Source: an archaeon (GTDB lineage Archaea > Thermoplasmatota > Thermoplasmata > JAJSAE01). Taken from it: 38,172 nt of DNA. This document shows, one piece after another, positions 1-38,172 of this stretch (position 1 is the first letter of the stretch; the number at the start of each line of letters is the position of its first letter). A program made the position numbers and the translations under genes. The stretch spans positions 1 to 38,172 of the forward strand of contig JAJSAE010000087.1 of NCBI GenBank assembly GCA_024281315.1, written 5' to 3'. Below the pieces are notes generated by a model. It did no database searches, was not told where the DNA came from, and worked only from the letters and a program-made list of their open reading frames with translations.

Positions 1-722
1 AGACCCCGACCAACCCTCTTCTGAAGCTGTGCGACATAGAAGAAATATCGAATATGGCCCGCGAGAAAGGAATCCGTGTGTTGGTCGACAATACCTTCGC
101 CACTCCGTATTTTCAGAAGCCTCTGAGGCTCGGTGCGGATATTGCGCTTCACAGCACGACAAAGTATGTTAACGGGCACAGCGACTCCGTGGGGGGTGCA
201 ATAATGGTTTCGGACGAAGAACTCCATGAGAGGCTGAAATACTGCCAGAACGCTGCGGGAGCCATCCTTTCGCCCTTTGACAGTTATCTGACTCTCAGAG
301 GGATAAAGACCCTTGCGTTGAGAATGAGAGAACACGAAAAGAACGCCGTGAAAGTTGCGGAATATCTGGAATCCCATCCGAAAATAAAGCGGGTTTTTTA
401 TCCGGGTCTGGAAAGTCATCCCCAGCACGAGCTGGCGAAAAAGCAGATGAGCGGCTTCGGAGGGATGATATCGTTTGAAATCAATGGCGGAGAGAAAGAG
501 GCCGTAAGATTTCTGGAAAATCTGAAGCTTTTTGCCCTCGCGGAAAGTCTGGGTGGCGTGGAATCGCTTATAGAAAGCCCCGCTCTGATGACGCATTCCG
601 CACTCCCTCGCTAGGAAATGGAAAAAATAGGTATCTCCCGCTCGCTGATACGGATGTCCGTGGGAATTGAAGAGATCGGGGACCTGATAGAAGACATTGA
701 GAGGGGATTGAATAGCATATGA
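1..722 (+). CDS. Cystathionine gamma-synthase/gamma-lyase family PLP enzyme, 5' truncated, with in-frame TAG
   Basis: This is a PLP-dependent trans-sulfuration enzyme of the Cys/Met metabolism family. The reading frame is already open at base 3 (TPTNPLLKLCDI), so the ORF-track start at 54 is internal and the N-terminal third lies outside the window. The PLP-lysine motif LHSTTKYVNGHSD is present. The C-terminal signature SLGGVESLIESPALMTHSALPR is followed by TAG (612-614), and the frame then continues with EMEKIGISRSLIRMSVGIEEIGDLIEDIERGL to TGA at 720-722. This is the normal conserved end of the family (PREEREKIGISDSLIRLSVGIED), with TAG falling on the usual Glu codon and no gap or frameshift. 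It is either a gene with a recoded amber codon (pyrrolysine or a suppressor) or a very young pseudogene. Synthase versus lyase cannot be decided from this part. CopA starts 8 bases downstream. Confidence 0.88.
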
Positions 723-729
723 GGAAACT

Positions 730-3180
730 ATGGAAGTGAAGTATATGGAAGAAAAAGAGACCAGAAAAACCGAATTGAAGATCTCCGGCATGTCGTGTGC
801 CACATGCGCCGTATCAATAGAGAATTCGCTGTCACATCTGGAGGGGGTCCATCTTGCAAAAGTGAACCTCGGAACCGAAACCGCAATCGTCGAATACGAG
901 CCCGAGAAAGTGGACCTCAGCGGGATGCGGGAGGCCGTGAAATCGGCGGGATATGAGGTTATAAACGATGCCGTAACGCTCAAAATAGGAGGGATGACAT
1001 GCGCAAGTTGCGTGAGAACCATTGAGAACTCCGTTCGAAAACTGGAGGGAGTTGCGGATGTAAGTGTGAATCTTGCTGCCGAAAAAGCGTTCATCACCTT
1101 CAATCCGAAGATGACCGGAGTTTCCGAGATAAAAAAGGCCGTGGAAGATGCCGGCTACGAGGCTCTCGGAGTGGAAGGGGAAGACGATGACATGGAAAAG
1201 AGCATGAGAGAGAAGGACCTGAAAAAGAAACTGAACAGAATAATCATCGGCTTCGCCGTGGGCGTTCCCATGATGTTCCTCCCCTATATGGGTATTCCGT
1301 TTCCCGTTCCCGTTTCCTACATTCTGCTCGTCATATCCCTGCCGGTCTTTGTTTACCTCAGTCAGCCGATTTTCTCCGCCGCATATCACTCTCTTATAAA
1401 CAGAAACCTCAGCATGGATGTTATGTACTCAATGGGGATAGGTGTCGCTTTCGTTGCCAGCATTCTCGGAACATTCCAGATCGTTCTGTCCAGAGAATTT
1501 CTATTCTATGACACCGCAATCCTGCTGGCGGCATTCCTTATGATGGGGAGATACCTTGAGGCCAGAGCAAAGGGGAAGACCTCCGAGGCGATAAAGAAGC
1601 TCATGGGCCTTCAGCCGAAGACGGCCATTGTAATCAGAGACGGAAAGGAGATGGAACTGCCCATAGAGGATGTGGTAATCGGGGATAGCATCGTCGTCAA
1701 ACCCGGAGAGAGAATTCCGGTTGACGGGGGCGTTGAGGACGGTGAGAGCTATGTGAACGAGGCCATGATTACGGGAGAGCCTGTTCCGGTGCTTAAAAAG
1801 AGCGGGGACGATGTTATAGGAGGAACCATAAACACCAACAGTGTCCTGAAATTCAGGGCCGCGAAGGTGGGAAAGGATACCGTGCTTGCCAGAATAATAA
1901 AACTCGTCGAGGAAGCGCAGGGCTCGAAGCCCCCCGTTCAGAGGATTGCAGATAAGGCGGTGGTTTATTTCATACCAGCGGTTCTCGGAATCGCCATCTT
2001 TTCGTTTCTGGGATGGTACTTCATTGCGGGAAATACCCTCCTCTTCTCCCTTACGGCCCTTATCTCCGTTCTTGTGATTGCATGCCCCTGTGCCCTTGGT
2101 CTCGCCACACCCACCGCCGTAACGGTAGGAGTCGGAAGGGGGGCCGAACTGGGAATCCTTATAAAAAGCGGTGACGCCCTCGAAATATCGGAGAAAATCA
2201 CCACGGTAATATTCGACAAGACGGGAACGCTTACGGAAGGTAAGCCGGATGTTGTGAATATAATAAGCTACGGAATAAGCGAAGAAGAACTCCTTGCCCT
2301 TGCCGCCGGAATAGAGAAGAACTCGGAGCACCCTCTCGGAAAGGCCGTTATGAAGAAGGCAGAGGAAGACGGAATAAAAGCCGCGGAAGTGAAGGAGTTC
2401 AACGCTCTCAGTGGAAAAGGGGTCATCGGAAGAATCGGGGAAAAGGAGATTGTCGTGGGAAACAGGATGCTCTTTAAAGAACGGGGATTAAAATACCCGG
2501 AAGAAGTGGATAAGGACATTGTAAAACTGGAGAAAGAGGGGAAGACCGTCATTATGGTGGCAACGGACGGGAGAGTCAGCGGCCTCATCGCAATTGCGGA
2601 CCGGATAAAGAAGAGCGCCATGAATACGGTGAAGGAACTCAATAGGATGGGAATAAAGGTCGCCATGATAACGGGAGACAACAGAAGGACAGCAGAAGCC
2701 GTGGCAAGACAGCTGGGCATCGACCATGTGATGGCCGAGGTCCTTCCGGAAGACAAATCCAACAATGTGAAAAAACTGCAGGCAGAGGGGGAAATCGTTG
2801 CTTTCGTGGGGGACGGCATAAACGATGCACCCGCTCTGGCACAGGCGGATGTGGGTATCGCCGTCGGAAGCGGGACGGACATTGCCATGGAGAGCGGAGA
2901 TATTGTCCTCATGAAGGACGAACTCACCGATGTGGTGGTCGGAATAGAGCTGGGGAGGAAGGTAATGGCCAGAATAAAACAGAACCTTTTCTGGGCCTTT
3001 GCCTATAACACCGCCCTTATTCCGGTGGCCGCGGGCCTCCTTTACCCCATATACGGCATAACATTTCGGCCGGAGTTTGCTGGCCTCGCTATGGCTATGA
3101 GTTCCGTTACCGTTGTGAGCTTCTCCCTGCTTCTGAAAAGGTATGTGCCTTCCATTAAAAAGAACGGAGGGGGAGCGTGA
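730..3180 (+). CDS. copA: Copper-exporting P1B-type ATPase
   Basis: This inner-membrane pump exports Cu(I) from the cytosol using ATP. Its 816 residues match the family length. Two N-terminal heavy-metal domains carry GMSCATC (about residue 20) and GMTCASC (about 90). The transport motif CPCALGLATP lies near 453, the phosphorylation site DKTGTLTEG near 495 and the hinge GDGINDAP near 694. The late membrane helices contain FAYNTALIP and MAMSSVTVVS, the YN and MxxSS signatures of Cu(I) selectivity. The start at 730 has GAGG just upstream; Met at 745 is an alternative. The gene begins 8 bases after the cystathionine enzyme and I see no separate promoter, so it may share that transcript. The next gene overlaps its stop (GTGA). 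Confidence 0.95.
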   Translation: MEVKYMEEKETRKTELKISGMSCATCAVSIENSLSHLEGVHLAKVNLGTETAIVEYEPEKVDLSGMREAVKSAGYEVINDAVTLKIGGMTCASCVRTIENSVRKLEGVADVSVNLAAEKAFITFNPKMTGVSEIKKAVEDAGYEALGVEGEDDDMEKSMREKDLKKKLNRIIIGFAVGVPMMFLPYMGIPFPVPVSYILLVISLPVFVYLSQPIFSAAYHSLINRNLSMDVMYSMGIGVAFVASILGTFQIVLSREFLFYDTAILLAAFLMMGRYLEARAKGKTSEAIKKLMGLQPKTAIVIRDGKEMELPIEDVVIGDSIVVKPGERIPVDGGVEDGESYVNEAMITGEPVPVLKKSGDDVIGGTINTNSVLKFRAAKVGKDTVLARIIKLVEEAQGSKPPVQRIADKAVVYFIPAVLGIAIFSFLGWYFIAGNTLLFSLTALISVLVIACPCALGLATPTAVTVGVGRGAELGILIKSGDALEISEKITTVIFDKTGTLTEGKPDVVNIISYGISEEELLALAAGIEKNSEHPLGKAVMKKAEEDGIKAAEVKEFNALSGKGVIGRIGEKEIVVGNRMLFKERGLKYPEEVDKDIVKLEKEGKTVIMVATDGRVSGLIAIADRIKKSAMNTVKELNRMGIKVAMITGDNRRTAEAVARQLGIDHVMAEVLPEDKSNNVKKLQAEGEIVAFVGDGINDAPALAQADVGIAVGSGTDIAMESGDIVLMKDELTDVVVGIELGRKVMARIKQNLFWAFAYNTALIPVAAGLLYPIYGITFRPEFAGLAMAMSSVTVVSFSLLLKRYVPSIKKNGGGA

Positions 3181-3413
3181 TAGAGACCGAGGCAGTTCTC
3201 ACCTGCCCCTACTGCGGGAAATCTTACCGCGTCAGTATGCCCACGGACCGCTGCGTGACAATGCTGAGGTGCGAAGAGTGCGGCAGCATCATGGCTGCAG
3301 AGGAGGGAGATTGCTGTGTGTTCTGCTCTTACGCTGATAAAAAATGCCCTGGGAAACAGGGAGAAAATACAGACAAAGGAGGTGAAAAATATGGCCATAG
3401 ATCCGGTATGTAA
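3177..3413 (+). CDS. GDCCxxCC-family small cysteine-rich protein
   Basis: This 78-residue soluble protein has a zinc-ribbon-like pair (CPYCGKSY, CEECGS) and the diagnostic GDCCVFCSY motif of the GDCCxxCC family, together with the MPTDRC segment usual in that family. Members occur beside metal-resistance genes. The molecular role is not established; metal binding is inferred from eight cysteines. The start is GTG, overlapping the CopA stop (GTGA), which suggests translational coupling. The family normally ends near CPGKQ, so the last 20 residues (ENTDKGGEKYGHRSGM) look like a run-on that also contains the ribosome site and first codons of the YHS gene. Confidence 0.8.
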   Translation: MIETEAVLTCPYCGKSYRVSMPTDRCVTMLRCEECGSIMAAEEGDCCVFCSYADKKCPGKQGENTDKGGEKYGHRSGM

Positions 3414-3576
3414 AATGGAAGTGGATGAGAATACAGCGCAGTTTACAAGCGAATACCGCGGAAAAACCTACTACTTCTGCGCACCGGGATGTAAGAAGGC
3501 TTTTGAGGAAAAGCCGGAAAAATATCTCGATGCAGAGGAAAAGCCGAAGAAACACCATCACTGCTGCGGACACTGA
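3391..3576 (+). CDS. YHS-domain metal-binding protein with His/Cys tail
   Basis: This 61-residue protein has the YHS pattern: MAIDPVCKMEV, YRGKTYYFCAPGC and FEEKPEKYL. The C-terminus HHHCCGH is rich in metal ligands. YHS domains commonly accompany copper and heavy-metal ATPases and are thought to bind metal; a chaperone or sensor role beside CopA is inference. The ORF track starts at 3316, but the true start is ATG 3391, directly after a strong AAAGGAGGTG ribosome site and at the family's standard N-terminus. It overlaps the end of the upstream reading frame by 23 bases. A T-rich stretch (about 3586-3595) follows. Confidence 0.85.
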   Translation: MAIDPVCKMEVDENTAQFTSEYRGKTYYFCAPGCKKAFEEKPEKYLDAEEKPKKHHHCCGH

Positions 3577-3585
3577 ATTCGCCCA

Positions 3586-3601
3586 AATCCCTTCTTTTTT
3601 T
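3586..3601 (+). terminator. T-rich transcription stop after the copper genes
   Basis: The run ccttcttttttattcc lies about 10 bases after the YHS stop and before the next TATA box. Archaeal transcription commonly ends at such T-rich tracts. No stem-loop is evident. Confidence 0.4.
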
Positions 3602-3642
3602 ATTCCGTTGAGGCGGGAGTTACTCGGGTTTGTCCAGAAAGG

Positions 3643-3676
3643 TTTATAAACGATTGAATGATTGCTCAATTGTACA
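3643..3676 (+). promoter_or_regulatory. TATA box and ArsR-type operator of the arsR/ATPase operon
   Basis: TTTATAAA (3643-3650) is an archaeal TATA box with AAAGG just upstream. Directly after it lies the inverted repeat ATTGA-8 nt-TCAAT (3653-3670), sited between TATA and the expected transcription start near 3670-3676. A dimeric ArsR/SmtB repressor bound there would block initiation. This supports autoregulation by the downstream ArsR protein, as in known cad/ars systems. The operator assignment is inference from symmetry and position. Confidence 0.6.
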
Positions 3677-3682
3677 GGTGAT

Positions 3683-3736
3683 ATGATGTCAGAGATATGC
3701 AGAATAATACCCGAACTGAAGGAGGCTGAAAAATGA
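3683..3736 (+). CDS. 17-residue upstream ORF, possible leader peptide
   Basis: After AGGTGAT, an ATGATG starts the peptide MMSEICRIIPELKEAEK, whose TGA overlaps the ArsR ATG (ATGA). The overlap suggests translational coupling. The opening MSEIC resembles the N-terminus of CadC-type regulators, so it may be a split-off end of the regulator, a regulatory leader, or chance. No frameshift that would fuse it simply to ArsR was seen. Confidence 0.4.
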   Translation: MMSEICRIIPELKEAEK

Positions 3737-4116
3737 AACCGACATCGCCCGACAGCGGAGATTCGGAATGCTGCAACTATGAAGAGCATGACGATAAAAT
3801 CCGCATGGCAAGAAAGAATCTGCCCGAGGAGGAGAAACTGCTGGAGATCTCGGATTTCTTCGATGCTCTCGGAAATCCAACTCGTGTGAAAATTCTGCTG
3901 GCCATTATGGATGTGGAGCTGTGCACATGCGACCTATCCGCCATAACGGGCCTCTCCCTCTCGGCCATCTCCCATCAGTTGAGGATCCTGAAGGACAGGC
4001 ACATCGTGACTTACAGAAAGGACGGAAAGAATGTCTTCTATCGCCTGGATGACAGACACATAACCGATATAGTGAATAAAACGCTTGAACATCTGGGAGA
4101 GTCCGAAGGCAGATAA
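3733..4116 (+). CDS. ArsR/SmtB-family metal-sensing repressor (CadC-like)
   Basis: This 127-residue winged-helix regulator has FFDALGNPTRVKILLAI, the sensor motif VELCTCDL (equivalent to ELCVCDL of ArsR/CadC, with two metal-ligating Cys), the recognition helix SLSAISHQLRILK and the wing YRKDGKNVFYRL. An N-terminal SECCNY adds two cysteines, as in CadC, where N-terminal Cys complete a soft-metal site. It is therefore predicted to sense Cd/Pb/Zn or As(III) and to release the operator on metal binding. It lies 25 bases before the P-type ATPase it probably controls, and its own promoter carries a matching inverted repeat. Confidence 0.9.
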   Translation: MKPTSPDSGDSECCNYEEHDDKIRMARKNLPEEEKLLEISDFFDALGNPTRVKILLAIMDVELCTCDLSAITGLSLSAISHQLRILKDRHIVTYRKDGKNVFYRLDDRHITDIVNKTLEHLGESEGR

Positions 4117-4141
4117 AAAAATTCAGACCAGCGGTGAAAAA

Positions 4142-6250
4142 ATGAAAAAGTACAGACTGAAAAACCTTGACTGCCCCACATGCGCCCTCGAACTGGAGCA
4201 GAGCCTGAACGAGATGGACGGAGTAAAGCGCGTGTCGATCAATTTCGAAACGGAGAGCATGAGAATCGATGCCGACGACATGGACAGTGTAATAAAGCTA
4301 ATTAAGAGGGAAGAACCCGGAATAAAGGTTCTGAAAGAGGATGAGGGAGAGGAAGGGGATAGCATAAAAAAGGAACTGGCCTTCATTCTGATTGCGGCTG
4401 TCCTTTTCGTGGCGGGAATGATTTTCCGCAGCGACCTTCATTCAACCCCGTACTCAGCGGGAGAATATCTGGTTTTCCTCTCGTCCTACTTCCTCAGCGG
4501 CTGGAGCGTCCTTTCAAGTGCGGGAAAGAACATGATACACGGAAAGGTATTTGACGAGAACTTTCTGCTGACGGTGGCCACAATAGGGGCGATTGCCATT
4601 CACGAACTGCCGGAGGCCGTCGGCGTCATGCTGTTCTTTCAGGTAGGAGAGCTGCTGCAGGCAGTCTCCGTAAACCACTCGCGCAGGTCCATAAAGTCGC
4701 TTCTGGAGATCAGACCGGACCACGCAAATCTTCTGGTGGGAAAGGATGTGAGAGAAGTCTCGCCGGAGGAGGTCGTTCCCGGAGACATTATCCTCGTAAA
4801 ACCGGGGGAAAAGATACCGCTGGACGGTAAGATCATCGAGGGGGTCTCTCAGCTGGACACATCCCCGCTCACCGGAGAATCGGTTCCCAGAAGCGCAAAA
4901 CAGGGCGATATGGCACTGGCAGGGAGCATTAACAAGGGAGGTCTTCTCAAGATAAGAGTCACAAGGCCCATGGCGGAATCCTCCATATACAGAATCCTTG
5001 ATATGGTGGAGAATGCAAGGAACAAGAAATCCGAAACCGAGAGGTTCATAACCCGCTTTGCCAGGTACTATACGCCTGCCGTGGTCTTTTCGGCCATGAT
5101 GGTGGCCGTTATCCCTCCGCTCGTTCTGCCGGGTGCTACCTTTTCGGAATGGCTCTACCGCGCTCTTATCCTTCTGGTGATATCCTGTCCGTGTGCGCTT
5201 GTCATAAGCATACCGCTGGGATATTTCGGAGGGGTAGGGAGGGCCTCGAAAGAGGGAATTCTTGTCAAGGGCTCGAAGTTTCTGGATACTCTGGCAGGGG
5301 TTCGAACCGTCGTGTTCGATAAGACGGGGACCCTGACAAAAGGAGTGTTCATGGTGACAAAGGTGGTCCCGGCAAACGGCTTCCGCGAGAGCGAGGTTAT
5401 CGCCATGGCTGCTGCGGCAGAGGCCTATTCGAGCCACCCCATTGCCACCTCAATAATGGAAGCCAGCGGAGAAAAGGGGGACATCTCTCAAGCCGAGGAG
5501 TACGAGGAGATTTCCGGACACGGCATCAAAGCGAAGGTCGGCGGGAGAACGGTGATGGTCGGGAACGACAGACTCCTTCATAAAGAAGGTGTGGAACACC
5601 CGTTATGTAATGTTCCGGGTACGGTGGTTCATGTGGTCGTCGACGGCGTCTATGCGGGATACATATCCATCTCGGACGAACCTAAAGATGATGCCAGAGA
5701 GTCGGTGAAGAGGCTGAGAGAGGTGGGGATAAAGAGAATGATCATGCTGACGGGAGACAATGAAGCCGCTGCAAGGCAGATAGCAGAAGAACTCGGCATG
5801 GACGAGTACCACGCGGACCTCCTCCCTCAGGATAAACTGCGCATTCTCGAAGAGATTACAAGAAATTCCTCAGGTAAGATCGCCTATGTGGGAGACGGCA
5901 TAAACGATGCTCCTGTTCTGGCCAGAGCGGATGTGGGTATCGCCATGGGTGCACTCGGCTCGGAAGCGGCGATAGAGACCGCCGATGTGGTTATAATGAC
6001 GGAGTCCCTGTCCAGAATACCGGAAGCCGTAAGAATCGGGAGAAAAACACGGAGAATTATCTGGCAGAACATTATCTTCGCTCTCACCGTGAAGATAGGC
6101 TTTATCATCTTCGGCATGGTGGGGGCCATTACCATGTGGGAAGCCGTTTTTGCAGATGTCGGCGTGGCCCTGATTGCGCTTCTTAACGCTACGAGGATTC
6201 TACGGGCGAAAGATATAAACCGCTTCTCCCCCTCCCCCATAGACGGGTGA
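4142..6250 (+). CDS. Zn/Cd/Pb-type P1B ATPase (CadA/ZntA-like)
   Basis: This heavy-metal efflux pump has 702 residues from ATG 4142; the ORF-track start at 4085 lies inside arsR and is rejected because the family N-terminus begins at MKKYRLKNLDCPTC. One heavy-metal domain (DCPTC) is followed by the phosphatase motif TGES, the membrane motif CPCALVISIPLG (about 347), DKTGTLTKG (about 393) and GDGINDAP (about 584). CPCALV and the terminal VGVALIALLNATRIL are typical of the Zn/Cd group and differ from CopA upstream. The gene follows the ArsR-type repressor, which fits metal-induced expression. Exact metal preference (Zn, Cd or Pb) cannot be read from sequence. Confidence 0.92.
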   Translation: MKKYRLKNLDCPTCALELEQSLNEMDGVKRVSINFETESMRIDADDMDSVIKLIKREEPGIKVLKEDEGEEGDSIKKELAFILIAAVLFVAGMIFRSDLHSTPYSAGEYLVFLSSYFLSGWSVLSSAGKNMIHGKVFDENFLLTVATIGAIAIHELPEAVGVMLFFQVGELLQAVSVNHSRRSIKSLLEIRPDHANLLVGKDVREVSPEEVVPGDIILVKPGEKIPLDGKIIEGVSQLDTSPLTGESVPRSAKQGDMALAGSINKGGLLKIRVTRPMAESSIYRILDMVENARNKKSETERFITRFARYYTPAVVFSAMMVAVIPPLVLPGATFSEWLYRALILLVISCPCALVISIPLGYFGGVGRASKEGILVKGSKFLDTLAGVRTVVFDKTGTLTKGVFMVTKVVPANGFRESEVIAMAAAAEAYSSHPIATSIMEASGEKGDISQAEEYEEISGHGIKAKVGGRTVMVGNDRLLHKEGVEHPLCNVPGTVVHVVVDGVYAGYISISDEPKDDARESVKRLREVGIKRMIMLTGDNEAAARQIAEELGMDEYHADLLPQDKLRILEEITRNSSGKIAYVGDGINDAPVLARADVGIAMGALGSEAAIETADVVIMTESLSRIPEAVRIGRKTRRIIWQNIIFALTVKIGFIIFGMVGAITMWEAVFADVGVALIALLNATRILRAKDINRFSPSPIDG

Positions 6251-6741
6251 ATCAGATGAACGGCGAAAAGAACCGTTTCGATGCTCTGAAGAGGAAAATA
6301 GACGAAATCCTCGGCTCCTCATCCATTCCCTGGGAAAAGGAACAGGCCATCTGCGAACTCCTACGCAGAGAGGTGCCGCACTACGACTGGGTGGGCTTCT
6401 ACTTCGTGGACCAGAAAAACAGGGACGAACTGGTCCTCGGCCCCTTCTCCGGCGAGCCTACGGAGCATGTCCGAATAAAGTTCGGGGAGGGGATATGCGG
6501 GCAGGCCGCAGAGACCCGAAATGTCTTCGTGGTGCAGGATGTGTCGAAGGAGGATAACTATCTCTCATGCAGCCCTGATGTGAGGTCAGAGATTGTGGTC
6601 CCCATATTCAAAGACGGAGAGGTCGTCGGGGAACTGGATATAGACTCCCACAGGATAAATCCTTTTACGGAGGAGGACAGGGAATTTCTGGAATGGATAT
6701 GCGAGATGGTAAGTAAACACCTGCAACGAATGAAAAAATAA
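6247..6741 (+). CDS. GAF-domain protein, free methionine-(R)-sulfoxide reductase-like
   Basis: This 164-residue single GAF domain resembles fRMsr: WVGFYFVD, LVLGPFSGEP, FGEGICGQAA, and NYLSCSPDVRSEIVVPIF followed by GELDIDSHRINPF. The Cys in GICG and in YLSC match positions of redox cysteines in the fRMsr family, which reduces free Met-R-sulfoxide. Whether this archaeal variant is catalytic or a sensor is not certain. The GTG start at 6247 overlaps the ATPase stop (GTGA); ATG 6256 is an alternative. It is the last gene of the metal operon, which fits repair of metal-induced oxidative damage. It converges with the giant gene. Confidence 0.78.
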   Translation: MNQMNGEKNRFDALKRKIDEILGSSSIPWEKEQAICELLRREVPHYDWVGFYFVDQKNRDELVLGPFSGEPTEHVRIKFGEGICGQAAETRNVFVVQDVSKEDNYLSCSPDVRSEIVVPIFKDGEVVGELDIDSHRINPFTEEDREFLEWICEMVSKHLQRMKK

Positions 6742-6757
6742 GGGGTTTGGAGCCTGC

Positions 6758-9700
6758 CTATTTCTTCTCATACTTCCCGTCTATGAGGTCCATCACAAAC
6801 CTGAATGTGCCTTCCACGCTCTCCATATTGCCGTCCCAGTTCTCAAGAAGGTCCCCGTACTTTTCCTCGATATCCTCTATGCATCTCTTCAACTGCGGGC
6901 GGAACGGCTCGCTCTCCTCCCCGAGAATCACTGCGGCCAGAATGATATACTTACCTCTCTCGAGAAGTATCTGGAAACGCCCGAACTTCATTTCGCTCAG
7001 TGACCCCTGCTCGCCTCCGAAAGAGTCCTTAACAAAATCCTGCACCGCAACCAGCATACTGCTCAGGATATCCTGATCCATATCTGGCCTGAGGCGGCGC
7101 GTGAAGTGCTTTATAAGCCGGCCGTCCCTATACATAAAGAACAGTTCATCTATCAGCGTCTCTTTGCGCCCCCTCTTCTTCATCAGGAAAAGTGTCAAGA
7201 GAAGGGCTATGACAGCGGCTATGGCCCCTATTGCGGCATATATCAGATACATCGACGAGTTGCCCGAAACCTCCGGAGCCATGTTAACCGTACCTATGGA
7301 ATTCGTAGCTCCCGGGAGTACCGTTATGTTCTTCGAGAGGGTCTGGTAACCGCCCAGCACGATAACGACCGTCTGCTCCCCTGCCGGGACCGACCGTATC
7401 ACGAATGACCCCACCTCATCGGTGGTGGCCCGTATCGTGGGATCGCTCTGAATATAGACCGTTGCTCCGGATACCGGGGAACCGGAATCATCGAGAACGA
7501 TGCCTGTCACCGTCCCGACGACCGTCGCTGCACTGACATTCACCCATGTGGTATCCGAATCGCTGTTTCCGCTGAAATCCGTAACCAGAAGGGTTATTTC
7601 GTATACTCCCGGTTTCGTGAAGTTATACCGCACCTGCTCTCCGTAGAGCCTCTTCAGGCCGTTATCGTCGAAGGTCCATGTGTAGTTTTCGATTCCGTAG
7701 TTATCTGTACTGAGGCCAGCGTCCAGAACCACGGTGTCGCCAACAAGCGCATTGCGGGGCGGTCCCGCGTTCGCAGTGGGAGGAACAGGGTCGGAAACGC
7801 TGAACTGGCCGGTCAGAGATGCGCCCACACCGCTGTTGTCCTCGACCCATATGCTGAAGACGAAGGTCCCCACATGCTCGTAAGCGGTAACATAGTGGAA
7901 GAGATCGCCTGAAGATGCCATGCTCCTGTTGAAGAGCCATTGTCCGCCCGGGCCGGTGATATTAAGCATGCACGCACTGATCCCCGAAATATCCGAGACA
8001 TGGACGCTTATGTTCACGCTCTCCGAAAAGGCGGGCGATGCGGGAGAGACGGAAAGGCCCTGAAAGACAGGAGGAGTCGTATCGCGAACAACCGAGCCTG
8101 ACGCCGAAGAATTGACGAGGCCGTTAATGTCCGATACCCACACGGTAACATTTACCTCCCCCGTATCCGCCGGGGAATAGAGGAACCACCACGCGTTGCC
8201 GGCGTTTGACATGCTGTAATTACCCACTGTCTGCCCGTTCAGGCGTATGTGGACGCGAGCGGTTCCGATACCGGAAAGGTCGTCTGCAACAAGAGATATG
8301 TTTATTTCTCCGCCGAGTTCGCAGGGGTTAGGGCTCATGTCCAGAAGAGTTATCTCAGGAGGCGCCGAATCGTGCCCGCATGCGGCATCCCCAGACGAAG
8401 GTGGGGCCTCGGTATTGTTCAGGATATCGGAAGCGATGCTGTAAAACTGATAGTAACCGTCCCCGTCGGGCGTGTCGAAAGACCACTGATAGGGGCTGCT
8501 GACATCGGTGTCGAAGAGCGTCCACGCACCCCATGAAGCATTATCTGGCGAGTAGCGGTACCAGAGCCCCACCGAGGAGATACCGGAAAGGCCGTCGCTC
8601 GCATTGACTTCTACCTGAACGACCCCCGTCTGCCAGTACGGCAGAATAGCGGAAACATTCGAGGACGGTGGAGATGAGTCAAAGGCCATTGCGGTCTCTG
8701 CACTCCCTTTCATCCCCTCGTAATTGCCTGCGCTGTCGTTGGCAAGCGAGAAGAACTCATAATATCCATCACCTGCAGGCATGCCAAAAGACCACTGGTA
8801 CGGGGAGCTAGCGTCAGCAGCGAACAGTGTCCACGGACCCCATGAAGCATTATCCGCCGAATAGCGGTACCAGAGCTCCACATACGATATACCCGGACCC
8901 GAATCATAGGCCGTGGCATTAATGGTAACCGGAGAGAGAGCGGTCCAGTAGAATGAGGAGGGGTCAACGGAGCTCACTGGGGACATGGTATCCTGCACGG
9001 TAAAATTCCCCGAGGAACTGTTCCAGTTGTCAAAAGTGTCGTTGGCCCATATCGTATAGTTATAGACCCCGAGTTCCGTGTATGTCCCGTTGAGATAATA
9101 TCTCCCGGCGGAGGCGTCGAATAACATGGTGGTGTTGGTGGTACTTCCTCCTGGCGCAGTTACTTCCAGAGAGACCGTATCCACGCCTGAGAGGTCCGTT
9201 ATGTTGGCGCTTATGTTCACCGGCGAGGGATACTCTGCCGGTTCAGGAACCACCTGAACATCCATTATTTCCGGAGGATCGAGCTCGTATATCAGGACAG
9301 GATAGGAGCCGCTGGAGGGGCTCGCCGCACTGTTGCCCACAGTATCGTTGGCCCATATGTAATAATACAGGTATCCGGACGCGCTCTGGGAGGGAATAGT
9401 GGCCACATATGTGGATGTGGATGCGATGTTCGTCATGTTCACTGCAGTGAAGAATGAAGAGCCGACCTCCTGATAATACAGGATAACACTGTCAACGGTG
9501 CCGTCATCGGTGACATCGGCATATATCTCTATCGAATCCCCCACCAGAGCACGGCTCACCGGAGTGGTGCTGATGACCGGCGGATATGAATGCAGGGTGA
9601 AATCAAGCCAGAGAGTGTCTCCCGCGGAAAGCGCGTGGTTGTCTGACCTGTTATCGGCATACCCCGCCTTGTGGGCCACCACATCGTATGTGCCGGGAGG

Positions 9701-12700
9701 CAGTCCGGAAATGAAGTAGAAGCCGTAGTAGTCCGTGGGAGCGCTGGCAACCTCGTCCCCTGTGGAATTGTCGTAAACGGTCACTATGACACCGTCATTG
9801 CTTCCGCCGTTGTCCAGGGTGACATTCCCCTGAATGGAACAGGTAAGAGGGCTGATCCCCTGAGAAACCGTAATATTTACCCAGACGGTATCGTTCGTAT
9901 CGGTAGAGGTCGGGTCTCCGAGCGGGTCCGCCGTGATGAAGTCCGTGCCGGTTATGCTTACATTAGCCGCAGAGCCGTTCCCGGTCCGTCCCCAGCCGCC
10001 CGGAGGGGAGATGTAGTATACGAAAGTCGCATTGTTGTCGGTGATGGAGTGGGGCGAACTATCGTCGTATGTGCAGTTTATACCGAGCTCATGCTGGGAT
10101 GCGGCAGGAATCGTGGTATTTGCGGTGTAATTCCCTACAGAATGTATGTAAATCGGGTCCGTGGAGTTTATATAGCCCACCACACCGATATCCGTCTGAT
10201 CCGTCCCGGGTCTGAGGTCATATGTTATGTTGTCCACGGTGAACGCCCCTGTGGAGTTCTGGGGAAGGCCCATGCCGCCCAGCATCCCCATTAAAAGAGA
10301 CGCCTCATCCTCGCTTACGAAACCGTCTCCGTTCCCGATCTCGAGGACATCAAGGTTAAACCGTCTCGTCTCGTTGTCCGAAAGCACATTCAGCAGGCGG
10401 TCGAGATATGTGTTATTCCAGTCCGAGAAGGAAAGCCGGGTGGAAACCTCATCGAGGGATGTGAAAGGAAGATTCAGAACATCGTGTGTAAGGTTCGTTC
10501 CGTCTGTGAGAGTTATCTGGCTGAGATTCCCCTGATATACGCTTATGTCGCTCTCCTCGTCGTCAACCACAAGGAACCACTCTCCGCCCCAGCCTCCGAG
10601 TTCATACTCCCCGGTGGCATTGGTGAAGGTGCGGTTCAGATACCTGTGCGTCACATTGTAGAGAAGCACATCGATGCCCTCTATCGGGTTTCCGCCTGCG
10701 TCCGTAACCCTGCCGGAGACATAGGATGTGATGTTGTAGTGCTGAAATATGGTGTAATCATACGGGACATAAAACGGAAGATTGTCGATGTACTCCGTAC
10801 CGGTGACCGGAGGCTCTTTGTAAAGGCCAAAAGAACACATTCCCAGATTCTTACCATTATTGTAAATAGCGGTCCCGTCAAAAGCTACCTGAATCACATT
10901 GCTGCCTGCGCTCAGGTTGATGGTTTGAAAGAGCTGGTCCACATCCCCGCCCCATATGTCGCTCAGGGAGCCAAGCAGATAGTAGTCCCCAGGGACACTT
11001 GCGTTAATCGTGAGATTAAGAGTCAAAAGATTGTAAAGGCCGTCGTAATCGGTGTCCACCAACCACCTATCTACGGGTGTCGTAATATGGGCATCAGGGG
11101 TGTCAAACTGAGAACATGTATAAGATGCGGTAAATTCATCCGCAGAATCCAGAAGGGTGTAAGTCTGACCGTCCCAGAGGTCCACCTGCACATAGTAGCC
11201 ATCTCTTCCCGAGGCCCGTATCTGCTCCCCTCTGAATTCCAGAGAGATCGTATTCTGGCCGGCAGAGAGGGACAGGTCCTCTTCAACCCGGGCCAGCCCC
11301 ATGAAGTCCGCACCTCTGGATTCCTTGAGGAGAGCGCTCACATGATAGTTTCCGGCGGCGCTTGCATTCACGGTGAGGTTTACATAGAGTATATCAAAGA
11401 GGGAGTCCAAATCAAGGTCGGCCACGGAATCCGTCAGAGGGCCCTCTATCCATGCACCCGCATCCTTAAGCGTGAAATTCATCCACATGTCGGAGTAGGC
11501 AGTCCGGAAACCGCGGCTCGAAACGGTGTAGCCGCCCGCCCTAACCTCGGCCATGACATCCGTTACGGAGGGGACCAGCAATTCGTAGTATCCGGATGAG
11601 TTGCTTGGTACGGTCCTTACGCTGCTACCGTAAGCCATGGAAACAGAAGCCCCAGAGATATTGGTCCCGGTCGTTCCGTTCACATATCCATGAACTCTGA
11701 CCATGTGATTACTGGGGTAAAAGCTCAGGTTAAACCAGCCAGTCTCTCCCGCTTCAAGCAGGAAAGGCATGGTGTCCCGGTCCCTCTCGGTGCCGGCATC
11801 GATGAAGCCGTTGGATGCCGCATCGAAACTGAGGCCGAAAATACCGACGGGAAGGGAGAATGTCACCCACCCGCTCTCATTGGTTTCGGCGCTTATCATG
11901 GAGTTCAGCCCCTCTTTCTTGATGCAAACCACCACATGAGCGAGAGGCGCGCCCGTGTAGATGTCGGTCAGATGGAACCTTGCCACGCCGTCGTGGGGAA
12001 TGGGGTCCATGGTGGAATTGATCCACGATATGTTGTCTTCCCGCATATAAGAGCCTCCGGTGATGTACTCGTAGTCCGGCATGAAGGCGAAGTAACTGGC
12101 ATTCCCTGCCGGCGCTATCATCTGGAACAGTCCGGTATAGTCCGTGAAGGCCGACCGACCCCCGTCCTCGCTGCCGTAATCAATGTTCATGAAAGCAAAA
12201 TTCAGGGGTGCGGCACTGCTATTGTCGGTCAGGTATCCCCTTAGTTCCGCTGTCCAATCCAGAGGGTATATGTCAATGTCCAGATAAGTTGCCAGAGAGC
12301 TACTTGTGTTCACAGCGCCTTCCCATCTCTTAAAACCGTCTTTGAGAGCGGATACATCCAGCGAAGCCGCAGGGACCGAGATGTTGTAATAGCCGCTCGA
12401 ATCGGTAGTCCCGGAATAGGTTTGCCATCCGAAACGGGCGGATACGGTGACATTCGGCTCACCCGTGCCGTTGTCGAAAACCGTTCCCTCCATGTATGTG
12501 TTGGCAATGCGGGAGCTCATGCTGATGTTAAGAAAATAGGTATTATCAGCGGTAGGCGTGAGAGTCTGGCTTTCGGCCATGTATCCCGTAAAGTAGGAAG
12601 TGAGGGAAAGTTTACTGCCTGGGATTACATCCATCTTATACCAGCCGCTTTCATTGGTAAACGACACATTGGACCATGTCCCGTTGGAGTTTTCCGCATA

Positions 12701-13678
12701 AACCATAGCAGAAGGTACGCCGGTTCCGTTATCGTAATAGATGACATATCCCTCCACCGCTGCCCTGCCCGGAGGGGCTGCCGCAAGGGTGAAATTCTGC
12801 CATGTTGTCCCGCCGTTGAAGAGAAGGGCGGTAAGCGTCTGCGGGAAATATCCCTCAGCAGAGGCTTCCACCTGCCAGATACCTCTTGAAAGGTTAAGAG
12901 AGAAATAACCGGTGCTTTGATTAACCACTGGCCGGTATTCGTATTCTATTCCTCCTGTTTCCGCCAGCCTGTACACGCGAACCGTGCCGTTTTCCGGAGT
13001 GGTGGTGAAATTCTTCAGATAGCCGCTCAGAGTACAGTTAGAAGGCTCCAGAAGAAAATCATGAGATATGTTATCGCCGGAGACAGCATAAAACGAATAA
13101 GTTGCCCTCATGTATCCGGCCCTGTCGATAACAAGGGTATAGTTCTCAGATGATTGAAGTTCCATCCAGTAGGCCCCCGTGGCATTGGACACGGTATTAT
13201 TAATGTAATCCTCACCTAGGGCAGATATCCACTGCGATGGTATAGGGAGCATACTGACCGCATCGATAATGTTCCCGTAAACCGAGGTATTCTTCTGAGT
13301 TGCGGGAGAAAGAGTCAGATTAACCGTTTGATTGTTCCACGGCGAAAGAAACACGGATGTGGAATTCGTAAGATAATCGTTGTGAAATACCGTGACAGTA
13401 TAAGTGTCTCCTAAAGACGGCACGGCCAGACTGAGATTGTAATAACCGGAAGGGGCAGAAATTGTCCAGTTCTCACTGCCGCTCAGACCCTGTAGCAAGA
13501 CAGTAGCTCCGGCAATGGGAGTTCCGGTTCCATATTCGGTTATATAACCGTCTACAAAGACATTTTCTCCCGTAGCCTTCACATTTACGGAAGCAAAAGC
13601 GGAGAAAAGCATGAGAAGAACAAGGCCCATACTTACAACCCTCTTTCTGAAGAGACTGTTTTTACTGTTGATACTCAT
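6758..13678 (-). CDS. Giant membrane-anchored surface protein with repeated beta-domains and cytosolic C-terminal domain
   Basis: This 2306-residue protein begins with a signal peptide (RKRVVSMGLVLLMLFSAFASVNVKA). The ectodomain is a chain of carboxypeptidase-regulatory-like repeats (GYITEYGTGTPIAGATVLLQG, GYVNGTTGTNISGASVSM and more), an EF-hand/dockerin-like loop (GNGDGFVSEDEASLL), Ig-like repeats with two near copies of SYVELWYRYSADNASWGPWTLF, and a PKD domain (WTFDDNGLKRLYGEQ). Many NXS/T sites suggest N-glycosylation. One helix at about 2140-2165 (IYAAIGAIAAVIALLLTLFL) is followed by MKKRGRK and a cytosolic domain of about 135 residues (ELFFMYRDGRLIKHFTRR ... LLENWDGN) that resembles a longin/roadblock-like fold. 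The ligand is unknown; a receptor-like or cell-envelope role is inferred. The stop is TAG; read-through would add 31 residues and run into the convergent fRMsr gene, so TAG probably terminates here. Confidence 0.85.
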   Translation of the reverse strand: MSINSKNSLFRKRVVSMGLVLLMLFSAFASVNVKATGENVFVDGYITEYGTGTPIAGATVLLQGLSGSENWTISAPSGYYNLSLAVPSLGDTYTVTVFHNDYLTNSTSVFLSPWNNQTVNLTLSPATQKNTSVYGNIIDAVSMLPIPSQWISALGEDYINNTVSNATGAYWMELQSSENYTLVIDRAGYMRATYSFYAVSGDNISHDFLLEPSNCTLSGYLKNFTTTPENGTVRVYRLAETGGIEYEYRPVVNQSTGYFSLNLSRGIWQVEASAEGYFPQTLTALLFNGGTTWQNFTLAAAPPGRAAVEGYVIYYDNGTGVPSAMVYAENSNGTWSNVSFTNESGWYKMDVIPGSKLSLTSYFTGYMAESQTLTPTADNTYFLNISMSSRIANTYMEGTVFDNGTGEPNVTVSARFGWQTYSGTTDSSGYYNISVPAASLDVSALKDGFKRWEGAVNTSSSLATYLDIDIYPLDWTAELRGYLTDNSSAAPLNFAFMNIDYGSEDGGRSAFTDYTGLFQMIAPAGNASYFAFMPDYEYITGGSYMREDNISWINSTMDPIPHDGVARFHLTDIYTGAPLAHVVVCIKKEGLNSMISAETNESGWVTFSLPVGIFGLSFDAASNGFIDAGTERDRDTMPFLLEAGETGWFNLSFYPSNHMVRVHGYVNGTTGTNISGASVSMAYGSSVRTVPSNSSGYYELLVPSVTDVMAEVRAGGYTVSSRGFRTAYSDMWMNFTLKDAGAWIEGPLTDSVADLDLDSLFDILYVNLTVNASAAGNYHVSALLKESRGADFMGLARVEEDLSLSAGQNTISLEFRGEQIRASGRDGYYVQVDLWDGQTYTLLDSADEFTASYTCSQFDTPDAHITTPVDRWLVDTDYDGLYNLLTLNLTINASVPGDYYLLGSLSDIWGGDVDQLFQTINLSAGSNVIQVAFDGTAIYNNGKNLGMCSFGLYKEPPVTGTEYIDNLPFYVPYDYTIFQHYNITSYVSGRVTDAGGNPIEGIDVLLYNVTHRYLNRTFTNATGEYELGGWGGEWFLVVDDEESDISVYQGNLSQITLTDGTNLTHDVLNLPFTSLDEVSTRLSFSDWNNTYLDRLLNVLSDNETRRFNLDVLEIGNGDGFVSEDEASLLMGMLGGMGLPQNSTGAFTVDNITYDLRPGTDQTDIGVVGYINSTDPIYIHSVGNYTANTTIPAASQHELGINCTYDDSSPHSITDNNATFVYYISPPGGWGRTGNGSAANVSITGTDFITADPLGDPTSTDTNDTVWVNITVSQGISPLTCSIQGNVTLDNGGSNDGVIVTVYDNSTGDEVASAPTDYYGFYFISGLPPGTYDVVAHKAGYADNRSDNHALSAGDTLWLDFTLHSYPPVISTTPVSRALVGDSIEIYADVTDDGTVDSVILYYQEVGSSFFTAVNMTNIASTSTYVATIPSQSASGYLYYYIWANDTVGNSAASPSSGSYPVLIYELDPPEIMDVQVVPEPAEYPSPVNISANITDLSGVDTVSLEVTAPGGSTTNTTMLFDASAGRYYLNGTYTELGVYNYTIWANDTFDNWNSSSGNFTVQDTMSPVSSVDPSSFYWTALSPVTINATAYDSGPGISYVELWYRYSADNASWGPWTLFAADASSPYQWSFGMPAGDGYYEFFSLANDSAGNYEGMKGSAETAMAFDSSPPSSNVSAILPYWQTGVVQVEVNASDGLSGISSVGLWYRYSPDNASWGAWTLFDTDVSSPYQWSFDTPDGDGYYQFYSIASDILNNTEAPPSSGDAACGHDSAPPEITLLDMSPNPCELGGEINISLVADDLSGIGTARVHIRLNGQTVGNYSMSNAGNAWWFLYSPADTGEVNVTVWVSDINGLVNSSASGSVVRDTTPPVFQGLSVSPASPAFSESVNISVHVSDISGISACMLNITGPGGQWLFNRSMASSGDLFHYVTAYEHVGTFVFSIWVEDNSGVGASLTGQFSVSDPVPPTANAGPPRNALVGDTVVLDAGLSTDNYGIENYTWTFDDNGLKRLYGEQVRYNFTKPGVYEITLLVTDFSGNSDSDTTWVNVSAATVVGTVTGIVLDDSGSPVSGATVYIQSDPTIRATTDEVGSFVIRSVPAGEQTVVIVLGGYQTLSKNITVLPGATNSIGTVNMAPEVSGNSSMYLIYAAIGAIAAVIALLLTLFLMKKRGRKETLIDELFFMYRDGRLIKHFTRRLRPDMDQDILSSMLVAVQDFVKDSFGGEQGSLSEMKFGRFQILLERGKYIILAAVILGEESEPFRPQLKRCIEDIEEKYGDLLENWDGNMESVEGTFRFVMDLIDGKYEKK
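8408..8878 (-). repeat. Two-copy internal repeat in the giant surface gene (period 309 bp)
   Basis: Segments around 8408-8570 and 8716-8878 are closely similar. They share the stretch ccatgaagcattat at a 309-bp offset, and both encode WYRYS(A/P)DNASWG(P/A)WTLF. This is a 103-residue Ig-like module duplicated in tandem, evidently more recently than the other, more diverged modules. Confidence 0.75.
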
Positions 13679-13708
13679 TCAATCACCGCTCTCCAAATGT
13701 GCCCCCAT

Positions 13709-13716
13709 CTATATAA
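13709..13716 (-). promoter_or_regulatory. TATA box of the giant surface gene
   Basis: On the minus strand TTATATAG lies about 33 bases before the ATG, with GGTGAT three bases before the start codon. The expected transcript leader is about 8-10 nt. Confidence 0.5.
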
Positions 13717-13780
13717 TGATTGTGTTGATGTGTTAAGAAATCTAAAAAGTTGGCCCCGGAAAGGGGAGGGGGAGAGGAGG

Positions 13781-13806
13781 GTAAAAAAGTAGGAGGAGGT
13801 CCCTCC
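13781..13806 (-). terminator. Hairpin plus T-run terminator of the small minus-strand gene
   Basis: Reading the minus strand, GGAGG-GA-CCTCC (13806-13795) is followed within 10 bases by TTTTTT (13788-13783). It lies downstream of the 66-residue ORF and upstream of the giant gene's promoter, insulating the two. It supports the small ORF being a separate transcription unit. Confidence 0.55.
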
Positions 13807-13836
13807 CCTTCCACAGGGCTCTGGAAATAAACTGAT

Positions 13837-14037
13837 TTATGCTGTGGCCAGCCTTCTGGTTCGTGCGGCCAGATGTCTCATAACCGCACCTGTGATGTCA
13901 CTCACTTCCGGATGTGCCTTCAGTGCGGGAGTGTTCTTCATCATGCTGTTCTGGTATGCCTTTACCATCTGGGGTTCGATTTCTATCGTCATCATCTTCA
14001 TCACCTCTTTCATGGCATCGCATCGTTTCGATACCAT
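13837..14037 (-). CDS. Small hypothetical protein (52-66 residues)
   Basis: The 66-residue ORF ends in MMTIEIEPQMVKAYQNSMMKNTPALKAHPEVSDITGAVMRHLAARTRRLATA, a mainly helical, basic-ended small protein without a recognised domain. Two starts are possible. ATG 14037 lies about 25 bases from a TATA-like GATTTAAATATT, suiting a leaderless mRNA. ATG 13995 follows AAAGAGGTGATGAAG, a good ribosome site, and would give 53 residues. It has its own terminator and shares a divergent AT-rich promoter region with the HTH regulator, which makes it more likely to be a real gene than an accident. Function unknown. Confidence 0.5.
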   Translation of the reverse strand: MVSKRCDAMKEVMKMMTIEIEPQMVKAYQNSMMKNTPALKAHPEVSDITGAVMRHLAARTRRLATA

Positions 14038-14053
14038 CTAAATGGTACGAAGC

Positions 14054-14068
14054 CATAGAAATATTTAA
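14054..14068. promoter_or_regulatory. Shared divergent TATA region
   Basis: The near-palindromic AGAAATATTTAAATCTTTC can act as a TATA box in both directions: rightward about 38 bases before the HTH regulator's ATG (14101), and leftward about 25 bases before ATG 14037. Confidence 0.45.
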
Positions 14069-14100
14069 ATCTTTCTGTCCTTTATGCCCCGTGATAGCCC

Positions 14101-14673
14101 ATGACAGATGAAAAAGAGACAACCGAAATAGAGGTGAGCGCTCCGCAGTTGAAGGTGCTCTCTCATCCCTCCAGATTAAAGATACTGCTTCTGCTGTTCG
14201 AGGGAGAACTCACCCTGAGCCAGATAAGCAGCAGAATGAAGATAACCACGCAGACGGTACATCATCACATAACAAAACTTGTCGGAGCCGGGCTGGTGAA
14301 ACAGACGAGAAAGGAGATAAAAGGGAATCTGGTTGAGAAATACTACAAAGTCAGGGGACACGGGGTTAGTTCTGCAAAGGTCTGGAAGGAGCTGAGTGAA
14401 GAGGAGAAAAAAAGGTACAAGCTCTCCACGCTTGGCGTTCTGAAAGGGCTCATAAACCGCTCCATAAAATCTGTGAATTCCGATGGCGTCAGGAGCGTGC
14501 ATGTGGGCCAGCTCCTTATCACATCCTTCCCGGCCGAAGACGACATTCTATTCGAGGTAAGCCAGATACTTGACGAGGCCAACGAAAAATTGGAAGAATT
14601 GAGCAGAAAAGCGGAGATGAAAAAGAAATCGGAGGGCAGGCTCTCCGTGGTCATGAGCATACTTCAGGAATAG
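14101..14673 (+). CDS. ArsR-like winged-helix transcriptional regulator
   Basis: This 190-residue protein has an N-terminal winged helix: LKVLSHPSRLKILLLLFEGELTLSQISSRMKITTQTVHHHITKLVGAGLVKQTRKE. The wing region is followed by a charged helical C-terminal half (EDDILFEVSQILDEANEKLEELSRKAEMKKKSEG) likely to form a coiled-coil dimer interface. No metal-binding cysteines are present, so it is not a metal sensor of the kind at 3733. The target is unknown. Candidates by position are the divergent small gene or the serine operon 70 bases downstream. The stop is TAG; read-through would add AEVLPGG and end at TGA 14693-14695, so this end cannot test TAG meaning. Confidence 0.82.
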   Translation: MTDEKETTEIEVSAPQLKVLSHPSRLKILLLLFEGELTLSQISSRMKITTQTVHHHITKLVGAGLVKQTRKEIKGNLVEKYYKVRGHGVSSAKVWKELSEEEKKRYKLSTLGVLKGLINRSIKSVNSDGVRSVHVGQLLITSFPAEDDILFEVSQILDEANEKLEELSRKAEMKKKSEGRLSVVMSILQE

Positions 14674-14707
14674 GCGGAGGTTTTGCCCGGTGGCTGAAAG
14701 AACGCAA

Positions 14708-14718
14708 CTTTAAATAGG
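14708..14718 (+). promoter_or_regulatory. TATA box of the serine operon
   Basis: CTTTAAATAGG lies about 30 bases before the aminotransferase ATG. GCAGGTGAT three bases before the start is the ribosome site. Confidence 0.6.
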
Positions 14719-14746
14719 ACAATCAAATTGAGGGGCAGGTGATTAT

Positions 14747-15880
14747 ATGGACCTAATGGATAACACAATCATGCTCGGCGGCCCGGTGAAGATGCATCCT
14801 CGCGTCCTCAGGGCCATGAGTGTACCCGCAAGGGCGCACAGGGACCCGGATTTTATAGAAATACTCAAGGAAACGAAAGAATTTCTACAGTATGTCTTCC
14901 AGTCGAAACAGGATGTCACGCTCCTTTTCGGCTCGGGAACCGCTTCAATGGATGCTGCAGTCTCCAATATTGTAAAGAAAGGGGACAAAATGCTGGCCAT
15001 CCATAACGGCAAGTTCAGCCAGCGGTTCCACGAGATAGGAAACACATATGCGGAAGCGGACGAACTGGCGGTGGAGTGGGGGAAGGCCCCAGATATCGAT
15101 GCCGTGGCAGAAAAACTGGAAACCGGCAAATACAGGGCGGTGAGCATATGCATGAACGAATCCAGCACCGGCCTCACGAACCCGGTAAAGGAGGTCGGAA
15201 AACTCGTCAGAAAGCACGATGCCATCTACATTGTGGACGGAATAACCGCTGTTGGAGGCCTTGATATAAAGCCCGAGGAAATCGGAGCGGACATTGTCCT
15301 TCTCGGCTCCCAGAAGTGCGTTGCCGGCCCTGCCGGACTTTCTGCGGTTTCGGTTTCCGAGAGATACAAGGAGAGAATGTACACCGATACCGTCTACTAC
15401 CTCAATCTCAAGAAGCATCTGGATAAGATGATGCAGAAGAACGATACTCCTTTTACATCGGCCATACCGCTGGTTCAGGGATTTCACGAGGCTCTGAAAA
15501 TGGTCAAAGAAGAGGGGATAGAAAACCGCATAAAGCGGACGAGAAACATGGCCGAAGCCACAAGAGCCGCAGTGGATGCTCTTAATCTTGAGCTGTTTCC
15601 TGACCGGAAATACGCATCCGACACCCTCTCGGCCATCAATTATCCGGAAGGAATTGCCGATAAAGATTTCAGGGGCATACTGAAGGAGAAGCACGGTGTC
15701 GTAATCGCCGGCGGACAGGAGCACATAAAGGGGAAGATATTCAGGATAGGACATATGGGACAGGTGAGAATGGTTGAACTACTCGGGACATTCGGAGCGA
15801 TCGAAGCAGCACTGCGCCAGCTGGGGTATAGGAACTTCACGCCTGGGGCGGGGGTTGCTGCAATTGAGGAATATATGTGA
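14747..15880 (+). CDS. Class V aminotransferase, probable phosphoserine aminotransferase
   Basis: This 377-residue PLP enzyme of the alanine-glyoxylate aminotransferase type has MLGGPVKMHPRVLRAMSVPARAHRDPDF, the PLP-stacking loop LLFGSGTASMDAAVSNI, the Asp of YIVDGITAVGGLDI and the Schiff-base Lys in LLGSQKCVAGPAGLS. In archaea and clostridia this family replaces classical SerC, converting 3-phosphohydroxypyruvate plus glutamate to phosphoserine. The SerA gene 8 bases downstream supports that role over glyoxylate metabolism. It is the first gene of a three-gene operon with its own TATA box. Confidence 0.85.
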   Translation: MDLMDNTIMLGGPVKMHPRVLRAMSVPARAHRDPDFIEILKETKEFLQYVFQSKQDVTLLFGSGTASMDAAVSNIVKKGDKMLAIHNGKFSQRFHEIGNTYAEADELAVEWGKAPDIDAVAEKLETGKYRAVSICMNESSTGLTNPVKEVGKLVRKHDAIYIVDGITAVGGLDIKPEEIGADIVLLGSQKCVAGPAGLSAVSVSERYKERMYTDTVYYLNLKKHLDKMMQKNDTPFTSAIPLVQGFHEALKMVKEEGIENRIKRTRNMAEATRAAVDALNLELFPDRKYASDTLSAINYPEGIADKDFRGILKEKHGVVIAGGQEHIKGKIFRIGHMGQVRMVELLGTFGAIEAALRQLGYRNFTPGAGVAAIEEYM

Positions 15881-15888
15881 GGTGATGT

Positions 15889-16842
15889 ATGATGAAAATA
15901 CTGATTTCCGATGCGGTGGACAAAGCTGCCGCGGACCTCCTTAAAAAGGAGCACGATGTGGTTGAAGCGGAGCCTTCAATGGAAGAATTGAAAGAAATGA
16001 TAGGAGAATACGATGCAATCCTTCTCCGGAGCCGGACAAAACTTACCGGAGACATTATTGCCGCCGGCAAGAATCTGAAGGTTATCGGAAGGGCCGGCAT
16101 CGGCGTGGATAACATAGACCTGAAGGCCGCCACGGAGCACGGAATAATCGTGGTAAACGCCCCGGGGAGCAACTCGCTGAGCGTTGTTGAACTCACCATC
16201 GGGCACATGATATCCCTTGCCAGAAAGCTGGTTGAGGCGGACAGACATGTAAGGTCCGGCCAGTGGAACAGAAAGGCCTTCAAAGGAGTGGAACTCATGG
16301 GCAAGACCCTGGGACTCATAGGATTCGGCAGAATCGGGAGCGAGGTTGCCAGACGGGCGCAGGTGTTCGGCATGGATGTAATAACCTACGATCCGTATGT
16401 GAATAAAAAGATTGCCGACGAAATGGGTGTAAAGGTGGTGGAAACAAAGGAAGATGTCCTGAAAAACGCGGATTTCATCTCCATTCACGCCCTACTCACC
16501 GACGAAACCAGAGGCATGATAGCCGGACCAGAGTTCGAGATTATGAAAAAATCTGCCTACATCATAAACTGCGCCAGAGGGGGCATTGTGGACGAGAAAG
16601 CGCTCTATGAGGCCCTGAAAAACGGAAACATTAAAGGGGCAGCTCTGGATGTTTATGAGAACGAGCCGCCTGCCGGCAGTCCCCTGCTGGAACTCGATAA
16701 TGTGGTGTTTACCCCTCATGTGGGTGCGTCCACGAAAGAAGCACAGATGAGAGCGGGCACCGTGGCGGCGGAGCAGATGCTGACTGCATTGCAGGGCGAG
16801 AAGCCGCAGTTCCTTGTGAACAGGGATGTCTGGAAAGAGTGA
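15889..16842 (+). CDS. serA: D-3-phosphoglycerate dehydrogenase
   Basis: This is the first enzyme of serine synthesis: 3-phosphoglycerate + NAD to 3-phosphohydroxypyruvate. Its 317 residues are the short type lacking a C-terminal ACT domain, so no direct serine feedback is expected. GRAGIGVDNIDLKAA, the NAD fold LGLIGFGRIGSEVARRA with Asp in TYDPY, catalytic Arg in INCARGGIVDE, Glu in DVYENEPP and His in FTPHVGAST are all present. GGTGAT and two possible ATG codons (15889, 15892) mark the start. Confidence 0.93.
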   Translation: MMKILISDAVDKAAADLLKKEHDVVEAEPSMEELKEMIGEYDAILLRSRTKLTGDIIAAGKNLKVIGRAGIGVDNIDLKAATEHGIIVVNAPGSNSLSVVELTIGHMISLARKLVEADRHVRSGQWNRKAFKGVELMGKTLGLIGFGRIGSEVARRAQVFGMDVITYDPYVNKKIADEMGVKVVETKEDVLKNADFISIHALLTDETRGMIAGPEFEIMKKSAYIINCARGGIVDEKALYEALKNGNIKGAALDVYENEPPAGSPLLELDNVVFTPHVGASTKEAQMRAGTVAAEQMLTALQGEKPQFLVNRDVWKE

Positions 16843-16851
16843 GGTGTTTCC

Positions 16852-18213
16852 ATGGACATAGCGCCGTTCAGGGGCATTCACTACAACAAGGAAAAAGTGG
16901 ATATTCAGAGGGTTTTCTCCCCGCCTTACGATATAATCTCTCCCGAGGAGCAGGAGGAACTGTACAGAAGGGACCCGTACAATGTGGTCCGGCTTGTTCT
17001 GGAGAAGATACACGAGACGGATACGGAGGAGAACAACAGATACACACGGGCCTCCGCAACCTTCCGGAAATGGCTGGAAGAGGGGGTCCTCGTTCAGGAT
17101 AAGGAGCCTTCCATATACATTTATGAAGAGGAATACACAATCCACGGCCAGCACAGGAGAATGAGGGGCTTCATGACCAGAAGCCGCATCTACGATTACA
17201 AAGAAGGGGTTGTCCTGAGACACGAGCAGACCCTCAAAGGGCCCAAGATAGACCGCCTGAACCTCATGAGGGTCTGCGGCGCAAATTTCAGCCAGATATT
17301 CATGCTCTACCCGGATAAGGAGAAAAAAATAGATGCTATAATGGATTCCGAGGCGGATTCCCGGCCTCCCGACTTTGAGGTGCGGGATAAGAACGGAGAC
17401 TGGCACCGCATGTGGATACTCTCGGATAAGGGGAAAATACGGAAGATTGTGCAACTGATGAAACCCCTAAGCGTTTACATCGCGGACGGACATCACAGGT
17501 ACGAAACCTCCAGAAACTACAGGAACGAGATGAGGGAGAAATATCCGGACCATACGGGCGAGGAGGCCTTCAACTTCAATCTGGTGCAGTTTAACAACCT
17601 TTACAGCGAGGATATAACCATTCTGCCCACCTACCGGCTAATCTACGGCCTGAGGCAGGAAGATACGGCCCCTGAAAGCATCAAAAGGATGGCGGAGGAA
17701 GACTTTACATGGGAAACAGTGGAATTCTCGTCCGGCAATGCGAAAGATATGGGGCTAGAGGTTTCGGAAAGGCTGGCGGAGATGGATACAGAGGGGAAGA
17801 AAGCCTTTGCGCTCTATTTTTTATCGGACAGCGGAAAGTACCATCTCCTGACCCTGAAATCCCTGAAGATTGCCGATAGGATTTCACCCGACAAACACAG
17901 GAGTCTGAGGTATCTGGACGTCTCTCTCCTGCACGATGTTCTCATAAAACCGGTATTTGGCATAGACCAGAGCAACCTTGAGAAGCACATACACTACACC
18001 CCGTCCCCGGAGAACGCTATTTCTTCTGTAAGAGAGGGGAGATATCAGGCCTCCGCATTCCTCAACCCGACAAAACTGGTGGAATTGAAAGAGGTCTCAG
18101 AGGCCTTCCAGAACATGCCGCAGAAGTCCACATACTTCTATCCCAAGCAGATAACCGGTCTTGTTTTCAATAGAATAGGCCCTGAGGAGAGGGTCGAAAG
18201 ACTCGAAAATTAA
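16852..18213 (+). CDS. DUF1015 family protein in the serine operon
   Basis: This 453-residue protein of the DUF1015 family has the typical opening IAPFRGIHYNKEKV...VFSPPYDIISPEEQEELYRRDPYNVVRL, and a central VYIADGHHRYETSRNYRNE. The DGHHR motif recalls the ParB/Srx-fold proteins SbnI and SerK, archaeal SerK being a free-serine kinase. DUF1015 genes often follow serC and serA in anaerobes. No serB-like phosphatase is in this operon, so a phosphoserine/serine interconverting role is plausible but unproven. No signal peptide is present, so it is cytosolic. The start at ATG 16852 follows GAGGTG. It ends 11 bases before an IS remnant. Confidence 0.85.
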   Translation: MDIAPFRGIHYNKEKVDIQRVFSPPYDIISPEEQEELYRRDPYNVVRLVLEKIHETDTEENNRYTRASATFRKWLEEGVLVQDKEPSIYIYEEEYTIHGQHRRMRGFMTRSRIYDYKEGVVLRHEQTLKGPKIDRLNLMRVCGANFSQIFMLYPDKEKKIDAIMDSEADSRPPDFEVRDKNGDWHRMWILSDKGKIRKIVQLMKPLSVYIADGHHRYETSRNYRNEMREKYPDHTGEEAFNFNLVQFNNLYSEDITILPTYRLIYGLRQEDTAPESIKRMAEEDFTWETVEFSSGNAKDMGLEVSERLAEMDTEGKKAFALYFLSDSGKYHLLTLKSLKIADRISPDKHRSLRYLDVSLLHDVLIKPVFGIDQSNLEKHIHYTPSPENAISSVREGRYQASAFLNPTKLVELKEVSEAFQNMPQKSTYFYPKQITGLVFNRIGPEERVERLEN

Positions 18214-18217
18214 AAAT

Positions 18218-18224
18218 AGTCCAT
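18218..18224 (+). other. AGTCCAT flank, candidate target-site duplication (left)
   Basis: AGTCCAT lies directly outside the left IS tip and recurs directly outside the IS tip at 28129-28135 in the same orientation. One base further (T) also matches. See the cassette finding. Confidence 0.4.
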
Positions 18225-18558
18225 ACTGCTGTGTTGCACAAGTGAGAAGGGAGAGATGTACATATATCTCGATTTCATCGAAAAATGGAAAACTCGAAGA
18301 ACAAAACAAAGGAAAGAAAGGCAGGGTTATGGAAAAAGGTGGGCTGTTGAAGGTGTGTTCTCTTCTGTTAAGAGAATATTCGGAGAAAGCGTAAGGGCAC
18401 ACACCCAAATATCAGCATTTCAGGAGGTGAAAAGGAAGTTTCTGATATATAATATGCTGATGAATCTGTAAAAATCAGGTAAAATATTCCATAACAACGG
18501 AACAAGTTATGGAATCTTGATGGGGTTCCATAACTCAGAGCGAGTTAGGCAACACAGT
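18225..18558 (+). mobile_element. Internally deleted IS5-like element
   Basis: The 334-bp remnant has ACTGCTGTGTTGCACAAGT at the left and, inverted, AGTTAGGCAACACAGT at the right. The same tip appears at 38034 (GCTCTGTTGCATAAAT) and, inverted, at 28112-28128. Only the 3' end of the transposase remains. A stem TTCCATAAC/GTTATGGAA (18487-18514), with a third copy at 18526, lies behind the transposase and may act as its terminator. Family assignment to IS5 is inferred from tip sequence and transposase C-terminus. Confidence 0.7.
18256..18471 (+). pseudogene. Transposase C-terminal fragment (DDE, IS5-like)
   Basis: About 45 residues are recognisable as the C-terminal end of an IS5-family DDE transposase: YGKRWAVEGVFSSVKRIFGESVRAHTQISAFQEVKRKFLIYNMLMNL, with the W-E-FS-KR-GE pattern and final YN. 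The rest of the protein is missing. The first 25 residues of this ORF are charged and not confidently transposase. Confidence 0.75.
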
Positions 18559-18713
18559 GGATATTTCTCTTTGGTGTCCTGAATCACGGACCATGTGGAT
18601 TCTTCCGTGCCTGCGTCTGTTGTGTATTTCACAAGATTGTTTATGGTGGGCTCGCTGGTAGTCCAGGAGACAATGATAAAGATAAAGATTCTTATTTTTC
18701 TCCCCGCTTTCAC
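18507..18713 (-). pseudogene. Chimeric gene remnant: start region fused to an fn3-like fragment, cut by the IS
   Basis: From GTG 18713 (overlapping the upstream gene's TGA) the frame gives MKAGRKIRIFIFI, like a signal-peptide start. It jumps directly to IVSWTTSEPTINNLVKYTTDAGTEESTWSVIQDTK and then runs into IS sequence (CCLTRSELW). The middle part nearly duplicates residues of the 1658-aa protein (DNA 18571-18675 versus 24779-24885). It is a broken paralogue with an internal deletion and an IS-truncated 3' end. Confidence 0.65.
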
Positions 18714-19510
18714 TCTAACCCCCCCCTCCTTTTCCTCCTGAATATTGCAACAAGAATCACCGCAGAAGCAAGAACCGTTATGGTCATAGGAAGAATGATG
18801 GAATAGGGGCCTCTCTCACTCTTGATAGGATAATCGTAAAGCTCGGACATTATGTCGTATATGCTCTGGCTGCCAGAGTAATGTTCTGGAGCAAAAGATA
18901 TGCCAGATTCTGGAAATATGATGTATCTTTCCCATGAGAGAGCGTTAGAGTCCACATCACAATACTCTATCTGAAAAGACTGTGGATATGTTCCATGGAA
19001 GTATGTGGTGAAATCCATTGCAATCTCAAATACATAGGTGCTGTTTCTATAAGTAGAAGATGCGCGAATGCTTCCATCGTAAATAAGTTCATATGGCCAT
19101 ACTCCAGGTCTTGCCTCCATCCCCGCAGATGCACTGCCATTTCTTGAGATAATGAATATATCGTGGAAGTAACCCGGATAGTTCGTGGCGTTTGTATTCA
19201 GAAAGATAGCTATAAAATCCATCCCATTATCATCGTCATCGTTGATTATAAACAGGATATAAATCCATCTAGTATCATATTTTACACAGGTGGCCATAGA
19301 GAGGTTCCCGTCTTCTCTGATGTTGTACGATTGATTACTATGATAGTAGTATGGTTTCGCATCCGACCACTCGCCGGCAGATAATTTTCCGTCAATTATA
19401 GGAATAACACTGGTATGATAGGCCGTAAAAGGTCCACTGCCAGATATTGCAGGGAGCGGGGCAAGAATTAGGGATAGAATTACAAAAACATAGACTAAAA
19501 GATGTCTTAT
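18710..19510 (-). CDS. Membrane-anchored secreted beta-domain protein with apparent AUA start
   Basis: The ORF track begins at an internal ATG (19297), but the frame stays open upstream and supplies IRHLLVYVFVILSLILAPLPAISG, a signal peptide, then IIDGKLSAGEWSDA, a CBM9/DOMON-like opening. The C-terminus has a helix (IILPMTITVLASAVILVAIF) and RRKRR, so the protein is anchored outside the cell. No ATG, GTG or TTG precedes the signal peptide except a GTG separated by an in-frame TAG. The best site is ATA at 19508-19510, three bases after GGGGTGAT, the spacing seen at other genes here. It overlaps the clostripain stop. Total is about 266 residues; function unknown. Confidence 0.65.
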   Translation of the reverse strand: MRHLLVYVFVILSLILAPLPAISGSGPFTAYHTSVIPIIDGKLSAGEWSDAKPYYYHSNQSYNIREDGNLSMATCVKYDTRWIYILFIINDDDDNGMDFIAIFLNTNATNYPGYFHDIFIISRNGSASAGMEARPGVWPYELIYDGSIRASSTYRNSTYVFEIAMDFTTYFHGTYPQSFQIEYCDVDSNALSWERYIIFPESGISFAPEHYSGSQSIYDIMSELYDYPIKSERGPYSIILPMTITVLASAVILVAIFRRKRRGGLE

Positions 19511-21507
19511 TGTATCACCCCCTTGCTATAGCACAATCTCAGAAATTCATCCCAGTGTGTGTTCGTTGAAAAATCCAGATTCTCGTATGAATTGCTGTAA
19601 TAAGCAGAGTTGGGGAAGTAGATTGATAGGCCATGCGAGTCAGGATGGTCGCTTAAATGCTGTTCTTCAATGGTCTGATCCTCTACTATCATCTTGAGTT
19701 GCATCGCCTTATCCTTGATGGATTCGCTTGGTTCGCTAGTATCTGGATCTAAGAATCTTTGAATCAACTCTGCGAAATCGTAGAGATCGTATTTATCAAC
19801 GGCAGCCGGATTATCCTCAGTAGTATACCAATCAAAGAATTCTGTATTTGCTCTGGCATTTGCAATCTCCGTTTTAATCGTTTCCCCATCGCTACTATTT
19901 AAACCATTAATCAAAGCAAGAGCGAAATTATTTATGGCCGAACTTAATCCATCATCCACTCGCAAGGCAGAAAGAGTGACTGTTTGATTTTTACCGCCAC
20001 CATTGTCATATGAAGTTACATAACTAGTTATCAAACTAGGTACAACAAATCTCTCAACATCCATTTGACTATTAACAGTAAGATTTGATAATATATAATT
20101 GTAAGGCCAACCAGTCCACGGTATCAACTCCTCTGAACCAATAATTATATCCGCAGTACCTCGGATCTGGTATCCGACCTCAACCATTTGCATCATGCAG
20201 GCGTCAAATCCTATAATATCTAACTTCTCCCCGATGTTAGTTTTTATTCTGTTCATTGCTTGTTTGAGTTCCGCCATTGTAAGATGATCATTATCAGATG
20301 TCTCATCCCAGCATATGCCATCCCATCCCCCACCATGATCCCATAAAATCAAAGCATAAGTATTTGCCGTAGGATAGTTTGTAGTCGCCCAATCTACAAA
20401 ATCGACCAATGAGTTTGAATTTCCCATATCTACTTCGCCAAGGTCTTGGACAAGTTGCGAATTTATAATATTCGGGTCGTTGTCCTTAGTCACATAATAT
20501 CTTCGGGTTCCAACCCAATTTCCGTTTGAACTGTCATAATCGGGATTTCTATCTAACTGCACCACAATGTTTATCAGAGTGCTTGAGCCAACCTCTTCTA
20601 TTTCATTTAAGTTATTTATTGCAGCTTTTTCCAAATTGTTATCTCCATCCATATAAACCATAAACAGCCATTCTTTTTCATAAACTATGGGATTTCTTCC
20701 TTCTTGAATCTCATCGCCGTCCCACAACTTGTCCATATCCGTATCCACCTCCAGCGGGTTGGTCCCGTACAAATTTGCTTCATCCTTATCCGTCAGGCCG
20801 TCCCAGTCCGTATCATAGTAATTCGGGTTCGTTCTGAGCGCCTTCTCCTGAGCGTCGTTGAGGCCATCCCCGTCGGAATCGTAAATATCACGCAGAGGCG
20901 AAACTTGAAAACGCTCGTAAGAGTCATCCGTATCCCCGTCTCCGTTAAGGTCAACATACACCTTCCACCCGTAATCCTCCTCACCGTCGCACATTCCGTC
21001 ACCGTCCGTGTCGTGCATGGCCCTGAACCCGTGCTCCGCACTCATATAAACTTCTCCGGTGGTCTTTGTCAGAACTATAAGGTATTGATATGTAGTTTCA
21101 GGAGTCAGGCCTGTCAGAAGAAGAATATAACTTCCATCATCCTGCACCTGCAAAACCTCCGAGTTTGCAGTCGTGTATGAATCTCCGGCCACACGGTAAT
21201 ACACCCGCAGTTCGGCCACATCCGCCGGATTCACACCCTCTCCGAGACTGAAGGTTATTATCTCCCCGGCCGGGTTCCAGTGCTGCTTCTGCTGAATATT
21301 GCTGAAGATATCCTCGGCGAGAGTGCCGTACTGACTCATCAAGAAAGTATTCACGGCTGTCTGGACATAACCGTCAGAGGTATCGAGATAGTACATCCTA
21401 TAAGTATATGGGTCGTTGAGAAGGGCCTGCATGACAGGGTTTTTCATTATACTCAGATAAAGAGCATATCTCTCAAGGATTCCTGCCTCGCACTTAATGA
21501 CTGTCAT
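19507..21507 (-). CDS. Clostripain-family (C11) cysteine peptidase with TSP3 calcium repeats
   Basis: This 666-residue protein has an fn3-like segment (about 90-160, TGLTPETTYQYLIVL) and thrombospondin type-3 calcium repeats (about 168-275: DTDGDGMCDGEEDYGW, DSDGDGLNDAQEKA, DTDWDGLTDKDEANLYGTNP). A C11 peptidase domain follows, with catalytic His in LILWDHGGGWDG (about 391) and Cys in IIGFDACMMQM (about 436). C11 enzymes usually cleave after Arg/Lys. No signal peptide is present: an in-frame TGA lies 18 bases before the ATG, while AAAGGAG marks the start. That is odd for a calcium-repeat protein, so it may have lost its N-terminus. The catalytic half is visibly AT-richer than the TSP3 half. 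It overlaps the FG-GAP gene by 14 bases. Confidence 0.88.
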   Translation of the reverse strand: MTVIKCEAGILERYALYLSIMKNPVMQALLNDPYTYRMYYLDTSDGYVQTAVNTFLMSQYGTLAEDIFSNIQQKQHWNPAGEIITFSLGEGVNPADVAELRVYYRVAGDSYTTANSEVLQVQDDGSYILLLTGLTPETTYQYLIVLTKTTGEVYMSAEHGFRAMHDTDGDGMCDGEEDYGWKVYVDLNGDGDTDDSYERFQVSPLRDIYDSDGDGLNDAQEKALRTNPNYYDTDWDGLTDKDEANLYGTNPLEVDTDMDKLWDGDEIQEGRNPIVYEKEWLFMVYMDGDNNLEKAAINNLNEIEEVGSSTLINIVVQLDRNPDYDSSNGNWVGTRRYYVTKDNDPNIINSQLVQDLGEVDMGNSNSLVDFVDWATTNYPTANTYALILWDHGGGWDGICWDETSDNDHLTMAELKQAMNRIKTNIGEKLDIIGFDACMMQMVEVGYQIRGTADIIIGSEELIPWTGWPYNYILSNLTVNSQMDVERFVVPSLITSYVTSYDNGGGKNQTVTLSALRVDDGLSSAINNFALALINGLNSSDGETIKTEIANARANTEFFDWYTTEDNPAAVDKYDLYDFAELIQRFLDPDTSEPSESIKDKAMQLKMIVEDQTIEEQHLSDHPDSHGLSIYFPNSAYYSNSYENLDFSTNTHWDEFLRLCYSKGVIQ

Positions 21508-23002
21508 TTCCTTTTCTCCTTTTCAGCCACGTAACAATAACCACCGCTACAATTGAGCCCGCCAACGCGCCGACCAAGACAACTTGCCAATTTACTTGAT
21601 TTGGAGTGCTAGTTATTGGTGGAGTTCCAGAATCTATTATGACTATTCGGCCCGCAGGGTCAGTGGTTATGAGTTCATCGAAACCGTCCATGTCTGTATC
21701 GTTATGAAGGAGTGGAGGGGTGGCGTAAGCATAGCCTCCGTTCCATGAATCCCACAACTTTACATCCCATTTTTTCTCCCCCCTGCTTGAAAAACAGAGA
21801 AGGCCTCTCTCATCCGTTAACAGAATTTCATCGCTGCCATCATTGTCAATATCAAAAACAGATATTGTAAAACGAGCCGTTTCTGATGGAGTGCTATTTT
21901 CCCCATAAATATTTGTAGATAGTTTCTTAGAACCATCATGACTCAACACACTAATTTTTTCTCCCATATTTACAAAAATACTATCGCTCGATACTGCAAC
22001 CCCAACCCCTGCGGGGCTTATCAGTTTGTTCTCCCAGAGTGTTTTGCCAGAAGAGAGATCAATGGAAACAAGAGCAGAGGGCTGTTTCTTAATAATATAT
22101 GCTCTGTGAAATGAGGAATCTGAAAACATTCTATAAAATCTAGCTGAAAACAGATCTTTCTCTCGCTCAAGATTTTCTACCCATAGTGACTTAAAGGAAT
22201 TCCCATCAAAAGAAACTTTTATAGCTGTGAAATAGGCATTGTAGACTCTGAAATAATCGGTATAACTCTTCTGAGGATATGAAAAATTCCATAGTGTAAA
22301 GACAACCTCGTTGTCATGAGCAATTATTTCCGATACGCCTCTGAAGCGATAATTATCCAAATCGTATCTCGAGAGAGTGGTCCCATTAGAATCTAAGAGA
22401 TAAAGATTATCGGCACCTACTAAAATTTCATTTTTCCCATCCTTATTGATATCATATATCTCAATAGCATCCTGAGTTATTGCCCCTGGGAATGTTCTAT
22501 TCCATAGTTCTTTGCCGTCACCGCTGAAGGCATAAAGGACTGCCTCAGGGTGCTCAATAACAATAGGAGAATCAATGGAAGTCAGAGCAGGAGAAATGGA
22601 AAAAAGCACATCCGCAATCCCATCGCCGTCAAGGTCTCCAAGCGCAATTGATGTTATCTTAAGGGCGTGTAGCGAGGTCCAATTACCTCCTCTGGGGTCT
22701 TTTAAAAACCATATAGGATGAAGAGTATTATTGTATACAAATAATGTATTATCTACCAGCGAGACTCCAATAATCTCAGGAATTCCATCTCCAGTTACAT
22801 CTCCGGCCAAGAGGCTCATGGCAAAAGATGATTCATTTGTTCTGTGTTCGATAGCAGGGTATGTTATATTTCCAATGCCACTACTATAATTCGTTTTTTC
22901 AATGTTCTCAAGGTATGTTTCAGATGCACTGACCAACGGGAGAATCTGGAAGACTAAAGCGAACACCAATATAATGCATATCACCTTTCTCAATCGTATC
23001 AC
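21494..23002 (-). CDS. FG-GAP/integrin-type beta-propeller protein, membrane anchored
   Basis: This 502-residue protein has a signal peptide (MIRLRKVICIILVFALVFQILPLVSA) and repeats of the calcium-binding FG-GAP/VCBS type: AGDVTGDGIPEIIG, GDLDGDGIADVLF, YDINKDGKNEILVG, FDIDNDGSDEILLT, NDTDMDGFDELITT. It ends in a C-terminal helix (VVLVGALAGSIVAVVIVTWL) and KRRKG, so it is an extracellular propeller tethered by its C-terminus. The GTG start overlaps the upstream TGA; TTG 22993, four bases after GGGGTGAT, is an equally good start. Its function is unknown; binding or adhesion is typical of the fold. The gene is AT-rich relative to the window. Confidence 0.82.
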   Translation of the reverse strand: MIRLRKVICIILVFALVFQILPLVSASETYLENIEKTNYSSGIGNITYPAIEHRTNESSFAMSLLAGDVTGDGIPEIIGVSLVDNTLFVYNNTLHPIWFLKDPRGGNWTSLHALKITSIALGDLDGDGIADVLFSISPALTSIDSPIVIEHPEAVLYAFSGDGKELWNRTFPGAITQDAIEIYDINKDGKNEILVGADNLYLLDSNGTTLSRYDLDNYRFRGVSEIIAHDNEVVFTLWNFSYPQKSYTDYFRVYNAYFTAIKVSFDGNSFKSLWVENLEREKDLFSARFYRMFSDSSFHRAYIIKKQPSALVSIDLSSGKTLWENKLISPAGVGVAVSSDSIFVNMGEKISVLSHDGSKKLSTNIYGENSTPSETARFTISVFDIDNDGSDEILLTDERGLLCFSSRGEKKWDVKLWDSWNGGYAYATPPLLHNDTDMDGFDELITTDPAGRIVIIDSGTPPITSTPNQVNWQVVLVGALAGSIVAVVIVTWLKRRKGNDSH

Positions 23003-26000
23003 CCCATATATATCCCTCTTACAAAAGATGGAGCCATTGGGGATGCCTCAGATCGGTGCCCCTTCTCACTGACATAGAAAATGCTCTCAAGAATACTCAA
23101 CCCAAATGTAGCTGTGTCATAAACCCCACTCAATATCTCGTTTATGACATCAAAGGCAGGTATCATCCATTTCAATGGGCAGGGATCAGGCAAATATAAA
23201 GGCGTGGAGCAGTCAGAACTGTTGACGAGTTCCGAGCCATAGTTCGAAATTGCCTCACCTACATCTTGTCCGTTTTGAATCAATTTATTCGCGATGGCCT
23301 TGTAGTTTATATCTGCTTGTAATACTGAAAACTCACTACCATACCCTACTGTTAGACCGATTCTACTGAATTTTACTCCATGTCCCTGTTCAAAATCGAA
23401 GGCAAGTATATGGAGAGTTTCGCTTGAATACGGTTTATCTTCATTTATGCCATATTCCGTCCTAATCGGCACTGTTCCCGTTTCAAAACTGATGCTCCCA
23501 ACAGACGGCTGCCCAGAATTTTTAAGGTCTGAAAATTCCAATAGATTGGTTCCTATCATGGAATCAACTCCCAGAACAAGATAGGTTGTAATCCATCCAT
23601 CTTTCCCGTCAATTGTCTCTCCGAGAATGTCGGCTCCGTCGAAATACAAGCCCACCGATATTGAAATAGAAGGCAATTTATCACATATTAACTCTGTCGT
23701 TAAGTCTGCTGTCGCTTTAACATAATATAAACTCTTCCATTCTCTTTCATCTATGAATGGATTGGAGCCCACTAACAACTCATAGCCATTCCTATAACCA
23801 TCACCATCCGTATCATTTAAAATCGGACTTGTTACCATTTTTGTATCCGGTAAATACTCTGAATGGCCATCGTCAAAAGCCCATAATCTATCTGGATGCC
23901 CATCACCATCGAAGTCGTGAGATGCATTGTATACAAGATCCGACAACTGTTGTGCTGTGATGTGCCCATCGTTAAAAGCCGTAACAAGCCGTTCATTTAT
24001 TTTTCCATCCATCAGTGAAATAAGCCTAGAAACAGAGAATATTTCCGCACTCTCATTTACGAGACTGTCATTGTTAAAGTCAATCCAGACATAACCGCCT
24101 GCATCCCGTGGTTGAATCTCCATATAATCAGAAATCCCATCACCGTCGGAATCATCTATAAACGGATTCGTTCCATATAAATATTCTAAATTATCGCTAA
24201 GCATATCCCCATCGCTATCACTTGAAAGAGGATTGGAAGTAAGGAAAATATTTACATTATTGATGGAAGAAAGCCAACCCTTAATTTCAAGGCTATCATT
24301 TAGTTTGTCCCCGTCACTGTCCCATACACATGCGTTTGTCCCGTAGCCGCCGTTTCCGCTTGAGGCATCCCCGATCTCCCCTTTAGCCTCTCCGACATCA
24401 TAGACCTCGTCCTGATCAAGGTCATACCAGCCGTCCATAAGGCCGTCTTTATCTGTGTCAAACTTAAATGGGTCGGTTCCGGCCGCCTTTTCCTCTTTAT
24501 CCGTGAGACCGTCTATGACATCGCTGTTGGCCGATTTGCGGAGTGAGACCACATGATAGGTTTCCTCAGATCCTCCTTCCACTGTTGCCGTGACATACCA
24601 TCCGTAATCTTCCTCCGCATCATGGAGGCCGTCGCCATCAAGGTCAGGGAGGGCCGTGAAATGCTTTGTCGGTCCCACAAGGGTTTTGGATTTGTCAGAA
24701 AGCGTGGAGTGAACGCGGTATGTGTAGTCTTTCGAGGTCGTAAACTCGATTAACACATAATGCGACCTCACCGAGTCCTTGGTGTCCTGAATCACGGACC
24801 ATGTGGATTCAGCCGTGTCTGCGTTTGTCGTGTACTTCACAAGATTGTTTATGGTGGGCTCAGATGTGGTCCAGGAGACAATTGTTCCCTCTATGATATT
24901 TCCGTTATCGTCAATCTCGTAGTAATCACTGGCCTCAATCCGTGAGAAGAAAGCATCCGTTGTGAAGGTCGATGGAGAACTGATGACTATGAGGTCCGTA
25001 TCGCTGGAAGGATTATTTCTGCTCCTCACATAATAGTCGTAGATCGTGGAAGGCTGTAAGCCGGTTATCGTTACAGTGTGTTCGGTTGTGAAGCCCCAGA
25101 TTGTTACGGCCGTCCATTCGGTATCCCACGGGAGTTTGTAATAGACCTCCGTATCCATTGCGGTATCGGTGTGCCAGATGAACTCCGCCTCCTTGAATGT
25201 CGGGCTAACGGTCAAATCATTTATCGTGTTCGGCGTGGAAAAAGTACCGCTTGCCTGAGACTCCTCGGAATAAGCGGGATTCTCCGAAGAGGCGATGTAC
25301 TCATAAGAGGTATCGGGTTTCAAGCCAGAAATTTTAATGTGGTGGCTGGTTCTCATCTCAGCACCGGTATCAGTGATAATCTCTGTCCATGGACTGGTTC
25401 CGGATTCCCGATACTGAAGGATTGAACTGGCGGCATTGTTTGTTCCCCATTCAATAACGGCGCTGGAAAAGCCGCCGTTGGTTGTTGCTGTGACTGTGGG
25501 GCCGAAAGTGAGTTGAAGCACATGAGATTCTGTTGTTGCAGAAGATGTATATGTATCTGAATATGTTATTCCCCCCGAAGTCTCTCCGGCATATATTGTA
25601 AAACTGTATGTGGTATCTGGAGTCAGGCCGCTAAACTCGACATAATAGGAACCGGCCTGATAATCGTATGAAATTGTCTGGCCGTTCAGTGTGGCTGAAG
25701 AAACGAAGGTAGGATCGTCGATTATGTTCGGCCAATCTACATCCCAGCTAATACTTATGGAACTCTCAGCAGGCACTACCAGAACGGCAGATATCTCTGG
25801 CCTAGGCCGTGGTGTACTTGGTGGTGAAGGCTGAGAAGGAGGCGGAGGTGGAGACGGAAGAGGGGGTGGAAGCTCTATGGGCTTTCCCCAGCCCGGGGGA
25901 CTAATAGGAGGCACGAAAGGAGGTTCTCCCGGAGGCCCTCCCGGTTGCAATACGAGGATTTCGTTCACCCCTCCCAAATACTCCTGTGCGGTATCCGCAA

Positions 26001-27975
26001 TAATCCAGTCATTTCTCGGATTGCCGCCCTCGAATCCGTCCATTTTCGGAGTTATGTCATACTTTATCTTATTGGCCGCAGCCCAGTAAATACCGTTCTC
26101 CAGAAGATTCCCGACAACCTCATACTTGTTTATCAGCGGCTTTCGGAGATTCGTATTCGAGAAGTAATCGTCCGGCAGGGATGAAATGTAGTTCTGTGCA
26201 GTCTGAACCGTTGAGGTGAGAGAGGCCGTTGTCTGGCCGATGTAGCCGTCCACAATGTTATTTTTGAAGTATATCTCATAATTTCCCTCGCTGTTGTCCT
26301 GCCATACCTCGAAGGTGTAGTATTCCTGCGTTAGGGCTGTCTTACTTTGAGAATCAATGACCATATCCGGGTATTCTGAATCCCCGTTAGTCGTCGTTAC
26401 CCTCGAATCGTTCTTAACCGTGTTCCCATTGTAGTCAAGAACGGTTTCGTATATCTCATAGTTGCAGTCCCTGAAATCCGACCACAGAACATGCACATAC
26501 GAGTCGCTGTCAATCCGTGTAACCGGTTCGAAGGAATCGCCCAGAGCATTAGTTAACAGAAGATTCTCGCTCCAGCTCCCTTCTCTGTACACCTTAAACC
26601 ATAATTCATAGTTGCCCATTCGATTATTCGACCAGATAAAATAGAGTCCCTGCGGGCTCACCCTCAAATCCATATAATTGCCACCAACTTCCGTAAGTTC
26701 CGCTATTACTTCGGGATTACTCCATGCGGTACCCCCATTCAAACTTTCCCAGAAATAGACATTCTTAGTGACATAATCGGCCACAGTAACATATATGTGC
26801 CTGACAGAGCCCACCATAATGACGCTTATTTCGGGAACTCCGGTAAATTCCGCACCGCCGGAGGGGTTTGCAAGGGCGTGAGTACAGAAGGTGCCGTCCA
26901 CATTATATGTGATCACTATTCCGAGGTAAAAATCCGGCGTACCGAGGCCAGACCACTCCCTGTAGGCCAGATAAATCTCGTTACCTATTATATCAACTGA
27001 AGGGTTATCGCCGCTTAGCTTGTACGGGCTAAGCCATGAGTCCCCGCCGTCGTTGCTGTAGAGGATGTAAAAATCTGGAAACGAGACGGAAGGAGCGCAC
27101 TCAATGGCAATAGCAACATTTGCGCCATCACTGGCCATATCGATATCGGTAATTGCCAGAGACGGAGTCGTAAAAATCTCAGAGGCGGAACTCCATGTCC
27201 ATCCGAAATCATCGCTCCCTGCCATCATCACCGAAGTGCCATTCTCAATCCAGAATACTTTCAGAGCACTTTCATGGTAGTAAACCTTCGGAGTTGTGGA
27301 GTTACCAGAGGCATCCGTAATCCTATACTTCGGAAGATTCGAATTTATTGTTACTGTAGTTGTATCGGAAAAACCTCCGTTATCGGTCACGGTTAACTTT
27401 ACGGCATAGGTGCCTTCTTTGAATGTATGGTCAGCGGTTACACCGCTGGCTGTACTTCCATCCCCGAAATCCCACTTGTAGGATGTGACATAACCGTCGG
27501 GGTCATAGGGACCGGAGGCATCAAAATGAACGGAGTCAAGATAGGCCTTCGGGCTGGTGGTGTCGGCAGTGATTTTTGCAACCGGAAGCACCCTTATAGT
27601 GATTGTTAAACTGTCCTTATCGGTGTAACTTCCATAGCTTCCTGTTACAGTTACTGTATATGTCCCGCTGGAAGAATATTTGTGAGTAAGCGACTGCCCT
27701 TTTACTAAAGAACCATCTCCGAAAAACCATACAAAAGATGTGGATGAGGTAACATCACTCATCCCAACAGTAACTTTTCCGAATTCAGCACTCGCGGTGA
27801 ATGTTATAGAGTGGCCCGGTTCTGTCTGCATCGGGGAAGCGTTCCCCTGAACAATTAGTATATCTCTTTCACCTGCAGCCCCTGTTGCAAGAACGTTTCC
27901 CGTGGGGATAATGAACATAACCGCCAGAAACAGGGCAATCCATCTGCTAATCCAGAAACCTGTTTTCTTCTCCAT
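22999..27975 (-). CDS. Large secreted PKD/sialidase-like/fn3/TSP3 protein
   Basis: This 1658-residue protein has a signal peptide (WIALFLAVMFIIPTGNVLA), then two PKD domains (VWFFGDGSLVKGQ; YKWDFGDGSTASG) to about 215. A BNR/sialidase-like propeller region (YSNDGGDSW, WSNNRMGNYELWF, about 215-560) leads to a proline-rich linker (about 675-728). Several fn3/phosphatase-N-like modules (SGLTPDTTYSFTIYAG, ISGLKPDTSYEYIAS, ITGLQPSTIYDYYV) are followed by TSP3 calcium repeats (about 1105-1380) and an unassigned C-terminal 270 residues. There is no membrane anchor at the C-terminus. Its TSP3/fn3 block parallels that of the clostripain gene, and part of it is duplicated at 18571-18675. First gene of a four-gene minus-strand operon. 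Confidence 0.85.
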   Translation of the reverse strand: MEKKTGFWISRWIALFLAVMFIIPTGNVLATGAAGERDILIVQGNASPMQTEPGHSITFTASAEFGKVTVGMSDVTSSTSFVWFFGDGSLVKGQSLTHKYSSSGTYTVTVTGSYGSYTDKDSLTITIRVLPVAKITADTTSPKAYLDSVHFDASGPYDPDGYVTSYKWDFGDGSTASGVTADHTFKEGTYAVKLTVTDNGGFSDTTTVTINSNLPKYRITDASGNSTTPKVYYHESALKVFWIENGTSVMMAGSDDFGWTWSSASEIFTTPSLAITDIDMASDGANVAIAIECAPSVSFPDFYILYSNDGGDSWLSPYKLSGDNPSVDIIGNEIYLAYREWSGLGTPDFYLGIVITYNVDGTFCTHALANPSGGAEFTGVPEISVIMVGSVRHIYVTVADYVTKNVYFWESLNGGTAWSNPEVIAELTEVGGNYMDLRVSPQGLYFIWSNNRMGNYELWFKVYREGSWSENLLLTNALGDSFEPVTRIDSDSYVHVLWSDFRDCNYEIYETVLDYNGNTVKNDSRVTTTNGDSEYPDMVIDSQSKTALTQEYYTFEVWQDNSEGNYEIYFKNNIVDGYIGQTTASLTSTVQTAQNYISSLPDDYFSNTNLRKPLINKYEVVGNLLENGIYWAAANKIKYDITPKMDGFEGGNPRNDWIIADTAQEYLGGVNEILVLQPGGPPGEPPFVPPISPPGWGKPIELPPPLPSPPPPPSQPSPPSTPRPRPEISAVLVVPAESSISISWDVDWPNIIDDPTFVSSATLNGQTISYDYQAGSYYVEFSGLTPDTTYSFTIYAGETSGGITYSDTYTSSATTESHVLQLTFGPTVTATTNGGFSSAVIEWGTNNAASSILQYRESGTSPWTEIITDTGAEMRTSHHIKISGLKPDTSYEYIASSENPAYSEESQASGTFSTPNTINDLTVSPTFKEAEFIWHTDTAMDTEVYYKLPWDTEWTAVTIWGFTTEHTVTITGLQPSTIYDYYVRSRNNPSSDTDLIVISSPSTFTTDAFFSRIEASDYYEIDDNGNIIEGTIVSWTTSEPTINNLVKYTTNADTAESTWSVIQDTKDSVRSHYVLIEFTTSKDYTYRVHSTLSDKSKTLVGPTKHFTALPDLDGDGLHDAEEDYGWYVTATVEGGSEETYHVVSLRKSANSDVIDGLTDKEEKAAGTDPFKFDTDKDGLMDGWYDLDQDEVYDVGEAKGEIGDASSGNGGYGTNACVWDSDGDKLNDSLEIKGWLSSINNVNIFLTSNPLSSDSDGDMLSDNLEYLYGTNPFIDDSDGDGISDYMEIQPRDAGGYVWIDFNNDSLVNESAEIFSVSRLISLMDGKINERLVTAFNDGHITAQQLSDLVYNASHDFDGDGHPDRLWAFDDGHSEYLPDTKMVTSPILNDTDGDGYRNGYELLVGSNPFIDEREWKSLYYVKATADLTTELICDKLPSISISVGLYFDGADILGETIDGKDGWITTYLVLGVDSMIGTNLLEFSDLKNSGQPSVGSISFETGTVPIRTEYGINEDKPYSSETLHILAFDFEQGHGVKFSRIGLTVGYGSEFSVLQADINYKAIANKLIQNGQDVGEAISNYGSELVNSSDCSTPLYLPDPCPLKWMIPAFDVINEILSGVYDTATFGLSILESIFYVSEKGHRSEASPMAPSFVRGIYMG

Positions 27976-27996
27976 GTTAAGTGTTACGCATCACCA

Positions 27997-28007
27997 CTAT
28001 TTAAACC
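27997..28007 (-). promoter_or_regulatory. TATA box of the surface-protein operon
   Basis: Minus-strand AGGTTTAAATAG sits about 27 bases before the ATG at 27975, so the mRNA is probably leaderless or nearly so. Confidence 0.6.
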
Positions 28008-28111
28008 TTTCATTGAAATAAAAAAATGAACGAGATTCCTGTTTATTTGAGAACCAGATAAACATCGGGCAAATCCCAATTGAATAGCAAGGGATATGGG
28101 CAATGCAAGGG

Positions 28112-28128
28112 GAATTATGCAACACAGT
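28112..28128 (-). mobile_element. Solitary IS tip (inverted)
   Basis: GAATTATGCAACACAGT is the reverse complement of ACTGTGTTGCATAATTC, matching the IS tips at 18225, 18558 and 38034. No transposase accompanies it. It points toward 18225 and is followed directly by AGTCCAT, as the left tip is preceded by it. Confidence 0.55.
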
Positions 28129-28135
28129 AGTCCAT
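28129..28135 (+). other. AGTCCAT flank, candidate target-site duplication (right)
   Basis: Same heptamer and orientation as 18218-18224, immediately outside the IS tip. Confidence 0.4.
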
Positions 28136-28143
28136 GCGAAAAT

Positions 28144-28150
28144 CTTATAT
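28144..28150 (+). promoter_or_regulatory. TATA box of the FKBP gene
   Basis: CTTATAT lies about 33 bases before ATG 28180, just outside the IS tip. It argues against the longer ORF-track start at 28096, which would lie upstream of the promoter. Confidence 0.5.
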
Positions 28151-28179
28151 CGGGTGACTGTATCGTGAGGCTGAGTTTC

Positions 28180-29106
28180 ATGAAGAGAAGAATAAATAAA
28201 GATGACAAAGGGGCTGTTTCCCTGCTCCTGACTATGGTGATAGTGGTAGTACTGCTGACTATCGCATTGGCTGGGGTCTACTACCTGAATCGCCCGGTGA
28301 ACGAGGGACAGGACATCCCGGTGGTGGAGGAAGGCGATACCGTTAAGGTGGACTACATCGGCACCTTTGAGGACGGACGGGTATTCGACACCACGCTTTA
28401 TAATGTTGCCAAGGATAACATAACCTATCCGAAGGCGGTATCCTTCGAATTAAAGGAAAAGGGGCTATATGCACCGTTCAGTTTTAAGGTGGGGGCCGGA
28501 AGTACCATAAAGGGATTTGATAAGGGAGTCGGGAGACTTCATCTCAACCAGACGATTACTGTGGTTATTCCGCCAAGTGAAGGGTATGGATATCTGGACA
28601 TGAGCAAGGTAAAGAGCATTCCAATCGTGCAGGAGGTTCCCGTAAAAGAGAGCATGCCCGTGGACGACTTCGAAAAGAAGTTTTCCCACAATCCACAGGT
28701 TGGCCTCACTATAAATGACCCCTTCTGGGGCTGGAACATCACTGTAATGGCTGTTTCTGACGAAATGGTTACCTACTACAACATGCCGACCCTTCATCAG
28801 ACCGTTACACCCTACGGAAACCCAGAAGTCCGGGAGAACAGGGGATGGTACTGCGATGTCATATCTATTGATTCCACGGCAAATAACGGCACCGGTCTCA
28901 TAAAGGTGAAGAATCTCGTAACCAAGGAGAACATCAATGTTACGGGTGGAACCGACCAGAACGGACAGATCTTTACCATTCTGAATGTGGACGAGAAGAA
29001 CGGCACCATCAGCCTGAACTACAATAAAGAAGTGGTGGGCAAGACGCTCATCTTCAAACTGACAGTGGTGGATATTCAGAAAGGGACCGCTACCACAACC
29101 TCATAA
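28180..29106 (+). CDS. Membrane-anchored FKBP-type peptidyl-prolyl isomerase
   Basis: This 308-residue protein starts at ATG 28180; the ORF-track start at 28096 reads through IS-tip DNA and lies before the TATA box. The N-terminus MKRRINKDDKGAVSLLLTMVIVVVLLTIALAGVYYLN is a single helix with KG|AVS ahead of the hydrophobic stretch, resembling a class III (pilin) signal. An FKBP domain follows (GDTVKVDYIGTFEDGRVFDTT, FKVGAGSTIKGFDKGVGRLHLNQTITVVIPPSEGYG) with the insert-in-flap region seen in archaeal long FKBPs. The last 150 residues are the extended C-terminal part. It probably folds or chaperones proteins outside the membrane. It converges with the prepilin peptidase gene. Confidence 0.88.
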   Translation: MKRRINKDDKGAVSLLLTMVIVVVLLTIALAGVYYLNRPVNEGQDIPVVEEGDTVKVDYIGTFEDGRVFDTTLYNVAKDNITYPKAVSFELKEKGLYAPFSFKVGAGSTIKGFDKGVGRLHLNQTITVVIPPSEGYGYLDMSKVKSIPIVQEVPVKESMPVDDFEKKFSHNPQVGLTINDPFWGWNITVMAVSDEMVTYYNMPTLHQTVTPYGNPEVRENRGWYCDVISIDSTANNGTGLIKVKNLVTKENINVTGGTDQNGQIFTILNVDEKNGTISLNYNKEVVGKTLIFKLTVVDIQKGTATTTS

Positions 29107-29139
29107 ACCTATTTCCTTTTCTCTTTTAGTTCTGCATTA

Positions 29140-30075
29140 TCACACGATCAGCAGTATGATATTTCCTGCTATGAGCGAAATAACCAACCCGACCGTCACA
29201 AATATAAGAAGCGGTATCTTAGGATTAACCCATACTTCCTTTATACCCATCTCCTTCAGCATGAGTATCTGCTCGGTATCGTCGTCCTTCGGAAACAGAT
29301 TGACCTTTATCTTGCCATCCACAACCCTTTCCATGAGCCACACATGATGCTTTCCTACCTCCAAAAGAGGTGTTTTATACCCGAAAAAGGCCTGCGGGAC
29401 CTTTATGTCGCCTCTAAAAACATTAAGGAGAAACATGGCCAGTGGCACAGAGAGAGAGGCTATGGCAGCAGTCATAAAAATAATGAACGAAAACGGCAGA
29501 AATATCTGTTCCCATGTGATCACACCGGAAAAAGACCCCATAGTAAGGGGGGAAACAAGAGGTAGAGATGCGGCTATCGATGAAATTGCGGGATAGTGAG
29601 GGAAGAGCAGAGAGAGCATCATAAGGGCCTTGGCATCCGCGCCTCCTTTTATTACATCAAACATGTACAGCAGGTAGATGAAGAGTATCATCGCCAGCAC
29701 CGAAAGTAGTACGGAAAACTGCATGTCCCCCCAGAACATATAAATGCCTCCGATAAAGATTGCAACGGACAGAAAGTAGGCTAATAAACGCAGGGTGTTC
29801 GCTCCCTTCAGGTTGATACCTTCCTCCCCGAATATCTCCTCTCCGTTCCAGAATATGTCGAAGTATATCCATGCGATGGCCATAACAAAAAGGTGGTAGA
29901 ATAAGGGAGCTGCAGCCGCTAACAGCTCCGTTTCCAGTAGTATGAACCCCACTATGCCGCCTGCAATCCAGTACCTCCTATCTGCCATTCGGACTCTCCA
30001 ATCCTGTATGCTGGCCGGCACCAGCATCGAAAGGGCAACAACTATCCTCAAGACATCCGGCATGTAGGGATCCAT
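29140..30075 (-). CDS. A24 aspartic prepilin/preflagellin peptidase
   Basis: This integral-membrane peptidase (311 residues) cleaves class III signal peptides of archaeal pilins and archaellins. The two catalytic Asp are in ASIQDWRVRMADRRYW (first helix end) and FDVIKGGADAKALMML (GxGD-type GGAD). Multiple hydrophobic helices are visible, including a C-terminal one (IPLLIFVTVGLVISLIAG). A soluble insert (KTPLLEVGKHHVWLMERVVDGKIKVNLFPKDD...) precedes the last helix, as in archaeal relatives. The ORF track uses GTG 30093, but the TATA box (30098-30108) puts the transcript start near 30077, so ATG 30075 is preferred. No pilin or archaellin cluster is adjacent. Confidence 0.87.
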   Translation of the reverse strand: MDPYMPDVLRIVVALSMLVPASIQDWRVRMADRRYWIAGGIVGFILLETELLAAAAPLFYHLFVMAIAWIYFDIFWNGEEIFGEEGINLKGANTLRLLAYFLSVAIFIGGIYMFWGDMQFSVLLSVLAMILFIYLLYMFDVIKGGADAKALMMLSLLFPHYPAISSIAASLPLVSPLTMGSFSGVITWEQIFLPFSFIIFMTAAIASLSVPLAMFLLNVFRGDIKVPQAFFGYKTPLLEVGKHHVWLMERVVDGKIKVNLFPKDDDTEQILMLKEMGIKEVWVNPKIPLLIFVTVGLVISLIAGNIILLIV

Positions 30076-30097
30076 GGGAGCTAATGGCCTCACCGTA

Positions 30098-30108
30098 CTT
30101 TATATTTT
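30098..30108 (-). promoter_or_regulatory. TATA box of the prepilin peptidase gene
   Basis: Minus-strand AAAATATAAAG is about 27 bases before ATG 30075, predicting a leaderless mRNA and deciding that start. Confidence 0.55.
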
Positions 30109-30112
30109 CCGC

Positions 30113-30265
30113 TCAGCCCTTTATCTCCTCTTTTGTCCACAGGAGGAGGAGGCTGCAGCCCAGCGCGCAGCCATCTTCATTATGTTTGAAGACGCAGTCC
30201 CTGCAAGGATGCGCCCAGTTGTCTTCTTTTCCGTCTATTCTGTCCTCTTTTTGCGTAGGGTTCAT
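30113..30265 (-). CDS. Cys-rich 50-residue protein
   Basis: This gene is too short for the ORF track. It encodes MNPTQKEDRIDGKEDNWAHP then CRDCVFKHNEDGCALGCSLL and ends LLLWTKEEIKG. Four cysteines (C-x2-C-x8-C-x3-C) and a His suggest a zinc or iron-sulfur site; no family is recognised. GGTG four bases before the ATG and a TATA-like CCTTAAAAACC (about 30299-30309) support expression. It ends 5 bases before the TATA box of the prepilin peptidase gene. Confidence 0.6.
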   Translation of the reverse strand: MNPTQKEDRIDGKEDNWAHPCRDCVFKHNEDGCALGCSLLLLWTKEEIKG

Positions 30266-30346
30266 TTTTTCACCTTCGGGTAAAAGCGGGCGGCAGGGTT
30301 TTTAAGGGGTCGTGCTGCATACAACAGAAATACAGCATAGAAAAGT

Positions 30347-30355
30347 GTTAAATAG
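30347..30355 (+). promoter_or_regulatory. TATA box of purA
   Basis: GTTAAATAG lies about 30 bases before the purA ATG, so the mRNA is nearly leaderless. Confidence 0.55.
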
Positions 30356-30368
30356 AAAACAGGAATGA

Positions 30369-31655
<1,287 letters not shown>

Positions 31656-31695
31656 TTCCCAATCTCAGCCTTCCTCCGCTCTGAAATTACAGCAT

Positions 31696-32586
31696 TTACT
31701 TATGTGGGAAAAGAACTGCCCCGTCCTGCCAGATTACTCTGAAGTTGTCCGAGAGTTCGTTCCCGAAGAGATACGAGGGAACTTTTATCTCAAGCATAAT
31801 CGAATTGTTGCCCGAGCCCGAAACTGCGGCCACATTTCCGATGGGAGTCCAGTAGCTCCAGTTTCCCGTGCCGGTGCTGCTGCCATATATGCTTGCCGTT
31901 CTTGATAAAACACCCTCAGGAGACAGTTTAACGGAGACAAGATAATCCGCACCTATTCCGCCGTACTGATATCCTGTATTCGGATTCCCATCCGAGTCTA
32001 TCAGCCCGTAAAAGACCTCGGCATTCTCCACCGGCATGCTTCGCAGGTAGAAATAAAGCGTATCTCCGTCTGTTTTCATTGCGCTTTCCACAAGACTGCC
32101 GTGGGTTCCGAAAAGGCTCTGTCTGGATACGCCATCCCAGTCCGATATGGAACCATCAAGGGAAATCCCAGAATGGTGGGAAACGGAGGGAAGAGATAGA
32201 TAACCAACGGGAAGTACGAAAAGCAGGGCAATCATAACAGACACTGCGGCCCGTGGTGACAGGTTTCTTTTTACCAGAAGCGAAATCTAAGGCAGTGTGC
32301 TAGCCGCCAGAGGTCTGAGACCTTTTAGGCCGGAAGTTTTCAGTATTTTCACTATTCTGGCCCTCTCATGCCCCATTCCTCTCGGTGATACGCCGTTAAT
32401 GAAACCGTTTCCGTTTACCAGTCCGTTGGAAAGACCGTTTCGAGTGGTTATGCCCCCGTTCACAAGGCTCTTTCCACTGGTTATTCCATCGTCTTTGGCT
32501 CCTGTTTCTCCGGATTTCTTATGCCCGGACTGAAACCGGAGGCGCAAGTGGGAGTTTGTCCTATCCAGGATTTTTGCTGACATCAT
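31696..32586 (-). CDS. NGL-repeat, TM-anchored surface protein interrupted by in-frame TAG
   Basis: The ORF track shows two frames, 32703-32287 and 32244-31696, but they are the same frame separated only by TAG (32289-32287) and 14 open codons. Read through, it is one 296-residue protein: MMSAKILDRTNSHL..., an NG-rich tail (NGLSNGLVNGNGFINGV), a basic stretch, the helix SPRAAVSVMIALLFVLPVGYLSL, and an outside beta-domain (ISLDGSISDWDGV ... YGSSTGTGNWSYWTPIG ... LEIKVPSYLFGNELSDNF). The layout and domain match the 675-residue paralogue downstream, including its NGL tail before the helix. Start ATG 32586 follows AAAGGTGAT. GTG 32244 would give a shorter protein with only part of the helix region. 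Either TAG is read as an amino acid or the gene is decaying. Confidence 0.7.
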
Positions 32587-32612
32587 ATCACCTTTGTATG
32601 TCCTGATTTTTT

Positions 32613-32780
32613 CTAAGCGGACACCTGACCAAGTATTTTCCAGGTCATTCTCTCCCCCACCAAGGTGTCTGGTAAAAGAACTGCCGATATGTGCCACTGC
32701 CACGGATTACCTTTCAGGCACCCACATGTTGCATTTATAGGGCAGCACAGCCCATCCTCTGTGGCCTTTATCGTTTGCAT
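32613..32780 (-). CDS. Small Cys-containing ORF upstream of the NGL-repeat gene
   Basis: This ORF is too short for the track. It encodes MQTIKATEDGLCCPINATCG, then CLKGNPWQWHISAVLLPDTL and VGERMTWKILGQVSA, ending in TAG. GAGGAG eight bases before the ATG is a good ribosome site, and a TATA box lies about 45 bases upstream. If the TAG is read, the frame goes on for nine codons (KKSGHTKVI) to a TGA overlapping the next gene's ATG as ATGA. No family recognised. Confidence 0.4.
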   Translation of the reverse strand: MQTIKATEDGLCCPINATCGCLKGNPWQWHISAVLLPDTLVGERMTWKILGQVSA

Positions 32781-32820
32781 ATCAACAGCTCCTCAACGGC
32801 TAAATAGAGAAACATGGCGA

Positions 32821-32832
32821 ATATATAAATAG
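32821..32832 (-). promoter_or_regulatory. TATA box for the NGL-repeat gene unit
   Basis: Minus-strand CCTATTTATAT is placed about 27 bases before the expected transcript start near 32798, ahead of the small ORF and the NGL-repeat gene. Confidence 0.5.
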
Positions 32833-32900
32833 GTTTCGGACGGTTTAATGGAGCAAGCATAAAAATTAACGACAAGTGCTAAATAAAGATGAGAATGGGT

Positions 32901-34928
32901 TTAAGGTTGAGATTGGCGCCTTCTTCTCACCAGAACGAGGGCCGAAACGACCAGTAGGGGCAGTAGCACATCCGAGAACTCCGGCAGGGGCGTGGGGGCA
33001 AGCGGAGCATTCCTCGTACTGCCGTGCTGCATGGCACCCAGAGATATGGCACTATCAGTTACATCCGAATTGTGCCCCCAGTCTGTGGTTACAATTACTG
33101 CTCTCACACTACCGTTGGCCGCAGTCATGCCGATATCGGAAAGATAAACACCTGTCTCCAATTCGTTATGTCCTACCGCTGCATCTATGCTTCTCACCTT
33201 TGTCATCGAAGGATAGGTATACAAATTCGCGCCTGTTACAATACCATTAATTCCGGTTATGATCGCAACATAATCGGCGGAAATACCATAAACAGCAGCC
33301 CCTCCATCCACGGAGTCTATGTAAATCTCGGTTATATCTTCTCCGCTGACTCTGGCTTTTATTACCTGCGGATTGCCGGCACCCGAGCCTGCGCCCCCGC
33401 TACTTTGAGTCTGGACAAAGGGTATAATATCTCCGCCGAGAGCCGTTCCGTCAGGCATTACTTTCATGTAGAAGTAGGCGGCGTCCGTGTCACTGGTCGC
33501 CGCATAATCGGTTATATCTATGTTAGAGTCGCTATTGGGAGTTACATCGCCCTGTGCATCGGCTGTTGGTTGGATGTCGGACCAGTCCGCAAACGCTCCG
33601 TCTATGTGGACCCCCATGGGGGCCGTATTAACATATCCCGCAGCAACGCAGTCGAAAAGAGACACTGTTCCCACATCCGTGGATATATCTGCCGCAGACA
33701 AAGAGACGGATATCAGGTCTCCGTCCGCTGCGGAACCGGTATCTGCCGTGATATAAATTGTTCTGGCCTCACCCGCATTCAGCGAGACGGGCGGTATGTC
33801 AGTAAGGGTTCCGGAACCCGTAAGACGGGGAGAAAAATTGACTGTTATGGGGGTCTGCTGCGCCCTCATTGTCACCTTTATCATCTGCACGCCCGCTCCT
33901 CTTTCCACTATCCCGCCGTTTACCATGTCTTCGCAGGTCACCTGAAGTGCCCCTTTTTCCATGCTTATCGGGACGCTGGCGGGATTACTGATATCAGCAG
34001 CCGCCCCCCTTGAGATCCAGTACATCTGGAAGTTGTCGGAAAGTTTCGGGTTGAAATTATAAGACGGAACCTTCATCTCGATCTCGTTGCCGTGAGCTCC
34101 GCTTCCTATTGCCATAGCAGGGGTGCCTATGCTCGCCCATGCACTCCAGTTGTGTGTATCAGTGGAAGAGCCGTAGGTGAGAAGAGACGCGTGATTCAGG
34201 CTCTCAGGCCACCCGTAAATCTCTATAAGATAGTCCGCACCCATGCCTCCGACATCATAGCCTGTGGAGGGATTGTTATCCGCATCAATGAATCCGTAGT
34301 ATGCGAAAACACCAGAGGTGGAACTTATCGCGTCTCCTACCTTCAGATATGCAAAGAGCGAGCCGTCCACGATATTGACAGCGTATTCTTTCATATCGAT
34401 GACATTATTCGGAACAGACATACTGTCCGTGTACTTCGGAACATCAATCCAGTCATCAAAATTCCCATCTACGGCAGGGCCGGCGGCCACATTGCCGGAA
34501 GGGGCAAACATTACGGCAACCGAGGCAAGGAGCATGATGAAAAGCACTATGAGAGAGACTGCTGTTCCTTTTTTCTTCCGCCTTGTTGTCCGGGTCGGTT
34601 TGATAGAACCGTTCGACCCGTTGCCATTGGTCAATCCATTACCATTCGTAAGACCGTTACCGTTAGTGAGGCCGTTACCATTGGTCAATCCGTTACCATT
34701 CGTAAGACCGTTGCCGTTAGTGAGGCCGTTACCATTGGTCAATCCGTTACCATTCGTAAGACCGTTGCCGTTAGTGAGGCCATTACCGTTGGTCAATCCG
34801 TTACCATTCGTAAGACCGTTGCCGTTAGTGAGGCCGTTACCGTTGGTCAATCCGTTACCATTCGTAAGACCGTTCTCGCTCTTTTTGGATCTTCCACTGT
34901 TCTTTCTCCCCCTGTTTTTCTTACCCAT
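32901..34928 (-). CDS. NGLTNG-repeat surface protein with PEF-like C-terminal sorting signal
   Basis: This 675-residue protein begins with a basic start (MGKKNRGRKNSGRSKKSE), 14 tandem NGLTNG units, TRTTRRKKKG and the helix TAVSLIVLFIMLLASVAVMF. Outside beta-domains follow: VDGNFDDWIDVPKYTD ... YGSSTDTHNWSAWASIG ... IEMKVPSYNFNPKLSDNF, a central CARDB-like segment, and a second VHIDGAFADWSDI module. The C-terminus LPEFSDVLLPLLVVSALVLVRRRRQ has the PEF-hydrophobic-basic layout of archaeal PEF-CTERM sorting signals. The NGL tail is on the cytosolic side before any cleavage. The first beta-domain is paralogous to that of the 31696-32586 protein. GAGGTG marks the start, 9 bases after the zinc-ribbon gene, so the two share an operon. 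Function unknown; cell-surface role inferred. Confidence 0.83.
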   Translation of the reverse strand: MGKKNRGRKNSGRSKKSENGLTNGNGLTNGNGLTNGNGLTNGNGLTNGNGLTNGNGLTNGNGLTNGNGLTNGNGLTNGNGLTNGNGLTNGNGLTNGNGLTNGNGSNGSIKPTRTTRRKKKGTAVSLIVLFIMLLASVAVMFAPSGNVAAGPAVDGNFDDWIDVPKYTDSMSVPNNVIDMKEYAVNIVDGSLFAYLKVGDAISSTSGVFAYYGFIDADNNPSTGYDVGGMGADYLIEIYGWPESLNHASLLTYGSSTDTHNWSAWASIGTPAMAIGSGAHGNEIEMKVPSYNFNPKLSDNFQMYWISRGAAADISNPASVPISMEKGALQVTCEDMVNGGIVERGAGVQMIKVTMRAQQTPITVNFSPRLTGSGTLTDIPPVSLNAGEARTIYITADTGSAADGDLISVSLSAADISTDVGTVSLFDCVAAGYVNTAPMGVHIDGAFADWSDIQPTADAQGDVTPNSDSNIDITDYAATSDTDAAYFYMKVMPDGTALGGDIIPFVQTQSSGGAGSGAGNPQVIKARVSGEDITEIYIDSVDGGAAVYGISADYVAIITGINGIVTGANLYTYPSMTKVRSIDAAVGHNELETGVYLSDIGMTAANGSVRAVIVTTDWGHNSDVTDSAISLGAMQHGSTRNAPLAPTPLPEFSDVLLPLLVVSALVLVRRRRQSQP
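34623..34874 (-). repeat. 14-unit tandem repeat (18 bp) in a 54-bp higher-order pattern
   Basis: Fourteen 18-bp units each encode NGLTNG. Units come in three synonymous types in fixed order (plus strand: ggtcaatcc, cgtaagacc, agtgaggcc), giving a 54-bp higher-order repeat of four full cycles plus two units. Differences between units are synonymous. Confidence 0.92.
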
Positions 34929-34937
34929 AATACCACC

Positions 34938-35360
34938 TCAATTCTCAGAATTCCCCCACATCCAGATAAGCAAAAGACCCACGACAAATATGGCCAGCGA
35001 TGCGAGAATTCCCGTCCACTCCTTACTGCCGATTGTGCTGGCACCTCCGCTTACACCCATAATAGATTGAACAATACCTGACCTCAGGCCGGCCACTCCT
35101 CCGAGACCAAGAACAGAGAGAAAAAGTCCTGCGGAGAAAAGGAATTTGCCGACATGCCGAACCTTTTCAGTTTTATCCTCTACGAGCTCATCCTCCTCCT
35201 CTTCTCCATCTCCGAATAGATCATCACCAAGTCCTTCCGTGATGTCCTCTTCATCAATCTCGAATTCAACACCGCATTCCGGGCAGACCAGTGCATCTGC
35301 TGGAATGATGGCCCCGCAACTGGGACACTGGGCTAGTTCCTCATCGTCTTCATATTCCAT
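34938..35360 (-). CDS. Zinc-ribbon membrane protein
   Basis: This 140-residue protein from ATG 35360 (the track start 35405 lies near the TATA box) has an N-terminal zinc ribbon CPSCGAIIPADALVCPECG, an acidic linker (EEDITEGLGDDLFGDGEEEEDE), and two helices (FLFSAGLFLSVLGLGGVAGL and ILASLAIFVVGLLLIWMWG). The ribbon is likely cytosolic. Function unknown. First gene of the operon with the NGLTNG-repeat protein. Confidence 0.75.
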   Translation of the reverse strand: MEYEDDEELAQCPSCGAIIPADALVCPECGVEFEIDEEDITEGLGDDLFGDGEEEEDELVEDKTEKVRHVGKFLFSAGLFLSVLGLGGVAGLRSGIVQSIMGVSGGASTIGSKEWTGILASLAIFVVGLLLIWMWGNSEN

Positions 35361-35407
35361 TCTTCTTGCCCCCTTTGATAGAGTTAGATGATTGGTATAG
35401 CACACTC

Positions 35408-35419
35408 CTATATATATGC
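35408..35419 (-). promoter_or_regulatory. TATA box of the zinc-ribbon/NGLTNG operon
   Basis: Minus-strand GCATATATATAG predicts a transcript start near 35388 and a leader of about 28 nt before ATG 35360. Confidence 0.55.
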
Positions 35420-35492
35420 TTTTCGGTTATGTTATTGTTTTTTTGCCACTTCTTTTTCTTAAAAATAACAGCGGACGAAGGCATCCACCAAT

Positions 35493-35503
35493 CTTTAAAT
35501 AAC
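35493..35503 (+). promoter_or_regulatory. TATA box of topA
   Basis: CTTTAAATAAC ends about 20 bases before the ATG at 35524, so the mRNA is probably leaderless. Confidence 0.6.
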
Positions 35504-35523
35504 AGCACGAAGTTGAGGCGACG

Positions 35524-37935
35524 ATGAAGAAGGTTCTCGTAGTTTGTGAGAAGGCCGCTGCAGCCAGACGGATAGCAGGAATACTTTCCGGAGGACGACC
35601 GGAGACAAAAAAAGTCGGTATGGTTTCTATATATTCCTTTTCAAAAGACGGGACTGAATTCTCCGTGCTGGGGCTTCACGGCCATATAATCGCCCTGGAC
35701 TTCGATAAAAAATTAAATAACTGGTCTGGCGTACCTCCGGCAAAACTTATCCGGAGCGACCCCATAAAGATAATAAGCGAAAAGGCCATAGTGAATATTC
35801 TGAACCGGCTCGTTTCCCAGATGGACGAGATAATCATTGCCACGGATTTTGACAGGGAGGGGGAATTGATCGGCGTGGAAGCCCTTGAGGTTGCGGGCAT
35901 TTCCGAAAAAGAAGAAAAACTGAAGATAAAGAGAGCGAGGTTCAGCTCTCTAACTCCCCTGGAAATCAATCAGGCCTTTGAGAATCTGGAGGATGTGGAT
36001 TACAGACTGGCAAAGGCGGCGGAGGCCAGACAGGTGGTTGATCTCACATGGGGAGCGGTCCTGACAAGGCTCATATCTCTGGCTTCCGGACAGAAGGGGA
36101 AGAGTTTTCTCTCTGCCGGCAGAGTGCAGAGTCCCACACTCAGTCTGGTAGTGGACCGGGACAGAGATATACGGGAGTTCGTACCAAAAACATACTGGAA
36201 CATAAAAGCAGAGTTAAAGAACGAAGAGGTATTTCTGGCGTCGCACAGGGATCAGCCGTTCTGGAAAAAGGAGGAGGCCGATGCCGCTTTTAACAGGGCA
36301 CTTCGGGCAAAGTGGGGTCATGTTCTGGAGTATCGAATAGAAGAAAAGAAGGACTGGCCGCTGGCCCCGTTCGATACCACCACATTCCTAATGGAGGCGA
36401 ACAAACTCGGTATCTCCCCCGCACAGGCAATGAAGATTGCGGAAGACCTCTATACCTCAGGCTACATATCATACCCCAGAACCGATAATACGGTATATCC
36501 CCGTGGACTCGGTCTTAAATCCATACTTGAAAAACTCGTTAACTCCGACCTTGGAGACATGGCGACGGAACTTCTGAAACAGGAAAAACTGAGGCCGAGC
36601 AGGGGAAAGAAGCAGACCACGGATCATCCCCCGATACACCCGACCTCGGCAGCGAAGAAAAGCAAAATGAAGGGAGATAAATGGAAGATATACGAGCTCA
36701 TCGTCAGGAGATTTTACGCCACCCTTGCGCCCTTCGCCCTGATTAAGAATACCAGTACACTTCTGAACCTCGAAGGTGAGATATTCAAAGCCGATGGCAA
36801 GAACCTTGTTGAGGCTGGCTGGAGGAAATATTACCCGTATTATTCTCTTAATGAGAGGAGATTACCTGTTCTGGAGGTCGGAAAGATGGTGGATGTTGTT
36901 GCCGTTACCATGGACGAAGAGGAGACTAAACCGCCCTCAAGATACAGCCAAGCAAGCCTTTTGAAGGAGATGGAGAAGAGAAATCTCGGAACGAAGAGTA
37001 CGAGGCACGACATAATTCAGAAGCTATACGACAGAAAGTATGTACAGGGAAACAATCTTGTCCCCACGCTCACGGGAAGGGCCGTTGTAGAGGCCCTAGA
37101 AGAGCACGCAAGAGTCATAACGAGCAGCGACATGACGGCCACCCTTGAGAAAGACATGGATAAAATAGCTGAAGGGGCTAAAAGGTTCGCCGAGGTTCTT
37201 GAAGAATCCAGACAGATGCTGGAGATTGCTGCCGAGACAATAGAAAAGAACAGGGATAAGATAGGAGAAGATATCAGAAAGGCCATGCGGGAGCAACATT
37301 ACATCGGAAAGTGTCCGAAGTGCGGCGGAGACCTGATAATCATAAAAACCAGGAAGGGGACTCAGTTTATCGGCTGTAGCAACTATCCTGACTGCGATGT
37401 TACGAGACCAATCCCTCAGGGCGTCCTCGTGATTCCGGGAGATAAGGACTGCGAAGTCTGCGGCGCTCCAACCGTTAAAATCATAGGAAAAGGGGCCTCG
37501 CCAGTGGAAATATGTATAAATCCGGAGTGCTCCGGCTCCAAAAACAACCTCATTGCCGGAAAATGCCCGAAGTGCGGCAACGACCTCATAATGAGGTACT
37601 CACGCAGGGGCAAAAGGTTCGCTGGATGCTCGGCCTATCCGAAATGCGATGTCAGTTATCCCCTCCCCCAGAAGGGAAAGATTGAATTCACGGGAAAGAC
37701 CTGTCCTCACTGCGGCGCTCCTATTATAAAACTGATAATGAAAGGGAGAAGGCCGATGGAAATGTGCATAAATATGGAATGCCCCGCCAGAGAAAAGAGA
37801 GACAAAAAGAAAAAGACGAAAAGGCTTAGGCCCCTCTTCTCTCTCTGGATTTGGGTCTCAAACCTTCGTAGCCGCACTTTCTGCATCTCGTCGCCTTGGG
37901 TGCATTTCGTGCGCCGCACTTCATGCATATCTTGA
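35524..37935 (+). CDS. topA: DNA topoisomerase I (type IA)
   Basis: This enzyme relaxes negatively supercoiled DNA through a transient 5'-phosphotyrosyl link. The TOPRIM domain starts [21 protein letters not shown] and contains [17 protein letters not shown]. The catalytic Tyr is in [15 protein letters not shown] (about 316). Four C-terminal zinc-binding segments follow from about residue 596: [31 protein letters not shown] and [10 protein letters not shown]. The last 36 residues after DKKKKTK ([15 protein letters not shown]...) are merely the antisense of the convergent L40e gene and look non-native. One extra A in the preceding A-tracts would instead give DKKKKDEKA and stop at TAG 37827. 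Confidence 0.93.
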
Positions 37936-37975
37936 CATTGAGCAGTCTTTCTTCAGCTTCTGGAAATCTAGCCAT
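37826..37975 (-). CDS. rpl40e: Large-subunit ribosomal protein L40e
   Basis: This 49-residue gene is missing from the ORF track. It reads [21 protein letters not shown], then [17 protein letters not shown] and [11 protein letters not shown], a close match to archaeal L40e with its four-Cys zinc site (CMKCG...CRKCG) and basic end. This is a definite archaeal marker. A TATA-like CTTTAAAAC (about 38012-38020) lies upstream on the minus strand, between the ATG and the IS end. It overlaps the apparent topA 3' end by about 110 bases in convergent orientation. Confidence 0.95.
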
Positions 37976-38061
37976 ATAAATGCCTCGAAACTGCCCAATA
38001 CGGCGGTTGGTTTTAAAGATTTCGGTAATAAGTGCTCTGTTGCATAAATACTTTTATAAAG

Positions 38062-38110
38062 CCATGGTGCATATTCTTCCTTATCCAACCATGGAAGGGA
38101 TGCACCATGG
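38062..38110 (+). promoter_or_regulatory. 11-bp inverted repeat sequestering the transposase start codon
   Basis: CCATGGTGCAT (38062-38072) and ATGCACCATGG (38100-38110) are perfect inverted copies with a 27-nt loop. The right arm contains the transposase ATG (38107). A transcript starting from the element's own TATA box (expected near 38083-38087) would lack the left arm. Confidence 0.75.
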
Positions 38111-38172
38111 CCGAAATGGAGATACAGAAGAAGTATATAAGAAATTGGTCTGAGTATAATGAAGGCCTTGTG
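38107..38172 (+). CDS. Transposase N-terminus, truncated by window end
   Basis: Only 22 codons are visible: MAEMEIQKKYIRNWSEYNEG LV. The WSEYNxxLV pattern is typical of IS5-family transposase openings, and the C-terminal fragment at 18256-18471 is probably from a related copy. Confidence 0.65.
   Translation, partial: MAEMEIQKKYIRNWSEYNEGLV

Follow-up and report, generated by a model that had tools for sequence, protein, structure and literature searches.

A hairpin that may hide the transposase start codon of an archaeal IS5-family insertion sequence in read-through RNA

What might an inverted repeat do when one of its arms covers the start codon of a transposase gene? The question is raised by the last 140 bp of a 38,172-nt stretch of archaeal DNA (the window), which belong to the left end of an insertion sequence (IS). 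A preliminary description proposed that the repeat folds over the start codon in RNA that enters the element from outside, and only there, as in the bacterial elements IS10 and IS50.

We found that the element is present in at least 33 copies, as judged from 33 left ends in the source genome. In a comparison of left ends within this genome, the copies are identical from TGCTCTGTTGC onward and the flanks before TGCTCTGTTGC are unrelated. We found 32 right ends; one extra match of the first search, on contig C101, is a right end and thus lies outside the left-end count. All of these ends are at or near contig ends; that is, the element interior is unassembled and there is no full copy. Perfect 8-bp target duplications join left and right ends in 20 pairs, and the right partner of the duplication at this locus (GTAATAAG) was looked for and was absent. 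Terminal inverted repeats of 15 bp together with the target duplication are as in the IS5 family. The NCBIfam model NF033579 (IS5 family transposase) matches an N-terminal piece of the transposase (64 aa, E 5.5e-9) and a C-terminal piece (45 aa, E 2.2e-7), both of them fragments that fall below the full-length cut-off. A full-length relative, L083, scores above it (173 bits; cut-off 140). Based on these sequence features, we assign the element to the IS5 family. The preliminary description had called it an archaeal IS, and the IS5-type transposase pieces, the terminal repeats and the archaeal host genes agree with this; the gene for ribosomal protein L40e, on the minus strand, adjoins the element. 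Homologues were judged from the 64-aa N-terminal piece (the version in L009). In family- and order-level searches, the source genome alone was represented. No relatives were found in viral contigs. Elsewhere in the window (18436-18477), a 42-bp relic matches the right-end region of the IS at 83% identity, and a small inverted repeat comes directly after it.

The hairpin is real. It starts 28 bp inside the left end of the element (Table 1), and its arms are perfect, as had been claimed, and 12 bp long, one more than claimed. The start codon (ATG, 38107-38109) lies within the right arm, also as described. The stem is extended inward by a second helix of 7 bp. Folding of 38062-38110 gave -26.4 kcal/mol (z -5.57), and none of 200 shuffles reached this. 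The window has just one other perfect inverted repeat of at least 11 bp with a loop of 3-45, an unrelated 11-bp repeat at 17226/17267. When the 93-nt region was shuffled with dinucleotides preserved, 3 of 3000 sequences held any perfect repeat of at least 11 bp (about 0.001). An intrinsic terminator was ruled out; the stem is followed by CGAAATGGAGATAC, without a U run. The best match in Rfam, sRNA162, was rejected (23.5 bits; gathering score 78).

Table 1. Positions of the features discussed, in window coordinates
Feature	Position	Strand	Basis
BRE and TATA box (CGAAATCTTTAAAACC) of the L40e gene, abutting the target duplication	38009..38024	-	flank scoring
8-bp target duplication GTAATAAG, left copy	38025..38032	.	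8-bp duplications in 20 other pairs
Left end of IS5-family element, running past the contig end	38033..38172	+	copy identity from TGCTCTGTTGC, unrelated flank, NF033579 matches
Terminal inverted repeat TGCTCTGTTGCATAA	38033..38047	+	matches right end ...TTATGCAACAGAGCA
TATA-like box TTTTATAA, putative transposase promoter	38052..38059	+	sequence; kept in relatives
Left arm GCCATGGTGCAT, between TATA box and predicted start	38061..38072	+	perfect-repeat search, folding
Inner helix, 5' side, loop type A only	38074..38080	+	folding
Predicted transcription start (range 38073-38085)	38083..38083	+	TATA centre plus 26-27
Inner helix, 3' side, loop type A only	38093..38099	+	folding
Right arm ATGCACCATGGC, holding the start codon	38100..38111	+	perfect-repeat search, folding
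Transposase ORF, first 22 codons (MAEMEIQKKYIRNWSEYNEGLV...)	38107..38172	+	64-aa version in L009

Which RNAs could form this hairpin depends on where transcription starts. A TATA-like box lies just before the left arm, and it is kept in both loop types of the source genome (see below) and in the relatives L084 and L092 (TTTTATAA), with TTTATAA in L171. In archaea the distance from TATA box to start is usually 26-27 nt, so the native start is predicted near 38083. If the AT-rich stretch of the terminal repeat were used instead, the start would be near 38073. With either start, the left arm would be outside the native RNA. From the TATA box we infer a transcription start downstream of the left arm, and the earlier view that the two arms flank the expected start holds for this predicted position.

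We modelled the energy needed to open positions -15 to +6 around the start codon in RNAs with different 5' ends. With the 5' end at 38060 or before it, the modelled cost was ~20-23 kcal/mol; it was 17 at 38066 and about 6-13 kcal/mol for 5' ends from 38069 on; that is, it fell sharply once the 5' end passed 38066-38069. With the real flanks of 29 copies, covering both loops, means for read-through and native RNA were 22.3 versus 10.0 kcal/mol for loop A and 18.7 versus 9.5 kcal/mol for loop B. The model thus supports a start codon that is locked only when the 5' end of the RNA is upstream of about 38066. The preliminary description had the start hidden in read-through RNA only, and the modelled lock does need such a 5' end, but the predicted native RNA is not open: its start region would be partly folded (about 10 kcal/mol) by local CCAUGG pairing.

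This residual structure is one reason to consider that the fold damps translation of all transposase mRNA, with its specificity for read-through RNA incidental. RNA from 38083 would still need about 10 kcal/mol to open, and other members of the group have a hairpin, probably transcribed in full, with the start codon in its loop. However, the strong stem requires the left arm, which is sited between the TATA box and the predicted start, and without this arm the cost of opening falls roughly by half. We regard general damping as unlikely.

We favor, as the probable and best explanation, a silencer of the transposase gene that is specific to read-through RNA. The element's own promoter would start RNA near 38083, beyond the left arm, and this mRNA, lacking the arm, could be translated, though at a low rate. 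Transcripts arriving from a gene on the left would carry both arms and form the long stem with the start codon buried in it, so a copy that had landed in a transcribed place would make no transposase. This reading builds on the observed arms, their retention around differing loops in copies and relatives, the start codon in the stem, the modelled openness and the excess of start structure in IS5-type leaders; it holds if RNA starts where predicted, folds this way in vivo and is then poorly translated. Weighing against it are the residual folding of the predicted native RNA and, as described below, the absent covariation, the mismatches of L092, the Methanolliviera homologues and the relics that retain the arms. 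In the window, a topoisomerase gene runs in the direction of the element and stops 97 nt short of it, making read-through RNA plausible. The nearest long ORF has this orientation in 14 of 30 copies, by mechanical ORF calls. If the silencer is real, the same protective solution arose with an archaeal TATA promoter, and it bears on how an archaeal IS restrains itself while reaching 33 copies.

Both arms are present, unchanged, in 32 of the 33 left ends of the source genome. The remaining one (L095, on C15) can be read only to the left arm, 29 nt from the contig end. Two unrelated loops separate the arms: loop A (TTCCTTATCCAA) in 18 left ends and loop B (ATAGTTGTCAAATCACAAAAA) in 14. That is, the loop has been exchanged among copies and the arms retained. 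Because the copies are clonal, their number is weak evidence, and we rejected counting them as independent.

The arms also occur in relatives from three other genomes, where the loops and spacings differ. In L084, whose protein is 72% identical, the arms surround a 40-nt loop and the inner helix is longer. In the arms of L171 one U-G replaces a C-G, and in those of L140 one G-U replaces a G-C. The arms are kept in L139, L166, L168 and L169, with loops that are different or much longer. In two degenerate elements the arms are interrupted, by one break in L141 and by two in L167. Relic copies that have lost the transposase coding sequence retain the arms as well. The changes among relatives are thus wobbles or breaks. 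A formal pair count over eight distinct leaders gave 96% paired cells, but there was no covariation: none of the pairs had changed on both sides in these eight, and shuffles reached every value. The check for covarying arms that the preliminary description had proposed was therefore negative. Its expectation of complementary arms in other copies held for the source genome and failed in part in the relative L092, where two left-arm positions are mismatched without compensation; folding of L092 still pairs the start codon. The Methanolliviera homologues examined had no such hairpin.

Some of these relatives have features of their own. Genomes G036 (L139-L142) and G045 (L166-L169) contain derivatives that are short or broken but share the ends of the element; in several of them the arms enclose long inserted hairpins. 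The nearest relative outside the source genome, L084 (G400:C77), is on a contig end in a metagenome-assembled genome (MAG) labelled WOR-3 bacterium; the contig is either misbinned or a case of transfer between domains. At a right end of the IS (L096:1-137), an inverted repeat TAACTC..GAGTTA lies immediately inside the terminal repeat, and a similar repeat is found in the short derivatives of G036.

The repeat could instead work as DNA, with half-sites for the transposase or a repressor over the core promoter and start. Archaeal repressors commonly sit between TATA box and start, which is where the left arm is, and the persistence of the arms in relics without a transposase gene fits such a site, as do operator-like compact dyads between TATA box and ATG in L054, L055, L059 and L062. 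However, arms that are 27, 36, about 40 or >100 nt apart among copies and relatives are unlike a site for a dimer, and they are absent from the right end of the IS (L096). A compact dyad operator would have a fixed spacing of half-sites, and the loops here range from 27 to >100 nt. We consider a DNA site quite unlikely.

Structure at the transposase start is not confined to this element. The mean folding z was -2.23 for 39 IS5-type leaders, mostly of the same class, versus -0.24 for 97 ordinary gene starts, with z < -2 in 51% versus 4% (Mann-Whitney p 2.5e-8), and opening the start region cost a mean of 11.3 kcal/mol in 38 leaders versus 6.1 in 21 window genes (p 4e-6); these p values are optimistic in that start codons of homologues were picked by eye and some of the 39 leaders are related to each other. 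In some related leaders the start codon is in the loop of a hairpin, and the arms, which are partly coding, change together (TGATTGG..CCAATCA in L192, GATTTGTTG..CAACAAATC in L195, GATTTG..CAAATC in L077).

L073, L190, L192, L193, L195-L197, L200, L201, L203, L077, L078, L176, L177 and L179-L182 carry a pair of leader hairpins; it is the second whose loop contains the start codon, and its arms are lineage-specific yet complementary. Compact dyads of unrelated sequence lie between TATA box and ATG in L054, L055, L057-L062, L173 and L206, and these could be RNA hairpins or, equally, DNA operators. L063 was rejected as a start-hiding leader; its best fold leaves the start free. In L080 and L191 the starts are covered by unrelated arms, but with z values for opening energy (0.66 and 1.5) that are not strong. 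L071 is in a broken gene and its start structure was set aside.

A chance repeat without function, spread by clonal copying, would be consistent with near-identical copies in one genome whose number is not independent evidence, with the absent covariation and with the unrelated 11-bp repeat at 17226/17267, but it is improbable given its rarity in region shuffles, the retention of the arms in L084 and in other relatives whose loops defy alignment, and the excess of start structure across the IS5-type group.

The read-through silencer would have a reason to exist if the element chooses its neighbors. We scored flanks with a leave-one-out matrix against background (in G000, L001-L030, L093-L095 and L099-L128; in the window, 38009-38032). 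In all 20 complete insertions, an A-rich BRE directly follows the 8-bp duplication on one flank, with the BRE at 10-13 bp and the TATA box at 16-22 bp from the IS end and oriented outward. The promoter flank was on the left 14 times and on the right 6 times; it scored above the 95th percentile of background in 20/20 and above the 99th in 17, and both flanks were above the 95th in one case only. Several left flanks of relatives, Methanolliviera included, have the same placement of BRE and TATA box. Because the motif is nearly symmetric, counting inward-pointing TATA motifs is uninformative. From its flanks, archaeal core promoters appear to be the target of the IS, at a fixed distance, which may be more surprising than the hairpin. 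If every insertion is next to a promoter, the element would need protection from stray transcription; promoter targeting, if true, would thus supply the reason for the hairpin. We suggest, tentatively and against our own leaning, that this archaeal IS5 group both homes to core promoters and repeatedly evolved start-codon hairpins against RNA from adjoining promoters and genes, perhaps including RNA from reverse firing of the near-symmetric TATA box.

Self-silencing against read-through has been described for a few bacterial elements. Work by Davis, Simons and Kleckner (1985; cited in PMC2965389) reportedly proved by experiment that Tn10/IS10 is protected from external promoters. In IS10, the distal arm of an inverted repeat covers the transposase start signals and the proximal arm is outside the native transcript. 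In IS50 (Tn5), external transcripts fold and hide the transposase start region, as proven experimentally. The present element resembles IS10 in having an inverted repeat near its left end with the distal arm over the start signals; judging from the TATA box, its proximal arm would lie outside the native transcript. It differs in that IS10 is a bacterial IS4-family element with a sigma-70 promoter, and ours is an archaeal IS5-family element with a TATA promoter, known from sequence and models. External RNA folding over the start would be a likeness to IS50, an unrelated element in an unrelated host. The parallel drawn in the preliminary description is sound as an analogy and does not amount to membership. 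On this analogy, the element would be a new setting for the IS10/IS50 principle. In the open-access full-text literature, of which our coverage was partial, we found no archaeal case of read-through self-silencing.

Other elements hide or shield their transposase genes differently. In IS200 (cited in PMC2965389), the ribosome binding site of the transposase is covered by a leader structure of the element's own mRNA. The leader of ISPpu9 does so as well, and an antisense RNA opens it (PMC8450116). These leaders act in the element's own mRNA, and we propose an action in read-through RNA. We know of no counterpart of the ISPpu9 antisense RNA for the present element. Some bacterial IS carry 5' terminators, or 'mobile attenuators', against outside transcription (PMC2965389). 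Their purpose is shared, in that outside transcription is kept from expressing the transposase, but they stop transcription; here the stem has no U run after it, and pairing extends over the start codon itself.

In a separate part of the window (32901-34928, minus strand), an ORF encodes, close to the N-terminus of its product, many near-identical GLTNGN repeats in a long row.
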